DNA from: Lacinutrix sp. WUR7
Lineage (GTDB): Bacteria > Bacteroidota > Bacteroidia > Flavobacteriales > Flavobacteriaceae
Assembly: GCF_016864015.1 (NCBI RefSeq)
Contig: NZ_CP045067.1
Span: forward strand, 593,001 to 657,000
Direction: 5' to 3'
DNA length: 64,000 nt
Every line of letters begins with the position of its first letter. The stretch's first letter is position 1. Position numbers and translations under genes: made by a program. Shown here piece by piece: positions 1-64,000 of the stretch. The notes beneath the pieces were generated by a model, which was not told where the DNA came from, did not search any database, and worked only from the letters and a program-made list of their open reading frames with translations.

Positions 1-2101
1 AACAGATGCCGCCATGCAAAACAATATCGTAACCAAAGATGCGCAAGGAAACCTATTAAGAACCAACACAGAAACTCCCGTTTTTGAAAAAAGCACCATT
101 ACACTTGCAACGGCTTTACGTACAGAAACAAAAGGTTTGCAAACTACTTTTCGTTTAGATGCTAGCAATATATTTAACACTACAAACCATAGTATTCAAA
201 ATATTGCAATAGATTTTAATGACGGATTAGGAAAAAGAAACATTACCACCAATCAAAACATCGTTGTAGCATATCCTGGCCCTGGAAAAAAGACCTTACA
301 TTTTGAAATCACATTAGATAACAATAACATTATTACTAGAAACGCTAGCATAGAAATCAAATACTCTAATGCGGATTTATACACTAATTTTAATCGTGTA
401 ATAAGCACCTTTAATGCTAGTCTTCCAACCAACTTACTAGCTCCTTATGGGGAACCTACTTCATACCCTGGAACCGGTGAATATGAAATATTTGCTAGTG
501 CCGATGGCATCATAGACAAACCAATTTTTCTGGTAGATGGATTTGATCCTGGTGATGGCAGACCAATTAACGGCTATACCGATATTATATCTGGAAACTA
601 CGTAGACGGACTTTATGACCTCCTTAATTTTAATGATGGTGGAAACACTTCTAATCTTGGTGATTTGGTAAGAGCCGAAGGATTTGATGTTATCATTTTA
701 AATTTCCCTATTTATACAAGAGCTGCAGATGCAAAAGTAGTAGATGGCGGTGTAGATTTTATAGAGCGTAACGCTATGTTATTGGTAGAATTAATAAATT
801 ATATTAATACCGAAGAAAAAATAGGGGATGCTCAAAACGTGATTATTGGTCCGAGTATGGGAGGTTTAATTTCTAGATATGCACTAAATTATATGGAAGC
901 GGAAAATATGGATCATGAAACTAGATTATGGATTTCTTTTGATGCACCGCATCATGGTGCAAATGTACCAATTGGCTTTCAGCATCAATTCAATTTTCTT
1001 GCATTTGGCTTAGATGACTTCTGGGTATTAGGAGACCAAAATGTGGAAGAATTACAACCAATTATTGATGGCATGTTACGTTCTTCTGCAGCAAGACAAA
1101 TGCTAACCGATCAATTTGAACCACATATTACAAGTAGCGATGGTGTTACCTTTAATAGTTCTCGATCTTTGCCAAGAGCACACGCTTTTAAAGGTATTTT
1201 GGACGGAAGAATGAATACAGCAAACGGTTCTATTTTTCCAGAACAAACACGTAATATTTCCATAATAAATGGAAGTGGTAGTAATAATCGTTATCCAGAT
1301 AATTCGCCTCAAGAAAATGATTTGGTACCTGGAAGCCAAATTGTAAATGCAAATATTGATCTTTTCGATATTGCAACCTTAAAAGTAAGAACCTATTTTA
1401 CACCAAATGCAGGAACGCAAATTGAAAACAGTAAAGTACATTTAGACTTTCCTTGGTGGTTCGCTCTAGCAAACGACAGAGAAAATAACGCAAGCTCGAC
1501 GGCCTTTTCATACTCCAATGGAATTGACGCTGCTTCTGGAGGTTTATTTGATATTAAAAAATTAACAACAGATTTAGGTGCAGATGGACTAGTTGGTGAT
1601 TTTTTAAACTCCTTAAAAATCGATAAATTTAATTTTATTCCAAGTGTTAGCGCTATGGCTTTTGAAACAACGACCAATGAAATTAACTGGTTTCATACAC
1701 CATCTGGAATAACTACTGCTAGAGCAACATCTAACATCACACCTTTTGACGCTTGGTACATGCCAACAGAAAACCAACCACATGTCACTTTAACAGAAGG
1801 GAACGTTGCTTTTGCTTTAAATGAAATTTTTCAAGAAACATTGTCTACAGATACCTACATAGAAAACAGCATTAAACTAGAACAAAATCCTATCACAAAT
1901 GCGTTACATATTTTAAGCACAAAGACTTTTCAAAACGCAAAAATAACTATTGTAGATGTAACAGGAAAAATAGTATATCATAACAATATGGCTTTAAATG
2001 AAAGAACAAGTATTCCTTTACATATTGCTTCTGGTTTATATATTTTAAATATTGAAACTTCAGAAAACCAAAACCTAAAAACAAAATTTATGGTTAAATA
2101 G
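1..2101 (+). CDS. Secreted alpha/beta-hydrolase (esterase/lipase-like) with T9SS sorting domain, 5' partial
   Basis: The reading frame is open to the left edge (codons at 2-13 have no stop before the first ATG at 14), so the N-terminus and any signal peptide lie outside the window. About 280 residues after that ATG is GPSMGG, a nucleophile-elbow serine of the G-x-S-x-G type inside a hydrolase fold, followed by SFDAPHHGA as in lipases that attack esters. The last ~75 residues (from SIKLEQNP through GLYILNIE to KTKFMVK) match the type A C-terminal domain that sends proteins through the type IX secretion system and is then removed. The product is therefore expected at the cell surface or outside the cell. 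The substrate cannot be told from sequence. The family call and the export route are firm; the exact activity is inference. Confidence 0.82.
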   Translation, partial: TDAAMQNNIVTKDAQGNLLRTNTETPVFEKSTITLATALRTETKGLQTTFRLDASNIFNTTNHSIQNIAIDFNDGLGKRNITTNQNIVVAYPGPGKKTLHFEITLDNNNIITRNASIEIKYSNADLYTNFNRVISTFNASLPTNLLAPYGEPTSYPGTGEYEIFASADGIIDKPIFLVDGFDPGDGRPINGYTDIISGNYVDGLYDLLNFNDGGNTSNLGDLVRAEGFDVIILNFPIYTRAADAKVVDGGVDFIERNAMLLVELINYINTEEKIGDAQNVIIGPSMGGLISRYALNYMEAENMDHETRLWISFDAPHHGANVPIGFQHQFNFLAFGLDDFWVLGDQNVEELQPIIDGMLRSSAARQMLTDQFEPHITSSDGVTFNSSRSLPRAHAFKGILDGRMNTANGSIFPEQTRNISIINGSGSNNRYPDNSPQENDLVPGSQIVNANIDLFDIATLKVRTYFTPNAGTQIENSKVHLDFPWWFALANDRENNASSTAFSYSNGIDAASGGLFDIKKLTTDLGADGLVGDFLNSLKIDKFNFIPSVSAMAFETTTNEINWFHTPSGITTARATSNITPFDAWYMPTENQPHVTLTEGNVAFALNEIFQETLSTDTYIENSIKLEQNPITNALHILSTKTFQNAKITIVDVTGKIVYHNNMALNERTSIPLHIASGLYILNIETSENQNLKTKFMVK

Positions 2102-2109
2102 ATTTCATA

Positions 2110-2141
2110 AAAAAAGGCTTCTATTAAAGAAGCCTTTTTTT
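2110..2141. terminator. Bidirectional terminator between esterase and rsmG
   Basis: The inverted repeat AAAAAGGCTTC / GAAGCCTTTTT has a 7-nt spacer, with A- and T-runs on both sides. It sits between two convergent genes, so it can end transcription from either direction. Confidence 0.85.
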
Positions 2142-2143
2142 AT

Positions 2144-2773
2144 TTACCCTTTATACTTTAAAGGGAGATGTACTATTTTTTTTGTTTCAAAAAAATCTTC
2201 AGTATAATAATCTGAAATATTATAAATGGTAGCTTTTGGGTAATCCTGTAACTCTTCGGTTAAATCCCCTCCTTTTAAATAAATAATACCATTTTTAAGT
2301 TCGTGGTTTTGCTTTTTAGCTACGCGACCTTTCACCCAATGCACAAAAGTTGGCATTGCCGCTACTGCTCTACTTACAATAAAATCATAGGTATCTTTAA
2401 TTTCTTCGACTCTACAATGGGTAGTTTTTACATTTTCTAACCCTAAACCTTCTACTACTTCTCTAACCACATTTAGCTTTTTATTAATACTATCTACCAA
2501 ATGAAAAGAACATTCTGGATACAAAATAGCTAAAGGTATTCCTGGAAATCCTCCACCAGTACCAACATCCATAATTTTAGTTTTCGGTTTAAAATCTACC
2601 ACTTTTGCAATAGCTAAAGAATGCAGCACGTGACGTAAATACAATTCGTCAATATCTTTTCTAGATACTACATTTATCTTTAAGTTCCAGTCTTGATACA
2701 AGGCTTCTAACTTGGTAAATTTATCAATTTGATCTTCTGTTAGATTTGGAAAATACTTAAGAATTAGCTGCAT
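2144..2773 (-). CDS. rsmG: 16S rRNA (guanine-527-N7)-methyltransferase RsmG (GidB)
   Basis: Transfers a methyl group from S-adenosylmethionine to N7 of G527 in 16S rRNA. The 209 residues match the usual family length. The N-terminal helical part (LYQDWNLKINVVSRKD...LRHVLHSLA) is characteristic of GidB, and the SAM loop reads IMDVGTGGGFPG at about residues 68-79. It is a single gene facing the esterase and ends beside the shared terminator. A TAnnTTTG promoter element lies about 17 nt upstream of the ATG. Loss of this gene is known in other bacteria to give low-level streptomycin resistance; here it looks intact. Confidence 0.95.
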   Translation of the reverse strand: MQLILKYFPNLTEDQIDKFTKLEALYQDWNLKINVVSRKDIDELYLRHVLHSLAIAKVVDFKPKTKIMDVGTGGGFPGIPLAILYPECSFHLVDSINKKLNVVREVVEGLGLENVKTTHCRVEEIKDTYDFIVSRAVAAMPTFVHWVKGRVAKKQNHELKNGIIYLKGGDLTEELQDYPKATIYNISDYYTEDFFETKKIVHLPLKYKG

Positions 2774-2789
2774 GGTTTTTAATTTTGCA

Positions 2790-2797
2790 CAAAAGTA
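2790..2797 (-). promoter_or_regulatory. rsmG promoter -7 element
   Basis: Read on the minus strand this is TACTTTTG, a match to the Bacteroidota -7 consensus TAnnTTTG, 17 nt before the rsmG ATG. It gives a very short leader. No clear -33 TTG was found. Confidence 0.55.
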
Positions 2798-2853
2798 GAT
2801 AAATTATTGTGCATTTTTATGAAATTTTTATTAAGATGCACGTCAATATTATT

Positions 2854-2861
2854 TATCTTTG
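2854..2861 (+). promoter_or_regulatory. Desaturase promoter -7 element
   Basis: TATCTTTG matches TAnnTTTG. A start site about 7 nt downstream would leave a leader of roughly 45-50 nt before the ATG at 2916, which favours that ATG over in-frame upstream starts. Confidence 0.55.
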
Positions 2862-2915
2862 GTGTAATAATTGATACTTGTATTTATACATTATAATACA
2901 GTAAAAAATAATAGC

Positions 2916-4010
2916 ATGACAAAACAAACAATAACTTTTTCAAGAACAGACTCGGCAAAGTTTTTTAAAACACTAAACAAACGTGTTAACAACTACTTTA
3001 AAGAGAACAAAATTAAAAAAACCGGTAATTGGAAGTTATATACTAAAGCCATAGTAATGTTTACTTTATTACTTGGTCCTTTAGTACTTTTATTAACGGT
3101 TGATTTACCAACTTGGCTTCAAATTATATCTATGATGATTATAGGTATTGGGATGGCTGGTGTAGGAATGAATGTGATGCATGATGCAAATCATGGTTCT
3201 TTTTCTAGTAAAAAATGGGTAAATAGATTAATGGGAAGCAGCATACACATATTAGCTGGTAACGATTACAACTGGAAAGTACAACACAATGTGTTACACC
3301 ATACTTATACCAATATTCAAGGACATGATGAAGATATTGATGCGGGAAGAATTATTCGTTTTTCAAAACATTCTAAATGGTTGAAAATTCATCAATATCA
3401 AAAATATTATGCCTTTTTACTTTACGGTTTATTAACCGTAAACTGGGCTATTACTACAGACTTTAAACAAACCTATATTTATCTAAAAAGAAAATTATCT
3501 TATGGTGAATTCCCAAAACCAGCTACACAATGGACCAAGTTAATTATTGGTAAGATAATTTATTACTCTATTTGGGTAGTTTTACCTATAGCTATGGGTT
3601 ATGCTTGGTGGCAAGTTTTAATAGGCTTTTTAATCATGCATTATACTGCTGGAATTATCTTAAGTGTCGTTTTTCAATTAGCACACGTAATGCCTAATAC
3701 AGACATGCCTATTCCTGATAAAGCTGGAAACATGAAAAATACTTGGGCAATTCATCAACTATTTACTACTTCTAATTTTTCACCAAAAAACTGGTTAGTA
3801 GAATTTTATACAGGTGGTTTAAACAGACAAGTAGAACATCACTTATTTGCACATATTAGCCATGTTCACTATAAAAACATAGCTAAAATTGTTAAAGATA
3901 CTGCGCATGAATTTAGCTTACCATACAATGAATACAACACGATGTGGAAAGCAATAGGAGAACATTATCAACAATTAAAAGTGTTAGGTCAAAAACCTAG
4001 CATGGCTTAA
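2916..4010 (+). CDS. Membrane fatty-acid (acyl-lipid/acyl-CoA type) desaturase
   Basis: Di-iron integral-membrane desaturase that puts a double bond in fatty acyl chains, usually to keep membranes fluid. All three histidine boxes are present: HDANH (residues 89-93), HNVLHH (124-129) and QVEHH (305-309). The QxxHH form of the third box is shared with front-end/linoleoyl-type desaturases. Hydrophobic segments occur before the first box and between boxes two and three. I chose MTKQTITF as the start because the frame further upstream (TTG at 2871) overlaps the expected transcription start. The gene is monocistronic, 36 nt before the aminotransferase. Regiospecificity cannot be read from the sequence. 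Confidence 0.88.
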   Translation: MTKQTITFSRTDSAKFFKTLNKRVNNYFKENKIKKTGNWKLYTKAIVMFTLLLGPLVLLLTVDLPTWLQIISMMIIGIGMAGVGMNVMHDANHGSFSSKKWVNRLMGSSIHILAGNDYNWKVQHNVLHHTYTNIQGHDEDIDAGRIIRFSKHSKWLKIHQYQKYYAFLLYGLLTVNWAITTDFKQTYIYLKRKLSYGEFPKPATQWTKLIIGKIIYYSIWVVLPIAMGYAWWQVLIGFLIMHYTAGIILSVVFQLAHVMPNTDMPIPDKAGNMKNTWAIHQLFTTSNFSPKNWLVEFYTGGLNRQVEHHLFAHISHVHYKNIAKIVKDTAHEFSLPYNEYNTMWKAIGEHYQQLKVLGQKPSMA

Positions 4011-4046
4011 CCCTTTTTTTTTGCACTTCAAACCAATATTTCATAA

Positions 4047-5234
4047 ATGAATCCACTTTCAGAAAGAATAACAAACATGTCTACTTCTGCCACATTAGCT
4101 ATGGCAGCAAAAGCAAGAGAACTTAGAGCCGAAGGCAAAGATATTATAGGATTAAGTTTGGGAGAACCAGATTTTAATACTCCAGATTTCATTAAAGACG
4201 CTGCAATTCAAGCAATAAAAGACAATTACAATTCATACTCTCCTGTAGATGGTTATGTAGATTTAAAGGAAGCTGTAATTACAAAATTTAAACGCGACAA
4301 TAATTTAACATATACTTTACCACAAGTAGTGGTATCTACTGGTGCAAAACAATCTTTATATAACATTGCACAAGTAATGTTAAATAAAGGAGACGAAGTT
4401 ATTTTACCTTGTCCGTATTGGGTGAGCTATAGTGATATTGTTAAGGTTGCAGAAGGAGTTCCTGTAGAAGTAAAAACGTCTATAGATACAGATTTCAAAA
4501 TGACTGCCGCGCAATTAGAAGCAGCTATTACGCCAAAAACAAAAATGATTTGGTTTAGTTCTCCTTGTAACCCTAGTGGTTCTTTATACAGTAAGGAAGA
4601 ATTGGAAGCTTTGGCTTCTGTTTTGGTAAAGCATCCAAATATTTATGTGGTTTCCGATGAAATATACGAACACATAAACTACACCGGAAAACCACACGCA
4701 AGTATGGCTGGAATTGATGGTATGTTTAATAATACGATTACCGTAAATGGTGTATCTAAAGCTTTTGCTATGACTGGCTGGAGAGTTGGTTTTATTGGTG
4801 CTCCAGATTGGATTGCTCGTGCTTGTAATAAAATGCAAGGACAAGTAACTAGCGGAACAAACTGTATAGCGCAACGTGCTGTTATAACGGCTTTAAATGC
4901 AGACCCAAGTGTTGTAAAATACATGATAGACGAGTTTAAAGTACGTCGTGATATGGTTTTAGATTTATTGGATGGTATAGAAGGTTTTAAAACCAACACA
5001 CCAGAAGGTGCCTTTTATGTGTTTCCAGATATTTCTTTTTTCTTCGGAAAGACCTTACGTGGTAAAAAAATAAATAACGCTACAGATTTCTCTCTATATC
5101 TCTTAGAAGAAGCATTAGTTGCTACGGTAACAGGAGATGCATTTGGAGATAAAAACTGTATTCGTATTTCTTATGCAGCAAGTCAAGAGCAAATTAAAGA
5201 AGCAATCAAAAGAATTAAAGAAGCACTTAGCTAA
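4047..5234 (+). CDS. Class I/II pyridoxal-phosphate aminotransferase (aspartate aminotransferase type)
   Basis: Transfers amino groups between an amino acid (most likely aspartate) and 2-oxoglutarate in the cytoplasm. At 395 residues it has the length of subgroup Ib aspartate aminotransferases. Visible signatures are the N-terminal GLSLGEPDFNTP, the PLP phosphate and ring contacts (STGAKQSLYN; SDEIYEHI with Asp204), the Schiff-base lysine in SKAFAMTGWR (Lys238) and the substrate-carboxylate arginine in CIRISYA. It probably has its own transcription unit, ending in a strong terminator. Related enzymes can act on other amino acids, so the substrate is an inference from family resemblance. Confidence 0.88.
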   Translation: MNPLSERITNMSTSATLAMAAKARELRAEGKDIIGLSLGEPDFNTPDFIKDAAIQAIKDNYNSYSPVDGYVDLKEAVITKFKRDNNLTYTLPQVVVSTGAKQSLYNIAQVMLNKGDEVILPCPYWVSYSDIVKVAEGVPVEVKTSIDTDFKMTAAQLEAAITPKTKMIWFSSPCNPSGSLYSKEELEALASVLVKHPNIYVVSDEIYEHINYTGKPHASMAGIDGMFNNTITVNGVSKAFAMTGWRVGFIGAPDWIARACNKMQGQVTSGTNCIAQRAVITALNADPSVVKYMIDEFKVRRDMVLDLLDGIEGFKTNTPEGAFYVFPDISFFFGKTLRGKKINNATDFSLYLLEEALVATVTGDAFGDKNCIRISYAASQEQIKEAIKRIKEALS

Positions 5235-5255
5235 ACTTTATTTTAAATATATTTT

Positions 5256-5291
5256 AAAGCCATGAATACAATGTATTCATGGCTTTTTTTT
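5256..5291. terminator. Terminator after the aminotransferase
   Basis: AAGCCATGAATAC / GTATTCATGGCTT form a 13-bp stem with a 3-nt loop, followed by T9. The convergent small gene at 5291 ends inside the T-run, so the hairpin can serve both strands. Confidence 0.88.
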
Positions 5292-5542
5292 TATACTATT
5301 ACTAGCAAAAATAAAAGCAAAGTAATCACTAGGCTTATTAGATAATAAATGGTTTCTTCTTTGTTTTGAATAACCATTTGCAAACGTATTCTTTCTAAAA
5401 TTTCTGGTGTCGCTTCCGGAAAATTATACAAAGATTCTGTTTTCCTAATTTCACCAAAAAACGGCCTGGTAATTTTCTTTCTTAAACGTTTCAGGTTTTT
5501 ATTATTCTTTAACGTTAATAGCATGGATTCTCCTAAAGGCAT
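5291..5542 (-). CDS. Small single-span membrane protein, second of a paralogous pair
   Basis: No function recognised. The 83 residues have a basic N-terminal half (LKRLRKK), an acidic helix (ATPEILERIRLQM) and a C-terminal transmembrane segment (IYYLISLVITLLLFLLVIV), so it is predicted to be tail-anchored. It begins 4 nt after the stop of the preceding small gene and shares its layout: a short Gly-Ser N-terminus, a K-N-N motif near residue 13, then AT-x-E-x-L, then a terminal membrane span. The pair is probably one operon derived from a duplication. No promoter is seen between them. Confidence 0.65.
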   Translation of the reverse strand: MPLGESMLLTLKNNKNLKRLRKKITRPFFGEIRKTESLYNFPEATPEILERIRLQMVIQNKEETIYYLISLVITLLLFLLVIV

Positions 5543-5546
5543 AACC

Positions 5547-5810
5547 TTATATATAAATAATTATTAGTGTCATTAGAATACTTAAAGCAACACCTAAAAC
5601 AATAATCTGCTTTAGTCTTACTTGCTTTTGTTCGCGTTGTATCTTTTCTTCAATGCTTTTCAACTCTTCTTTAGTTGCGGTATTATGAAACTGTAGTTTT
5701 GTACTAGAATAACCTCCTTCAAAAGATTTTCTTTTGCTTCTATTGGAACGCATTTTCTCATTATTCTTAATAACGGTAATCATTGCTTGCACAGAACCAC
5801 CAAATCCCAT
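5547..5810 (-). CDS. Small single-span membrane protein, first of a paralogous pair
   Basis: No function recognised. The 87 residues have N-terminal MGFGGSVQAMITVIKNNEKM, a strongly basic patch (SNRSKRKSF), a charged helix with heptad-like spacing (ATKEELKSIEEKIQREQKQV) and a C-terminal hydrophobic segment (IIVLGVALSILMTLIIIYI). The predicted topology is a cytoplasmic helix anchored at its C-terminus. It lies directly upstream of the second member of the pair and is surely co-transcribed. The 220 nt upstream hold no gene and no convincing TAnnTTTG element. Confidence 0.65.
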   Translation of the reverse strand: MGFGGSVQAMITVIKNNEKMRSNRSKRKSFEGGYSSTKLQFHNTATKEELKSIEEKIQREQKQVRLKQIIVLGVALSILMTLIIIYI

Positions 5811-6031
5811 AATTTCTAGGTTTTAAAAGTGAAACATTAAATTTTAGATAATAGAAGTGTATTACAAGAATTCTCATTCTTGCTTTCTATTTAGCATATT
5901 ATAAAAGATTATTTTGAGGGTAGCTCAAAGATCATCAGTTAACAATCCAGTAAAAAGCTTTATATATATGTAGTACATTTAATATAAATGTTACACTTTT
6001 GAAAAGAAAAAAATATTCTTCAGAAACACAT

Positions 6032-6286
6032 TTACAGAGTAGCAATAAGAAATGCTACAAAAAACAGAGATAGTTTTAATATGGTCTCTATAGAGCAACA
6101 GGTATTAAATTGTCTACTCTTTAATCGTTGTTTAATTCCGAAAATAGAATTGGAAGAAACTTTACTAAAGTTACTATTAACGATCTGTTGGTAGTTGGAG
6201 TTTAAAAACCCTAAAGGTTTGTTTACGGTGTCCTTATCTTGTTTGGGAAGTGGCTCTAAATCTTGTGATGTAATTACTAATTCCAT
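6032..6286 (-). CDS. Hypothetical small protein with C-terminal membrane segment
   Basis: 84 residues, unrecognised. The polar N-terminus (ELVITSQDLEPLPKQDKD) is followed by a C-terminal hydrophobic stretch (ETILKLSLFFVAFLIATL). It stands alone between the small-protein pair and trkH on the same strand. Support is limited to a plausible ATG, membrane-anchor composition and the absence of a competing frame, so it could be spurious. Confidence 0.42.
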   Translation of the reverse strand: MELVITSQDLEPLPKQDKDTVNKPLGFLNSNYQQIVNSNFSKVSSNSIFGIKQRLKSRQFNTCCSIETILKLSLFFVAFLIATL

Positions 6287-6427
6287 GATGGTTTATTTTA
6301 ATTGGTTTGTATAATAAAGACGAACCAAATAACAAAATGTTACAGCAACAATAGTCTTGAAACTGTACAATAACGTGGAAACACCTATTCTAATTAAAGA
6401 ATTTGAATAAAAAATATTTTTAATATC

Positions 6428-7930
6428 TTATCTATTTCTCCAGAAAAATGGCGTAAATAATATAAGTACAGTAAACAATTCTAATCTTCCAATTAACATT
6501 AAGAAACTACACCACCATTTTCCTAAATCAGGCAATGATGCATAGTTATTTACGGGACCAAAATCACCAAGTGCCGGACCAACATTTCCTAAACTGGAAG
6601 CTGCCAAACCTACGGAAGATTCAAAATTTATTCCCATCATTGAAAACACTAATGCTCCAACAATAAAGGAAAGCATATATAGAATAAAAAAGGCAAGTAT
6701 ATTAAATACAATTTCTTTTGAAATGGCTTTTTTATTATAACGAACAGGCACAATAGCATTGGGATGCAAAGTACGTTTAAACTCTAAAAATCCATTTTTA
6801 ATTAGTACTAAATGACGTACTACTTTCACACCTCCAGAAGTACTACCTGCAGATCCACCAAGAAACATGATTCCGAAAAAGAACACCACTAAAAACGGTG
6901 TCCATAACGTATAATCTGCCGTTACAAAACCAGTTGTAGTGATAACAGATAACACCTGAAATAAAGCATGACGAAAAGCACTTTCTGCTTCTCCCCAAAC
7001 CATAGGATGATCAATTGTCGAGGCTGTAAGATCGGATTTGAAATAAATAATCAGGGCAACAATAGCTGTAAAAATAGCTACAAACTTAAAGTATAGCTTA
7101 AACTCTTCATCGTGTATAATTTTTTGCACTTTACCTTTAAAAGCGAAATAACTTAAAACAAAGTTAGTTCCTGCTAGAAACATAAACACGATAATAATGT
7201 ATTGTATTACTGGTTCATTATTCCAATAGGCAACACTGGCATTTTTAGTAGAAAACCCTCCTGTAGACAAGGTACATAAGGAATGATTTATAGCGTCAAA
7301 AAACGACATTCCTGCTACTTGCAATAAAATAGTTTCCGCAACCGTGTACCCAAAATAAATAAGCCATAAACGTTTTGCTGTATCTGTAATTCTTGGGTGT
7401 AATTTATCGGTGCTTGGTCCTGGAGCTTCGGCTGCAAAAAGCTGCATACCTCCAATTCCTAATAAAGGTAAAATAGCAATGGCTAGTACTATAATTCCCA
7501 TTCCGCCAATCCAATGCGTTAAGCTTCGCCAAAACAAAACACCTTCAGGTACTGCTTCAATATCATTTAAAATAGATGCTCCTGTGGTTGTAAAACCAGA
7601 CATCGTTTCAAAAAAAGCATCTGTAAATTGCGGGATACTTTCGGTAAATACATAAGGTAAGGTTCCAGATAGCGACATAACAATCCAACCAAAAGTTACT
7701 ACAATATAACCTTCGCGTTTGTTCATTTCTTTGCTATGATTTCTAGTAGAAACCATTCCAAAAACACCAACTAAAAGCGTTACAATTCCGGAAAGAAATA
7801 ACTCTAAAGTGACACCATCTTTATAAATCAAACTGATAAGTGCAGACAGCAGCATAAAACCACCATTAAACAAGAGTAGCAATCCGAAAAAATGGAAAAT
7901 AATTTTGTGGTTAAGCTTAATGGCTCTCAT
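6428..7930 (-). CDS. trkH: TrkH-family potassium uptake channel subunit
   Basis: Membrane pore of the Trk system that takes up K+ with the membrane potential. The 500 residues are highly hydrophobic, with repeated M1-P-M2 units and selectivity-filter-like turns (TMSGFTTTGAS, TLSTGGFSTKN, VITTTGFVTADY, SSLGNVGPALGDFGP), one per repeat. It is preceded directly by trkA: the trkA stop and the trkH start share a base (TAATG), implying translational coupling and matched amounts of channel and gate. It is the last gene of the unit. Confidence 0.93.
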   Translation of the reverse strand: MRAIKLNHKIIFHFFGLLLLFNGGFMLLSALISLIYKDGVTLELFLSGIVTLLVGVFGMVSTRNHSKEMNKREGYIVVTFGWIVMSLSGTLPYVFTESIPQFTDAFFETMSGFTTTGASILNDIEAVPEGVLFWRSLTHWIGGMGIIVLAIAILPLLGIGGMQLFAAEAPGPSTDKLHPRITDTAKRLWLIYFGYTVAETILLQVAGMSFFDAINHSLCTLSTGGFSTKNASVAYWNNEPVIQYIIIVFMFLAGTNFVLSYFAFKGKVQKIIHDEEFKLYFKFVAIFTAIVALIIYFKSDLTASTIDHPMVWGEAESAFRHALFQVLSVITTTGFVTADYTLWTPFLVVFFFGIMFLGGSAGSTSGGVKVVRHLVLIKNGFLEFKRTLHPNAIVPVRYNKKAISKEIVFNILAFFILYMLSFIVGALVFSMMGINFESSVGLAASSLGNVGPALGDFGPVNNYASLPDLGKWWCSFLMLIGRLELFTVLILFTPFFWRNR

Positions 7931-9279
7931 TACAAGAATATTTTTTCAACTCGTTTAATAGATCTTGGCAAACAACATACTACCACATTATCATTTTCTT
8001 GTATTCTAAAGCTTCCTAGTGCAATATGCCCTTTTCCATCTCTAATAACACCACCAATAATTGCAGATCTTGGGAAGTCTACATCTTTAATAAGTTTATT
8101 GTTAATTTTAGATTTAGCTTTTACCTTAAATTCCAACAACTCTGCATTCATGTTATTCAGTTTGGTCATTGCCACAACCTCTCCTTTACGTATATATCTA
8201 AAAATATTATTTGCAGCAAGTAGTTTTTTATTAATAAGTGTATCAATCCCAATAGATTGTGACAACTCAAAATAATCCATGTTTTCTACAAGTGCAATGG
8301 TTTTCTTAACCCCTTTAGATTTTGCAACTAAGCAAGACATAATATTGGTTTCTGAATTTCCTGTAACAGAAATAAAAGCATCCATATCCCCAATGTTTTC
8401 TTCGTCTAGCAAATCTACATTTCTACCATCTCCATTTATTACTAGTACTTTTTCTAACTCGTCTGCCAACTCAAAAGCATGTTCCTTATCTTTTTCAATA
8501 AGCTTTACATTAAAATTGTTAGCACATAAATCTCTGGATGTTTTGTAACCAATTTTACTACCTCCAAGAATCATGACATTTTTAATCTCTACATTACTTT
8601 TCCCTGTCATTTTACACAACTCATCTCCTCCTCCTTCACTAGTAATAAAGACCACATTGTCGCCTTCTTTAAACTGTGTATCTCCTCTTGGAATGATTGT
8701 ATATTGCGTACCAAAACGTTGAATTGCTATTGGCACAAAGTGAATTTCATGAAATAATTGCGCTGCTTCTTTTACTGTTTTACCAACAAAAGACGCGGTT
8801 CTAGCTAAATTTAGCCCAACCATAGTAAGCGCTCCTTCTTCAAACTCATAGCTATCATTAAATGCAGACTGATTTAATAACAGACTAATCTCTGAAGCCG
8901 CTAAAGCTTCAGGAGAAATTAATTCATCAATACCTAATTCGGTAAAACCAACTTCATCTTTATGGTTGATAAACTCTGTATTCGAGATTCTAGCTATGGT
9001 ACGTTTCGCACCAAGTTGTTTCGCCAAAACGCAAACTGTAATATTTGTAGTTTCCGAAGCTGTTACCGCAATTAGTAAATCAATATTGTTAACATTTGCT
9101 TCTTTTAAGATAGATATTGACGTAGCATCCCCTTTAATCACCTTAATATCTAAATGATTATCTGCATAAGACAGACTATCTTTATTAGTATCTATTAAGG
9201 TTATTTCTTGCGATTCGTAAGACAATAATTTTGCTAAATGAAATCCTACTTCACCAGCTCCAGCAATAATTATTTTCAT
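7930..9279 (-). CDS. trkA: TrkA, NAD-binding RCK gating subunit of Trk potassium transporter
   Basis: Cytoplasmic regulator that binds nucleotides and gates TrkH. The 449 residues contain two tandem RCK modules. The first starts MKIIIAGAGEVGFHLAKLL (Rossmann GxGxxG), the second at about residue 233 with VMILGGSKIGYKTSRDL, and each is followed by a TrkA-C domain (e.g. VDFPRSAIIGGVIRDG). First gene of the trkA-trkH operon, with a good upstream promoter. Confidence 0.94.
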   Translation of the reverse strand: MKIIIAGAGEVGFHLAKLLSYESQEITLIDTNKDSLSYADNHLDIKVIKGDATSISILKEANVNNIDLLIAVTASETTNITVCVLAKQLGAKRTIARISNTEFINHKDEVGFTELGIDELISPEALAASEISLLLNQSAFNDSYEFEEGALTMVGLNLARTASFVGKTVKEAAQLFHEIHFVPIAIQRFGTQYTIIPRGDTQFKEGDNVVFITSEGGGDELCKMTGKSNVEIKNVMILGGSKIGYKTSRDLCANNFNVKLIEKDKEHAFELADELEKVLVINGDGRNVDLLDEENIGDMDAFISVTGNSETNIMSCLVAKSKGVKKTIALVENMDYFELSQSIGIDTLINKKLLAANNIFRYIRKGEVVAMTKLNNMNAELLEFKVKAKSKINNKLIKDVDFPRSAIIGGVIRDGKGHIALGSFRIQENDNVVVCCLPRSIKRVEKIFL

Positions 9280-9303
9280 TTATAGTTTTAATAAAAAAGT
9301 AAG

Positions 9304-9333
9304 CAAATATACTGCAAATTATTAAGATACAAA
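9304..9333 (-). promoter_or_regulatory. trkA-trkH promoter
   Basis: On the minus strand TTTG (complement 9330-9333), an 18-nt spacer and TATATTTG (complement 9304-9311) fit the Bacteroidota -33/-7 promoter. It is about 24 nt upstream of the trkA ATG. Confidence 0.65.
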
Positions 9334-9389
9334 TAAGATACCTGTATTTGATTTGATTACACTATAAGTATTTAAACAAAAAAAATATG

Positions 9390-9397
9390 TAGTTTTG
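9390..9397 (+). promoter_or_regulatory. menG-porT promoter -7 element
   Basis: TAGTTTTG, a TAnnTTTG match 14 nt before the TTG start at 9412, gives an almost leaderless mRNA. Confidence 0.5.
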
Positions 9398-9411
9398 CCA
9401 AAAAAATAGAT

Positions 9412-10137
9412 TTGTCGAAAATAAAACCATACAAGGATAGCGATTTAGGTAAGAAAGAACAAGTTACCAAAATGTTTGATACGATTTCTAAAGATTATGA
9501 TGGCTTAAATAGAGTTATTTCCTTTGGAATTGATGTTTCATGGCGTAAAAAAGTGGTTGCAATGGTTAAAGAATCGCAGCCAAAAACAATTTTAGACATC
9601 GCTACAGGAACAGGAGACCTTGCTATTAATTTAGCACAAACCAATGCCGAAAAAATTGTTGGATTAGACATAAGTAGCGGTATGCTTAATATTGGTAAAA
9701 CCAAAATTAAAAAACGCGGCTTAGAAAATACTATAGAAATGGTTTTAGGGGACAGTGAAAATATGCCTTTTGAAGACAATTCTTTTGATGCAATAACCGT
9801 GGCTTTTGGTGTTCGAAATTTTGAAACACTAGAAAAAGGACTAAAAGAAATACACCGCGTATTGAAACCACAAGGGACTTTTGTAATATTAGAAACTTCT
9901 ATGCCAACAAAAACACCTTATAAACAAGGGTATAATTTTTACACAAAAAACATTCTTCCTTTAATTGGTAAAATGTTTTCGAAAGATAGAAGTGCCTATA
10001 AATATTTATGCGAATCTGCTTCTGTTTTTCCTTTTGGTGAAGCTTTAAACAATATTTTAAGAGAAACGGGGTTTATTAATGTTACAGATTTCCCTCAAAC
10101 ATTTGGAGTGGCAACCATCTATAAATCGTCAAAATAA
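9412..10137 (+). CDS. menG: Demethylmenaquinone methyltransferase (MenG/UbiE)
   Basis: Last step of menaquinone synthesis: SAM-dependent C-methylation of demethylmenaquinone. At 241 residues it is of normal length. The SAM motif [25 protein letters not shown], and the UbiE signature [13 protein letters not shown] plus a C-terminal [11 protein letters not shown] are visible. The start codon appears to be TTG (9412); no ATG lies near and the TAGTTTTG promoter element sits just upstream. porT begins 4 nt after the stop, so the two are co-transcribed. Confidence 0.94.
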
Positions 10138-10140
10138 TAT

Positions 10141-10854
10141 ATGAAAAATATACTTGTCTTAATAATCACTTTTTTTGTTTTTCAAACAGCATCGGCTCAA
10201 TTATTTAGTAAAGAGCGAATAAAAAACAATGAAAACATAGATAAAGCGCGCTTAAGTTATGGGTACTTTCTTGGTTTTAATAGCTATGATTTTAATTTTG
10301 ACTACTACGAAAACAAAAAAGACATTCAAGTAGAAACAAGTACCGGTTTTAATGTAGGACTTATTGGAAACTTAAGAATTAACGATTATGTAGATATACG
10401 ATTAGAACCAGGTTTATCTATAACTTCTAGAAATTTAATTTATGACGAAAGTTATTTTGATGGTACAGAATTTACAGATGCAGATTTAATTAGAGAAGTG
10501 AAATCTACCTATATCCACATTCCTTTATTAATAAAACTATCTACAAAACGACTAAATAACTTTAAACCTTTTATTGTTGGTGGAATCTCTACAGCATTAA
10601 ACCTTTCTAGTAATCAAGACAATCCGGATGATAATTCTGCTGGTGAATTTAGAATGAAAAAAAATAACCTGTTTTACGAAATTGGTTTTGGTATTGATTT
10701 CTATTTGTACTTTTTCAAGTTTACACCATCCGTTCGTGGAATCTTTGCGTTTAATGATGAAATGGTTCCAGATGTTGATCCTAATAGTCCGTGGACAGGA
10801 AATGTTTCCAGTATGCAAACTAGAGGATTGTTTATCAACTTGACTTTTCAATAA
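10141..10854 (+). CDS. porT: PorT-family outer-membrane beta-barrel protein of the type IX secretion/gliding machinery
   Basis: 237 residues with a signal peptide (MKNILVLIITFFVFQTASA, then Q) and alternating beta-strand pattern ending in an aromatic residue (GLFINLTFQ), as expected for a small outer-membrane barrel. The family pattern (FNVGLIGNLRINDYVDIRLEPGL...YIHIPLLIKLS...KPFIVGGISTAL) is that of PorT (SprT in gliding flavobacteria), needed for T9SS export, and the tight linkage to menG is, to my knowledge, common in Flavobacteriaceae. Other PorT-like barrels exist, so assignment as the T9SS component rests on this context. Confidence 0.78.
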   Translation: MKNILVLIITFFVFQTASAQLFSKERIKNNENIDKARLSYGYFLGFNSYDFNFDYYENKKDIQVETSTGFNVGLIGNLRINDYVDIRLEPGLSITSRNLIYDESYFDGTEFTDADLIREVKSTYIHIPLLIKLSTKRLNNFKPFIVGGISTALNLSSNQDNPDDNSAGEFRMKKNNLFYEIGFGIDFYLYFFKFTPSVRGIFAFNDEMVPDVDPNSPWTGNVSSMQTRGLFINLTFQ

Positions 10855-10856
10855 AC

Positions 10857-10953
10857 CGCGACCGCCACTGAATACTGAGACTGCGACTGAATACTGCCAC
10901 TGCGACTGAATACTGCCACTGCCACTGAATACTGCCACTGCGACTGAATACTT
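10857..10953. repeat. 19-bp tandem repeat, about five copies
   Basis: The 11-mer ACTGAATACTG starts at 10867, 10886, 10905, 10924 and 10943, exactly 19 nt apart, separated by GC-rich spacers of the kind CCACTGCG. The block fills the whole space between porT and the convergent methyltransferase gene, immediately after the porT stop. It is not CRISPR-like because the units abut without unique spacers. Confidence 0.9.
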
Positions 10954-11679
10954 TTACCCCCTCTTAAACTCGCTCAACAAAATAGCAGTAGCTGTGGCCA
11001 CGTTTAAACTTTCCGTTGCTTGAAGTTGTCCGAACCTTGGAATACTAATTCGTTTCGTTACTAGCGCTTCAACAGCAGGAGAAATACCATTCGCTTCGTT
11101 ACCTAAAACTAAAACACCTTGATTTGGCAATTCACTTTTATACACGTTTTCGCCATCCATAAAAGCACCAAAAACATTGGTATTACTTTCCTTTAGAAAA
11201 GTCTCTAAATTTAAATAATTCACGTTAACTCTCGTTATCGACCCCATGGTTGCTTGAATTACTTTCGGATTATAACAATCTACAGTAGCAGTACTACAAA
11301 CCAAATCTGCAACGCCAAACCAATCACACAGTCTAATAATAGTTCCTAAGTTTCCAGGATCTCTTACATCATCGAGAGCTACAATCAGATTATTATTATT
11401 ATTACGCACTGGACTTGTATCTGGAATTTTAAAAATAGCTAAAGCTTTATTTGGCGTAGTTAGAAAACTGATTTTTTTTAATTCCTTTTCTGTAATAATA
11501 GTTTCTTCATTAAGGTCCATATTAAAAGACGCTGTAGTAAAAATATGCTGCAGTTTTAAAGAAGAATGCAATAGTTCTTTTATCGTTTTTAAACCTTCAG
11601 CTACAAACAAGCCTTCTTGCTGTCTATACTTTTTTTGCTTTAAACTAGTTATTAATTTTATTTGGCTTTTGGTTAACAT
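10954..11679 (-). CDS. TrmH/SpoU-family RNA 2'-O-methyltransferase
   Basis: 241 residues. The N-terminal substrate-binding part (LTKSQIKLITSLKQKKYRQQEGLFVAEGLKTIKELL) is typical of the rRNA Gm2251/TsnR-like branch. The C-terminal SPOUT knot has motif 1 (ALDDVRDPGNLGTIIRLCDWFG), motif 2 (LVLGNEANGIS) and motif 3 (ISIPRFGQLQATESLNVATATAILL). It methylates ribose 2'-OH in tRNA or rRNA; the target base cannot be assigned. It is convergent with porT across the 19-bp repeat and divergent from tamL. Confidence 0.9.
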   Translation of the reverse strand: MLTKSQIKLITSLKQKKYRQQEGLFVAEGLKTIKELLHSSLKLQHIFTTASFNMDLNEETIITEKELKKISFLTTPNKALAIFKIPDTSPVRNNNNNLIVALDDVRDPGNLGTIIRLCDWFGVADLVCSTATVDCYNPKVIQATMGSITRVNVNYLNLETFLKESNTNVFGAFMDGENVYKSELPNQGVLVLGNEANGISPAVEALVTKRISIPRFGQLQATESLNVATATAILLSEFKRG

Positions 11680-11782
11680 GTAAATAATGTATTTTTGAAA
11701 CTATAAAAAGGTTTTTACTGGCTAAAGATGAAACCTTAAATTCATTAAAACAAAATTAGTATTAATTTATCACATAATATTC

Positions 11783-14302
11783 TTGAAATTACAACCCTTT
11801 AAAATAGTATTACTTGTATGCCTTGCAGTATTTTTCACTTCTTGTGATGCCGTTAAAAGAGTTGGAGAAAACGAGCACTTACTAGTGAATAACACTATTT
11901 TAGTAAATAACAAAAAAGTAAATACAGAAAGAATAAACAACCTCTTATACCAAGCGCCTAATAGAAAACTTTTAGGTATTCCGTTACGTTTACATATTTA
12001 CAATACAGCAAGACCAAACATTGACTCTATTGTAAACGAAAAAATAAACAGAAACCCTAAACGTAAAAAAAGATTAGAAAATTTTCTTTCTAAAAAACAA
12101 TTAGATAATTATTTACAAGCAAAAATAGATTTTAATTCTTGGCTTAAAAAAACGGGGGAAGCACCAGTAATTGTTAATGAGGTAAAAACCAAAAAATCAA
12201 TAAATCAGTTAAAGGCGTATTATTTTAACAATGGTTGGTTTAATGTGAAAGCTTCTGCAAAAACAGACACACTAGGTAATAAAAAAGCAAGGGTAGATTA
12301 CACCGTTACTACTGGTAAAGCATATTTTGTAGACTCACTAACCACATCTATTGATTCTCCTATTTTAGATTCCTTATACAAAACACAAGCGCATAAATCA
12401 CTACTTAAGAAAGAACAGTACAAAACAGTTACTTTCGATAATGAACTGGAGCGTATTACCGAACATTTTAAAAATTCAGGAGTATATCATTTTAGCCAAG
12501 AATACATTTATTTTGAAATGGATTCAATTGAAAACAATCAAAAAGTAAAGGTAGATTTACAAATAAAAAATCGACAAGTAAGAAAACAAGACTCTGCATA
12601 TAGAATTCCTTTTAAGATCTATAACGTAAAAGACGTAAATATCTTCACAACTAGCACTTACGAAAACAGAAACAAAACCATTACTGATACGGTATCCTAC
12701 AATGGATACAATTTATTTAGTATTGGTAAAATGCGCTTTAAGCCTAAAGCTTTAACCGACGCTGTTTTTATTACCCCAAACAGCATTTTTAAAGACATAA
12801 GCAAAACGCGTTCTTACCGACATTTAAGCAACTTGAAAACGTTTAAATATCCAGACATTGAGTATATAGAAAACCCAGACACCACACTTACTGCGAACAT
12901 ATATTTATCCCCTTTAAAGAAATTTAAATTTGGTTTTAGTGCAGAAGTTTCACAAAGCGATATACAAACTGTAGGCTTTGCATTAAACCCAAGTATTTTA
13001 ATGCGAAATGTATTTCGAGGTGCCGAAACACTAGAACTCTCTGCAATTGGATCTATTGGTGCTTCCAAAGACGCATCCAATGATGGCGATCCGTTTTTTG
13101 ATATTAATGAAATAGGTGCAAACCTTAGACTAACTATACCAAGATTATTTTTCCCTTTTAATACTGAAAAAATAATACCTAAACACATGTTTCCAAGCAC
13201 CATAATATCGTTGGCAATGTCTAGTCAGACAAATATTGGTTTAGATAAGCAAACCGTTACTGGAGCTTTTAATTACAAATGGATTCCTAACAAAACAGTA
13301 ACCAACAGATTAGATGTTTTTAATGCACAGTACGTAAGAAACTTAAATACAGGAAATTACTTTAATGTATATGAAACCTCTTATGATAATTTAAATTCTA
13401 TTGCACAAGATCTAAATTACAATACAGACAATACAGATTTAAGCATACCAGATCAAACAAATCTTTTTATCAATGATGTATTAAGCGGAAACACTTCGTT
13501 AGCATCCACAAGTGATGATTATCAAACCATATCGGCTATTAGCGAGCGTAAAGACAGATTAACAGAAAACAATCTTATTTTCTCTTCTAATTACTACTAT
13601 ACACAAGATAGACGTGAAAATTTATTTGATGAAACCTTTTCTATTTTCCGATTTAAATTAGAATTAGCAGGAAATATTTTTTCTGCGGCATCTAGTGCTT
13701 TCGGCTTACAAAAAAACGATAATGACCAATATGAGTTTTTTAATGTCGCATTCTCGCAATATGTAAAAACCGAGTTCGATTATATTCGTCATTGGGATTT
13801 AGGTAAAAAAAATGTGCTTGCTGCAAGAGGTTTTGTTGGAATTGCTATTCCGTATGGCAATTCTACAAACATCCCTTTCTCTAAAAGTTTCTTTGCAGGA
13901 GGAACTAATGATAATCGTGCATGGACCGCTTATAGTCTTGGTCCAGGAAGATCAGGGTCTAACAACGAATTTAATGAAGCAAACCTAAAACTAGCCTTTA
14001 GTTTTGAAAATAGATTTAATGTCTTTGGAGATGTAAACGCTGCACTATTTATAGATGTTGGTAATATCTGGAATGTATTGGATGACGTAGAGGATGACAA
14101 ATCCACCTTCACCAGTTTATCCTCTTTAAAAGACATTGCAATAGGATCTGGTTTTGGTATTAGATATGATTTTGGTTTCGCAGTAGCAAGATTAGACTTA
14201 GGCTTTAAAACCTACAATCCAGCATTAGAAACCAACCGTTGGTTTTCTAACTACAACTTTGGTAAAGCAGTCTATAATATTGGTATTAACTATCCGTTTT
14301 AA
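11783..14302 (+). CDS. tamL: TamL-type lipid-anchored Omp85/BamA-superfamily outer-membrane assembly protein
   Basis: 839 residues with a lipoprotein signal peptide ending FFTSC (Cys21), an N-terminal region of POTRA-like repeats (for example KAYFVDSLTTSI...; YNVKDVNIFTTSTYENR) and a C-terminal barrel whose end (FGKAVYNIGINYPF) has the aromatic terminus of Omp85 proteins. The surface-antigen motif is seen in SFFAGGTNDNRAWTAYSLGPGR, followed by LKLAFSFENRFNVFGDVNAALFIDVGNIW. Lipid-anchored Omp85 paralogues (TamL) are a Bacteroidota trait. The start is a TTG at 11783. No tamB is next to it; fbaA follows after a 121-nt gap. Confidence 0.85.
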   Translation: MKLQPFKIVLLVCLAVFFTSCDAVKRVGENEHLLVNNTILVNNKKVNTERINNLLYQAPNRKLLGIPLRLHIYNTARPNIDSIVNEKINRNPKRKKRLENFLSKKQLDNYLQAKIDFNSWLKKTGEAPVIVNEVKTKKSINQLKAYYFNNGWFNVKASAKTDTLGNKKARVDYTVTTGKAYFVDSLTTSIDSPILDSLYKTQAHKSLLKKEQYKTVTFDNELERITEHFKNSGVYHFSQEYIYFEMDSIENNQKVKVDLQIKNRQVRKQDSAYRIPFKIYNVKDVNIFTTSTYENRNKTITDTVSYNGYNLFSIGKMRFKPKALTDAVFITPNSIFKDISKTRSYRHLSNLKTFKYPDIEYIENPDTTLTANIYLSPLKKFKFGFSAEVSQSDIQTVGFALNPSILMRNVFRGAETLELSAIGSIGASKDASNDGDPFFDINEIGANLRLTIPRLFFPFNTEKIIPKHMFPSTIISLAMSSQTNIGLDKQTVTGAFNYKWIPNKTVTNRLDVFNAQYVRNLNTGNYFNVYETSYDNLNSIAQDLNYNTDNTDLSIPDQTNLFINDVLSGNTSLASTSDDYQTISAISERKDRLTENNLIFSSNYYYTQDRRENLFDETFSIFRFKLELAGNIFSAASSAFGLQKNDNDQYEFFNVAFSQYVKTEFDYIRHWDLGKKNVLAARGFVGIAIPYGNSTNIPFSKSFFAGGTNDNRAWTAYSLGPGRSGSNNEFNEANLKLAFSFENRFNVFGDVNAALFIDVGNIWNVLDDVEDDKSTFTSLSSLKDIAIGSGFGIRYDFGFAVARLDLGFKTYNPALETNRWFSNYNFGKAVYNIGINYPF

Positions 14303-14381
14303 ACCATTCACAACGAAAACGTTATCGTGTTTATTCCTTTAAGAATCTATTCAAACAACTATAATTTATTTAAAAATTACG

Positions 14382-14389
14382 TACTTTTG
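14382..14389 (+). promoter_or_regulatory. fbaA promoter -7 element
   Basis: TACTTTTG, a TAnnTTTG match 34 nt before the fbaA ATG. Confidence 0.55.
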
Positions 14390-14423
14390 AATAAACAAAC
14401 ATTCATCTAAACCAAATAATAAA

Positions 14424-15491
14424 ATGGCACATAATATAAAACCAGGAGTTGCAACAGGTCGTGAAGTACAAGAAATCTTCAAACTAGCGAAAGAAAAAGG
14501 CTTTGCATTACCAGCAGTAAATGTAATTGGCTCTAATAGTATTAATGGTGTTTTAGAAACAGCAGCAGCTTTAAATGCTCCAGTAATCATACAATTTTCT
14601 AATGGCGGAGGAGTATTTAATGCCGGAAAAGGATTAAGTAACGAAAACCAAAAAGCAGCAATTGCAGGAAGCATCGCAGGAGCAAAACACATACACCTAA
14701 TGGCAGAAGCTTATGGTGTTCCAGTAATTTTACACACAGACCATTGTGCAAAAAAATTATTACCATGGATTGATGGTTTATTAGATGCTAGTGAACAACA
14801 TTATAAAGAAACAGGAAAACCTTTATATAGCTCACACATGATAGATTTAAGCGAAGAACCTCTTGAAGAAAACATAGCAATATGTAAAGAGTACCTTGCT
14901 AGAATGAGCAAAATGGGAATGACCCTAGAAATAGAATTAGGTATTACAGGTGGTGAAGAAGATGGCGTAGATAACAGTGATGTAGACGAGTCTAAATTAT
15001 ACACACAACCAGAAGAAGTAGCTTATGCGTATGAAGAATTAAGCAAAGTAAGTGACCAATTTACTATCGCAGCAGCATTTGGTAATGTACATGGTGTTTA
15101 CAAACCAGGTAACGTAAAACTTACTCCAAAAATTCTTAAAAACTCTCAAGAATTTTTATCTAAAAAACACAACCTACCTCATAATCATATCGACTTTGTT
15201 TTTCATGGTGGATCTGGATCTACATTAGAAGAAATTAGAGAAGCAATAGGTTACGGTGTAATAAAAATGAATATCGACACCGACATGCAATACGCTTTCA
15301 TGTCTGGAGTTAGAGATTATATGGCAGAAAAAAAGGACTACTTACAATCACAAATTGGTAACCCAGACGGACCAGAATCTCCAAATAAAAAATATTATGA
15401 TCCACGCGTTTGGTTACGTAAAGGAGAAATCACATTTGTAGAGCGTCTTAAAAGAGCGTTTGAAGATTTAAATAACGTAAATACTCTATAA
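14424..15491 (+). CDS. fbaA: Class II fructose-bisphosphate aldolase
   Basis: Zinc-dependent cleavage/condensation of fructose 1,6-bisphosphate in glycolysis and gluconeogenesis. The 355 residues match the long FbaA subfamily. Metal and catalytic residues are in HTDHCAKKLLPW (Asp106, His107), the LEIELGITGGEEDGVDN loop (Glu), AAFGNVHGVY (His) and FVFHGGSGS (His). It is monocistronic, with its own promoter and a downstream terminator beyond a structured repeat. Confidence 0.96.
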   Translation: MAHNIKPGVATGREVQEIFKLAKEKGFALPAVNVIGSNSINGVLETAAALNAPVIIQFSNGGGVFNAGKGLSNENQKAAIAGSIAGAKHIHLMAEAYGVPVILHTDHCAKKLLPWIDGLLDASEQHYKETGKPLYSSHMIDLSEEPLEENIAICKEYLARMSKMGMTLEIELGITGGEEDGVDNSDVDESKLYTQPEEVAYAYEELSKVSDQFTIAAAFGNVHGVYKPGNVKLTPKILKNSQEFLSKKHNLPHNHIDFVFHGGSGSTLEEIREAIGYGVIKMNIDTDMQYAFMSGVRDYMAEKKDYLQSQIGNPDGPESPNKKYYDPRVWLRKGEITFVERLKRAFEDLNNVNTL

Positions 15492-15500
15492 TATTATTTT

Positions 15501-15593
15501 GGCGTTACCCTACTTCACAAAAGTTTCGTAGGGTCAGGCTGTCACTACTCGCTCTCTGCGAGGAGCTCAAACAAACCGTTCCATCCTTAACAC
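15501..15593 (-). repeat. Structured dispersed repeat, copy 1
   Basis: Runs from GGCGTTACCC to TCCTTAACAC. About 58 nt of it match, with few differences and in opposite orientation, the block at 26820-26877. It contains a CTCGC/GCGAG hairpin (shared with copy 2) and an ACCCTAC/GTAGGGT 7-bp stem that occupies the same place as a different-sequence stem in copy 2. Confidence 0.85.
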
Positions 15594-15616
15594 AAATCAA
15601 GGTAATTAATAAAATA

Positions 15617-15666
15617 AAAAATCCGTTTAAAGAGAATAACCTCAGTACTTAAACGGATTTTTTTAT
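15617..15666 (+). terminator. fbaA terminator
   Basis: AAATCCGTTTAA / TTAAACGGATTT, a 12-bp stem with an 18-nt loop, followed by a T-run. Confidence 0.8.
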
Positions 15667-15729
15667 GCTTTAATATAACAAGAAAACAAGATAGCGACAT
15701 CTATTTTGGAGTTGTATTAATAAAATGAG

Positions 15730-15737
15730 TAATTTTG
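15730..15737 (+). promoter_or_regulatory. accD promoter -7 element
   Basis: TAATTTTG (TAnnTTTG). A TTTTG at about 15704-15708 lies 21 nt upstream and could be the -33 element. Confidence 0.55.
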
Positions 15738-15804
15738 CTTACTTATTTATTTAAAATAAGAACTAACTAAATTAATTTTAGAAAAACTAAAATAGTAAAT
15801 CTAT

Positions 15805-16662
15805 ATGGCTTGGTTTAAAAGAAAAGAAAAAGGTATAACCACCTCTACTCAAGAAAAAAAAGACACCCCAAAAGGCCTTTGGTACAAATCTCCAACAGGT
15901 AAAATAGTAGACGCAAAAGAATTAGAAAAAAACTTTTACGTAAGTCCAGAAGACGGTTACCATGTAAGAATTGGTAGTAATGAATATTTCGAAATACTTT
16001 TTGACGACAATAAATATAAAGAATTAGATGCTAAATTAGAATCTAAAGACCCTTTAAAATTTGAAGACACCAAAAAGTATCCAGACCGTTTAAAGGCAGC
16101 ACAAGAAAAAACAAAACTAAAAGACGCTGTTCGTACAGCTGTTGGAAAATCTAAAGGCAATGATTTAGTTATTGCTGCTATGGATTTTAGTTTTATTGGT
16201 GGATCTATGGGAAGCGTTGTAGGAGAAAAAATAGCTCGTGCAGCAGACTACGCATTAAAAAAGAAACTACCATTCATGATTATCTCTAAATCTGGAGGAG
16301 CAAGAATGATGGAAGCAGCATTATCTTTAATGCAACTAGCAAAAACATCTGTAAAACTGGCACAACTAGCAGACGCAGGAATTCCATACATCTCGCTATG
16401 TACAGATCCAACAACAGGAGGAACAACAGCTTCTTTTGCTATGTTAGGAGACATTAACATTAGCGAACCAGGTGCATTAATTGGTTTTGCTGGACCTCGA
16501 ATTGTAAGAGATACTACAGGAAAAGAATTACCTGAAGGGTTTCAAACTTCAGAGTTTTTATTAGAACATGGTTTTCTAGATTTTATTACACATAGAAAAG
16601 AATTAAAAAATCGTGTAAATCTTTATATAGACTTGGTACAAAACCAACCTATAAGAGCTTAA
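15805..16662 (+). CDS. accD: Acetyl-CoA carboxylase carboxyltransferase subunit beta
   Basis: Transfers the carboxyl group from biotin to acetyl-CoA to give malonyl-CoA, the first step of fatty-acid synthesis, as the partner of AccA. The 285 residues show the crotonase-fold core ([54 protein letters not shown]). Oddity: the N-terminal zinc ribbon that normally has four cysteines (C-x2-C ... C-x2-C) reads [10 protein letters not shown]...[14 protein letters not shown], with no cysteine at any of the four positions although the surrounding ribbon sequence is kept. It has its own promoter and terminator. Confidence 0.95.
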
Positions 16663-16678
16663 ATACGAACACAATAAC

Positions 16679-16719
16679 AAAAAAGACCTTTAAAATAAAA
16701 AATTAAAGGTCTTTTTTGT
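16679..16719 (+). terminator. accD terminator
   Basis: AAAAGACCTTTAA / TTAAAGGTCTTTT stem followed by a T-run, 16 nt after the accD stop. Confidence 0.85.
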
Positions 16720-16749
16720 TATTTATTTAATCAAATAAATAAAAATAAC

Positions 16750-16757
16750 TATATTTG
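16750..16757 (+). promoter_or_regulatory. rpsO promoter -7 element
   Basis: TATATTTG, an exact TAnnTTTG match. A start site near 16764 leaves about 48 nt of leader before the rpsO ATG, room for S15 autoregulation, although no pseudoknot was identified. Confidence 0.6.
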
Positions 16758-16811
16758 CCGCTCGAAAGAAGAGCTTTCGTGTACATAAAAATCATTTACA
16801 ATAATATTAGC

Positions 16812-17081
16812 ATGTATTTAGATCAAAAAGCAAAAGAAGAATTATTCGCAAAACATGGTGGTAACGCAAAAAATACTGGTTCTGCAGAAGGACAGATTGC
16901 ATTATTCACTCACAGAATTGAGCACTTAACACAACACTTAAAAAATAATCGTAAAGATTATAATACAGAGCGTTCGTTAGTAATGTTAGTAGGAAAAAGA
17001 AGAAGCTTACTAGATTACTTAATTAAGAAAGATGTCTTAAGATATCGTGCAATAATTAAAGAATTAGGATTAAGAAAATAA
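16812..17081 (+). CDS. rpsO: 30S ribosomal protein S15
   Basis: Binds 16S rRNA early in assembly of the small subunit platform. From MYLDQKAKEEL the protein is 89 residues, the standard S15 length, with the family signatures GSAEGQIALFTHRIEHLTQHLK and LVGKRRSLLDYLIKKD. An upstream in-frame extension to 16755 was rejected because it would start inside the promoter element. It precedes pnp, the usual arrangement, but with its own terminator. Confidence 0.96.
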   Translation: MYLDQKAKEELFAKHGGNAKNTGSAEGQIALFTHRIEHLTQHLKNNRKDYNTERSLVMLVGKRRSLLDYLIKKDVLRYRAIIKELGLRK

Positions 17082-17095
17082 TCTCAATACAAAGA

Positions 17096-17119
17096 CCACG
17101 CCCAACAGCGTGGTTTTTT
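17096..17119 (+). terminator. rpsO terminator
   Basis: CCACGC / GCGTGG hairpin followed by T6, 14 nt after the rpsO stop. It should separate rpsO from pnp, at least partly. Confidence 0.85.
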
Positions 17120-17246
17120 GGTATATACTAACTCGTTTTGGAAGAGTCTAAACTCCAATATTGAAGAAGCTAAATTACAGTTTTTCATTGGCCACAACAA
17201 CTACACAACACAACTACCAATGTTTAATTAGTATTAAAACTTATTT

Positions 17247-19502
17247 ATGATTCCAAAAGTTTTTAAAGAGGTCATAGACCTAGGTGATGGAAGAGAAATT
17301 TCTATCGAAACCGGAAAATTAGCAAAACAGGCACATGGTTCTGTTGTTGTTCAGTCAGGAAAATGTATGCTATTATGTACAGTTGTTTCCAATTACAAAC
17401 AATCACCAGTAGATTTTTTACCATTAACGGTAGATTATCGCGAAAAATTTGCAGCAGCTGGTCGTTATCCAGGTGGTTTCTTCAAAAGAGAAGCAAGACC
17501 AAGTGATGGTGAAGTATTAACAATGCGTTTAGTAGACAGAGTATTACGTCCGTTATTCCCAAAAGATTACCACTCAGAAGTACAAGTGATGATCCAATTA
17601 ATGTCTCACGATGAAGACGTTATGCCAGATGCAATGGCAGGTTTAGCAGCATCAGCAGCTATTCAATTATCAGATTTCCCTTTTGAATGTGCTATCTCTG
17701 AAGCTAGAGTTGGACGTGTAAACGGAGAATTTGTAATCAACCCAACAAGAGCGCAATTAGCAGAATCTGACATCGACATGATGATTGGAGCAAGTGCTGA
17801 TTCTGTGATGATGGTAGAAGGTGAAATGGATGAAATTTCTGAAGAAGAAATGGCAGACGCAATTAAATTTGCACATGAAGCTATAAAAGTACAATGTGCT
17901 GTTCAAGTAAAATTAGCAGAAGCATTTGGTAAAAAAGAAGTACGTGAGTACGAAGGAGAAAGAGAAGACGCAGATTTAGAGAAGAAAGTTTATGACATGG
18001 CATACGATAAAGTATATGCTATAGCAAAAGCAGGATCCTCTAAACATGAAAGAACTACTGCATTTGCAGAAATTAAAGACGAAATTAAAGCTACTTTTTC
18101 AGAAGAAGAATTAGCCGATTTTGGAGATTTAGTTTCTAAATATTACAGAAAAGCAGAAAAATCTGCTATTAGAAACCTAACCTTAGATGAAGGTTTACGT
18201 TTAGATGGAAGAAAAACTAACGAGATTAGACCAATTTGGTGTGAGGTAGATTATTTACCATCAGTTCATGGTTCTGCAATCTTTACTCGTGGAGAAACAC
18301 AAGCATTAGCTACAGTTACTTTAGGAACATCTAGAGATGCAAACAAAATAGACATGCCATCTTACGAAGGTGAGGAAAATTTCTATTTACATTATAACTT
18401 CCCTCCTTTTTGTACCGGTGAAGCTAGACCATTAAGAGGAACCTCTCGTAGAGAAGTTGGTCATGGTAACTTAGCACAACGTGGTTTAAAAGGAATGATT
18501 CCTGCAGATTGCCCGTATACAGTAAGAGTTGTTTCTGAAGTATTAGAATCTAACGGTTCTTCTTCTATGGCAACGGTTTGTGCAGGTACAATGGCACTTA
18601 TGGATGCTGGGGTACAAATGATAAGACCAGTTTCTGGAATTGCAATGGGATTAATTTCTGATGCTGATTCTGGTAAATTTGCTGTATTATCTGATATTTT
18701 AGGTGATGAAGATCACTTAGGAGATATGGATTTTAAAGTAACAGGTACTACTAAAGGTATTACTGCTTGTCAAATGGATATTAAAGTAAAAGGACTTTCT
18801 TATGATGTATTAGAATCGGCATTAGCGCAAGCTCGTGATGGTCGTTTACACATCTTAGGTAAGTTAACAGATACTATTGCAACTCCTAACGCAGAAGTTA
18901 AAGATCATGCGCCTACAATGGTTACAAGACGTATACCAAACGAATTTATTGGTGCGTTAATTGGACCTGGAGGAAAAGTGATTCAAGAGATGCAAAAAGA
19001 AACAGAGACTACTATCGTTATTAACGAAGACCCTGTGACTGAAGAAGGTATTGTTGAAATATTAGGTGTTGGTAGTAAAGGAATTGATGCTGTTATGGCA
19101 AAAATAGACTCTTTATTATTTAAACCTGAAGTGGGTAGTATTTACGAAGTAAAAGTAATCAAAATGTTAGATTTTGGTGCTGTTGTTGAGTATATGGATG
19201 CTCCAGGAAACGAAGTATTACTTCACGTAAGTGAATTAGCTTGGGAACGTACAGAAAATGTTTCAGATGTTGTAAACATGGGAGACGTTTTTGATGTAAA
19301 ATACTTTGGTATAGACAAACGTACTCGTAAAGAAAAAGTTTCTAGAAAAGCTATTTTACCAAAACCAGAAGGTTTTGTTGAAAGACCACCAAGAGACGAT
19401 AAACGTCCTGCTTCTCGTGATAACAGAGGTTCTCGTGACAATAGAGGTCGTGATAACAGACGTGACGACAGAAAACCAAGAGAAGATAAAAAAGAAGATT
19501 AA
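17247..19502 (+). CDS. pnp: Polyribonucleotide nucleotidyltransferase (PNPase)
   Basis: Phosphate-dependent 3'-to-5' exoribonuclease. The 751 residues contain two RNase PH domains (first: [25 protein letters not shown]; second: [26 protein letters not shown]...[16 protein letters not shown]), a KH domain with the GxxG loop ([15 protein letters not shown]) and an S1 domain ([21 protein letters not shown]...[11 protein letters not shown]). After S1 it ends in a ~35-residue low-complexity tail of RDNRG/RDDRK repeats, presumably disordered and RNA- or protein-binding. Confidence 0.97.
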
Positions 19503-19528
19503 TTCTTTTTCACTCTTAATATATTTAA

Positions 19529-19561
19529 AAGCCCATCAAAAATTTGATGGGCTTTTTTTTA
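19529..19561 (+). terminator. pnp terminator
   Basis: AAGCCCATCAAA / TTTGATGGGCTT, a 12-bp stem, followed by T8. It lies before the recombinase gene and insulates the accessory region from pnp transcription. Confidence 0.9.
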
Positions 19562-19593
19562 TATCTTTAGTTATAATTTTTTATTATAACAAC

Positions 19594-20760
19594 ATGAATT
19601 CCATAACACTAGAACCATTTATACATAATGCAAAAAGTTGTATCGCGATTAAATTTGCTTATAATTTTGAAGTCAAAGAATATATAAAAAAATTTAATGG
19701 TGTGTATTGGACCAAAACACACAGAACATTTTATATTTATTATGACGAGGTTAGACTACAAGAACTAAAAGTTTACATTAAAAAAGAAAACTTACGCCTT
19801 TTAGAAAGTCCTAATAAAAATAGTATTCCACGATACAGCAAAGGTCTCAAAGTAGAGCTAAACCCTTTAAACAAAGAAAAAACGGAAGTCTATAGTCACT
19901 TTTTAGAATTTTTAAAAGGAAAAAGATTTAGCAAGAGTACTATTGCCGCTTATGGAGGTTTTATACTCGAATTTTTACGCTTTACAGACTCAAAACCTGT
20001 CAACGAACTTAATGAAAACGATGTAAGGCATTATATAGAATGGACGGTTGATAAATTAAATTATGCAGTTAGCACACATAGACAAATGGTAAGTGGTTTT
20101 AAGCATTTTGCTTATTTCTACCCTGCATGTTCTATAGATATAGATAAAGTCTATATGCCTAAAAAAGACAAAAAACTTCCAATTGTATTAAGTATAGAAG
20201 AAGTATTTTCCATATTACAAGTAACAAAAAACTTAAAACATCGTACCATTATAGCAATGCTTTATGGCTCTGGATTACGCATAGGAGAAATTATAGATTT
20301 AAAACTTAGTGATTTTGATTTTAGAAGAAAGCAGTTATATGTAAAAAACTCAAAAGGCAGAAAAGACAGATACACTACTATCGCCGAAAGTCTTTTCCCA
20401 TTATTGAAAAATTATCATAATACCTATGCACCAAAACAATATTTTATAGAGAACCCTAAAGGCGGTAAATACACTGCAGGATCTATACGTGCATTTCTTG
20501 CAAGAAACACTAAAGCTGCTGGAATACTAAAACCGGTAACACCACATACTTTACGTCATAGTTATGCCACACATATGTTAGAACAAGGTACAGATATTCG
20601 TTACATACAAGAACTACTAGGCCACAGCAGACCAGAAACCACAATGATTTATACACATGTATCTAGAAAAGATTTACAACAAATAAAGAGCCCTTTGGAT
20701 AATGCAATTAAACAATTATCTTTACAGGATAACGTCAACACAAAACTAACGATATCCTGA
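19594..20760 (+). CDS. Tyrosine recombinase heading an integron-like cassette array
   Basis: 388 residues. The catalytic set of the family is complete: Arg229 (YGSGLRIGEI), a lysine in NSKGRKDR, His318 and Arg321 (HTLRHSYATHML), His344 (LLGHSRPETT) and Tyr353 (MIYTHV). Residues ~95-185 are a SAM-like core-binding domain (FLKGKRFSKSTIAAYGGFILEFLRF). An extra ~90-residue N-terminal domain precedes it. The tail RKDLQQIKSPLDNA resembles the ...SPLD ending of integron integrases, but the extra block those enzymes carry between the catalytic patches is not apparent, so this is not a textbook IntI. The start is ATG 19594; the frame is open further back into pnp, but that would ignore the terminator. 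It reads toward the attI-like point 42 nt beyond its stop. Confidence 0.9.
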   Translation: MNSITLEPFIHNAKSCIAIKFAYNFEVKEYIKKFNGVYWTKTHRTFYIYYDEVRLQELKVYIKKENLRLLESPNKNSIPRYSKGLKVELNPLNKEKTEVYSHFLEFLKGKRFSKSTIAAYGGFILEFLRFTDSKPVNELNENDVRHYIEWTVDKLNYAVSTHRQMVSGFKHFAYFYPACSIDIDKVYMPKKDKKLPIVLSIEEVFSILQVTKNLKHRTIIAMLYGSGLRIGEIIDLKLSDFDFRRKQLYVKNSKGRKDRYTTIAESLFPLLKNYHNTYAPKQYFIENPKGGKYTAGSIRAFLARNTKAAGILKPVTPHTLRHSYATHMLEQGTDIRYIQELLGHSRPETTMIYTHVSRKDLQQIKSPLDNAIKQLSLQDNVNTKLTIS

Positions 20761-20802
20761 TCTATTTACGGGATATAATCAATAAATGTGATGATATAAC
20801 AC

Positions 20803-20810
20803 GTTGGCAA
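20803..20810 (+). other. attI-like cassette entry point (GTTGGCAA)
   Basis: GTTGGCAA, 42 nt after the recombinase stop, is the exact inverse of TTGCCAAC at 25083-25090, where the first attC-like site begins. In an integron the junction G|TT marks the left edge of the newest cassette. The 42 nt between the stop codon and this point contain a loose GATATCC/GGGATAT inverted repeat. Assignment depends on the array interpretation. Confidence 0.6.
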
Positions 20811-20855
20811 TAATTTTGACCCGTCCTGAAATAAGGCTACATAATTTTAAACATT

Positions 20856-21227
20856 ATGTATAGAAATGACAAAGTAATTAGACGTTACAGTGAGCCTTTT
20901 AAATTAAAAATTTTAGCCGAACTTACAATCGGAAAACACACAAAGAGTGAACTTTGTAAACTCTACTCTATTGCACCTACAACAGTAAACGTGTGGATTA
21001 AAAAGTATAATCGTAAAGACTTAATGAACACCAGAGTAAAAGTGGAAACAAAAGACGAAATATCTAGAATAAAAGCACTTCAAAAAGAGGTTGAACAACT
21101 TAAAAAACTACTACTTAAAAAGGATCTCGATGCTATGGTACAGGATTGTTATCTTGAAGTAGCAGCTGAAGATCTTGGTTATAAATCAGTTAATGAACTA
21201 AAAAAAAAGCTAAGTATAAAGCCTTAA
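20856..21227 (+). CDS. IS3-family transposase OrfA
   Basis: 123 residues. N-terminal helix-turn-helix (YSEPFKLKILAELTIGKHTKSELCKLYSIAPTTVNVWIKKY) for binding the IS ends, then a leucine-zipper-like coiled coil (ISRIKALQKEVEQLKKLLLKK) used for multimerisation. The last part contains the A9G run at 21200-21209, where a fraction of ribosomes should shift into the OrfB frame. Confidence 0.93.
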   Translation: MYRNDKVIRRYSEPFKLKILAELTIGKHTKSELCKLYSIAPTTVNVWIKKYNRKDLMNTRVKVETKDEISRIKALQKEVEQLKKLLLKKDLDAMVQDCYLEVAAEDLGYKSVNELKKKLSIKP

Positions 21228-22078
21228 GTAAAGCTAAAAAAAGATCTAAGGGATTTGCTTCTTTAACAACTATAACCCATTGTTTTGGACTTAAACGCAA
21301 TGCTTATTACAAGCATAAAAACAGAGCTGATAAGCGTTTAAAACTAGAACAACAGATTATAGATATTGTTAGAAAAAGACGCAAATCCCTTCCTAGAGAA
21401 GGTGTTCGCAAACTTACCAGGTCCTTAGATAAAGAGTTTGTTAAAGCTAACATTAAAGTAGGTAGAGATACACTATTCAAAGTACTTAGGAAATATAATA
21501 TGCTTACACTTAGAAAGAAAACCAGTGCTAGAACTACGAACTCTTATCATCGTTTTTATAAATACAATAACATTATAAAAGACCTAGAAGTTACTAGAGC
21601 GAACCAAGTTTGGGTATCTGATATCACATACATTAGAACCATAAAGGGCTTTTGTTATCTGGCTTTAATAACAGATATGCATTCCAGAAAAATAGTCGGT
21701 TATGACCTAAGTGATAGTTTAGAGTTAAATGGATGTGTAAGAGCGCTTAAGAAGGCAATTTATCAAGCTAAAAACATTAAGCAACTTATTCATCATTCGG
21801 ATAGAGGAATACAGTATTGTAGCAATGTATACACACAAATTCTTAAAAGAAAAAAGATAGATATTAGTATGACTGAAGAAAATCATTGTTACGAAAACGC
21901 AATGGCAGAACGTGTAAATGGAATTTTAAAAGATGAATTTTATTTAGACCAAACCTTTGATAACGTGAGTCACGCAAAGAGAGCTGCAAAAAATGCAATT
22001 AATTTGTACAATGAAGTAAGATTACATTTATCTTTAGATTATAAAACACCAAATATGGTATATAAATTATCAGCTTAA
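21197..22078 (+). CDS. IS3-family transposase OrfB (made as OrfAB by -1 frameshift)
   Basis: Catalytic DDE domain in the -1 frame relative to OrfA, open from just after a TGA at 21194-21196 to 22078. The triad is visible: Asp in VWVSDITYI, Asp in HHSDRGIQY and Glu in ENAMAERVNG, with 35 residues between the last two (D-D-35-E). There is no early start codon; the first ATG (21500) would lose the HTH_21-like segment (LPREGVRKLTRSLDKEF). Translation therefore depends on fusion with OrfA at the slippery site. It is not a pseudogene. Confidence 0.9.
   Translation, partial: TKKKAKYKALSKAKKRSKGFASLTTITHCFGLKRNAYYKHKNRADKRLKLEQQIIDIVRKRRKSLPREGVRKLTRSLDKEFVKANIKVGRDTLFKVLRKYNMLTLRKKTSARTTNSYHRFYKYNNIIKDLEVTRANQVWVSDITYIRTIKGFCYLALITDMHSRKIVGYDLSDSLELNGCVRALKKAIYQAKNIKQLIHHSDRGIQYCSNVYTQILKRKKIDISMTEENHCYENAMAERVNGILKDEFYLDQTFDNVSHAKRAAKNAINLYNEVRLHLSLDYKTPNMVYKLSA
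21203..21209 (+). promoter_or_regulatory. Programmed -1 ribosomal frameshift heptamer A-AAA-AAG
   Basis: Within OrfA the zero-frame codons read CTA AAA AAA AAG, so A_AAA_AAG fits X_XXY_YYZ exactly and moves ribosomes to the OrfB frame. The same heptamer is used by other IS3 elements. Confidence 0.85.
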
Positions 22079-22148
22079 TTCAATTTTAACCTGTAGCCAT
22101 ATTTCAGGACAAGACATTTGAAGAAAAAGCAGACTCTAAAGATTTTTC

Positions 22149-22352
22149 TTATTCAATATACTCTAAAATATCAGCAGGTTGACAATTTAAAGCTTTACAA
22201 ATTGACTCTAAGGTCGAAAAACGAATTGCTTTAGCTTTACCTGACTTCAATATAGATAAGTTTGCTGTAGTTATCCCAATAATTTCAGCTAACTCTTTAC
22301 TCTTCATTTTTCGTTTAGCCAGCATGACATCCAAATTAACTATAATTGCCAT
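22149..22352 (-). CDS. Small Xre/Cro-type HTH regulator
   Basis: 67 residues comprising just a helix-turn-helix domain (MLAKRKMKSKELAEIIGITTANLSILKSGKAKAIRFSTLESICKALNCQPADILEYIE), the compact type common next to DUF2975 membrane proteins. It starts 2 nt after the stop of that upstream gene and is co-transcribed with it. Likely a DNA-binding regulator of this two-gene unit; the target is unknown. Confidence 0.88.
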   Translation of the reverse strand: MAIIVNLDVMLAKRKMKSKELAEIIGITTANLSILKSGKAKAIRFSTLESICKALNCQPADILEYIE

Positions 22353-22354
22353 AC

Positions 22355-22894
22355 TTATATTGTTAAATTATTTTCTTCTTGTAATTGAATACCTTTTTTA
22401 AATACATCAATATACAGATATACTATTATACCCACACAACCGTGAATGAAAATCATAATAAGTTCTTCTTCAATATTTTCATTTTTTTGTTTTAAAGAAC
22501 TATACAAAACAACCAAAATATTTATAGCTAAAGGAATAAGATTTAACCTGAAAAATATAATAAGTTTTTTTAATGATTCCTTATTAAATAAATTATTTTT
22601 TGTGAAAATTTGAAAAAAATCTTTTAGTGTATAAAAATAGATGGAGTAAAACAACAACCACAGCCACATAAATAATATACTGTAAGAGAAATTATAAGAA
22701 AAAACGGCATTAATGAAAGGTATTGTAATCTGAGCGTTAAAATTTTCATTACCCTCTAAAACAGCAACAAAAGGCATATCAAAACCAAAGTATTTTTCTA
22801 AAAAAGATAATATAGACAGTAGGAATATAAAAACAAAACAAGTACTAAACACATAAAAAAAAGCTTGTGCACATTTAGATATAATTTTTTTCAT
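22355..22894 (-). CDS. DUF2975-type membrane protein paired with HTH regulator
   Basis: 179 residues with four hydrophobic segments (AFFYVFSTCFVFIFLLSILSF; YSILFMWLWLLFYSIYFYTL; LIIFFRLNLIPLAINILVVLY; IMIFIHGCVGIIVYLYIDVF) and the typical C-terminal FKKGIQLQEENNLTI that leads into the HTH gene. Function of the family is not established; the gene order membrane protein then Xre regulator is conserved in many bacteria. Part of cassette 1 and read against the array direction. Confidence 0.8.
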   Translation of the reverse strand: MKKIISKCAQAFFYVFSTCFVFIFLLSILSFLEKYFGFDMPFVAVLEGNENFNAQITIPFINAVFSYNFSYSILFMWLWLLFYSIYFYTLKDFFQIFTKNNLFNKESLKKLIIFFRLNLIPLAINILVVLYSSLKQKNENIEEELIMIFIHGCVGIIVYLYIDVFKKGIQLQEENNLTI

Positions 22895-23050
22895 TAATTT
22901 TAAATAATTAGTTGGAAATATAACAAGTTTATAATAATTTTATTTTCTTTAAATCATCATCACTTAAAATTTTAATAGTAATTGATGTTTTTTTTTTAAC
23001 ATTTTACATAATTTGACACCATTTAGCATCCTTTGACTGTAAGAAAAATC

Positions 23051-24967
23051 TTATTTATTTAACCAAACTTTCCTTACTTCCTTTTGTTCTATAGTAGCTT
23101 TATCATTCTCAATTAAAGAAACACTCTTACCGTATGCTTTAGTTAATTTTGTTTTAATCAAAACAGGATTTCCATTACGTTCAAGTTCTAATGAGACATC
23201 TTGTCCTTCTTTCCAAGCATACATACCACCAATAATTTGTTGAGCATTTGCTATGTTTAATTCTACTTCATTTACTTTTTTTATTATATCACCGGCTTGT
23301 ACGCCTTGTGTTTTCCAAAATGAATTATTTAATGCCATGCGAGTGAAAAACATAGCGTTTTTTTCTTCATCTGCGTCAAAAATTATATTCTGTCCTCCAG
23401 CAAAAATGTAGTTTGTAGGAGTTTCAGATTCGACCAAAGCTAAACCAACCATTGCAAAATATTTACTATAATCAATTGGCACATTACCTTCAACATGTGT
23501 TTTTAAAAAATTCCCAATACTTGGATAGGTCATTGCTGTAATTTCGTCTATAAATTTATCATCCATAAAAGGTTTGTTTCTGCCATATTTTGCAGATAAT
23601 TCTTTCATTAATGAAAGTAAACTCCTATTTCCGTTACTTTCTTTGCGTATTAAGATGTCCATGCACATACCTATTAATGCACCTTTCATATAAACATTAT
23701 AATATTGAGATGCATACGGTTCCTCCAATACATTCTCGCTCATTTCAGTAAAACTCAGTGCATCATTTAAGTTTTTAGAATTGTTAATCTTTGACATTAC
23801 GGTATTGTAAAAGGTTGTGTTATCTATTAACCCTTCATATACTTGAAAGTGCTGTGCAAAATACTCAGTTACACCTTCATACATCCAAAGATGCTTTGAA
23901 AATGTTGGATTATTATAATCAAAATAATGAACATCCTCTGAATGTACGGATAATGGAGAAACAATATGAAAAAATTCATGTGCAACAACATCTATTATGG
24001 ATTCTGCCAATTCTTCATTAGATGATGACTCTGGTAATACAACTACTGTTGATGTGTGATGTTCTAATGCACCCATTCCTTTTGGAGAAGTTTCATTTTC
24101 CTCAGATAAATATAAATATATATCGTATCGATTTGTGCTGTTAAGATCTCCTAAATATTGCTTTTGAGCTTGCATCATTTTATATACAGTTTCTTTTTGA
24201 TTTGCAGCTGTATGTACTTTATTTGGAGAATAAACACTTAATCCAATTTTGATATTCCCAACCATAAATTCTTCAACATCTAATTTCCCATACATCATTG
24301 GGTTATCAATAATATCAAAATAACGTGTTGCAAAATAACTGTCTGTTAAATATTGGCCATCAGCACTGATCTTTGTTCCTTTGTTCTTCAAAGATGAAGT
24401 TCTCACAAAATGGGATGGCGAGGTAACATCTAAGGTATATTGGTTGTTTTTTAAAGAATCGAAATAGCCTATAAACCCATGGAGATTTAATACAAAATTA
24501 TCTGTTTCTATATTTGTGCCTGATGGCGAAACTGGGTGTCCTCCACCAATTCCACCACTAGTTTCAGTATCAAAAGTATCGTTAACGTAATATATTAATT
24601 TATCCAATTTTGAAGCTTTTGCAATTGACCAGGTATTCTCATCTAATTTGGTTACAGATAATTCATTCCCCTGATAATCAATCGCTTTTAAATCATCAAT
24701 ATATTTTCCAAAGTCACTAATGGAGTAGGTTCCTTGTATTACTCTTGGCAATCTATAAGTTACTGATTCTGCAGTAAATCGACCAGGGTTAATAGTTACT
24801 GGCACTTTGTCGCCTACTACTGCTGTTAGATCCAATGTTGTTTCAATAGGATTGTTAATTGCTAAATCATTTTTTCTTGGAGTAACAGATACACAGCCAG
24901 ATAGCGATGCAATAAGCGTAAAAAGCACTGGTAAAATTAACACTAATAATATTTTCTTAATTTTCAT
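23051..24967 (-). CDS. M61-family (glycyl aminopeptidase-like) metallopeptidase lipoprotein with PDZ domain
   Basis: 638 residues. The lipoprotein signal ends LSGC (Cys25), so it is anchored in the periplasm or outer membrane. An N-terminal beta domain is followed by the zinc site HEFFH (residues 330-334) with the third ligand Glu364 in WMYEGVTEYF, then a C-terminal PDZ (about 540-610; GVQAGDIIKKVNEVELNIANAQQ). This domain order is that of M61 peptidases. It has its own promoter, unusual for a cassette gene but expected for one in the reverse orientation. Nothing in it looks broken. Confidence 0.92.
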   Translation of the reverse strand: MKIKKILLVLILPVLFTLIASLSGCVSVTPRKNDLAINNPIETTLDLTAVVGDKVPVTINPGRFTAESVTYRLPRVIQGTYSISDFGKYIDDLKAIDYQGNELSVTKLDENTWSIAKASKLDKLIYYVNDTFDTETSGGIGGGHPVSPSGTNIETDNFVLNLHGFIGYFDSLKNNQYTLDVTSPSHFVRTSSLKNKGTKISADGQYLTDSYFATRYFDIIDNPMMYGKLDVEEFMVGNIKIGLSVYSPNKVHTAANQKETVYKMMQAQKQYLGDLNSTNRYDIYLYLSEENETSPKGMGALEHHTSTVVVLPESSSNEELAESIIDVVAHEFFHIVSPLSVHSEDVHYFDYNNPTFSKHLWMYEGVTEYFAQHFQVYEGLIDNTTFYNTVMSKINNSKNLNDALSFTEMSENVLEEPYASQYYNVYMKGALIGMCMDILIRKESNGNRSLLSLMKELSAKYGRNKPFMDDKFIDEITAMTYPSIGNFLKTHVEGNVPIDYSKYFAMVGLALVESETPTNYIFAGGQNIIFDADEEKNAMFFTRMALNNSFWKTQGVQAGDIIKKVNEVELNIANAQQIIGGMYAWKEGQDVSLELERNGNPVLIKTKLTKAYGKSVSLIENDKATIEQKEVRKVWLNK

Positions 24968-24993
24968 TTTATTAATTTTTATATTTTAAGTTG

Positions 24994-25021
24994 CAAACTT
25001 AATAAAATTATTGAATAACAA
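24994..25021 (-). promoter_or_regulatory. M61 peptidase promoter
   Basis: On the minus strand: TTG (complement 25019-25021), 17-nt spacer, TAAGTTTG (complement 24994-25001). It lies 26 nt before the ATG, inside cassette 1. Confidence 0.65.
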
Positions 25022-25082
25022 CAATATATTTCCTTTTATAAATAATTTTAATACATAGAGAAAATTGTAAAGTAAAAAACTT

Positions 25083-25220
25083 TTGCCAACACCGTATAAA
25101 ATTAATTGCTAGCAAATCGCTTACTTACGAAAGTCCAAGCGGACTTTCTTGGTTCGTGTTTTATTTACTAAATTCACTGCTTAAAACACGCAACTAACCT
25201 TATACAACAACGTTAGCTAC
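25083..25220 (+). other. attC-like recombination site A
   Basis: TTGCCAAC (25083-25090) begins it and GTTAGCTAC (25212-25220) ends it. The inner 16-nt arms are GTATAAAATTAATTGC (25094-25109) and GCAACTAACCTTATAC (25190-25205): 13 Watson-Crick pairs plus three positions that are G-T wobbles on the bottom strand but A-C mismatches on the top. At the tip is the hairpin GAAAGTCC-AAGC-GGACTTTC, with a further CGTGTTTT/AAAACACG stem. Confidence 0.72.
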
Positions 25221-25597
25221 AATTACTCGGAAAAATTACCAACCAAAATTCTGCCAAGCTTTACGCTGAAAAAACCACTCAAAATCGGAATCAAATATTA
25301 CGGAATTATTTACTCGTCTGCTGAATTTACTCTTGCGGAATTTAACTAGTTGCGGAATAACCACTCCAACGGAATTAAAAAAACAAGATCACTTTTCGGA
25401 CTTCACTCAGAATTGAGCAATTCAGCGGAATAGAAAAAAAGCGTACTTACTCGAATGTCTCGTAAAAGTAGCTAACAACGCATAAAAAAAATTGCTATAT
25501 TTAGAACTAATTTTAAAGTCGTTGCTCTTTTGCTACTTCTGATTTTCCTACGGAAAATCCTCGCTCGCAAAAACGCAACTATTTTTATACAAGACCG
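25213..25597. mobile_element. Cassette 2, no recognisable gene
   Basis: 385 bp including site B. The ~250 bp before site B have no frame of 60 codons and no promoter that I can see. The short word CGGAAT occurs six times. It may be a non-coding or regulatory cassette, or the remains of a gene. Confidence 0.6.
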
Positions 25598-25605
25598 TTA
25601 TATAC
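25468..25605 (+). other. attC-like recombination site B
   Basis: GTAGCTAAC (25468-25476) to GTTATATAC (25597-25605). Arms GCATAAAAAAAATTGC (25480-25495) and GCAACTATTTTTATAC (25575-25590): two of the three imperfect positions become G-T wobbles on the bottom strand only. Tip hairpin GATTTTCC-TAC-GGAAAATC. The interior is nearly the same as site C. Confidence 0.75.
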
Positions 25606-26061
25606 AATTGCTCTGAAATTGTAACTCCTAATAAAACCGAATTACTAAAATCATAATTCATCGGAATTTTTTCTTACTCAAACTTTGAATTTGAAAACAA
25701 ACTCTGAATCTCACTCAAACGGAATTTTAGCTTGTTTGTGAAAACTGAATATAATACTGATTTTACTTCCGCGAAAATATCACTCAAATGGAAAATCACT
25801 TATGCGGAAAAAAGCCTGGTTTTCTTTCCGCGATTTTTTTGAGTTTTAAGAAATTAAATCCAACTCTAAAAATCTTGGAAAACTATTTCGGAATTTTTTC
25901 AAAACGCTCTCACTCTACTCTATCGCAAAAGTATATAACAACGCATAAAAAAAATTGCTATATTTAGAACTAAATTTAAAGATCGTTGCTCTTTTGCTAC
26001 ATCTGATTTTCCTACGGAAAATCCTCGCACACAAAAACGCAACTCTTTTTATACAACCACG
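25598..26061. mobile_element. Cassette 3, no recognisable gene
   Basis: 464 bp including site C. The ~325 bp ahead of site C hold no long reading frame; a 60-codon minus-strand frame runs through the attC itself and is not credible. Contains repeated CGGAATT like cassette 2. Confidence 0.6.
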
Positions 26062-26070
26062 TTGTAGCAC
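25931..26070 (+). other. attC-like recombination site C
   Basis: GTATATAAC (25931-25939) to GTTGTAGCAC (26061-26070). Arms GCATAAAAAAAATTGC (25943-25958) and GCAACTCTTTTTATAC (26039-26054): all three imperfect positions are G-T wobbles on the bottom strand. Same tip hairpin as site B. Confidence 0.75.
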
Positions 26071-26074
26071 ATTT

Positions 26075-26713
26075 ATGAAAACCGCAATCCAATTCATATT
26101 AATTCTTATTTTAAGCTCTTGTGCTTCTAAAAAAAGTATAGAGCGAAAGGTAATAACGGAATATAATTTTCAGAATATAACGGAAAGCTTTGATGCGAAA
26201 AAAATAAATTACATCGGACTTAAAAAATATTGTGTAGGCGGAATTCGGATTGAAATGCCGAATGAAAAAGATTGCAAAAATTGTTATTCCGAATATGACA
26301 TTTATATTTTTTGGACTATAAAAGGAAAATCATATGTCCAAAAATTTGATAATTGTAGTGAGTTTAATATTGTGGAGATTTTAGATTTTAAAGCAAATGA
26401 ATTTCTAAAAAAGAACACGTTGGAATTACAAACGGGAAAAGTTGGAAATTATAAAATTGACCAAGAAACATTTTCTTCAGTTTCTCATTCTTGCTTTCGG
26501 AATTATATTATCAATGACGGAAAAACAAAATATCAAAACGAATTTGACATTTATAATTTAACTGGAGAAAACGAAAACCTGAACTTCAAATCAAATAATG
26601 AATTAAAAATCATACAATTAGACAATAAATTGAATAAGATTATAAAAAGATTGGAAAACGAAAATCAATTTGAACGGAATAAAAAAACGTGCTACAACAC
26701 CCGTATAAAATAA
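26075..26713 (+). CDS. Cassette-borne lipoprotein of unknown function
   Basis: 212 residues, unrecognised. The lipoprotein signal MKTAIQFILILILSSC puts Cys16 as the lipid anchor. The rest is polar and lysine/asparagine-rich, with cysteines in KYCVGGIRIEMPNEKDCKNCYSEY and further on (DNCSEF, SHSCFRNY). I chose the ATG at 26075, five bases after the end of the attC-like site C, rather than an upstream frame through that site. The coding sequence ends inside the next attC (its last residues TCYNTRIK come from it), a packing familiar from integron cassettes. It has no evident promoter of its own. Confidence 0.75.
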   Translation: MKTAIQFILILILSSCASKKSIERKVITEYNFQNITESFDAKKINYIGLKKYCVGGIRIEMPNEKDCKNCYSEYDIYIFWTIKGKSYVQKFDNCSEFNIVEILDFKANEFLKKNTLELQTGKVGNYKIDQETFSSVSHSCFRNYIINDGKTKYQNEFDIYNLTGENENLNFKSNNELKIIQLDNKLNKIIKRLENENQFERNKKTCYNTRIK

Positions 26714-26720
26714 ATAAAAA
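26689..26720 (+). other. Truncated terminal attC-like site D
   Basis: GTGCTACAAC (26689-26698) is the exact inverse of the start of cassette 4. GTATAAAAT follows at 26703, as in arm A, but no matching right arm is found downstream. This appears to be the decayed far end of the array. Confidence 0.6.
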
Positions 26721-26819
26721 GTAAGATTCCGCAATAAACGCCAGTACTTTTCATTGCCTATTAAAAATTGAATTTTCTTTTCTTAGTTACCAAATTTGGA
26801 ATAAACCATAAGTATATTC

Positions 26820-26935
26820 GCGTTAAGGATAGAACGGTATGTTTGAGCTCCTCGCAGAGAGCGAGTAGTGATAGCCTGCCCGCCGGCAGGCAGGCCTGAC
26901 GTTTTAAAACCTTTTTAGATTTAAAAAGGGAACGC
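26820..26935 (+). repeat. Structured dispersed repeat, copy 2 (carrying a 20-bp insertion)
   Basis: Starts GCGTTAAGG and ends GGGAACGC, whose terminal five bases pair. The CTCGC/GCGAG hairpin is shared with copy 1 at 15501-15593 (opposite orientation). The right-hand stem is CCTTTTT/AAAAAGG instead of ACCCTAC/GTAGGGT. Compared with copy 1 it holds an extra 20 bp at 26875-26894. It lies upstream of rpoD. Confidence 0.85.
26875..26894. mobile_element. 20-bp GC-rich palindromic mini-insertion, copy 1
   Basis: CCTGCCCGCCGGCAGGCAGG interrupts the sequence that reads AGCCTGAC uninterrupted in repeat copy 1. It differs from the insertion at 36299-36318 at only two of 20 positions. Confidence 0.8.
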
Positions 26936-27067
26936 CCAAATCTTTATTAATGCTTTGATTTACAAAGAATAAAAAATAAATAAACTTTTTTGTAACATTT
27001 ACTGCTCTTTCTGCGTATAACTATATAGAACGTTTTATTCACACAAATTTTTACACGAGAACATTAG

Positions 27068-27931
27068 ATGAGACAACTTAAAATTACCAAGCAGGTTACC
27101 AATAGAGAAACCGCATCATTAGACAAATATTTACAGGAAATTGGAAAAGTTGACTTAATTACAGCAGACGAAGAAGTAGAATTAGCACAACGTATCAAAG
27201 CAGGAGATCAACTTGCTTTAGAGAAATTGACAAAGGCTAACCTACGTTTTGTGGTTTCTGTAGCTAAGCAATACCAAAACCAAGGTTTAACTTTACCAGA
27301 TTTAATTAATGAAGGTAACTTAGGTTTAATTAAGGCTGCACAACGTTTTGATGAAACGCGTGGTTTTAAATTTATATCTTATGCTGTTTGGTGGATTAGA
27401 CAGTCTATTTTACAGGCATTAGCAGAACAATCTAGAATTGTACGTTTGCCTTTAAATAAAATTGGTTCTATTAATAAAATCAATAAAACGTTTGCATTTT
27501 TAGAACAAGCACATGAAAGACCTCCAAGTGCAGAAGAAATTGCGAAAGAATTAGACATGACTATTAACGATGTTAAGGAGTCTATGAAAAATTCTGGTCG
27601 TCACGTAAGTATGGATGCGCCTTTAGTTGAAGGAGAAGATTCTAACTTATATGATGTATTAAACTCTGGTGAATCTCCAAACCCGGATCGTGATTTATTA
27701 CATGAATCTTTACGTACCGAAATTGAGCGTGCACTAGAAACATTAACGCCTCGTGAAGCAGATGTTATTCGTTTATACTTTGGTTTAGGAAACCAACACC
27801 CAATGACTCTTGAAGAAATTGGTGAAACTTTCGATTTAACTCGTGAGCGTGTAAGACAAATTAAAGAAAAAGCTATTCGTAGATTAAAACATACGTCTAG
27901 AAGTAAAATATTAAAAACTTATTTAGGTTAG
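27068..27931 (+). CDS. rpoD: Primary sigma factor RpoD (Bacteroidota type)
   Basis: 287 residues. Region 1.2 ([30 protein letters not shown]), region 2 with the -10 binding helix ([30 protein letters not shown]), region 3 and region 4 with the HTH ([29 protein letters not shown]). It lacks region 1.1 and the long non-conserved region, as is normal for the short primary sigma of this phylum that reads TAnnTTTG promoters. The 130-nt leader region after the structured repeat has no clear promoter match. Confidence 0.95.
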
Positions 27932-28026
27932 TAATTTATAATAATTACGACTAAATTACCGTAACAAACAGTTTATACTCGAGAAATTGAGTACCACATA
28001 ACTGTTCGTTTTTTGATTGATGAAAG

Positions 28027-28051
28027 AACCCAGAGCTGATTACTCTGGGTT
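28027..28051. terminator. Strong hairpin after rpoD, possible terminator
   Basis: ACCCAGAG / CTCTGGGT, 8-bp stem with a 7-nt loop (CTGATTA), about 95 nt after the rpoD stop. There is no adjacent T-run, so termination is uncertain. Confidence 0.4.
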
Positions 28052-28148
28052 CACTCATTTTAAGCCTTTCTGTAATGCTTACCAAAGCATGAAAACTATC
28101 ATATCTAAATCCCTTCGCAAAGGGAATGGAGTTTATAAAAGACTTTTC

Positions 28149-28156
28149 TATATTTG
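28149..28156 (+). promoter_or_regulatory. rpe promoter -7 element
   Basis: TATATTTG, an exact TAnnTTTG match, 23 nt before the rpe ATG. Confidence 0.6.
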
Positions 28157-28179
28157 TGCAAACACAACAAAAATAAAAA

Positions 28180-28842
28180 ATGGCTACAAAATTAATTGCT
28201 CCTTCTATGCTTGCTGCAGACTTTGGCAACTTACAACGCGATACAGAAATGGTTAATAATAGTGATGCCGATTGGTTTCATATTGATGTTATGGATGGTC
28301 ACTTTGTGCCAAACATTTCTTACGGAATGCCAGTAATTGCTGCTATTAAAAAGCATGCCAAAAAGCCATTAGATGTACATTTAATGATTGAAAAACCAGA
28401 ACGCTACATTGAAGAGTTTGCAAAAGTTGGCGCAGACATTATTACGGTACACCATGAATCTACAGTGCATTTACATAGAACGCTTACGCAAATTGAAGAT
28501 GCTGGTTGTAAAGCTGGTGTGGTTTTAAACTTAACGACTCCGGTATGCGTTTTAGAAGATATTTTACCAAAATGTTATATGGTTTTATTAATGTCGATTA
28601 ATCCTGGTTTTGGCGGACAGAAATTTGAAGACATGACCTATAACAGAGTGAGAAAACTCAGAAAAATGATTGACGAGCAAGGTTTAGATACTAGAATTGA
28701 AATTGATGGTGGTGTTACCGATAAAAATATAGAAAAGCTAGTAGAAGCTGGAGCGGATGCTTTTGTTGCTGGAAGTCATGTTTTTAAAAGTGCTAATCCA
28801 ACTGCTACTATTGCTAATCTAAAAAAACTAGCTAATTCTTAA
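28180..28842 (+). CDS. rpe: Ribulose-phosphate 3-epimerase
   Basis: Interconverts ribulose 5-phosphate and xylulose 5-phosphate in the pentose phosphate pathway. The 220-residue TIM barrel has the family signatures APSMLAADFGNL, HIDVMDGHFVPNIS, LMSINPGFGGQKF, EIDGGVT and AGADAFVAGSHVF. It has its own promoter, and its last codon overlaps the convergent peptidase gene by 4 nt. Confidence 0.96.
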   Translation: MATKLIAPSMLAADFGNLQRDTEMVNNSDADWFHIDVMDGHFVPNISYGMPVIAAIKKHAKKPLDVHLMIEKPERYIEEFAKVGADIITVHHESTVHLHRTLTQIEDAGCKAGVVLNLTTPVCVLEDILPKCYMVLLMSINPGFGGQKFEDMTYNRVRKLRKMIDEQGLDTRIEIDGGVTDKNIEKLVEAGADAFVAGSHVFKSANPTATIANLKKLANS

Positions 28843-29714
28843 TAACCAGGAAAATCAAAGTTTAACATCTCTTTTATTTTTGCATATATTTTTGGAAACT
28901 TAGAGCGAAACTCTCTTGGTGTTTCTATAAAATTCTCGATGATTACTGCTGTGAACTCAAAATCATTTTCGAAAGCGTAGCTTCTAAAATAGGATGAATC
29001 TTTCATTATTAATTTAAGATTCCCTTTAGATTTAATATATGTATTTAGTTCTTCTAAGCTAGTAGTAAATATATGAGCACTAATATCATTAGCATTTTTA
29101 GAATTTAAATAGCTTAAATGCAAAGCATGTACAAACTCATGAATACCAAGATTTAGGTTATCATCTTCTACTTGGTAGCCATGAATAAAATCTTCCCATG
29201 ATAAAATGATTGCTCTGTAACCCGGATTAAAATGCCCTTTATGATAATTTTTGTCTACATTAGAATAAAAAACAGCCGGATAAATTAAGATTTTATCTAC
29301 CAAGCTAATGGCATAATCTCGATATCCAAAAGTGAGCATAATGGCAGTTGCTGCAACCAGTACTTTTTTCTCTGGATCTATTACAAAACCTTCTTTTCCT
29401 TCAAAATCTACATGTGAAATAAATTTATATACACGGTGTCTAAAGTATTTTTGCTGTTTTGCATCTAGCCGTTTATAAAATTTAAAATCTTTTTCTAAAA
29501 TTCCTTTTTGTTTTTCGTCTAGGTCTTTAGTGAATAGTTGCATATGCCTAAACAATGGCTTTTTTGCTATAAAATCAACATAAAAACCTTCTACAAACTT
29601 AAACAAGCCTCTGCAAAGTAATAAACCGCCGATAACAATCAACACTACAGAAATGGTATTTGTAAATGCAGGATTGTTTGGGCTTTCTTGCTGCAGTAAA
29701 AGGAAGTTAATCAT
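28839..29714 (-). CDS. MtfA/DgsA-like zinc peptidase with N-terminal membrane anchor
   Basis: 291 residues. One transmembrane helix (TISVVLIVIGGLLLCRGLFKF) is followed by a soluble domain with the zinc motif HEFVH in LGIHEFVHALHL and a downstream ...EELNTYIKSKG... segment, as in MtfA-type peptidases, plus the family-typical region VLVAATAIMLTFG. The family is linked to sugar-PTS regulation in E. coli; no such role can be inferred here. Possibly the last gene of the unit coming from the injection-system genes (36-nt gap), though this may be chance. Confidence 0.82.
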   Translation of the reverse strand: MINFLLLQQESPNNPAFTNTISVVLIVIGGLLLCRGLFKFVEGFYVDFIAKKPLFRHMQLFTKDLDEKQKGILEKDFKFYKRLDAKQQKYFRHRVYKFISHVDFEGKEGFVIDPEKKVLVAATAIMLTFGYRDYAISLVDKILIYPAVFYSNVDKNYHKGHFNPGYRAIILSWEDFIHGYQVEDDNLNLGIHEFVHALHLSYLNSKNANDISAHIFTTSLEELNTYIKSKGNLKLIMKDSSYFRSYAFENDFEFTAVIIENFIETPREFRSKFPKIYAKIKEMLNFDFPGY

Positions 29715-29750
29715 ATAGTTTAAGTAGGCTTTATATAATTTATGCTAAAA

Positions 29751-30266
29751 TTAATAAGGCCAAGTTACATGTAATGGTTTTAGCATCCAAGGAAATTGAA
29801 TGACTGAAAAGAAAAAAGGTGCTTTAGTAATTAATATATCATAGGCTCTCTTTTCAATAGTTATTTCCAAACGATCTTCTTGTTCAGAAAGTAACCCATC
29901 TCTAATAAGCCAATTACCTCTAAAACCGTCCAAAGAACTTTGTCCTATTGCTGGCCATTGATTTATTGCGGCTCCAATCAACCCATCCATAAGTTTTTTT
30001 TGATCCTCTGAAATTTCGATTGCATCTTGTATGGGAGTAGTAATCGAAATACCACAAAGCACTTTATTGAATGCTAAGTACGATTCTTGAGTTTGCTCCA
30101 TTCCGGTTGCTAAATATTGCACAAAATGAACTGCTTTTAACTGCGATTCTATATTTATAAAACTATTATTTGTGGTAAGATCAAGTTTTTCAAAAAGCAT
30201 TGAAAAATACCCACTTAAAAGCACCAAGCCTGAGTTAGTAACAGAAACAGCATTGTTTAAATTCAT
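29751..30266 (-). CDS. C-terminal domain of a contractile-injection-system tape-measure protein, free-standing
   Basis: 171 residues. The patterns VTNSGLVLLSGYFSMLFEKLDL, KAVHFVQYLATG, FNKVLCGI, INQWPAIGQSSLDGFRGNWLIRDGLL and the ending FPWMLKPLHVTW are those found at the C-terminus of eCIS tape-measure proteins. The full-length proteins are many times longer; here only the end remains, behind its own ATG. The neighbouring VgrG, PAAR, tube and sheath genes support the assignment. It is likely a remnant after deletion, although a separate short protein cannot be excluded. Confidence 0.75.
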   Translation of the reverse strand: MNLNNAVSVTNSGLVLLSGYFSMLFEKLDLTTNNSFINIESQLKAVHFVQYLATGMEQTQESYLAFNKVLCGISITTPIQDAIEISEDQKKLMDGLIGAAINQWPAIGQSSLDGFRGNWLIRDGLLSEQEDRLEITIEKRAYDILITKAPFFFSVIQFPWMLKPLHVTWPY

Positions 30267-30331
30267 ATTATTATTCTTTTAGTTATTTATAAGTACTTCA
30301 GGATTTTCTTTAATACTCTTAACTATTACTC

Positions 30332-30511
30332 CTATTTAATCGTTTTATTTTCTTTTTTAAACTCCTTCCGATAACTAGCAATACCTTGATTAATCACTTT
30401 TTGCAGCCACACTATTTCTAGAAATAGCGTATCCGTTACTTTAGTTTTCCTACTTTCGAATAGTTTTTGATTTGCCTTTAAATTTCTATTAATTTTAAAC
30501 CCTATCCTCAT
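30332..30511 (-). CDS. 59-residue protein coupled to the PAAR gene
   Basis: The ATG overlaps the PAAR stop (ATGA). The product begins MRIGFKINRNLKANQKLF and ends KEFKKENKTIK; it is basic and helical. The segment TLFLEIVWLQKVINQGI recalls the helix found at the start of eCIS AAA+ ATPases as I remember them, so this could be the N-terminal stub of a deleted ATPase. That is a guess. Its start overlap makes translation credible. Confidence 0.5.
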   Translation of the reverse strand: MRIGFKINRNLKANQKLFESRKTKVTDTLFLEIVWLQKVINQGIASYRKEFKKENKTIK

Positions 30512-30804
30512 CCAATTAGCACCGTAGGACTTCCTGTAATAATTGTTCCTCCATGTGCTGTTACGTCTCCAAGTCTTGCTGCTGGCATTCCACCAATTAA
30601 AACAGTCCCAGATCCTGTAGCAATGCTATCTGGTGGGCCAACACAAACTAAGTTATCTCCAACTTTTGCTGCTGGTAAACCACCAATAAGTACTGTTGGT
30701 TCTCCTGGCCCAATAATTGGTCCGCCAACATGCGAAATAGGAACCACTCCTGGCGTTGTCATTGGACATATATGAAAATCGGTTATTCTTGCTGCTGCTG
30801 GCAT
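30508..30804 (-). CDS. PAAR-repeat spike-tip protein
   Basis: 98 residues of PAAR repeats (MPAAARITDFHICPMTTPGVVPISHVGGPIIGPGEPTVLIGGLPAAKVGD...GTVLIGGMPAARLGDVTAHGGTIITGSPTVLIG). It would cap the VgrG spike and pierce the target membrane. It lies 12 nt after the VgrG gene, as in eCIS and type VI loci, and overlaps the next small gene. Confidence 0.93.
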   Translation of the reverse strand: MPAAARITDFHICPMTTPGVVPISHVGGPIIGPGEPTVLIGGLPAAKVGDNLVCVGPPDSIATGSGTVLIGGMPAARLGDVTAHGGTIITGSPTVLIG

Positions 30805-30816
30805 ATCTTTTTTTGT

Positions 30817-32613
30817 TTAATTTATCATTACCATTGCTCCTTTGAGCGTTAAGTGTCCTGAGGATTCCACACTAGCGGAAGCATTTCCTTCTGCTGAAAA
30901 TGCTACATTTGCCCTATGCTGAATATTTAAACCCTTACTAATTATATCTGCATTGGATTCTAACAAAATCCCTCTTTTCCCCATTATAGAAACTCTGTTT
31001 TCCGATTTTATGGATATATTCTTTTGACTTTTTAAGGAAATACCGTCTGGCGACATAATGATATGGTTGCTGTTTTGATCCTGTATCTTGATTTGCTCTC
31101 CATTATCATCCAATACAATGGTATTTTGATAAGGAGTAATTATGGTAAATCTTCGATTTTTGTCATCAAAAACAATTTCAATACCAGATCTTGATACTAT
31201 CGCTTTAATGTCATTGTTCGAATTCGGATTTAGACCTTCCGACGGTTTTAACTTAGGATTGCTATATAGACTTCCTAAAATAATTGGAAACCTAGCATCT
31301 TCATTTAAAAACCCAACCACAACCTCATCACCTATGTCAGGCATAAAAAAAGCTCCAGAATTATTGGAAGCATAAAAACTAGAATGCCTTGCCCAAAGTC
31401 CGTCGCTAGATGCATTAAATAATGGTACATCTACCAAAATTCGAAACTGACTTTCTGGGTCTTCCTCTATCTTTTTCACGGTTGCTGTAAACAATCCATT
31501 AACACCAGAAGGCAGATTGGAAGGAAGCATTGTTTTGGCATTATCCTGTTTGGAAAGCCATGCTTCTGAAAGTCCGATAGCACATTCGCTTATCCATTTT
31601 CCTTCAGAAATATCATGTACTACTTTGGAAACTAAATGGTCGCCATTAAAACGACTTCCAACGCCACTTAAAGTGATATAATTTCCTATTTGAACTGAAG
31701 AATTTCCTTGGCATTTTACTTCCCCTTGAATTTTTGAATAATTGCTTTTTACTAGTTGTGCTTGATTCCAATTTTCAAGTTCATCGTTTTTAATTGGTGC
31801 TGGCGATTGTAAATCGAAAGTAGATAATCCTACCACTTCTGAAAGTTTCGAACTAGATAAATTACCAGGACCAAAATATGTATTATTAGTTTCCTTCTGA
31901 ATTAATTCTTGACTGCCATAATCCCAAGAACTAGCCTTAACAGCATTTATCTGATTTATCGCATTAAGGTTAGCATGCAACTCCAAAAGGTTATTACCAT
32001 ATTCTATGTTTAAAACAGAAGTAGTATTGGCATCCGGTTTTTGAATAGAAATTTTACCGTTAATAGTTGTTACTATAAAACCGTTGGCTTCTGCCCTAGA
32101 TACTATAAAATCCCAATCTGTAGTATCATATTGTACTTGCTGTGGGTAAATTAGGTTTGTTGAAGATATGTTTTCAGAAAGACCAGAGTAATTGCCTATT
32201 ATAGAACGCCACACATCGCTATCTTTTTGATCTGTGAAAGTTTCACTTTTTCTACCTACTGTTGTTTTAATAGCCATGTCATAACATATCACTTCCAATG
32301 AAGATCCAACTTGACCATTAACACAAATATTTTGCTCACAGATAACGCCTTTAAAAAGAAGTTTATTTTCATTATCATATCCCGCTTTAATACTAATTTC
32401 ATTACCTGGAAGAAACGTTTTCGAGGAACTTGCATCAAATTCCCCTGTACTAACATCACCATCTAGAATCACAATTTTAGCACTACTTATTTTATTTACT
32501 TCAAATTCTATTTTAATAGAATATACTTGATTTACCTCTGGAATTAAACTGCCTTCCACCTCCACAGATAAGGTGACTATTTCTCCTCTTGATATATTAG
32601 TTGTTTCTGTCAT
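30817..32613 (-). CDS. VgrG-like spike/hub protein of a contractile injection system
   Basis: 598 residues. The N-terminal two-thirds are like phage late-control D/gp27 hub (YSIKIEFEVNKISSAKIVILDG...), then a gp5-type OB fold (LFTATVKKIEEDPESQFRILVDVP...FFMPDIGDEVVVGFLNEDARFPIILGSLYS) and a C-terminal beta-helix spike of short repeats. This is the central needle of the device. It follows the tube genes in the same direction, with a 100-nt gap that carries a gene remnant. Confidence 0.9.
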   Translation of the reverse strand: MTETTNISRGEIVTLSVEVEGSLIPEVNQVYSIKIEFEVNKISSAKIVILDGDVSTGEFDASSSKTFLPGNEISIKAGYDNENKLLFKGVICEQNICVNGQVGSSLEVICYDMAIKTTVGRKSETFTDQKDSDVWRSIIGNYSGLSENISSTNLIYPQQVQYDTTDWDFIVSRAEANGFIVTTINGKISIQKPDANTTSVLNIEYGNNLLELHANLNAINQINAVKASSWDYGSQELIQKETNNTYFGPGNLSSSKLSEVVGLSTFDLQSPAPIKNDELENWNQAQLVKSNYSKIQGEVKCQGNSSVQIGNYITLSGVGSRFNGDHLVSKVVHDISEGKWISECAIGLSEAWLSKQDNAKTMLPSNLPSGVNGLFTATVKKIEEDPESQFRILVDVPLFNASSDGLWARHSSFYASNNSGAFFMPDIGDEVVVGFLNEDARFPIILGSLYSNPKLKPSEGLNPNSNNDIKAIVSRSGIEIVFDDKNRRFTIITPYQNTIVLDDNGEQIKIQDQNSNHIIMSPDGISLKSQKNISIKSENRVSIMGKRGILLESNADIISKGLNIQHRANVAFSAEGNASASVESSGHLTLKGAMVMIN

Positions 32614-32627
32614 TGGTTTATTATGAA

Positions 32628-32726
32628 TTAAAGTTTAAAAATTATTATTTTCAGATTAACGATATCTTTTTGCACACCATTAATGTTGGTATTCCATTGC
32701 GTTGTAACCGTTATCCTAAAAAACAC
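32628..32726 (-). pseudogene. Possible 33-codon remnant of a deleted injection-system gene
   Basis: Between tube 2 and VgrG a frame opens right after a stop and reads FFRITVTTQWNTNING, then VQKDIVNLKIIIFKL and stop. Its composition looks coding and it starts at the exact end of the tube gene, so it may be the 3' end of a lost gene. Weak evidence: no homologue recognised. Confidence 0.3.
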
Positions 32727-33195
32727 TTACAGAAAAGACGTCGTTTCCATAGGAGTAAGTAACTTCAAAATAAGTATAAGCAAATTCTAAGCTTTCAATA
32801 GCTATAGCATTAGGATCTGGACTTAAATTTGAAACCGAATACTTCACTGGATATGCGTTATAAAAAGTCCAAGATATTAATGAAAAACCTTCTTTATTTA
32901 CTAAGCTTACGGAAACATCCATAGGTATAATCGGATTGGTTAACCCTTCATCCATCGTACTTTTACACCAACTTATTAGCTCAGAATCCGCAGCTGCTAT
33001 TCCTCTTTTTAAAACTAAATTTTGAGTAGAAGTGATTGTAGGTAATCGATATTTAAGTCGGTTTTCGCCACCGGAAACGACTTCTTCAACTCCTATTTCT
33101 TTTGAAATACCCGAGACTTCTTGAAACCCTATATCTTCTTCTTTAAAAGTCAACTTAAAATAAAAGCCAACGGGATAATCACTTTGCTTAACCAT
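32716..33195 (-). CDS. Contractile-injection-system tail tube protein (second)
   Basis: 159 residues, T4 gp19/Afp5-like tube family: YPVGFYFKLTFKEEDIGFQEVSGISKEI...KYRLPTITSTQNLVLKRGI...SWTFYNAYPVKYSVSNLSPDPNAIAIESLEFAYTYFE. It probably forms the tube ring adjoining the baseplate. It overlaps the preceding tube gene by 8 nt. Confidence 0.88.
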   Translation of the reverse strand: MVKQSDYPVGFYFKLTFKEEDIGFQEVSGISKEIGVEEVVSGGENRLKYRLPTITSTQNLVLKRGIAAADSELISWCKSTMDEGLTNPIIPMDVSVSLVNKEGFSLISWTFYNAYPVKYSVSNLSPDPNAIAIESLEFAYTYFEVTYSYGNDVFSVSVF

Positions 33196-33649
33196 TTGTT
33201 ATTATTAATTGTTCATGCGCTATTTCTAGTGTATCTACTGCGACTTCATTACCATCCGATTTAAGATCTGTACTCGATATTTTTGTTGGCCAAGCGTTGT
33301 TAAGTAGCCATTGCATAGTAACTGCTCCGCTTTCATCGAGTAGTTTAATAAGCACTGTTCGTCTTTGGATTGTATTCATCGTAATTTCATCGTGCCATTT
33401 CCAAAATGTATTATCATTGATAAATACACCTCGTTTCATCGTAATGTTGCCATACTTTACTATCCCAGGCATTTTTTCAGTAGAAAAAAGCGAACTATCA
33501 CTTTTTCGGTATTCTATAATCTGATTTTCTACATCCATTCCTGAAACTTCTTGAAAAGCCACGCCTTTAAGTTCAGATCCAAGATCGACCTCAAATCTAA
33601 ACTTTGGCATTGGCCAAGTGTTCCCTAGATTACTTCCATCGTCTGCCAT
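33188..33649 (-). CDS. Contractile-injection-system tail tube protein (main tube type)
   Basis: 153 residues, Afp1/Hcp-like family: WPMPKFRFEVDLGSELKGVAFQEVSGMDVENQIIEYRKS...YGNITMKRGVFINDNTFWKWHDEI...WLLNNAWPTKISSTDLKSDGNEVAVDTLEIAHE. Its subunits stack into the inner tube expelled on contraction. It directly follows the sheath gene. Confidence 0.9.
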   Translation of the reverse strand: MADDGSNLGNTWPMPKFRFEVDLGSELKGVAFQEVSGMDVENQIIEYRKSDSSLFSTEKMPGIVKYGNITMKRGVFINDNTFWKWHDEITMNTIQRRTVLIKLLDESGAVTMQWLLNNAWPTKISSTDLKSDGNEVAVDTLEIAHEQLIITNG

Positions 33650-33685
33650 ATTATTTAATGTTTTTTATGTTAGTTATTAAAAATT

Positions 33686-35263
33686 TTAATTGGATATTTT
33701 CATTTCTTGTTGGAATGAAAAAACAATGAACTCTGCTGGATGTATCACAGCAACACCAACTTGAACTATCATAACGCCATTCAAGATATCTTGACTGGTC
33801 ATGGTTTCACCTAAGCCACATCTTACAAAAAAGGACTCTTCTGCTCTACTGCCTACAAGTCCTCCTTCTCTCCAAATGGAGACTAAAAAATTATTAATGA
33901 TACCTTTTACTGCTTTCCAAGTATTTGTATCGTTAGCCTCAAACATATACGCTTGCGTTGCCAATTTACAAGACTGCTCTAAAAATATAAGTGTTCTGCG
34001 TACAGGCAAATATTTCCAATCATTACTATTACCATCTAATGTTCGTGCTCCCCAAATTAAAATTCCTATTCCGTTAAAAACACGAATGGCATTAATGGAT
34101 TTACCCGAAACAGCGTCTACATTTAAACCTTGTTGCTGTTCGCTTGAAAGTTCAATAGGCAAGGAAACAACGCTAACTATTGAAGTATTAGCTGGTGCTT
34201 TCCACACGCCTTCTTGATTATCTATTCTCGTAATAACTCCTGCTATTGCACCACTTGGAGGAAGCATATTTGCTTCTGCTAAAACATTTCTAATGATTAA
34301 GGAATAGGTAGGACTTGCATTTAATAATGCTTCATTTAGTTGTGCTGTAGTTAAATCACTATTCTTAGGATTCTCAATAATTTTTAGAATTTCGGACGTT
34401 TTTTCGTTAGCATCGGATACTGCAAGTAATATACTTTCTAAGGCTTTTATATCACCGCCAAATAAATTAGTGAAATCAATATCCGTTTCTTGCATAATAA
34501 TAGTTCCTATAAAAGGATAATATGCACAACCATAACTCAAACCTTGAACGCCTGTATTATTTCTAAAAGACTCAATATCGTCAGTATACATTATTGGATC
34601 TGGAGCATTTCCTCCAATAACATCAAAAATGCTAATTGCTGTTTCCATTTCCGAATTTTGAAGTAGCATCACTTCCATAAGTGCACCATTATTTGCAACG
34701 GAAAGTAACGTTGCATCCGGACAGATATACATGGTTGGTTCGGATTCCTTTTTTAACAAAGCAATACCATTTTGCAAATCGTTTAAGCGCACATTACGAT
34801 TAACCATTGGCTCACCAAGGCGTATTGGTTTTTTAGAAGGAGATCCGTACGAACCAACAGATACAATATAAGCATCACTACCTCCGTTTTCATAAAACAG
34901 CCGGACGCTATTATACATATAGTAAATAGTATTAGCATCTGGTAGTATAGCATAGAAATCACCAGCAATTTTCATGTAACTCCCTATCTCTGGTTCTTGT
35001 TGCTGCTTTACCAGATAATATTCTGGATGATATTGCTTTTTTGGAGTTGCTAAAGTTGGAGTCTCTGGATAGCAAAATATGGCTTGAAACTCGGCGAAAG
35101 ATTTGATTTTTGTAGGCACATTAAAATAGGTTTTCCCATCTAAGTAAGCTTGAGGTGTATAGCCAACAAATGCAGGAACTGCCGTAGGCACAGGAACCAC
35201 AGAATTTGGAAATGCATTTACTTCCTGTATATAAACTCCCGGTGTTTTCAATTTTGCTGTCAT
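33686..35263 (-). CDS. Contractile-injection-system tail sheath protein
   Basis: 525 residues. The sheath N-terminus KLKTPGVYIQEVNAFPNSVVPVPTAVPAFVGYTP and the C-terminal part (INAIRVFNGIGILIWGARTLDG...YLPVRRTLIFLEQSCKLATQAYMFEANDTNTWKAVKGIINNFL...AEFIVFSFQQEM) are those of phage/eCIS contractile sheaths; both are intact. It is the first gene of the leftward injection-system unit. Only one sheath gene is present here, while many loci carry two or three. Confidence 0.93.
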   Translation of the reverse strand: MTAKLKTPGVYIQEVNAFPNSVVPVPTAVPAFVGYTPQAYLDGKTYFNVPTKIKSFAEFQAIFCYPETPTLATPKKQYHPEYYLVKQQQEPEIGSYMKIAGDFYAILPDANTIYYMYNSVRLFYENGGSDAYIVSVGSYGSPSKKPIRLGEPMVNRNVRLNDLQNGIALLKKESEPTMYICPDATLLSVANNGALMEVMLLQNSEMETAISIFDVIGGNAPDPIMYTDDIESFRNNTGVQGLSYGCAYYPFIGTIIMQETDIDFTNLFGGDIKALESILLAVSDANEKTSEILKIIENPKNSDLTTAQLNEALLNASPTYSLIIRNVLAEANMLPPSGAIAGVITRIDNQEGVWKAPANTSIVSVVSLPIELSSEQQQGLNVDAVSGKSINAIRVFNGIGILIWGARTLDGNSNDWKYLPVRRTLIFLEQSCKLATQAYMFEANDTNTWKAVKGIINNFLVSIWREGGLVGSRAEESFFVRCGLGETMTSQDILNGVMIVQVGVAVIHPAEFIVFSFQQEMKISN

Positions 35264-35672
35264 ATGATTCTATTTTACTAAAAACTTCCTAATTAAAGAA
35301 TAATTTCTATTGATAGCATTCGAAAAACGGAGCGTATACAGATTATGATTAGCCTTGTAATTACGTAACTAATGGCTTTTCCATTTTTACTAAATAATAG
35401 CAATAAAAATCTAAGACAGTATTTACATACCATCCTGCTATTAGTAGTTTTATTCAGTGCCAACAGAATGAATTCTGAAGCCTGCGGGAGAACTTAAATG
35501 TACGAAATTATTTGAAGCTAAGCGAGTTACATAAAAATAAGTTAAAAACATATACCTTAATAGAAAGGAATATATCTGCGAAACATGTTGAAAAGCCAAC
35601 ATCTAGAAAAAGAAAGTATTAGCGCTATAAAATGTTCTTTGAAAGTGGAAAGTTGTTTATTCTTTTTTCTGA
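35264..35672. other. Gene-free region upstream of the sheath gene
   Basis: 409 bp with no coding frame and no clear TAnnTTTG element on either strand. A small palindrome (CAGAATGAATTCTG) lies near 35464. It probably contains the promoter of the sheath operon in a form I cannot recognise. Confidence 0.5.
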
Positions 35673-35945
35673 TTTGAAAAAAGAAAAGTTGCATTTACAA
35701 ATTCAAGGGCCCTTGATTGGACATGCTTAAAAGAGGGCTAACTTCGCTTTGCTCGTTTCTCCTCTAAAGCTCCGCTTTGAAAAAAGAAAAGTTGCATTTA
35801 CAAATTCAAGCGAGCTTGATTTGACATGCTTAAAAGAGCGCTAACTTCGCTTTGCTCGTTTCTCCTCTAAAGCTCCGCTTTGAAAAAAGAAAAGTTGCAT
35901 TTACAAATTCAAGCGAGCTTGATTTGACATGCAACTTTTCTTTTT
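35673..35945. repeat. 103-bp tandem repeat, about 2.6 copies
   Basis: Copies start at equivalent bases 35676, 35779 and 35882 (period 103). Each contains GAAAAGTTGCATTTAC, a small hairpin around TCAAG...CTTGA, and a segment AACTTCGCTTTGCTCG. The last, partial copy folds into a long stem because its beginning AAAAGAAAAGTTGCAT is the exact inverse of its end ATGCAACTTTTCTTTT. It adjoins the tRNA-Arg 3' end and may act as its terminator. Confidence 0.88.
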
Positions 35946-35950
35946 ATTCG

Positions 35951-36024
35951 TGACCTCGAGAGGGTTCGAACCTCCAACCATCAGAGCCGAAATCTGATAT
36001 TCTATCCAGTTGAACTACGAGGCC
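35951..36024 (-). tRNA. tRNA-Arg (anticodon TCG)
   Basis: The minus strand folds into a full cloverleaf: acceptor GGCCTCG with CGAGGTC (one G-T pair), anticodon stem TCAGA/TCTGA with loop TTTCGGC (anticodon TCG), T-arm GGAGG-TTCGAAC-CCTCT, discriminator A. 74 nt; the CCA end is not encoded. Confidence 0.95.
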
Positions 36025-36029
36025 ATTAA

Positions 36030-36278
36030 TTATTTATTTATTTTACTCTTTAAATACTCTCTTCCATTGCCAGTTTTAAAATACTTTTCGCGAAGAATAG
36101 CTTCTTGTTTTGTTTTAAAAGTTTCAAAGTAAACTAATTTCCAAGGAATATAACCTTAAGTCGATTTAGTTTTTCCGGCATTATGCTCTTTTAACCGCTT
36201 TTCAACATTATCTGTATGCCCTTTATATAGCCTTCCATCAATATCACTTTCCAAAACATATGTGTAATAAGATTTCAT
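36030..36278 (-). pseudogene. GIY-YIG nuclease family gene broken by one nonsense codon
   Basis: Reading from the ATG at 36278 gives MKSYYTYVLESDIDGRLYKG, then HTDNVEKRLKEHNAGKTKST, then TAA (36156-36158, codon 41). The same frame continues without shift as GYIPWKLVYFETFKTKQEAI and LREKYFKTGNGREYLKSKIN to a natural stop. The Y-x-Y-V and L-Y-K-G pattern and length (82 codons) match small GIY-YIG domain proteins. The stop equals a single A-to-T change of an AAA lysine codon. It lies beside the tRNA, immediately after its 5' end. Confidence 0.85.
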
Positions 36279-36285
36279 ACGCGAT

Positions 36286-36340
36286 AAATCTGATATTCCA
36301 TGCCTGCCGGCAGGCAGGTATCCAGTTGAACTACGAGGCC
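36286..36340 (-). repeat. Partial duplicate of the tRNA-Arg 5' half, interrupted by a 20-bp insertion
   Basis: AAATCTGATATTC (36286-36298) and TATCCAGTTGAACTACGAGG onward to 36340 match the acceptor, D-arm and anticodon-stem portion of the tRNA gene at 35989-36024. The anticodon loop and 3' half are missing, so it is not functional. The two parts are contiguous in the real tRNA. Confidence 0.88.
36299..36318. mobile_element. 20-bp GC-rich palindromic mini-insertion, copy 2
   Basis: CATGCCTGCCGGCAGGCAGG splits the tRNA-Arg fragment in its D-arm. The intact tRNA provides the empty site (GATATTC|TATCCAG). 18 of 20 bases match the insertion at 26875-26894. Confidence 0.82.
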
Positions 36341-36345
36341 ATCAA

Positions 36346-36365
36346 ATTCCTGCGAAAGCAGGAAT
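36346..36365. repeat. Intergenic hairpin repeat (ATTCCTGC...GCAGGAAT type)
   Basis: ATTCCTGCGAAAGCAGGAAT, an 8-bp stem with a 4-nt loop. It is the same family as 42770, 46604 and 51790. Confidence 0.75.
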
Positions 36366-36461
36366 CTCATTATTATTTATCTATATTTTATTTATTGCGT
36401 TTTGCACTTCGACTGCGTTCCGTAAGACATACCAATAAAAAATTTAGTTTTTTATTTTACA

Positions 36462-36493
36462 GATTGCTTTGTCGTTTTACTCCTCGCAATGAC
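36462..36493. repeat. Intergenic hairpin repeat (GATTGC...GCAATGAC type)
   Basis: ATTGC and GCAAT flank a 21-nt interior, followed by GAC, giving the ATGAC tail shared with the other hairpin repeats in this region. It lies just downstream of yqeY. Confidence 0.55.
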
Positions 36494-36498
36494 TTATT

Positions 36499-36948
36499 TT
36501 AAGACAATTTAGCTTTTACAATAGTAGAGATTGTTTTACCATCTGCTTGTCCTGCAAGTTTTTGATTTACCATTCCCATAACTTTCCCCATATCTTTCAT
36601 ACCTACTGCTCCAGTTACTGCAATAGTTTCTACTACTACTTTTTCTATTTCAGCTTCGCTTAATTGTGCTGGTAAAAACTGGCTAATTACTGCCGCTTGA
36701 GCAATTTCTGGTTCTGCTAAATCTTCTCTATTTTGTTCCGAAAAAATAGCCGCACTATCTTTACGTTGCTTTACTAATTTAGAAAGTATTTTTATTTCTT
36801 GATCTTCTGTAATTTCTTCTTTAGATCCTGTTTCTGTTTGCGCTAAAAGAATTTCAGATTTCACTGCTCTTAAAGCAGCTAATGCTGTTTGATCTTTAGA
36901 TTTCATTGCAGCTTTCATAGCTGTCATTATATCTTGTTGTAAGCTCAT
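36499..36948 (-). CDS. GatB/YqeY domain protein
   Basis: 149 residues from MSLQQDIMTAMKAAMKSKDQ. An upstream in-frame ATG at 37017 adds 23 residues unlike the family and was rejected. It resembles the helical tail domain of the GatB amidotransferase subunit (ALRAVKSEILLAQTETGSKEEITEDQEIKILSKLVKQRKDSA...FLPAQLSEAEIEKVV...GMKDMGKVMGMVNQKLAGQADGK). The role is uncertain, presumably tRNA-related. It follows ftsZ in the same direction but beyond a terminator. Confidence 0.88.
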   Translation of the reverse strand: MSLQQDIMTAMKAAMKSKDQTALAALRAVKSEILLAQTETGSKEEITEDQEIKILSKLVKQRKDSAAIFSEQNREDLAEPEIAQAAVISQFLPAQLSEAEIEKVVVETIAVTGAVGMKDMGKVMGMVNQKLAGQADGKTISTIVKAKLS

Positions 36949-37046
36949 AATCTTTTTTATTTTGAATTGCGAAGATATAAAAAAGTGAGCATTTAAGAGT
37001 ACACAGTTTTCAAGCATTTCACTACAATAAATAGTTTAATTAATGC

Positions 37047-37069
37047 GATTCCCACTTTCGTGGAAATGC
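37047..37069. repeat. Intergenic hairpin repeat
   Basis: GATTCCCACTTTCGTGGAA has a CCAC/GTGG stem with AATG following. It is another member of the GAT-stem-ATG hairpin family, placed between ftsZ and yqeY. Confidence 0.5.
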
Positions 37070-37072
37070 AAA

Positions 37073-37106
37073 AACCCGAAAAACCTCTGGGTGAGTTTTT
37101 CGGGTT
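37073..37106 (-). terminator. ftsZ / division-cluster terminator
   Basis: AACCCGAAAAAC / GTTTTTCGGGTT, a perfect 12-bp stem with a 10-nt loop, and Ts following on the minus strand. It closes the leftward mraZ-ftsZ unit. Confidence 0.8.
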
Positions 37107-37285
37107 AGTTGAAATTAAACACTAAACTTAACTTTTCATTTTATGAGATTCCGTTATAAAAATGGAATTAATTCCACTATTCACTTTCCATACGACTGCA
37201 TATTTTAGTAAGATCCCAAAATACTTTGGGATTAATTCAACTTACTATTTTTAATGCGACTACGTCTTTTAAAAATAGAGTTTCA

Positions 37286-39340
37286 TTAATCTACATTATC
37301 GTGTAAAAACGAATTATTACTTCTTAATAACATATCATCATTATCATCTGTACTTAAAGTAGTACCAGAAATACTGGTTCTTTGTGATGAATGTTGTACA
37401 TCTTGCAAGTCTACACCTTGACGTTTATATGCTGGAATCTTTTCTATATCATCAATCTTGGCAGTATTGAATTTATAATTAAAGTCCTTCATTTTACGTC
37501 TGCGTTCTTCTGCTCTTTCTTTTAGCATGTCTGAAATCGGACTGTTCATTGGGTCAATTTCTTCCACTTGCTCTTCCACAACTTGTTTTTGCACTACTTT
37601 CTTTTCAAAAACAATTTCTTCTTCTAAAACCTTATCTACAACCTCTACTATTGGTTCCTTTTTCTTTGGTTCGCTAGTAGCTTCAAATTCTAAATAATCA
37701 TCTAAAGCATAACGTATTTCGCCATCTTTATTTGTTTCAGTTACATTTACAAGTTCGATAAAGTCATTTACAGGTAAATCTTTAATTTCTTCTGCATTTA
37801 AATTATGAACTACTTTTTCTTCTCGAATTACTTCTTTAGTTTCTTGAACCTCTTGAATATCTTGAACTACAGGCGCTATTGGTTCACTTAATGGCATATC
37901 GAAAGTTAGCGTAATTTGTTGCTCTTCTTCTTCAAATTGATTCGTTACTTCAACAGTTGGTGTTGCGTTAGTGATTACAAAATCGTCTTCAACATCCTCA
38001 AAAACATCTTCCTCAAAATCATCGTCTGCAAAACATTTATCTTCTGCTTGTACATCTTTAGTTGCAACGACTTCATCATAAACAACATGCATGTTCTTAA
38101 TGATTTCTGAAGTTGGAATTAAACTTAATGGTTTTGAAACTCCTTTTCTTCGTGTTTCAAAAGCATCTTCTAATTCATTTAGATCTAAAGTGTGCTTTAC
38201 TATTACTGGTTCCGGCTTTTTTTCTAACTCAATATTTGGAGTTATAATTGCTGGACTTTTATCTTTTTTAGTTAAATCTTGCTCTAAGGTTTGCTCTTCT
38301 TCTAAAGAGTGAATAACCTTTTTAGTTTCGGTATTTGAAATTTCATCTTGTTGTTCAATATCAAAACCTGTTGCTATAATGGTTACTGCAATAGACTCAT
38401 CTAAAGAATCATCTTCACCAACACCCATAATAATATTTGCACCATGACCAGCTTCGTTTTGAATATGATCATTGATTTCTCCTATTTCATCAATAGTAAT
38501 TTCTTGAGCTCCAGAAACGATTAGCAACAATACGTTTTTGGCTCCTATAATTTTATTATCGTTTAATAATGGAGAATCTAATGCTTTACGAATTGCTTCA
38601 TGCGCACGATTTTGTCCGGAAGAACTAGCAGAACCCATAATAGCAGTTCCACTACTACTTAATACCGTTTTAGCATCACGTAAATCAATATTTTGTGTGT
38701 AGTGATGTGTAATAACTTCTGCTATACCGCGTGCTGCAGTAGATAATACTTCATCTGCTTTAGAGAATCCTGCTTTAAAACCAAGATTTCCATAAACATC
38801 ACGAAGTTTATTATTGTTAATTACGATTAATGAATCGACTACGTTTCTTAATTTCTCAATACCATTTTGCGCTTGTTCGTTACGCATTTTTCCTTCAAAC
38901 TGGAAAGGCATCGTTACAATTCCAACTGTTAAAATATCTAAATCTTTAGCCATTTTAGCAATAATTGGAGCTGCTCCTGTTCCTGTTCCTCCACCCATTC
39001 CTGCGGTAATGAAGATCATTTTGGTATTGGTATCTAACATACGTTGTAGATCCTCAAAACTCTCTATAGCAGATTGCTCTCCTACATCTGGATTTGCTCC
39101 TGCTCCTAAACCTTCGGTAAGGTTAAGACCTAATTGAATTTTGTTGGGTACACCACTATTTTGAAGTGCTTGTGCATCTGTATTACAGATTACAAAATCT
39201 ACTCCTTTAATACCTTGTTGAAACATGTGATTGATAGCATTACTACCACCACCACCTACTCCAATAACTTTTATCACATTGGATTGATTCTTTGGTAAAT
39301 CGAATGCTATATTGGTTTCGAATTCTTTGTTGCTGCTCAT
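37286..39340 (-). CDS. ftsZ: Cell division protein FtsZ with long C-terminal extension
   Basis: Tubulin-like GTPase that forms the division ring. The tubulin signature GGGTGTGAAP, the nucleotide loop GVGGGGSNAINHM and NTDAQAL are all present in the first ~330 residues. The whole protein is 684 residues, far longer than the ~390 of classical FtsZ: a glutamate-rich, probably disordered linker of about 270 residues leads to IPAYKRQGVDL, which resembles the conserved peptide that binds FtsA, followed by a further ~40 serine- and aspartate-rich residues. Last gene of the cluster, 31 nt after ftsA. Confidence 0.96.
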   Translation of the reverse strand: MSSNKEFETNIAFDLPKNQSNVIKVIGVGGGGSNAINHMFQQGIKGVDFVICNTDAQALQNSGVPNKIQLGLNLTEGLGAGANPDVGEQSAIESFEDLQRMLDTNTKMIFITAGMGGGTGTGAAPIIAKMAKDLDILTVGIVTMPFQFEGKMRNEQAQNGIEKLRNVVDSLIVINNNKLRDVYGNLGFKAGFSKADEVLSTAARGIAEVITHHYTQNIDLRDAKTVLSSSGTAIMGSASSSGQNRAHEAIRKALDSPLLNDNKIIGAKNVLLLIVSGAQEITIDEIGEINDHIQNEAGHGANIIMGVGEDDSLDESIAVTIIATGFDIEQQDEISNTETKKVIHSLEEEQTLEQDLTKKDKSPAIITPNIELEKKPEPVIVKHTLDLNELEDAFETRRKGVSKPLSLIPTSEIIKNMHVVYDEVVATKDVQAEDKCFADDDFEEDVFEDVEDDFVITNATPTVEVTNQFEEEEQQITLTFDMPLSEPIAPVVQDIQEVQETKEVIREEKVVHNLNAEEIKDLPVNDFIELVNVTETNKDGEIRYALDDYLEFEATSEPKKKEPIVEVVDKVLEEEIVFEKKVVQKQVVEEQVEEIDPMNSPISDMLKERAEERRRKMKDFNYKFNTAKIDDIEKIPAYKRQGVDLQDVQHSSQRTSISGTTLSTDDNDDMLLRSNNSFLHDNVD

Positions 39341-39371
39341 GAATTTCGGTTTTATTTTCTTACTTATTACT

Positions 39372-40694
39372 TTACTCTGCGTTATCTAAAAAATCTTTTA
39401 CTCTCTCGGTTAGTTTATCTAAAAACGAACGTCTTTCTTTTACTGGTGGTTTCATTTCTATTTCCTCCGTTGTTTCTTCTGTTTCTTCTTCTAGAACATC
39501 AGATTCTTCTTCTACAACTTCGGCTTTCTTTCTTTCATTTCTTTTTAAACCATCCATCACTAAACCTACAGCGGTAGCAAACAACGGACTTGTAATCTCA
39601 TCATCGCTATTCCCTGCAAGGTGTTCATTAGGAAAACCAACTCTGGTATCCATTCCTGTTATATATTCTACTAATTGCTTTAAATGTTTTAATTGTGCGC
39701 CACCACCTGTTAAAACAATTCCTGCAATAAGTTTCTTTTTTTGCTCTTCGTGACCATAATTTTTAATCTCTACATATACTTGCTCCACAATTTCTACTAC
39801 GCGAGCATGTATAATCTTAGAGAGATTTTTTAATGTGATCTCTTTTGGTTCTCTACCTCTTAATCCCGGAATAGAAACAATTTCATTGTCTTTATTTTCT
39901 CCAGGCCATGCAGATCCAAATTTTATTTTTAAAAGTTCGGCTTGCTTTTCAATAATAGAACAGCCTTCTTTTATATCTTCTGTAATTACATTACCTCCAA
40001 AAGGAATTACAGCAGTATGACGAATTATTCCATCTCTAAAAATGGCTAAATCAGTTGTCCCTCCTCCTATATCAATTAGAGCAACTCCTGCTTCTTTTTC
40101 TTCCTGACTTAATACTGCGTTTGACGATGCTAAAGGTTCAAGTGTTACTCCTTCTAGCTTTAATCCCGCACTTTGTATACACCTTCCTACATTTCTGATA
40201 GAAGAAACTTGTCCGACTACCACATGAAAATTCGCTTCCAATCTGCCGCCATACATCCCAATTGGTTCTTTTATTTCGGCTTGACCATCTACTTTATATT
40301 CTTGTGGTAAAACGTGAATAATCTCTTCTCCAGGAAGCATCACTAACTTGTGCACTTGATTAATTAATCGGTCGATATCTTCTTCATCTATTACTAGTTC
40401 AGAATTTGCTCTAGTAATATAATCGCTATGCTGTAAGCTTCGTATATGCTGACCTGCAATACCAACGGTTACACCTTCAATTTTTGTTCCTGCAGCAGTT
40501 TCTGCTTCTTGCACTGCTAATTGAATCGATTGAATGGTTTGGGTAATATTATTTACTACACCACGATGTACACCAAGACTTTTAGATTTACCAATACCTA
40601 AAATCTCGACCTTACCATATTCATTTTTACGACCAATCATAGCCACAATTTTTGTGGTTCCGATATCTAATCCTACTGCTATATTATTCTCCAT
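39372..40694 (-). CDS. ftsA: Cell division protein FtsA
   Basis: Actin-like ATPase that tethers FtsZ to the membrane. 440 residues with phosphate-1 GLDIGTTKIVAMIG, SHS2 insert and phosphate-2 VALIDIGGGTTDLAIF, adenosine motif GIVLTGGGAQLK. A Glu-rich stretch (EEESDVLEEETEETTEEIE) precedes the C-terminal amphipathic helix RRSFLDKLTERVKDFLDNAE, the membrane-binding piece. It starts 3 nt after ftsQ. Confidence 0.95.
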   Translation of the reverse strand: MENNIAVGLDIGTTKIVAMIGRKNEYGKVEILGIGKSKSLGVHRGVVNNITQTIQSIQLAVQEAETAAGTKIEGVTVGIAGQHIRSLQHSDYITRANSELVIDEEDIDRLINQVHKLVMLPGEEIIHVLPQEYKVDGQAEIKEPIGMYGGRLEANFHVVVGQVSSIRNVGRCIQSAGLKLEGVTLEPLASSNAVLSQEEKEAGVALIDIGGGTTDLAIFRDGIIRHTAVIPFGGNVITEDIKEGCSIIEKQAELLKIKFGSAWPGENKDNEIVSIPGLRGREPKEITLKNLSKIIHARVVEIVEQVYVEIKNYGHEEQKKKLIAGIVLTGGGAQLKHLKQLVEYITGMDTRVGFPNEHLAGNSDDEITSPLFATAVGLVMDGLKRNERKKAEVVEEESDVLEEETEETTEEIEMKPPVKERRSFLDKLTERVKDFLDNAE

Positions 40695-40697
40695 AGT

Positions 40698-41420
40698 TTA
40701 CGTTTTGGTGCACACTACTTGGTTATCAAATTGTAAATTAACTTTACTGTAACTATTAAGTGTTTTTTCTTTTAACGCCTTTTGATAAAACACCTTAAGG
40801 TTATTTATCTTTTTATCTAATTGATTTAATTTACCTAATTGCACTACAAAGGTAGATTGTCTTAGTTTTAAATGAAAGCTATTGTCATCGTTTTGATGAA
40901 TTTCAATAACATATTTGCTTAAAAAAGGATCTTTATTAATCTTTTCTGCAATTTTAAACACATTATCTAACGCATCTTTCCTCACTAAACCGGTTACCAA
41001 AGGTACTCTTGCTGCATGATTAGAAGACAATGGCATGAAACCACCTTGATCATCTATGTAATACGACGTAGAAGTACTAACTCTAGCTATAGGTTTTTTC
41101 TGTATAACTTCTGCTTTAAGTTCCCCATTTACAGAAAGATACACTTCGGCAGATTTTATCATAGGATTAGAATTCAGGGCAGATTCTAATTTGTTCAAAT
41201 CTAAAATTTCTTTCGACGCCTTTGTCACTGTTTGTTGATTTTGTATTAACAACTTACTAACATTAGCTTGCGTTATAAATAGGTTATTATCTCCTAAAAA
41301 TTGCACTTGAGGCTCAGAAACATTTCGGACCTTATTTTTATTTGCCGAAAAAGCATACAAAAACACTACTAACACTAGCAGTACAAAGGTTTTTACGTAA
41401 TTCCAGTTAATTCTAGACAT
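40698..41420 (-). CDS. ftsQ: Cell division protein FtsQ
   Basis: 240 residues: one N-terminal transmembrane helix (TFVLLVLVVFLYAFSANKNK), then a periplasmic POTRA-like region (VQFLGDNNLFITQANVSKLL...LESALNSNPMIKSAEVYLSVNGELKAEVIQKKPIARV) that is the FtsQ core. Links early and late division proteins. Overlaps the murC stop by 8 nt, so the two are coupled. Confidence 0.92.
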   Translation of the reverse strand: MSRINWNYVKTFVLLVLVVFLYAFSANKNKVRNVSEPQVQFLGDNNLFITQANVSKLLIQNQQTVTKASKEILDLNKLESALNSNPMIKSAEVYLSVNGELKAEVIQKKPIARVSTSTSYYIDDQGGFMPLSSNHAARVPLVTGLVRKDALDNVFKIAEKINKDPFLSKYVIEIHQNDDNSFHLKLRQSTFVVQLGKLNQLDKKINNLKVFYQKALKEKTLNSYSKVNLQFDNQVVCTKT

Positions 41421-42771
41421 ACAACGCTTCTTTTATATGTTTAACTTCTGCTCCAATATCTCCAGCACCAAGCGTTAAAATTATTTGTACTTTGCTTTCT
41501 TTTATTTTTGCAACTAATTCGTTTTTAGCAACTAGCTGCTTATTTTTATTTTTTATTTTTTCTAATAACCAACTAGAAGTCACGCCTTCTATTGGCATCT
41601 CTCTTGCTGGATAAATATCCAACAATAACACTTCATCAAACTGTGACAAACTTGTAGCAAAATCATCTGCAAAATCCTGTGTTCTAGAAAACAAGTGCGG
41701 CTGAAAAACTACCAACACTTCCTTATTAGGATACATTTCACGAATTGCTTGATGTACTGCATTGATCTCTTCTGGATGATGCGCATAGTCATCAATAAAA
41801 ACCAATTCTTCGGTTCTTATTTGATACGTAAATCTGCGCTTCACTCCTTTGTAAGATGCTAAACCTTTGGCGAGCTGCTGGTGAGGGCAACCATATTCTG
41901 CAGCCATCGCCAAGGCTATTAATGCATTCGACAAATTATGTCTACCAGGCAGGTTAAATTGAACTCTTTCTAGTGTTGCATTTGGCATTTTCACATCAAA
42001 CACATAGGCACCATTTTCTATTTTTATATTGTTTACCGAATAATCGGAATCATCTTCAATTCCGTAGGTAATTCCTTCAAGAGGCAAACCGTTTTTAATA
42101 AATAGTTTTCCATTTGGTTTTATTTTTTCTGAAAAATCTTTGAATGTTTTTATTAACTCGGAAGCATCCCCATAAATATCCAAATGATCTGCATCCATAG
42201 ATGTTATGCATGCTAAATCTGGAGATAAGGTTAAAAAGGATCTATCAAATTCATCTGCTTCAACTACAGAAACTTTGTTTCCGTTTAAAATTAAATTCGA
42301 GTTATAGTTTTCACTTATTCCTCCTAAAAAGGCTGTTAACTCTACACCACATTCATATAATAAATGCCCTAGAATACTTGTCGTTGTTGTTTTACCGTGT
42401 GTTCCTGCAACAGCTAAACAATAAGTGTTTTCTGTAATTAATCCTAAAATTTCAGAACGTTTTAAAACCGTGAAATTTTTATCATTTTTAAAATATGTCA
42501 ACTCTTTGTTATCCTTCGGAATTGCTGGCGTATATACCACTAGCGTAGTATCATAATTTAAAAACGAATCCGAAACATTTGCAATAGAATCTTCAAAATG
42601 AACTTCAATACCTAAATCCACCAAACCATCTGTGATTTCTGTTTGGGTTTTATCATAACCTGCAACCTTTTTATTGCTCGCATGAAAATATCGTGCAAGC
42701 GCACTCATGCCAATGCCTCCAATGCCAATAAAATAGATGTTATGTATGTTGTTTAAGTTCATTTTTTTCAT
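41413..42771 (-). CDS. murC: UDP-N-acetylmuramate--L-alanine ligase
   Basis: Adds L-alanine to UDP-MurNAc with ATP. 452 residues: N-terminal IYFIGIGGIGMSALARYF Rossmann motif, P-loop VAGTHGKTTTTSILGHL, MDADHLDIYG, DDYAHHPEEI. Either ATG 42771 or the one three codons on (MNLNN) could be used. A hairpin repeat occupies the short gap to murG. Confidence 0.96.
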   Translation of the reverse strand: MKKMNLNNIHNIYFIGIGGIGMSALARYFHASNKKVAGYDKTQTEITDGLVDLGIEVHFEDSIANVSDSFLNYDTTLVVYTPAIPKDNKELTYFKNDKNFTVLKRSEILGLITENTYCLAVAGTHGKTTTTSILGHLLYECGVELTAFLGGISENYNSNLILNGNKVSVVEADEFDRSFLTLSPDLACITSMDADHLDIYGDASELIKTFKDFSEKIKPNGKLFIKNGLPLEGITYGIEDDSDYSVNNIKIENGAYVFDVKMPNATLERVQFNLPGRHNLSNALIALAMAAEYGCPHQQLAKGLASYKGVKRRFTYQIRTEELVFIDDYAHHPEEINAVHQAIREMYPNKEVLVVFQPHLFSRTQDFADDFATSLSQFDEVLLLDIYPAREMPIEGVTSSWLLEKIKNKNKQLVAKNELVAKIKESKVQIILTLGAGDIGAEVKHIKEALYV

Positions 42772-42789
42772 TCCTGCGAAGGCAGGAAT
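42770..42789. repeat. Intergenic hairpin repeat between murG and murC
   Basis: ATTCCTGCGAAGGCAGGAAT, an 8-bp stem. It touches the murC start codon, so it forms the leader just before translation begins. Confidence 0.8.
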
Positions 42790-42790
42790 C

Positions 42791-43897
42791 TTATTTATTT
42801 AATAGTTTTTCTACTTCGTCTGCTATTTGTTTTGTTGCATTTACTAATGCTAATTTTTTTATGTTTTCGCCTAACTCCTTTTGCTTTTCGGGAGAAGCCA
42901 TTAGTTGTGTAAACTTGTTTTCAAAATCGACAATCAAGTCACTCTCTTTAATTAGCATGGCTGCATTTTCATTTACAATGGCCATAGCGTTTTTAGTTTG
43001 ATGATCTTCGGCAACATTTGGTGACGGAATAAAAATCACTGGCTTACCAACAATACACAATTCACTTACCGAACTTGCTCCTGCTCTAGAGATAATAACA
43101 TCTGCTGCTGCATACGCTAAATCCATGCTATTAATAAACTCATGAAGCTGCACATGCTTTTCATTACCATCAATCTTATACGCTTTATAATACAGTTTTC
43201 CGCATTGCCAAATCACTTGCATGTTTAGCGTATTAAAATAATCTAGCTCTTCTCTTATTAACTCATTAATACGTTTTGCTCCTAAACTTCCACCTATTAC
43301 TAAAATGGTTTTCTTTCCTTCAATTAGATTGAAATGTTTTTTAGCTTCCGCTACTTTAGAGTCGATATCTAATAAATCTTGACGAACCGGATTACCCGTT
43401 TTAATCATTTTCTCTTTCGGAAAAAAACGTTCTAAACCATCATAAGCAACACATATTTTTTGCACCTTTTTTGATAACAGTTTATTAGTAATTCCTGGAA
43501 ACGAATTTTGTTCTTGTATTAATCCTGGAACACCACTGGAAACTGCCATTTGTAATAATGGTCCGCTTGCAAATCCACCGGTACCAATAACTACATCTGG
43601 TTTAAATTGTTTTACAATTTTTTTCGCATTATATAAACTACTTAAAAGCTTAAATGGAAACATTAGATTTTTTAATGTAAGCTTACGCTGAATACCAGAA
43701 ATCCAAAGTCCTTTGATAGCATAACCAGCCTGAGGCACTTTTTCCATTTCCATTCTATCTTTTGCACCAACAAACAGAAACTCCGCGTTCGGAAAACGAG
43801 ATTTTAATTCATTAGCAATGGCGATTGCAGGATAAATATGTCCTCCTGTTCCTCCTCCAGATAATATGATTTTATATGTTTTAGTTTTTTGTTTCAC
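42791..43897 (-). CDS. murG: UDP-N-acetylglucosamine--lipid I transferase MurG
   Basis: Makes lipid II from lipid I at the inner face of the membrane. 368 residues with the glycine-rich loops [19 protein letters not shown] and [16 protein letters not shown] and the sugar-nucleotide site [13 protein letters not shown]. The start codon is GTG at 43897. Confidence 0.96.
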
Positions 43898-43911
43898 TTA
43901 TATTATTAAAA

Positions 43912-43936
43912 CCTCTCGACTGCGCTCGAGGTGACA
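43912..43936. repeat. Intergenic hairpin repeat between ftsW and murG
   Basis: CCTCTCGACTGCGCTCGAGG followed by TGACA: a CTCGA/TCGAG stem with the GTGACA tail. Confidence 0.75.
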
Positions 43937-43949
43937 GTTTATTTATTAT

Positions 43950-45143
43950 TTAGATGGCTTCCGAAAGTACTTCCAACGGATTGTCTTCTAAATTTTCTTT
44001 ATTTTTATCTTCTTCTCTTTTAGCACTTACACTTAACACAATACCAATTGCCAAACAGGTCATCCAAATAGAAGTTCCTCCACTACTAACCAATGGTAAT
44101 GTTTGTCCGGTAACTGGAAATAACTCTACTGCAACTGCCATATTTATCAGTGCTTGAAAAACGATTGGCAAACCAACACCAAGCACTAAAAGTTTACCAA
44201 AAAGGCTATCTGATTTTTGAGCTACAATGACAATTCTAAACAATAGCCACATGTACAATATCATGAGTAACAAACCTCCAATTAAACCATATTCTTCAAC
44301 AATAATTGCAAAAATGAAATCGGATGAAGACTGTGGTAAAAAGTTTTTCTGAATACTTTTCCCTGGTCCAACACCTTGAATTCCACCCGAAGCAATTGCT
44401 GTTTTCGCATGTTCTATTTGATAGTCTGCTTCTGTATTATCATCATTAGAGAAACTATCAATTCTACTCATCCACGTATCAATCCTATTTGGCATCGCGT
44501 CTGGAAATGCTTTTGCAACCAATACAAAAAGTACCAATGCAAAAATACCAGAACCAATAATCACAGCTAAGTAACGCAATGGGTAACCTCCTAAAAACAC
44601 CAACATAACTACCATAACAAACATAATGGCAGCTGTTGAAAAATTCGCCGGAAGAATAAGTATTAATATTAAAAATACAGGCATCCAAAGTGGCAAAATC
44701 GTTTCGGCAAAAGTAATTTCTTTCTCTTGTATTTTAGACATATATCTAGCCACATACACCATAAGCACGACTGCTGCCAATGTAGATGTCTGAAAAGACA
44801 TATTCACTATAGGTATTTGTATCCAACGACTTGCATTAGCTCCTTCAATTGTGGTTCCTTGCAGCATAGTAACAACCAATAATACTAGCACTACAGGAAT
44901 CATAACCATAGATAAGCCTCTAAAATATCTGTACGGAATTTTATGAACACCATACATGATGGTGAACCCTAGAAACAAATGCATAAAGTGCTTAATAAAG
45001 AAAGAAAAAGTATTACCTGTACCGCCAACGTAAGCCAAATTACTCGCTGCGCTATACACAGGTAAAAATGAAAATATAGCCAATAGCGCTGCTATTGCCC
45101 AAATTAACCGATCCCCTTTTATGTTATTAAATATTTCTTGCAT
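43950..45143 (-). CDS. ftsW: Peptidoglycan polymerase / division protein FtsW
   Basis: SEDS family glycosyltransferase of the septum. 397 residues with about ten transmembrane segments and the family patterns RWIQIP, SDFIFAIIVEEYGLIGGLLL and PVTGQTLPLVSSGGTSIWMTCLAIGIVLS. Works with the transpeptidase FtsI encoded upstream in the cluster. Confidence 0.95.
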   Translation of the reverse strand: MQEIFNNIKGDRLIWAIAALLAIFSFLPVYSAASNLAYVGGTGNTFSFFIKHFMHLFLGFTIMYGVHKIPYRYFRGLSMVMIPVVLVLLVVTMLQGTTIEGANASRWIQIPIVNMSFQTSTLAAVVLMVYVARYMSKIQEKEITFAETILPLWMPVFLILILILPANFSTAAIMFVMVVMLVFLGGYPLRYLAVIIGSGIFALVLFVLVAKAFPDAMPNRIDTWMSRIDSFSNDDNTEADYQIEHAKTAIASGGIQGVGPGKSIQKNFLPQSSSDFIFAIIVEEYGLIGGLLLMILYMWLLFRIVIVAQKSDSLFGKLLVLGVGLPIVFQALINMAVAVELFPVTGQTLPLVSSGGTSIWMTCLAIGIVLSVSAKREEDKNKENLEDNPLEVLSEAI

Positions 45144-45156
45144 TTCTTATTTTAAT

Positions 45157-45184
45157 GAGATGCTTCGACAAGCTCAGCATGACA
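45157..45184. repeat. Intergenic hairpin repeat between murD and ftsW
   Basis: 28 nt from GAGATGCTTCGACA to CAGCATGACA, identical to 47896-47923. TGCT/AGCA stem and ATGACA tail. Confidence 0.85.
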
Positions 45185-45202
45185 TTTCACTTATTTATTG
45201 TA

Positions 45203-46585
45203 TTATAAACTTCTTACTGCGTCTTTAAATTGTCTTCCTCTATCTTCATAGTTTTCAAACAAATCAAAACTAGCACAAGCAGGAGATAACAATACATTAT
45301 CACCAGATTCTGCTATCTTATAAGCAATTTTTATAGCTTCACTCATAAATTGCGTTTCCACAATAACATCCACCATACTTCCAAAAGTGCTCATTAACTT
45401 TTCGTTATCTACACCTAAGCAAATAATTGCTTTTACTTTTTCGTTTACAAAAGAGAACAATTCATTGTAATTATTTCCTTTATCCACACCTCCAACAATC
45501 CAAACTGTTGGCGCATCCATACTTTCTAGTGCGTAATACGTTGCATTAACATTAGTAGCTTTAGAATCGTTGATATATTGCACTTTGTTAATTTTTAACA
45601 CATGCTCCAAACGATGCTCTACACCTTGAAAATTCTCTAGACTTTCACGAATAGTTTGTTTTCTTATTTTTAATAAATGTGCTACTGTCGAGGCAGCCAT
45701 TGCGTTTTTAACATTGTGTTTACCCTCTAATGCTATTTTGCTTGTTGGCATAATTATTTGGTTGTTATCTATTGTTATTATTATGTTTTCTTTTTCTAAA
45801 TACGCGCCATTTTCAATTTTCTTTACTAGTGAAAACGGCAATAATGTGGATTGTACTGGATGTGCTTTTAACCAATCGGTAATCACCTCATCGTCTGCAT
45901 CATAAATCAAATAATCTTCTTTTGTTTGATTCTTGGCAATGCTAAATTTTGAAGCGATATAATTTTCAAATTGATAATCATATCTATCCAAATGGTCTGG
46001 CGTAATGTTGGTTATTACAGCAATTTTCGGTTTAAAATCAACGATACCATCTAACTGAAAACTACTTATCTCTAATACATAGTTTTCATAATCATCTTCT
46101 AAAACCTGTTTTGCAAAACTGTCTCCAATATTACCTGCTAAACCAACGCTTAACTCTTGTTTTAAAATATGATCTGTTAGCGTAGCTGTTGTTGTTTTTC
46201 CATTGCTTCCAGTAATACCAACTATAGTTGCGTTGGTGTACTTCGCTGCAAATTCAATTTCTGAAATAACAGGAATACCCTTCTGAATTAACTGCTGTAC
46301 GATAGCAACCTTTTCCGGAATTCCTGGGCTTTTCATTACCACATCTGCATTTAGAATCTTAGATTCTGTATGCTTTTGCTCTTCCCATTCCACTTCATTA
46401 TGTATAAGAACTTCTTTATATTTCTCTTTTATTGCTCCCTTATCGGAAACAAAAACATCATAGCCTTTTGCTTTTCCTAAAAGCGCAGTTCCTACTCCGC
46501 TTTCACCTGCTCCTAATATGACGAGCCTCCCACCCCCTCCAAAGGAGGGCTTTTCATCCGGCTGAATTAAATTCTTTTTAGTCAT
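45203..46585 (-). CDS. murD: UDP-N-acetylmuramoylalanine--D-glutamate ligase, N-terminus altered by a repeat
   Basis: Adds D-glutamate in the cytoplasmic steps of peptidoglycan synthesis. 460 residues: RLVILGAGESGVGTALLGKAKGYDVFVSD, P-loop ITGSNGKTTTATLTDHIL, NITPDHLDRY, NDSKATNVNAT. The normal protein should start just before RLVILG; here about 19 extra residues precede it (MTKKNLIQPDEKPSFGGGG), encoded by DNA with the palindrome CCCTCC-TTT-GGAGGG (46534-46548). The gene remains in frame and is probably functional. Confidence 0.94.
   Translation of the reverse strand: MTKKNLIQPDEKPSFGGGGRLVILGAGESGVGTALLGKAKGYDVFVSDKGAIKEKYKEVLIHNEVEWEEQKHTESKILNADVVMKSPGIPEKVAIVQQLIQKGIPVISEIEFAAKYTNATIVGITGSNGKTTTATLTDHILKQELSVGLAGNIGDSFAKQVLEDDYENYVLEISSFQLDGIVDFKPKIAVITNITPDHLDRYDYQFENYIASKFSIAKNQTKEDYLIYDADDEVITDWLKAHPVQSTLLPFSLVKKIENGAYLEKENIIITIDNNQIIMPTSKIALEGKHNVKNAMAASTVAHLLKIRKQTIRESLENFQGVEHRLEHVLKINKVQYINDSKATNVNATYYALESMDAPTVWIVGGVDKGNNYNELFSFVNEKVKAIICLGVDNEKLMSTFGSMVDVIVETQFMSEAIKIAYKIAESGDNVLLSPACASFDLFENYEDRGRQFKDAVRSL
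46523..46551. repeat. Palindromic repeat inside the 5' end of murD
   Basis: On the minus strand, AGCCCTCCTTTGGAGGG then GGTGGGAGGCT: inner stem CCCTCC/GGAGGG and outer AGCC/GGCT. GC-rich in an AT-rich gene, and it encodes KPSFGGGG, residues with no counterpart in ordinary MurD. Confidence 0.7.
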
Positions 46586-46602
46586 TCCTTTTCATTTCAA
46601 AA

Positions 46603-46626
46603 GATTCCTGCCTTCGCAGGAATGAC
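46603..46626. repeat. Intergenic hairpin repeat between mraY and murD
   Basis: GATTCCTGCCTTCGCAGGAA then TGAC. Stem ATTCCTGC/GCAGGAAT, same family as 42770. Confidence 0.8.
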
Positions 46627-46633
46627 AAATTAT

Positions 46634-47875
46634 TTATCTAATTTTCAGTGTTACGATAGATACAATTGCTAATAAGATTCCTACAATCCAGAATCTGGTA
46701 ACAATTTTACTTTCGTGATATCCTGATTTTTGATAATGATGATGCAAAGGCGACATTTTAAAAATGCGTCGTCCCTCACCATATTTTTTCTTTGTGTATT
46801 TAAACCAACCTACTTGCATCACTACAGATAGGTTTTCCGCTAAAAATATTCCGCATAAAACAGGGATTAACCATTCTTTTCGGACTGCGATTGCTATAAC
46901 TGCAATAATACCTCCTATAGTCAAACTTCCTGTATCTCCCATAAATACTTGGGCCGGATATGCATTGTACCATAAAAAACCAATTAGTGCTCCAACAAAT
47001 GCAGCGATATAGATGGTGATTTCTTCAATTCTTGGTATATACATAATATTCAGGTAATCTGAAAAAACAATATGTCCAGACACAAAAGCAAATATTCCAA
47101 GTGTAAGCACTATTATAGCCGAAGTTCCTGCCGCGAGTCCATCAATACCATCGGTTAGATTTGCACCATTAGAAACTGCAGTAATAATAAATATGGAAAC
47201 CAGAATGAAAATGATCCAAACATATTTCGCTGCTTCCGGATGAATCCAAGTAATTAAATCGGCATAGTCAAATTCATTTCCTTTTACAAAAGGGATTGTT
47301 GTTTTAGTAGATTGCTCCTCCGCAGCAAAAAACTTTCCAGGTAAGGCATTTGGATTTTCAATTAAAATCTCCTGTTGTTGTGCTACAGGAAGTTTCTCTT
47401 TAATAGTAACATTCGGATTAAAATACAAAGTAGCACCTACAATAATACCCAAACCTACTTGTCCTAAAATTTTAAACCTTCCTTTTAAACCTTCTTTATC
47501 GTTTTTAAATTTCTTGATATAATCGTCAATAAAACCAATGGTTCCCATCCACAAGGTGGTAACAATTAACAGAATGATATAGGTGTTTTCCAACTTTGCA
47601 AGTAGTAATACCGGAATTAACGTGGCAAGAATAATAATGATTCCACCCATGGTTGGCGTTCCTGCCTTTTCTGCTTGCCCCTCTAAACCTAAATCTCTAA
47701 TAGTTTCTCCAACTTGCTGTTTTTGTAAAAAACGGATAATACGTTTACCAAATATTGTAGAAAACAACAGAGATAATATAATAGCAACAGCCGCTCTAAA
47801 GGTGATAAACCCAAAAAGTGATGCCCCAGGAAACTGGTATTGTTTTTCTAAATATTCAAATAGGTAATACAGCAT
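46634..47875 (-). CDS. mraY: Phospho-N-acetylmuramoyl-pentapeptide transferase MraY
   Basis: Couples the UDP-MurNAc-pentapeptide to undecaprenyl phosphate, giving lipid I. 413 residues, ten hydrophobic segments; signatures [69 protein letters not shown] and the cytoplasmic HHHYQKSG. Slightly long because of the extra-membrane loop around residues 175-215, usual in Bacteroidota. Confidence 0.96.
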
Positions 47876-47895
47876 TCTTTATTGTTTGTTTTTTT

Positions 47896-47923
47896 GAGAT
47901 GCTTCGACAAGCTCAGCATGACA
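47896..47923. repeat. Intergenic hairpin repeat between murE and mraY
   Basis: Exact copy of the 28 nt at 45157-45184. Confidence 0.85.
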
Positions 47924-47950
47924 TTCTTTAATTAATTTTTATTTCTTATG

Positions 47951-47976
47951 GATTCCGCATCAAGTGCGAAATGACA
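47951..47976. repeat. Second hairpin repeat between murE and mraY
   Basis: GATTCCGCATCAAGTGCGAA followed by ATGACA. Imperfect TTCCGC/GCGAAA stem, same tail as its neighbours. Confidence 0.6.
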
Positions 47977-47980
47977 AAAT

Positions 47981-49444
47981 CTACTTTTGTAATTGTTTTA
48001 AAAACTCTTGCACTATTTTATAGTCATCAAAATCATGACGCTTGCCATTCACTTCTTGATAAGTTTCATGCCCTTTTCCTGCTATTAATATGATATCATT
48101 AGCACCTGCTAATTGGCAAGCTGTTTTAATTGCTTGTTTTCTATCTACAATAGACAAGGTTTTTTTATAATTTACAGGATCTACACCTGCTTCTATTTCT
48201 TCAATAATTGTTTCCGGAACTTCGCTTCTAGGATTATCGCTTGTAAAAATCACTTTAGTACTTAAAACCGAAGCAATATTGCCCATTTTTGGTCTTTTCG
48301 TTTTATCTCTATCCCCTCCACAACCAACAACCGTTATAAGCTCTTCGTTTTTGGTGCGAATACTATTTATGGTTTCTAACACGTTTTGCAAAGCATCTGG
48401 TGTATGCGCATAATCTACAATTGCAGTAATTTTATCTTCAGAAATCAAATACTGAAATCTTCCACTTACACTTTCTAACTCGCTTATTAAACGAAGAATT
48501 TCCACTTTTTCAAGACCTAACAATTCCGCAGTAGCGTAAATAGCTAACACATTGTATGCATTAAATTCCCCAATTAGTCTAGTCCAAACCTCCGCATCTT
48601 CCACTTTAAGCAACAAACCACTAAACTGATTCTCTAAAATTTGCGCTCTGTAATCTGCATAGCTTTTTAAGGCATAGGTGTATTTTCTTGCGACTGTATT
48701 TTGAAGCATCACCATTCCATTCTTATCGTCGGCATTCACTAGTGCAAATGCTTCAGATGGAAGCTTATCAAAAAAGGATTTTTTCACATCGCGGTATTCG
48801 GCAAATGTGTCATGATAATCTAAATGATCATGCGATAGGTTGGTAAAAATTCCGCCTTCAAAATGAAGTGCTTCCGTTCTATTTTGATGAATTCCGTGTG
48901 AGCTCACTTCCATAAAGCAAAACTCTACACCTTCGTCATTCATTTCTTTTAAATAACGATTAATCGTTAAAGAATCTGGCGTGGTATGCGTAGCTTTATA
49001 TTCTTTATTATCCACCATCACTTTCACCGTAGAAAGCAAGCCTACTTTATATCCAGCATTTTTAAATAACTGGTATAAAAGTGTAGCTATAGTCGTTTTT
49101 CCATTCGTTCCAGTAACACCAACAAGTTTTAGATTTTTAGATGGCGATCCATAATAATTAGATGCCATAATTGCCAATGCTCTGGTAGCATCTTGCACTT
49201 GCACATAGGTCACTTTAGGGTTAAAATTATGCGGCATTATTTCACACACAACTACCATTGCCCCTTGCTTTATCGCAAGATCTATATAATCATGACCATC
49301 TACTACAGACCCTTTAATTGCAACAAACGCATCACTAATAGCAATTTTGCGAGAATCGAAAGCAATGTTTCGTATAAACACGTCTGTGCTACCAACAACT
49401 GCATTGATATTTACCTTATATAATATGTCTTTAAAATCTATCAC
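47981..49444 (-). CDS. murE: UDP-MurNAc-L-Ala-D-Glu--meso-diaminopimelate ligase
   Basis: Adds the third residue of the stem peptide. 487 residues: GVTGTNGKTTIATLLYQLF P-loop, NLSHDHLDYH, VDYAHTPDALQNVL. The motif SDNPRSE (DNPR) selects meso-diaminopimelate rather than lysine, so the wall is of the DAP type. The start is GTG at 49444 and overlaps the ftsI stop as GTGA, implying coupled translation. Confidence 0.96.
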   Translation of the reverse strand: MIDFKDILYKVNINAVVGSTDVFIRNIAFDSRKIAISDAFVAIKGSVVDGHDYIDLAIKQGAMVVVCEIMPHNFNPKVTYVQVQDATRALAIMASNYYGSPSKNLKLVGVTGTNGKTTIATLLYQLFKNAGYKVGLLSTVKVMVDNKEYKATHTTPDSLTINRYLKEMNDEGVEFCFMEVSSHGIHQNRTEALHFEGGIFTNLSHDHLDYHDTFAEYRDVKKSFFDKLPSEAFALVNADDKNGMVMLQNTVARKYTYALKSYADYRAQILENQFSGLLLKVEDAEVWTRLIGEFNAYNVLAIYATAELLGLEKVEILRLISELESVSGRFQYLISEDKITAIVDYAHTPDALQNVLETINSIRTKNEELITVVGCGGDRDKTKRPKMGNIASVLSTKVIFTSDNPRSEVPETIIEEIEAGVDPVNYKKTLSIVDRKQAIKTACQLAGANDIILIAGKGHETYQEVNGKRHDFDDYKIVQEFLKQLQK

Positions 49445-51456
49445 GATGCTTCTAAAACTATAGTTTGTTTATTTTTAAGTTTAGTATTTTTATCTACGGA
49501 TTGCTTTTTAACAATACCAGAACCCGAAATCTTTACTTTCACATCTACATCCATATTTTCTAACAAGGAAATAGCGTCCATTGCAGGTAAACCAATAACA
49601 CTTGGCATAATTGTTTTATACGTTTGCGCGGTTTTGTAATAGCTTTCAAACTCATCATCTACCGAAGCGTTTTGCACTTCCAGAGATTCCACTTCATCTA
49701 CAATTGGCGTATCTGTAAATATTTTTTGCGCAATACGTTTAAATACTGGACCTGTAACATCTGCTCCATAATACCCAACCTTTGTACTTGGTTTATGGAT
49801 AACTACAATGCAAGAATACTTAGGATTCTCTGCCGGAAAATATCCTGAAAAAGACGAAATATATTTCGGATTTCTTTTCCATTCTTCGTTGTTTGCGTAA
49901 TCTGTTCTTGCCGTTCCTGTTTTCCCTGCCATGGAAAAAGTTTCGGAGTATAACTTTTTACCGGTTCCTCTAACCACAATATTTTTAAGAATATCTTTTA
50001 TTTGCGCAAGTGTTTCTTCGCTACAAATTTCATCTACGATTACTTCTTTTTCAAAAACTTCAATTTCTCTATCAAACTCTTTTACTGCTTTTAAAAATCT
50101 CGGTTTTATTAATTCCCCATTATTTGCAATGGCATTATAAAAAGCCAAGGTTTGCAATGGTGTTAACTGCATATTATAACCATAAGCCATAGATGGTAAT
50201 GCGTTTCTACTCCAAATAGCATCACCAGGTTTTGGTATTACTGGCGCGCCTTCACCAATAATAGAAACTCCTAACGGCTGATCTAATTTCCATTTTCTTA
50301 ATCTTTTTAGGAATTTTTCTGGATTCTTAGAATAGTTATCATCTATAATTGTAGCCATACCAATATTCGAAGAAACCTCTAAAGCTCGTGCTGCAGAAAT
50401 CTCACCAAAACCACCACGATGCGAATCGCTAATCGTTCTTCCATAAAACCTCTTCTTCCCATTTCCTGTATCAACAACTGTTGATGTATCAATAACTTTA
50501 TCTTCTAAAGCAGCCATTAAAGCCATCACTTTAAATGTAGATCCAGGTTCATGCGATTCACCAACTGCATAGTTTAGTTTTTCGTAATAACCACCTTTAC
50601 TCGTTCTACCAAGATTAGAAATTGCTCTTATCTCACCCGTTTTCACTTCCATCACCACCACACAACCATGCTCAGCTTCGTAATACTCTAATTGTTTTAA
50701 AAGCGCATGATGTGCTATATCTTGAATATTAACATCTATAGTGGTGTACACATCTAAACCATCTTTTGGTTCAATCTGATTGTAATCTACAATTGGCTTC
50801 CATTGTCCTTTACCAATTTTTTGCTTCAACCTTTCACCATCTGTACCTCGTAAATATTTTACTCCAAAAGCACCATCAATTCCTGGTCGTGTTACATTTC
50901 CATCTTCATCTGTGCGCTCATAACCAATAGTACGCTCTGCAATTCCACCCATTGGATGCTCACGTTTGGTAGTTTGCTCTACAATAAGACCACCTTTAAA
51001 AGCACCAAGCTTTAACATTGGAAAATTGCGAAATTGGATATAATCCGAATAGCCAATATTCCGAGCTAACAAATAGTATCTATTTCTATTCGCTCTCGCT
51101 TTACGTAATTCTTTCTGATAATACGAAGCAGGTTTTCCTGAGTATTTAGAAAGTGCCTCACTTAAAGGCTTTAAGTTTTCTTCAAAAGTTTTAGCGGAAG
51201 GTGTTATAGCGTCAATTCTAATATCATATTTAGGAATTGATGTTGCTAACAAATTACCTTTAACAGAATATACATTACCGCGATTCGCAGGAATAACCAC
51301 ATTTTTTATAGTGCGCTTACCTGCTAACTCCCTGTATTTATCCCCTTGCACAAACTGAATAGTCAAAAGTTTAAACACGACTGCTAGAGCGAAGATGAAC
51401 ATACATCCTGCTATGAAATACAATCGGTTTAATATGTTCTTTTCGCTTGCTGCCAA
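49441..51456 (-). CDS. ftsI: Septal transpeptidase FtsI (PBP3) with PASTA domain
   Basis: Cross-links new septal peptidoglycan in the periplasm. 671 residues: one N-terminal membrane anchor (LYFIAGCMFIFALAVVFKLLTI), dimerisation region, then the transpeptidase with SxxK in PGSTFKVMAL, SxN in EVSSNIGMA and KTG in AGKTGTARTD. The last ~60 residues form a PASTA domain (MPSVIGLPAMDAISLLENMDVDVKVKISGSG...). It begins 6 nt after the FtsL-like gene. Confidence 0.95.
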   Translation of the reverse strand: MAASEKNILNRLYFIAGCMFIFALAVVFKLLTIQFVQGDKYRELAGKRTIKNVVIPANRGNVYSVKGNLLATSIPKYDIRIDAITPSAKTFEENLKPLSEALSKYSGKPASYYQKELRKARANRNRYYLLARNIGYSDYIQFRNFPMLKLGAFKGGLIVEQTTKREHPMGGIAERTIGYERTDEDGNVTRPGIDGAFGVKYLRGTDGERLKQKIGKGQWKPIVDYNQIEPKDGLDVYTTIDVNIQDIAHHALLKQLEYYEAEHGCVVVMEVKTGEIRAISNLGRTSKGGYYEKLNYAVGESHEPGSTFKVMALMAALEDKVIDTSTVVDTGNGKKRFYGRTISDSHRGGFGEISAARALEVSSNIGMATIIDDNYSKNPEKFLKRLRKWKLDQPLGVSIIGEGAPVIPKPGDAIWSRNALPSMAYGYNMQLTPLQTLAFYNAIANNGELIKPRFLKAVKEFDREIEVFEKEVIVDEICSEETLAQIKDILKNIVVRGTGKKLYSETFSMAGKTGTARTDYANNEEWKRNPKYISSFSGYFPAENPKYSCIVVIHKPSTKVGYYGADVTGPVFKRIAQKIFTDTPIVDEVESLEVQNASVDDEFESYYKTAQTYKTIMPSVIGLPAMDAISLLENMDVDVKVKISGSGIVKKQSVDKNTKLKNKQTIVLEAS

Positions 51457-51462
51457 AGGGAA

Positions 51463-51783
51463 CTATTCTTTTTGTGATTTAACTTTTATTTTTTTTGGTG
51501 GAACTTCTGAAATAGCAATTCCTTTCCCAGCCATCTTTCCTTCTAAAAACGACTCTTTTTTAAGCTTCATTAACCTACCTCGTCCATCTATCATCGCAGA
51601 ACGAAGCTCTTTAACATGATTATTTAGTTTCGCAATTTCGTGCACTTTTTTATCTGCACTATGCGAACTTGCAATCATCACTATAGCTAACCCAGAAATA
51701 AACAGAATCATTTTCCAGTTTCTAAAAGCATCATCGCTCACTAGAAACCTTCCTTTTAATATGCTATAGATATTTGTTTTCAT
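51463..51783 (-). CDS. ftsL: FtsL-like division protein
   Basis: 106 residues from MKTNIYSILKGRFLVSDD; an upstream ATG (51843) adds residues encoded by intergenic repeat sequence and was rejected. One transmembrane segment (MILFISGLAIVMIASSHSAD) followed by a coiled coil (KKVHEIAKLNNHVKELRSAMIDGRGRLMKLKKESFLEGKMAGKGI). Position between rsmH and ftsI identifies it as the FtsL equivalent; sequence similarity to classical FtsL is low. A hairpin repeat lies at its start codon. Confidence 0.82.
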   Translation of the reverse strand: MKTNIYSILKGRFLVSDDAFRNWKMILFISGLAIVMIASSHSADKKVHEIAKLNNHVKELRSAMIDGRGRLMKLKKESFLEGKMAGKGIAISEVPPKKIKVKSQKE

Positions 51784-51953
51784 GCTTAGTTCCTGCGAAG
51801 GCAGGAATCTTATTTTTTTTTGCCACGAATACACGAATTTCATTCCTGACTCGGTTGCGACATTTACTATTTCACTAATTAGATTTCGCTTTGCTCCATC
51901 TAATTTTTTTCGGTTTTACTTATACCTACAAGGTTTTTGAAACCTTGCAGGAA
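51784..51953. repeat. Mosaic of short repeats between rsmH and ftsL
   Basis: Contains TTCCTGCGAAGGCAGGAA (51790-51807, family of 42770), then a segment with GCCACGAATACACGAAT, then a hairpin CAAGGTTT-TTG-AAACCTTG (near 51929-51947). The whole 170-bp gap is built from palindromic pieces with no gene. Confidence 0.65.
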
Positions 51954-52859
51954 TTATACTTTTTGAGCAATACGAAGTTTAGCACTTCTAGCTCTATTAT
52001 TTATCTTTATCTCTTCTCTTGTTGGCACTATTAATCCGCCAACCTTTTTAAGAGGCACTTCAAAGTTCCCAAACATATCTCGTTCTGGCTCTCCTTCAAA
52101 CAATCCATTTCTTATAAAACGTTTTACCAACCTATCTTCTAGAGAGTGATACGATATAAAACTCAAACGACCATTAGACTTTAAAACATCAGGCGTCTGC
52201 AGTAAAAACTCTTTTAAAGCTTCTATTTCCTGATTTACCTCAATGCGAATAGCTTGATAAATCTGCGCTAAAACCTTATTCTCTTTTTTATGTTGCAAAA
52301 AGCGTTTTAAAACTTTTTTTAACTGATCACTAGTTACTATTGGGGCTTCTTTTCTTTGTTCAACAATTTCTTTCGCCATTGCTGGAGCTTGTCTTAATTC
52401 ACCATACTGCAAAAGCACTTGCTTCAACTCTTCCTCTTCGTAATCATTAACTACGTGAAATGCAGAAATTGCATCTTTCTGATTCATTCGCATATCTAAA
52501 TCTGCTTCAAATCTGGTTGAAAAACCACGCTCTGCAACATCAAACTGATGTGATGAAACTCCGAAATCTGCCAAAACACCATCTACTTGCTTTACACCAT
52601 AAAACCTTAAAAAACGTTTCATGTGTCTAAAATTCTCATGAATTAAAGTAAAGCGTTCATCCTCTATAGTATTCTCAAGGGCATCTGGATCTTGATCGAA
52701 AGCAAATAATTTTCCGTTAGCGCCAAGTCTTTTTAATATTTCTTTACTATGTCCGCCACCTCCAAAAGTAACATCCACATAAATACCATCTTCTACAATG
52801 TTTAAACCCTCAACGGTTTCTTTTAATAAAACTGGGTTATGATATTCCATCTTCTTCAT
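51954..52859 (-). CDS. rsmH: 16S rRNA (cytosine-1402-N4)-methyltransferase RsmH
   Basis: SAM-dependent methylation of C1402 in the ribosomal P site. 301 residues: HNPVLLKETVEGL, GIYVDVTFGGGGHSKEILKRL, DQDPDAL, DFGVSSHQFDVAERGFS, SFISYHSLEDRLVKRF. It starts inside the end of mraZ (overlap of 14 or 23 nt depending on which of two nearby ATGs is used), so the pair is coupled. Confidence 0.96.
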   Translation of the reverse strand: MKKMEYHNPVLLKETVEGLNIVEDGIYVDVTFGGGGHSKEILKRLGANGKLFAFDQDPDALENTIEDERFTLIHENFRHMKRFLRFYGVKQVDGVLADFGVSSHQFDVAERGFSTRFEADLDMRMNQKDAISAFHVVNDYEEEELKQVLLQYGELRQAPAMAKEIVEQRKEAPIVTSDQLKKVLKRFLQHKKENKVLAQIYQAIRIEVNQEIEALKEFLLQTPDVLKSNGRLSFISYHSLEDRLVKRFIRNGLFEGEPERDMFGNFEVPLKKVGGLIVPTREEIKINNRARSAKLRIAQKV

Positions 52860-53307
52860 CGTCTTGTCCCATTACTTCTTCTGCTAAGTCTGCAAAATCT
52901 ACAGCTGCATCATCAATGGCTTGTTCATATTTATCTTTATCCCAAATCTCCACAATGTTAATTGCAGAAGAAACCACGATATTTTTTGCTATATCTGCAA
53001 AAGCCACCAAGTCTTTTGGGATTAATAATCGTCCTGTTGCATCTACCTCAATTATTTTCACTCCTGCGGTAAATCGTCTTATAAAATCATTATTCTTCTT
53101 TTTAAAACGATTAAGCTTATTCATTTTACCCATCAAGGCTTCCCATTCGCTCATAGGATACAATTCTAAACAAGGCTGAAAAACTGCTCGTTTAAGCACA
53201 AATCCATTTTGCAAAACAGGAGACAACTGCTTTTTAAGCGCAGCAGGAAGCATAAGCCTTCCTTTTGCATCTACCTTGCATTCGTATGTTCCTATTAATG
53301 AGTTCAC
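52837..53307 (-). CDS. mraZ: Transcriptional regulator MraZ
   Basis: 156 residues with two SpoVT/AbrB-like half domains (YECKVDAKGRLMLPAALKKQL; AGVKIIEVDATGRLLIPKDLVAFA). In other bacteria MraZ rings bind 10-bp-spaced boxes in front of their own operon and repress it. Three such boxes lie directly upstream here. First gene of the division and cell-wall cluster. Confidence 0.95.
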   Translation of the reverse strand: MNSLIGTYECKVDAKGRLMLPAALKKQLSPVLQNGFVLKRAVFQPCLELYPMSEWEALMGKMNKLNRFKKKNNDFIRRFTAGVKIIEVDATGRLLIPKDLVAFADIAKNIVVSSAINIVEIWDKDKYEQAIDDAAVDFADLAEEVMGQDDEEDGIS

Positions 53308-53339
53308 TGTAACTTTTACCTGTTAAAACGATTAAGAGT

Positions 53340-53347
53340 CAAATATA
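53340..53347 (-). promoter_or_regulatory. mraZ operon promoter -7 element
   Basis: On the minus strand TATATTTG, exact TAnnTTTG, 32 nt before the mraZ ATG. The region where the -33 element should lie is covered by the MraZ boxes. Confidence 0.65.
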
Positions 53348-53357
53348 TTGAAAATTC

Positions 53358-53383
53358 TACCACTATTTACCACTATTTACCAC
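53358..53383 (-). promoter_or_regulatory. Putative MraZ operator: three direct repeats
   Basis: On the minus strand GTGGTA occurs three times at an exact 10-bp period (complement of 53378-53383, 53368-53373, 53358-53363), joined by AATA in two cases. The spacing is that of known MraZ boxes (TGGG repeated every 10 bp in Gram-negatives), with a changed core. Its overlap with the promoter implies autorepression. Confidence 0.75.
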
Positions 53384-53568
53384 ATTGTTAATAAATTTTC
53401 GACTAAACGAAGCTTTCCTTCGATTACAAAATGGGTTAAAGCCCAAAAATCACTAGCTCACAGCGGGTTAACTTGTGGGTGGAAAACTTAAAAACGATTG
53501 TTAACATCTCTTTTAAGAAACTCCTTACACTGTTTTTATTTAAGTTGTTATAATTTGAATGAATTAAC

Positions 53569-53576
53569 TATATTTG
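53569..53576 (+). promoter_or_regulatory. Hydrolase gene promoter -7 element
   Basis: TATATTTG, 27 nt before the ATG at 53604, with TTG at 53545-53547 (21-nt spacing) as a possible -33. Confidence 0.6.
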
Positions 53577-53603
53577 TTTTTCATAGAAATGATTAACTAA
53601 TTC

Positions 53604-54368
53604 ATGATGCATCGCTTAAAAAAAGAGAAGGATTACAGCTATATTGAGGTTGGAGAAGGTAATCCTATAATTGTACTTCATGGACTAATGGGAGGATTGA
53701 GTAATTTTGATGCTGTCACTAACTATTTTAGCAAAAAAGGCTACAAGGTTATTATACCTGAATTGCCAATTTACAGCATGTCTTTACTAAAAACGAATGT
53801 AAAAACTTTCGCAAAATACTTACATGACTTTATTGAATATAAAGGCTTAGAGGATGTGATTTTGTTGGGGAATTCGTTAGGCGGCCATATTGGCTTATAC
53901 CATACAAAACTGTTTCCTGAAAAAGTTAAAGCTTTAGTAATTACAGGAAGTTCTGGTTTATACGAAAGTGCAATGGGAGGAGGCTACACAAAACGTAGCG
54001 ATTATGAAGTAATAAAAAAGAAAGCACAAGACGTTTTTTACGATCCGGCTGTAGCAACCAAAGAAATTGTGGATGAAGTTTACGAAACTGTAAACAACAG
54101 AAACAAACTTATAAAAACACTGGCAATTGCAAAAAGTGCCATTAGACATAATATGGCTAGTGATTTACCACAAATGCAAGTACCTACTTGTATTATTTGG
54201 GGAAAAAACGACACGGTTACTCCACCAGAAGTTGCCGATGAATTTAATGCTTTATTACCAAATTCTGATTTATTTTGGATTGACAAATGTGGTCATGCTG
54301 CCATGATGGAACATCCAGAAAAATTTAACCAAATTCTTGATGATTGGTTGAAGAAGCAAAATTTATAA
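53604..54368 (+). CDS. Alpha/beta-fold hydrolase
   Basis: 254 residues, cytoplasmic, no signal peptide. Oxyanion motif IVLHGLMGGLSNF, nucleophile elbow LLGNSLGGHIGLYH (Ser), acid in WGKNDTVTPPE and catalytic His in DKCGHAAMMEHPEKF. Fits the esterase/epoxide hydrolase/MenH-like superfamily; substrate unknown. Read divergently from mraZ and followed by engB. Confidence 0.88.
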   Translation: MMHRLKKEKDYSYIEVGEGNPIIVLHGLMGGLSNFDAVTNYFSKKGYKVIIPELPIYSMSLLKTNVKTFAKYLHDFIEYKGLEDVILLGNSLGGHIGLYHTKLFPEKVKALVITGSSGLYESAMGGGYTKRSDYEVIKKKAQDVFYDPAVATKEIVDEVYETVNNRNKLIKTLAIAKSAIRHNMASDLPQMQVPTCIIWGKNDTVTPPEVADEFNALLPNSDLFWIDKCGHAAMMEHPEKFNQILDDWLKKQNL

Positions 54369-54495
54369 TATACTTACAAAAAGACTAGCCACTCTTTTAT
54401 GGTTACTATTTTGGTAACTTACTGTTATGTCTTTACCTTTGAACTTTTTAGTACTAATTTAATGAGGTTTCTGTTTTCAAGGAAACACTATCGCG

Positions 54496-55101
54496 ATGAA
54501 AATAAAATCTGCAGAATTTATATTAAGTAACTCTGATGTTGCTAAATGCCCAAAAAACAATATTCCTGAATATGCTTTTATTGGTAGAAGTAATGTAGGT
54601 AAGTCGTCACTTATTAACATGCTTACTAGCAGAAAAAGTCTTGCAAAAACATCTGGAAGACCAGGAAAAACACAACTAATAAACCACTTTATAATTAACA
54701 AAGAATGGTATTTAGTCGATTTACCAGGTTATGGATATGCACGTGTTTCTAAATCTGCAAAAAAGACGTTTCAAAAATTTATTACGCAGTATTTTTCTTT
54801 ACGTGAACAATTAGTTACTGGTTTTGTTTTAGTAGACATAAGACATAAACCACAACCAATAGACTTAGATTTTATGCGATATTTAGGAGAAAATGGTATT
54901 CCGTTTTCTATCATCTTTACTAAAGCAGATAAGTTAAAACCTAAAGCGATTGAAAACCACGTAGAAGACTACAAGAAAATTCTATTAGAAACTTGGGAAG
55001 AAGTACCTAATTACTTTATCACTTCATCTTCTAACAATGTTGGTAAAGAAGAAGTATTAGAGTATATAGAATCTTTGAATTCGAGTATGGAATTGGAATA
55101 A
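54496..55101 (+). CDS. engB: Ribosome biogenesis GTPase EngB (YihA/YsxC)
   Basis: Small GTPase needed for assembly of the 50S subunit. 201 residues: G1 IGRSNVGKSSLI, G2 SGRPGKTQLINHF, G3 DLPGYGYARVS, G4 FTKADK, G5 SSSNNVGKEEV. It follows the hydrolase after 127 nt; no clear promoter seen. Confidence 0.95.
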   Translation: MKIKSAEFILSNSDVAKCPKNNIPEYAFIGRSNVGKSSLINMLTSRKSLAKTSGRPGKTQLINHFIINKEWYLVDLPGYGYARVSKSAKKTFQKFITQYFSLREQLVTGFVLVDIRHKPQPIDLDFMRYLGENGIPFSIIFTKADKLKPKAIENHVEDYKKILLETWEEVPNYFITSSSNNVGKEEVLEYIESLNSSMELE

Positions 55102-55154
55102 GATTGCAGCCGAATGCCAACAACTTATTTCTACAAATGGAGATTGAGAACTAT

Positions 55155-56249
55155 TTAATTCTTTACATCTAAAGCATCACGTAGCGCATTACCAATTAGC
55201 ATAAAAGCCATCACTAAAGTCATAATACATAATCCCGGAATTAATGCTAAATATGGCTTTCCTAGAATAATATAATTATAGTGATCTTTAATCATTGCTC
55301 CCCAACTTGCCATTGGTGGTTGCGCACCAATTCCTAAAAAGCTCAAACCACTTTCTATTAAAATAGCTCCTGCAAAATTTGCTGCCGAAATCACAATTAC
55401 TGGCGCCATTATATTTGGTAAAATATGCCTGGTAATAATTCTAAAATCATTAAAACCTAAAGCTCTTGCTGCGGTTACATATTGCATTTCTTTAGCACTT
55501 ATAATTTGCCCTCTTACCACTCTAGCCACTTCTACCCACATAGTTAAGCCAACAGCAATAAAGACTTGCCAAAAACCTTTACCTAAAGCAAGTGTAATTG
55601 CAATAACTAATAATAGCGTAGGTATAGACCAAGTTACATTAATAATCCACATGATAAATGCATCTACTTTACCACCAAAATACCCTGCAATGCTTCCCAT
55701 AAAAACGCCAATAACTAAGGATATAAAAACAGCAACAAAACCTATAAAAAATGAAATTCTTGCACCAACCAAAATTCGACTTAACAAATCTCTTCCGTAT
55801 TTATCTGTTCCAAAGAGGAAGGTTTTAGTCGTTATTAATGCTTTTAATTGAGCCGCATCTAATCCTTTAAAATCTATTGTTTTTTGTACTCCAACTAATC
55901 CATCGGAAGCATATTCGGTATAGACTATACTATTTTGTTCTATGGTATAACTGGTAATAGGAATTTCGGTTTCTGTATTTTTTTTTCCGAAGAAAAGGGT
56001 ATCTAAAAAACCTTGATCGTTTTTAATTGTTGAAGGAATAGTTAGCATTTGGACTTTAAATCCCGGTTTTTTGGAATGTATAGACAAATGCATCTGATTT
56101 GCATATTGCGAATTATCTGGAGCGATTGCATATGCAAAAATAGATACTAGTCCAATTAACACGATAAACCCGAAACTAAAAACGCCCCAAAAATCGTTTT
56201 TAAATTTTTGGAGCGCTAATGCACTTAATGAGTTTGTTGTACTACTCAT
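55155..56249 (-). CDS. ABC transporter permease, Dpp/OppC type
   Basis: 364 residues. N-terminal OppC_N-like anchor, then a ~70-residue periplasmic insertion, then the binding-protein-dependent permease domain (LFGTDKYGRDLLSRILVGARISFFIGFVAVFISLVIGV...) with the EAA loop VTAARALGFNDFRIITRHILPNIMAPVI and SGLSFLGIGAQPPMASWGAMI. It imports di- or oligopeptides (or similar) with partner proteins not in this window. It is 8 nt downstream of the protease gene, so probably co-transcribed. Confidence 0.9.
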   Translation of the reverse strand: MSSTTNSLSALALQKFKNDFWGVFSFGFIVLIGLVSIFAYAIAPDNSQYANQMHLSIHSKKPGFKVQMLTIPSTIKNDQGFLDTLFFGKKNTETEIPITSYTIEQNSIVYTEYASDGLVGVQKTIDFKGLDAAQLKALITTKTFLFGTDKYGRDLLSRILVGARISFFIGFVAVFISLVIGVFMGSIAGYFGGKVDAFIMWIINVTWSIPTLLLVIAITLALGKGFWQVFIAVGLTMWVEVARVVRGQIISAKEMQYVTAARALGFNDFRIITRHILPNIMAPVIVISAANFAGAILIESGLSFLGIGAQPPMASWGAMIKDHYNYIILGKPYLALIPGLCIMTLVMAFMLIGNALRDALDVKN

Positions 56250-56257
56250 AAATTTAT

Positions 56258-58459
56258 TTAGTCTTTTACTGTAGTAGCTATTTTTTCAATACTATAAGAC
56301 ATTTTTAAATCTTCTAAAACATGTAATGCTTCTTCGATATACACATCTTGACTAAGACTTTCATGCCATCTATCTCTTTTCGTTTTCAAAATAGAATCTG
56401 ATGCAAATAGTTGACTTTCGTAAGGTAAAGACTCAAAAGTTAGATTTGTCTGGTATTCCGATAATTTATCAAATCGTTTTGCTTCTTCTTCTGTTAATTC
56501 TATTTTTTGCTTGTATGCTTTATAATTTAAAGCATGAACGTTTTCATCCATTCTGGATTTTACCCATTTTGCATTTTCTTCAATTAGCTTTAATTGCGCA
56601 TTATTACTCATACGTTCCTGACTCTTCTTAATGGTAGTATCATAATCAAAATAGCTATCCCAAAAAGTGTAATCTACAGCATCTATCTTATCCCAAGGCA
56701 ATGGATTTTCCTGATCTTTTTCTCCAACATCAATAAAACTATATCTGTCTGGAACAACCACATCGCTCTTTACGCCTTCTAATTGCGTAGAACCTCCATT
56801 TATTCTATAGAATTTTTGTGTAGTAAGTTTTAAAGCTCCTAAATCCCCTTGTGAGTTATTACGTACCATTCTATTTAAATCCAAAACGTTTTGTACGGTA
56901 CCTTTCCCGTAGGTTTGCTTGCTTCCTATAATAATTGCTCTTTTATAATCTTGCATTGCAGCAGCTAATATTTCTGAAGCAGATGCTGAAAGCTCATTCA
57001 CTAAAATCACTAATGGTCCATCCCAACTAATCGATTTATCTTTATCTTTTAAAACCTCTTTTGGTTCTCCTGTGGATCGTACTTGTACAATTGGTCCGTC
57101 TTTAATAAATAAACCAGCCATATCTACAACGGTTTGTAAAGATCCTCCTCCATTATTACGAAGATCTAAAACTAGGCCTTCCATACCTTCTTCTTTTAAG
57201 CGCTCAATTTCTTGCTTAATATCGCTTGCAGCATTACGTTTTTTATAGTCTTCAAAATCTACATAAAATTTTGGAAGATTAATTACTCCATAACGTTTAT
57301 CATTGTTTTTAACTATAGATGATTTAGCATAAGTCTCTTCTAACTCTACAATATCTCTAGTTATAGCAATATCTTCTATAGTTCCATCTACTTTTTTAAC
57401 AGTAAGATTAACTACTGTTCCTTTTGGGCCTTTTATAAGTTTTATAGCATCATCTAAACGCATACCTACAATATTGATGGCTTGCTCTTCACCTTCCTGA
57501 CGTACTTTTTGAATAATATCACCAACTTCTAATTCTTTCCCTCTCCAAGCTGGACCTCCAGAAATAAGTTCTACAATTTTAGTGTTGTCCATTTTCTTAG
57601 ATAATCTAGCACCAATTCCTTCTAACTTTCCAGACATTTGTTGATCAAAACGATCTTTATCTTCTGGCGCAAAATAGAATGTATGTGGATCAAATTCTTC
57701 CACAATAGCATTTACATATATGGAGAACCAATCTTTACGTTGTTGATCGTCTATATAATCATTATAATAATTATCAATAGATTTTAAAGTTTCTGCTCTT
57801 GCTTCTTCTTCTAATTGTGCTAATGATTTTTTTTCTGGTGATTTATTTGTTGTACTTTTATCTTCTGAATCTATAAAAGTACCATCTTTTTTAATACCTA
57901 TTTTTCCTTTTGAAGCTTTATTGGAACCTTCTTGATAAGAAATTAATTCATCATAATTAGAAATAGTAGTAAACTTAAGTTGTTGTCTCCAACGTTCTTT
58001 CATTTGCTTTTTATTCTTTACATATTCTAACTTTTCATAATCGGAATTATAGGTTTCATTTACAGCATAATTAAATGGTTTATTTAAGATATCCCTATAA
58101 ATGGCTTTAGTTTCTTCAATACGTTTCAATAAACGTTCATGTGTCAGGTTGAAAAAAGCGATATCATACGCTTTCAGTTGATCATCTAACTCTGTTTTAT
58201 ATTTTTCAAATTCGTCTATATCTGATTTATAAAAATAACGTTTTAAAGGGTCTAGTTGCTCTAGATAATCAGTATATACAGCAGCTGAAAAATCATCATT
58301 TAAAACTTTAGGATCAAAATGACCACGTTCTAAAACGTAGGTAATCACTTGTATTAGGAGTTTATCTTTATCCGGGTCATCAAAAGTCTTACTAGTAAAA
58401 CTACAAGATGCAAATGCTAATAAAAGCAATAGGATAAACACATTATATTTCTTTTTCAT
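56258..58459 (-). CDS. prc: Carboxy-terminal processing (tail-specific) protease, Prc type
   Basis: About 733 residues from MKKKYNVFILLLLLAFASC; the lipoprotein signal (LAFASC) supports this ATG over the one five codons earlier. Long N-terminal helical domain, PDZ (SGKLEGIGARLSKKMDNTKIVELISGGPAWRGKELEVGDIIQKV), S41 catalytic core with LRNNGGGSL, the serine in NELSASASEILAAAMQDY and the lysine in SKQTYGKGTVQ, and a C-terminal DUF3340-like part. Degrades or trims periplasmic proteins by their C-termini. Confidence 0.94.
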   Translation of the reverse strand: MKKKYNVFILLLLLAFASCSFTSKTFDDPDKDKLLIQVITYVLERGHFDPKVLNDDFSAAVYTDYLEQLDPLKRYFYKSDIDEFEKYKTELDDQLKAYDIAFFNLTHERLLKRIEETKAIYRDILNKPFNYAVNETYNSDYEKLEYVKNKKQMKERWRQQLKFTTISNYDELISYQEGSNKASKGKIGIKKDGTFIDSEDKSTTNKSPEKKSLAQLEEEARAETLKSIDNYYNDYIDDQQRKDWFSIYVNAIVEEFDPHTFYFAPEDKDRFDQQMSGKLEGIGARLSKKMDNTKIVELISGGPAWRGKELEVGDIIQKVRQEGEEQAINIVGMRLDDAIKLIKGPKGTVVNLTVKKVDGTIEDIAITRDIVELEETYAKSSIVKNNDKRYGVINLPKFYVDFEDYKKRNAASDIKQEIERLKEEGMEGLVLDLRNNGGGSLQTVVDMAGLFIKDGPIVQVRSTGEPKEVLKDKDKSISWDGPLVILVNELSASASEILAAAMQDYKRAIIIGSKQTYGKGTVQNVLDLNRMVRNNSQGDLGALKLTTQKFYRINGGSTQLEGVKSDVVVPDRYSFIDVGEKDQENPLPWDKIDAVDYTFWDSYFDYDTTIKKSQERMSNNAQLKLIEENAKWVKSRMDENVHALNYKAYKQKIELTEEEAKRFDKLSEYQTNLTFESLPYESQLFASDSILKTKRDRWHESLSQDVYIEEALHVLEDLKMSYSIEKIATTVKD

Positions 58460-58647
58460 TTTTCTTAAATGCATTAATTAATTTAAGCCATACACAGCTT
58501 AATTTAGGGGGTTTGTCTCAATTTACTAATTTAAAGAAAAAACTGTGCCAATTAAAACGAATAGGTACTAATTTTTTGTTAAACCGTAAATATGGAGTAT
58601 ATACTACATAAAATATGTATTTTAGCATAGCAAAAAAAGGACGCTAC

Positions 58648-59424
58648 ATGACAAAAAAACCGCTTATATTAGTTACCAACGATGATGGCATAACTGCCCC
58701 TGGAATACGAGCATTAATAGAGGTAATGAATACCATAGGTGAGGTTGTTGTTGTTGCTCCAGACAGTCCACAAAGTGGAATGGGTCACGCCATAACTCTA
58801 GATTCTACGCTATATTTAGAACAAGTAACTATAGATAATGGCAAACAAAGAGAATATAGTTGCTCTGGCACACCTGCCGACTGTGTGAAATTAGGAATTA
58901 GCGAAATATTGGACCGTAGACCTGACTTATGTGTTTCGGGTATTAATCATGGCTCTAACTCTTCTATTAATGTAATTTATTCTGGTACCATGAGCGCTGC
59001 TATTGAAGCAGGATTAGAAGGGATTCCGTCGATAGGTTTTTCGCTATTAGATTTTAACTGGAATGCCAACTTTGAATCGGTTAAAGAATATGTTAAAAAT
59101 ATTGCACTAAATGTTTTAGAAAATGGTTTACAAGAAGGTGTTATTTTAAATGTGAATTTTCCTAAATTAGAGAAAAAAGCTATTAAAGGCGTGAAAATTT
59201 GCAGACAGGCAAAAGCAAATTGGGTCGAAAAATTTGATAAAAGAGTTAGTCCGCAAGGCAAAGAATATTATTGGCTTACCGGAAAATTTGTTAATTTAGA
59301 CAAAGGAGAAGATACTGACGAATGGGCTTTACAAAATGGTTATGTTTCTGTGGTACCTGTGCAATTTGACTTAACAGCACATCACAGTATAGCCAAATTG
59401 AATACTTGGGATTTAAACAAATAA
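58648..59424 (+). CDS. surE: 5'/3'-nucleotidase SurE
   Basis: Metal-dependent nucleotidase/polyphosphatase. From MTKKPLILVTNDDG it is 258 residues, the normal length; the ATG at 58615 adds 11 unlikely residues. Signatures: NDDGITAPGI (metal ligands), APDSPQSGMGHAIT, GTPADCVKLG, SGINHGSN, YSGTMSAAIEAGL. Read divergently from prc; hairpin repeats follow the stop. Confidence 0.95.
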   Translation: MTKKPLILVTNDDGITAPGIRALIEVMNTIGEVVVVAPDSPQSGMGHAITLDSTLYLEQVTIDNGKQREYSCSGTPADCVKLGISEILDRRPDLCVSGINHGSNSSINVIYSGTMSAAIEAGLEGIPSIGFSLLDFNWNANFESVKEYVKNIALNVLENGLQEGVILNVNFPKLEKKAIKGVKICRQAKANWVEKFDKRVSPQGKEYYWLTGKFVNLDKGEDTDEWALQNGYVSVVPVQFDLTAHHSIAKLNTWDLNK

Positions 59425-59435
59425 ACGATTAATTA

Positions 59436-59487
59436 CTTCCGCTTTTGCGGAAATAAAAAAATAAGATTACCGCTTTCGCGGAAACTA
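59436..59487. repeat. Two adjacent hairpin repeats after surE
   Basis: TTCCGC-TTTT-GCGGAA (about 59437-59452) and CCGC-TTTC-GCGG (about 59471-59482), both in GATTAxTTCCGC-like settings. They are decayed members of the short intergenic hairpin family and are sited just before the small membrane protein gene. Confidence 0.7.
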
Positions 59488-59490
59488 AAG

Positions 59491-59772
59491 ATGAAAAAAG
59501 ATATTACAATTGGTTTAATTGTTGGTTTTATTGCCAACATTATAGGTTTATTTATTGCGACTAAAGTATTAGGACAAGGAGGTAATTTTATGGAAGCTAT
59601 AGAAACGGCTAACGCACAAGGTTTTATTAGTAAACTCATAAGTTTAGGTGCGGTTTTAAATCTTATTGCTTTCTTTTTCTTTTTAAGTAGAAAACAAGAT
59701 GATCGTGCTAAAGGCGTGCTTATCGCAACTATATGTATTGCAATCTTAACCCTTCTTTTTAAATTTATATAA
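59491..59772 (+). CDS. Small membrane protein upstream of lpxB
   Basis: 93 residues, no function recognised. Three hydrophobic segments: ITIGLIVGFIANIIGLFIA, LISLGAVLNLIAFFFFL and GVLIATICIAILTLLFKFI. The stop is followed without gap by the lpxB ATG (TAAATG), so the two are translated as a unit. That suggests a link to the envelope, not a known role. Confidence 0.8.
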   Translation: MKKDITIGLIVGFIANIIGLFIATKVLGQGGNFMEAIETANAQGFISKLISLGAVLNLIAFFFFLSRKQDDRAKGVLIATICIAILTLLFKFI

Positions 59773-60891
59773 ATGAAGTATTACATTATTGCAGGAGAAG
59801 CTTCGGGAGATTTACATGGCTCTAACTTAATGAAAGCATTACAAAAAGAAGATGTACATGCCGAATTTAGATTTTGGGGAGGAGACCTTATGCAAAGTGT
59901 TGGTGGTACTTTGGTAAAACATTACAAGGAAAGAGCTTTTATGGGTTTTGCAGAAGTGCTTTTAAATATAAACTCTATATTTAAAGCCATTTCATTATGT
60001 AAAAAAGACATTGCTGCCTATAAACCAGATGTTATTATTTTCATTGACAATTCTGGTTTTAATCTTCGTATTGCAAAATGGGCAAAAGAGCAAAAATTTA
60101 AAACCCATTATTATATTTCACCACAAGTTTGGGCATCTCGCGCTAATAGAGTGGAAAAAATTAAAAAAAATGTAGATGCCATGTATGTTATTCTTCCGTT
60201 TGTGGAAGATTTCTACAAGAAATACAATTACAATGTACATTTTGTTGGCCATCCTTTAATTGACGCTATTGCCAATAGAACGCAAGTAGATGAATACACC
60301 TTTAGAAAAGAACACCAACTTAACGATAAACCAATAATTGCATTACTTCCTGGAAGTAGAAAACAAGAAATTAAAAAAATGCTTTCGGTAATGCTTAGTG
60401 TTGTTAAGGACTATCCGGATTATCAATTTGTAATTGCAGGAGCTCCAAGTCAGGAGTATAGTTTCTATCAGCAGTTTATAACCACTAAAAACGTCACTTT
60501 TATTTCTAATAAAACCTACGATTTACTTAGTGTGTCCACCGCAGCTTTAGTTACATCTGGAACTGCAACACTAGAAACCGCACTATTTAAAGTACCACAA
60601 GTTGTTTGTTATAAAGGTAGCTGGCTATCCTACCAAATAGGAAAACGTATCATCACATTAAAGTTTATTTCTTTGGTGAACTTAATCATGAATAAAGAAG
60701 TGGTTACGGAGTTAATTCAAGGGGAATTCAACGAAAAAAGCTTAAAAAAAGAATTAGATAGCATTCTAGATCCATACCAAAGAACCAAATACTTTTTAAA
60801 TTATTACGAACTAGAAAAAGAGCTTGGAGGAAAAGGTGCCAGTGAGAAAACTGCAAAACTTATTTATAAAGCTATATCACCAAATACTTAA
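59773..60891 (+). CDS. lpxB: Lipid-A-disaccharide synthase
   Basis: GT19 glycosyltransferase that joins UDP-diacylglucosamine and lipid X. 372 residues with YYIIAGEASGDLHGSNLM, FRFWGGDLMQSVGG, FIDNSGFNLRIAKWAKE, YYISPQVWASRANRVEKI, FVGHPLIDAI and LLPGSRKQEIKKMLSVM. Shows the cell makes lipid A. Directly after the small membrane protein and 8 nt before the NlpC/P60 gene. Confidence 0.96.
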   Translation: MKYYIIAGEASGDLHGSNLMKALQKEDVHAEFRFWGGDLMQSVGGTLVKHYKERAFMGFAEVLLNINSIFKAISLCKKDIAAYKPDVIIFIDNSGFNLRIAKWAKEQKFKTHYYISPQVWASRANRVEKIKKNVDAMYVILPFVEDFYKKYNYNVHFVGHPLIDAIANRTQVDEYTFRKEHQLNDKPIIALLPGSRKQEIKKMLSVMLSVVKDYPDYQFVIAGAPSQEYSFYQQFITTKNVTFISNKTYDLLSVSTAALVTSGTATLETALFKVPQVVCYKGSWLSYQIGKRIITLKFISLVNLIMNKEVVTELIQGEFNEKSLKKELDSILDPYQRTKYFLNYYELEKELGGKGASEKTAKLIYKAISPNT

Positions 60892-60899
60892 ATTTGTAC

Positions 60900-61463
60900 A
60901 TGAAAAAAATTGCCCTAATTCTTATTCTTTTTATTTCCTTTTCCGCTTGTAAATCTAGTAAAAACAAACGTGTAGTTACCAAAAAAGCACGAACAACCAA
61001 AACAGTTTCTAAAAAAAAGACTCCAAAAAAATCAAATACTAAAACTGCTACAACAAAAACTGTTACTACAAAAAGTAATGCAGATGTAGCAAGTATTATA
61101 GATTATGCAAAAACTTTTGAAGGAGTAAAATACAAGTATGGAGGAACCACCAAAAAAGGGATGGATTGTTCTGGATTGATATATACTTCGTTTAAAAAAG
61201 AAGCCATTACACTTCCTAGAACTACACATGGTTTATCTACAACTGGCGATTGGATAGACTTAAAAGAAGTACAAGAAGGTGATTTGATTTTTTTTGCTAC
61301 AAAAAAGAACAGCCGAAAAGTAAATCATGTTGGCATTGTAACTACTTCAAGAATTGGTTACGTAGAGTTTATTCATGCATCCACCAGCAGAGGTGTAATG
61401 ATCTCCAATTTAGCAGAACGTTATTGGTATTTGGCTTATGTACAAGCCAGACGCATATTATAG
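60900..61463 (+). CDS. NlpC/P60-family peptidoglycan hydrolase lipoprotein
   Basis: 187 residues from MKKIALILILFISFSAC (Cys17 lipid anchor); an in-frame TTG two codons earlier is less likely. A Lys/Thr-rich linker (KKARTTKTVSKKKTPKK...) is followed by the C40 papain-like domain: GVKYKYGGTTKKGMDCSGLIYTSF (catalytic Cys), VNHVGIVTTS (His), FIHASTSRGVMIS. It cuts stem peptides in the wall. Likely co-transcribed with lpxB. Confidence 0.9.
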   Translation: MKKIALILILFISFSACKSSKNKRVVTKKARTTKTVSKKKTPKKSNTKTATTKTVTTKSNADVASIIDYAKTFEGVKYKYGGTTKKGMDCSGLIYTSFKKEAITLPRTTHGLSTTGDWIDLKEVQEGDLIFFATKKNSRKVNHVGIVTTSRIGYVEFIHASTSRGVMISNLAERYWYLAYVQARRIL

Positions 61464-61521
61464 AATCTTTTTAATGTAGAATATTTTCGTTATAAATATA
61501 GATTATTTACTATATTTATAT

Positions 61522-63540
61522 ATGAAGATTCTAAATTTTACTGTAATAAAACTAAGCGCTTGTCTAATTATAGGCATCGTTTTAGCCTATTACATTAGCA
61601 TACCTGTAACAGACTCTTTATATAGTACGCTTCTACTTTTCTTACTATTAAGCATTTCGGTATTCCTTTCTAGAAAACAGTTTACAAAAACCATTTGGTT
61701 CGGAGTTTTAGCCTGCTTCACTACAATTTCTTTAGGTATTCTAAGCACAAATTTTCACAATCAGAAAAATCTCAAGAATCATTATTCTCATTGGAATAGT
61801 GAAAACAAACCGATAACCTTTCGGATAAAAGAAATCTTAAAACCTGGTAATTATAATGATAAATATGTAGTAGACATTCTCAAAATAGATGACAAATTCG
61901 TTACTGGAAAGGCTTTATTAAACCTTAGGAAAGATAGTCTGCCTAAAAAGCCAGATATAGATGCCATTTTAATTACAACCAAAGGTTTTCAGGAAGTAAC
62001 CGCTGCTCTGAATCCGGATCAATTCGATTATAAAAAGTATTTAGAGAAACAATATATCTATCATCAAATATATGCTAGTAGTTCTACTCTTTTCCGCGTA
62101 AGCGAAACCATACACACACCAATTGGTTATGCTGGTCTATTGCGAAATACTATAAACTCAAAGCTTAAAAAACATCATTTTAAAGCCGATGAGTTATCCA
62201 TAATTAACGCATTAATTTTAGGACAACGACAAAACATAAGTAAGCATATTTACACTAATTATGTAAACGCTGGCGCTATTCATATTCTTGCTGTTTCTGG
62301 CTTACATGTTGGTATTTTGTTACTGTTATTAAACACCATTTTCAAACCTTTAGAACGCATTAAAAAAGGAAAAATCTTAAAAATGATTATTATTCTAATC
62401 CTTCTTTGGTGTTATGCGCTCATTGCGGGCGCATCTGCCTCTATTATTAGAGCGGCAACCATGTTTAGTGTTGTTGCTATTGGCATGCATTTAAAACGAC
62501 CTAGTAACATTTATAACACCTTGGCTATTTCCGTTTTTTTCATCCTACTATTCAAGCCTTTGTTTCTGTTTGATGTGGGTTTTCAGTTAAGTTATATGGC
62601 GGTTTTAGCCATTGTTTCTATTCAGCCTATACTTTACAAAATTTGGAAACCAAGATTTTGGGTCACCGATAAACTTTGGCAAATTACTACCGTTACCATT
62701 GCAGCACAATTTGGTGTTTTACCCATTAGCTTGTTTTATTTTCATCAGTTTCCAGGACTGTTTTGGTTGTCTAATATTGTGGTGATTCCGTTGATAGGAA
62801 TTATTCTTGCTAGTGGCATTATAGTAATTCTTTTGGCTTTATTGAATGCCTTACCACAATTTTTATCAGATAGTTTCGGAAGTATTATTAGCTTAATGAA
62901 TACTTTTTTTGAATGGATTGCGAGTAAGGAACAATTCCTCTTTCAAGGCATCCCTTTTCATATCCTTTATGTGGTTACTTCGTATTTAATAATCATAGCA
63001 ATAGTGAGGATATATGTAAAGAGAAACTATACTACTTTGGTGTATTTATGTCTTGCCATATTAAGTTTACAAATAGCCATTATTTATACTAAATATGAAA
63101 ATAGCAAGAATGCTTTTATCGTCTTTCAGAAAAGCAGAAACACGATTATAGGTGTAAAAGGAAATAAAACGCTACAGGTTTTTCATAATTTAGATTCCAT
63201 TACCAATAACAAAACCATAGGTACTTTTGCTGTTGCTAATTTTACGGAAACGATTAAAGAAGACACTTTACGAGATCTCTTTTTATACCGAAACCATAAA
63301 ATCTTAATAGTGGACAGCCTTGGTATTTATAACCTAAAAAGTGTGCAACCGGATTTTGTTTTATTACGAAATTCGCCAAAGATAAATTTAGAAAGACTGA
63401 TTGATTCTATACAACCAAAAAGCATTATTGCAGATGGTAGCAATTACAAATCGTATGTAGCACGTTGGGAAGATACTTGTAAAAAAAGAAAACTCCCATT
63501 TCACCAAACTGGTAAAAAGGGAGCTTTTATATTAGAATAA
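61522..63540 (+). CDS. comEC: ComEC/Rec2-family DNA uptake channel protein
   Basis: 672 residues. N-terminal membrane helices, an OB-like domain (ITFRIKEILKPGNYNDKYVVDILKI), then the Competence domain (ALILGQRQNISKHIYTNYVNAGAIHILAVSGLHVGILLLLL...GASASIIRAATMFSVVAIGMHLKRPSNIYNTLAISVF) with many membrane spans. Moves single-stranded DNA into the cytoplasm during transformation. The C-terminal ~150 residues stand where other ComEC proteins carry a metallo-beta-lactamase domain, but no HxHxDH motif is found. Confidence 0.92.
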   Translation: MKILNFTVIKLSACLIIGIVLAYYISIPVTDSLYSTLLLFLLLSISVFLSRKQFTKTIWFGVLACFTTISLGILSTNFHNQKNLKNHYSHWNSENKPITFRIKEILKPGNYNDKYVVDILKIDDKFVTGKALLNLRKDSLPKKPDIDAILITTKGFQEVTAALNPDQFDYKKYLEKQYIYHQIYASSSTLFRVSETIHTPIGYAGLLRNTINSKLKKHHFKADELSIINALILGQRQNISKHIYTNYVNAGAIHILAVSGLHVGILLLLLNTIFKPLERIKKGKILKMIIILILLWCYALIAGASASIIRAATMFSVVAIGMHLKRPSNIYNTLAISVFFILLFKPLFLFDVGFQLSYMAVLAIVSIQPILYKIWKPRFWVTDKLWQITTVTIAAQFGVLPISLFYFHQFPGLFWLSNIVVIPLIGIILASGIIVILLALLNALPQFLSDSFGSIISLMNTFFEWIASKEQFLFQGIPFHILYVVTSYLIIIAIVRIYVKRNYTTLVYLCLAILSLQIAIIYTKYENSKNAFIVFQKSRNTIIGVKGNKTLQVFHNLDSITNNKTIGTFAVANFTETIKEDTLRDLFLYRNHKILIVDSLGIYNLKSVQPDFVLLRNSPKINLERLIDSIQPKSIIADGSNYKSYVARWEDTCKKRKLPFHQTGKKGAFILE

Positions 63541-63572
63541 TCGCTTCTGAAACAAGTTCAGAATACCAAAAT

Positions 63573-64000
63573 TTATCCTTTAAATTCTGGTTTAAATGCT
63601 AAATAATATGCATCAAATGCATCTTGCGTACTTAGTTCTTTATAGTCGTCAGTCGCAAATATTTTTAAGTACAATTCTATTTGAACTGGCGTTTGATATC
63701 CTTTTATAGGAGCAATCAACTCAGCCTTTTCATCTAAGTATACAATAGTAGGATAGGCATTTACTTGAAAAAATCTAGCCAATTGATGCGCGCTATTACG
63801 TCTCTTCGCTTTAGCAGGATCATAACTTGGATTGGTATATTCTTTTCCTTTATAGTTTGCAACTTCATTACCTTCGGCATTAAACTTTACCGCATAGAAA
63901 TTTTCATTTACATACGCTGCAACTTCCTTATTTTGAAAGGTGTTTTTATCCAACATTTTACATGGCCCACACCACTCGGTATACATGTCCATCAGGATTT
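63573..64000 (-). CDS. Thioredoxin-fold protein, 5' partial
   Basis: The frame remains open to the right edge. The visible part starts ILMDMYTEWCGPCKMLDKNTF, with the redox motif WCGPC, and continues as a thioredoxin-like domain (ARFFQVNAYPTIVYLDEKAELIAPIKGY) with an insertion between. The end ...KELSTQDAFDAYYLAFKPEFKG is extra. It may be a periplasmic disulfide reductase of the DUF255/thioredoxin_7 kind; its N-terminus and localisation cannot be seen. Confidence 0.85.
   Translation of the reverse strand, partial: ILMDMYTEWCGPCKMLDKNTFQNKEVAAYVNENFYAVKFNAEGNEVANYKGKEYTNPSYDPAKAKRRNSAHQLARFFQVNAYPTIVYLDEKAELIAPIKGYQTPVQIELYLKIFATDDYKELSTQDAFDAYYLAFKPEFKG

Follow-up and report, generated by a model that had tools for sequence, protein, structure and literature searches.

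The window, a 64,000-nucleotide stretch of Lacinutrix sp. WUR7 (contig NZ_CP045067.1, positions 593,001 to 657,000), carries a gene for a tyrosine recombinase followed by an attI, a putative first cassette with an IS3-family insertion, and a short tandem array comprising three attC-type sites (A, B and C), the remnant of a fourth (D) and the cassettes bounded by them (Table 1). The locus is very likely a sedentary chromosomal integron whose recombinase acts on attI and on the attC-type sites, the recombination itself being inferred from the sequence. A 103-bp repeat occurs outside the integron in three tandem copies (35668-35976) with 90-93% identity.

Table 1. Features of the proposed integron locus, in window positions.
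Feature	Position	Strand	Basis and remarks
Tyrosine recombinase, 388 aa, proposed integron integrase	19594..20760	+	PF00589, E 3.9e-37; orthologs head cassette arrays
attI, GATATAACAC-G|TT core ~43 nt after integrase stop	20775..20803	+	Crossover 20803 (G)/20804 (T)
Putative first cassette, 4.4 kb, starts TTGGCAATAATTT, ends in site A	20804..25212	+	Start box vs site A R''
IS3-family insertion	20817..22117	+	NF033516; 9-10 nt after cassette-start box; 3-bp target duplication TTT
Site A, attC-type	25087..25215	- (bottom strand)	Crossover 25212/25213; R1 112 bits; folds
Cassette A-B, 385 bp, no long ORF	25213..25597	+	Relatives 87-93% in other arrays and species
Site B, attC-type	25473..25600	-	Crossover 25597/25598; R1 125.6 bits; folds
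Cassette B-C, 464 bp, no long ORF	25598..26061	+	100% identical to distant cassette
Site C, attC-type	25936..26064	-	Crossover 26061/26062; R1 127.7 bits; folds
Cassette C-D gene, predicted lipoprotein, ~212 aa	26075..26713	+	ORF/translation, first ATG past site C; orientation as sites
Remnant of site D, the R''/L'' half (GTGCTACAACACCCGTATAAAATAAA) without its L'/R' counterpart	26689..26730	-	R'' match

The original prediction for this locus stated that sites A, B and C have 16-nt arms with three imperfect positions each, and that G·T wobbles account for eight of these nine positions on the bottom strand and are absent from the top strand, where A·C or A·A mismatches occur instead. Direct reading of the sequence confirmed all of this. 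On the bottom strand the arms of site A (GTATAAGGTTAGTTGC with GCAATTAATTTTATAC) and of site C (GTATAAAAAGAGTTGC with GCAATTTTTTTTATGC) contain three G·T pairs each, while those of site B (GTATAAAAATAGTTGC with GCAATTTTTTTTATGC) contain two G·T pairs and one T·T, which is the ninth position. Folding of the intervals 25083-25220, 25468-25605 and 25931-26070 with DNA parameters favored the bottom strand in all three cases, with bottom and top strand energies of -19.6 and -15.7 kcal/mol for site A, -15.7 and -14.4 for site B and -18.6 and -16.7 for site C (advantages of 3.9, 1.3 and 1.9 kcal/mol, respectively). The predicted attC-type nature of the sites was supported, the direction of the bias being the one used by known integrons. 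The role of the folded bottom strand as the actual substrate is an inference from sequence alone, without recombination data.

The prediction had allowed that sites B and C are related copies, and larger site sets indicate that the bias is due neither to chance nor only to this kinship, as it held at scale over hundreds of sites. In 17 starting sites, picked by sequence motif alone without a structure model, 44 stem G·T pairs were found on the bottom strand and one on the top strand (outermost pair left out). Covariance models of the bottom strand, the first built from these 17 sites and the second from 90 sites, were used on relatives, and it must be borne in mind that the models which gathered most of the sites were thus trained on the bottom strand. 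Outer-stem G·T pairs numbered 209 on the bottom and 7 on the top strand in 92 sites from many genera, and the bottom strand gave the better fold in 83 of 89 sites (median -2.5 kcal/mol) and in 65 of 73 distinct arm pairs. A set of 127 matches from three long arrays, namely the second integron of this genome (G000) and the arrays of the relative G020, gave 326 against 5 G·T pairs, with the bottom fold better in 107 of 115 distinct sites. The outermost R-box pair serves as an internal control, since its two sides belong to different cassettes once integrated, and it is unbiased (G·T bottom to top 22:24 in the 92-site set and 28:27 in the 127-match set). One G·T pair is invariant, being present in 86 of 86 sites in one set and in 126 of 126 in the three-array set. 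Most wobbles sit at two near-fixed positions, so the sites are not independent witnesses; most other varying positions also lean to bottom-strand G·T. The whole-fold gap between the strands is modest, at about 2-3 kcal/mol. Covariation is strong, with 278 double-change cells compared to 89 in shuffled data, and both it and the strand bias are regarded as demonstrated.

The canonical attC plan is met by these sites, with R and L boxes, a spacer, a variable terminal part and bottom-strand pairing. In canonical attC, strand choice is mainly directed by an extrahelical base (PMC2727003). No counterpart of this base, an unpaired G in L'', was found in the 87-row alignment, which has no conserved unpaired base in the L stem and shows stem inserts in 1-11 of its 87 rows; this result is dependent on the alignment. 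The asymmetries that were found are the invariant G·T pair and an unequal central spacer of about 6 nt versus 3 nt. The apparent strand mark, of which the original prediction was unaware, is not the extrahelical base of canonical sites but the invariant G·T pair; its role as a mark is an inference.

It is known for integrons that R'' and the start of the cassette it belongs to are complementary, the two lying a gene's length apart in the array. Canonical R'' boxes match the cassette start over 9-11 nt (PMC2727003), and the sites described here resemble them in this respect. For 16 cassettes, R'' and the cassette's own start were complementary at 103 of 112 positions (permuted mean 44.3; reached by 0 of 200,000 permutations), and for 119 further cassettes at 778 of 833 (permuted mean 317, sd 16), whereas R'' and the following R' within the integrated site agreed at only 37 of 112. 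The remnant of site D likewise has an R'' that is the exact 10-nt reverse complement of the start of the C-D cassette. A model-free scan for chained pairs of R'' and cassette start did not rise above reversed-sequence controls and was dropped. The cassette boundary is (C)G|TT, and blocks of identity end at G|TT. In the three long arrays all 127 sites lie on one strand, with 89 cassette ORFs running along the array direction and 2 against it. At a distance of 1.33 Mb there is a cassette with different neighbours that is identical to cassette B-C over 464 of 464 bp, which shows copying as exact units but does not on its own name the enzyme. The anatomy of the sites, their crossover point, the orientation of the arrays and the sharing of an identical cassette by two arrays are reported as demonstrated.

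These data bear on two other explanations. The sites could be dispersed repeats spread by homologous recombination or by another transposon without site-specific recombination, as suggested by the many similar repeats and by the IS elements found in the arrays. This can be virtually ruled out, given that identity blocks end at G|TT, that 127 of 127 sites share one orientation and that an attI lies beside the recombinase gene; moreover, a repeat would not maintain complementarity between R'' and the cassette start. Alternatively, the hairpins could function at the RNA level, as terminators or antisense elements in bottom-strand transcripts, with G·T being G·U, in line with their being stable, imperfect and intergenic and with a covariation that tolerates G·U. 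This leaves the integrase, attI and the exact cassette units unexplained. It also cannot account for the match of R'' across whole cassettes, for which reason an RNA-only reading was rejected, and it is next to excluded. A search of Rfam gave no credible match, only a single sub-threshold chance match to a microRNA family.

The original prediction did not know of the integrase gene and attI, which lie 5 kb upstream in the same window, nor that the integrase differs from the canonical IntI type. The attI motif was found 3' of 33 of 37 orthologous integrases, and the same point was picked independently by first-cassette complementarity in most relatives tested. Three sister species have a nearly identical attI flank up to G|TT and different cassettes thereafter. 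Across four species of the genus, attI is common to all as far as G|TT, beyond which their sequences differ. Both attI and the G|TT crossover were placed by sequence inference, and attI is taken as shown. The start box of the putative first cassette agrees with the R'' of site A at 6 of 7 variable positions, with 8 contiguous nt (TTGGCAA after G|TT). This cassette is probably disrupted or composite, as judged only from its sequence, because an IS3 element and minus-strand genes lie inside it. The latter encode a DUF2975 protein and an M61 peptidase (22358-24967, minus strand, within the box-marked cassette), and this stretch may be a composite or a rearrangement between the integrase and the array.

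A number of further observations were made around attI and the cassette starts. Seven copies of the IS3-family element were seen in this genome (that of the window, L255, L266, L267, L269, L270 and L276), all in the same orientation and at the same point relative to the cassette start, 9-10 nt past a GTT-N7-AATT-like start box. The element seems to target cassette starts; two copies share one cassette, so fewer than seven may be independent. Some attI (L280, L195 and L153) have an inverted repeat beside the core, e.g., GATATAGACAATTGTCTATATC, and attI could in some lineages itself be hairpin-forming. A TAnnTTTG promoter-like box upstream of attI was present with at most one mismatch in 22 of 33 cases compared to 11.6 in shuffled sequences (exact matches 5 versus 0.9); the enrichment is only modest, and a cassette promoter at this position is no more than a suggestion.

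IntI proteins are defined and searched for by an additional domain (PMC9668308; PMC8352920), which has been reported to be necessary for integron recombination (PMC8352920; PMC9668308). The window recombinase has an extra N-terminal domain of ~90 aa and is without this IntI-specific domain of roughly 40 residues in the catalytic domain. It scores 207 bits against the TIGR02249 profile, compared to a curated cut-off of 265 and to 508.6 for IntI1, and the match falls into two stretches with profile positions 180-240 skipped. Where both motifs were found, the spacing from the KDR-type motif to HxLRH is 58-63 residues in the array-associated proteins and 100-101 residues in three of four IntI. In a maximum-likelihood tree the IntI proteins form a separate clade (support 100/99) with the Bacteroidota proteins outside, and a joint clade of IntI and the array-associated group was borderline (AU p 0.053), being neither shown nor clearly rejected. 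The profile score of the window recombinase for the archaeal XerA family is as high as that for integron integrase. XerA/NF040815 are the best NCBIfam and PDB neighbours of its core, and Foldseek with a structure model (pLDDT 82, pTM 0.52; used for the fold only and not for domain arrangement) found XerA and VchIntIA (2a3v) as the nearest structures. Relatives of ~280 aa in L149, L156 and L164 were rejected as integrases, having no properly oriented sites and forming their own branch in the tree, and the relative in L161 was not counted as one, there being no sites on the expected side.

It could be argued that the recombinase is indeed the integrase but acts on double-stranded, Xer-like core sites, with the hairpin and strand bias as side effects. 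XerA being among the closest solved relatives, the resemblance of attI to a double-stranded core site and the lack of the IntI additional domain all speak for this. However, compensatory changes over ~100 nt, an invariant G·T and wobbles lying almost wholly on one strand are hard to explain without selection on a bottom-strand hairpin, and we consider this alternative unlikely. Returning to the integron reading, it is very likely that the window recombinase carries out cassette recombination, but this is inferred in the absence of recombination data.

The genome is a single contig of 3.99 Mb with 49 model matches, mostly in three arrays, with 3-4 sites in the window, 14 at 1.943-1.956 Mb and about 18-20 at 2.556-2.591 Mb. 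The third array is headed by a second integrase (2592053-2593162) with its own attI, and the array at 1.94-1.956 Mb by an attI of the window type with a ~150-bp 3' remnant of the integrase gene, the gene itself having been lost. The latter would be compatible with integrase-less cassette arrays (CALIN) moved in trans by a canonical IntI, since only attI and the remnant are kept there. Against this, none of 60 relatives' genomes encodes a protein above the TIGR02249 cut-off, and one genus after another has arrays immediately 3' of the Bacteroidota recombinase, so that CALIN moved in this way appear very improbable. Among the same 60 relatives, a recombinase match at E 1e-45 or better was obtained in 38 genomes, of which 37 have sites, compared to 4 of the remaining 22 (Fisher 1.4e-10, uncorrected for phylogeny). 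The sites lie 3' of the integrase in the same orientation in 14 of 14 examined loci of relatives with sites next to the gene, in most loci with sites across the phylum and for most of 61 sites beside the integrases of named organisms. Such carriers include Seonamhaeicola aphaedonensis, Algibacter onchidii, Winogradskyella ursingii, Zunongwangia mangrovi, Flavobacterium aciduliphilum and Algoriphagus ornithinivorans. In the complete relative G020, 107 sites are spread over two arrays, 48 and 69 kb in length.

Some loci stood apart. On a contig of an uncultured Flavobacteriaceae (L204:1-4010) the integrase and the array diverge, and the first cassette begins 5' of the integrase; this layout is like that of classical integrons and an exception among the loci here. 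G025 has 35 sites and no recombinase match at E 1e-30, for which a lost integrase, an assembly gap or another enzyme are all conceivable. An IS110-family element (L021:11824-12816 and L279) splits attC-type sites, in both copies at an identical position (CATATACGT|ATTCC). This is reminiscent of the IS1111-attC group of integrons.

From these results the following mechanism can be proposed. The recombinase would insert cassettes at the attI just past its own stop codon and would excise or reshuffle them at sites A, B and C and the remnant D. A circular cassette would carry one site, the bottom strand of which would fold into a hairpin through R''-R' and L''-L' pairing; the hairpin could close in the circle since R'' is complementary to the bases with which its own cassette begins. 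Strands would be exchanged at (C)G|TT. The bottom strand would be the preferred fold because it keeps the invariant G·T and, in most cases, another G·T at positions where the top strand has A·C, and because the central spacer is unequal (6 nt versus 3). This choice of strand would fix cassette orientation, and genes would therefore be read away from attI. The recombinase as actor, the single-stranded bottom strand as substrate and G·T as strand mark are inferred throughout.

The locus is alike to the Vibrio superintegron and other sedentary chromosomal integrons (IntI, attI, attC/VCR) in having an integrase, an attI, single-gene cassettes in tandem and one orientation, and attC-type sites of ~125-130 nt with a G|TT crossover and a bottom-strand fold. 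The VCR is about 126 nt in length. It differs from them in an integrase without the additional domain, in the invariant G·T with no single extrahelical L-stem base, and in an integrase that is usually co-directional with the array and has attI at its 3' end. Co-directional integrases also occur in the inverted-integrase integrons of Treponema and others, whose integrases are of the IntI family (PMC8352920 makes mention of inverted IntIs). The role of XerA is the resolution of chromosome dimers at double-stranded dif. The window protein is set apart from XerA/NF040815 ("site-specific tyrosine recombinase/integron integrase") by its extra N-terminal domain and by lying at the head of cassette arrays. 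For the "Integron-like" subgroup of tyrosine recombinases, the insertion has been called essential for integron function (PMC8138268). The integron of Salinibacter ruber M1 is similar in being placed under Bacteroidetes and was found by IntI-based criteria (PMC9024848). Salinibacter is the only complete integron of Bacteroidetes named in that IntegronFinder 2.0 survey, which makes no mention of integrons in Flavobacteriaceae, and the same tool reported none in a Tenacibaculum genome (PMC10013915). No description of such elements in Flavobacteriaceae was found in the literature searched, which is weak evidence as preprints and most subscription journals lay outside the search.

The criteria for an integron platform are met, with a recombinase beside the array, an adjoining attI with G|TT, tandem cassettes in one orientation and complementarity of R'' with the cassette start. 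Several points speak against the integron reading, namely the missing additional domain, the equally high XerA score, a tree that does not place the recombinase inside IntI, the small energy gap, models trained on the bottom strand, G025, and a 4.4-kb first cassette with minus-strand genes, unlike a normal cassette. The locus is an integron in architecture but fails the usual IntI test, and because the feature defining IntI is missing it is reported here as a variant and not as a canonical integron. A bolder reading, towards which the evidence does not quite tip, is that of a separate Bacteroidota integron lineage derived from a XerA-like recombinase, in which folded single-stranded attC is recombined without the additional domain and with a G·T strand mark, the mechanism having evolved twice. 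One lineage that never had or has lost the domain, or a second origin, are both compatible with the data.

It appears likely that standard tools miss a phylum-wide gene-capture system of Bacteroidota running on a domain-less enzyme, the role of the enzyme being inferred. If domain-less integrases do run arrays of superintegron size across the phylum, a large gene-capture system would have been overlooked, the additional domain would not be essential to the integron mechanism, and strand selection by the recombinase would become testable on a system with a different mark.
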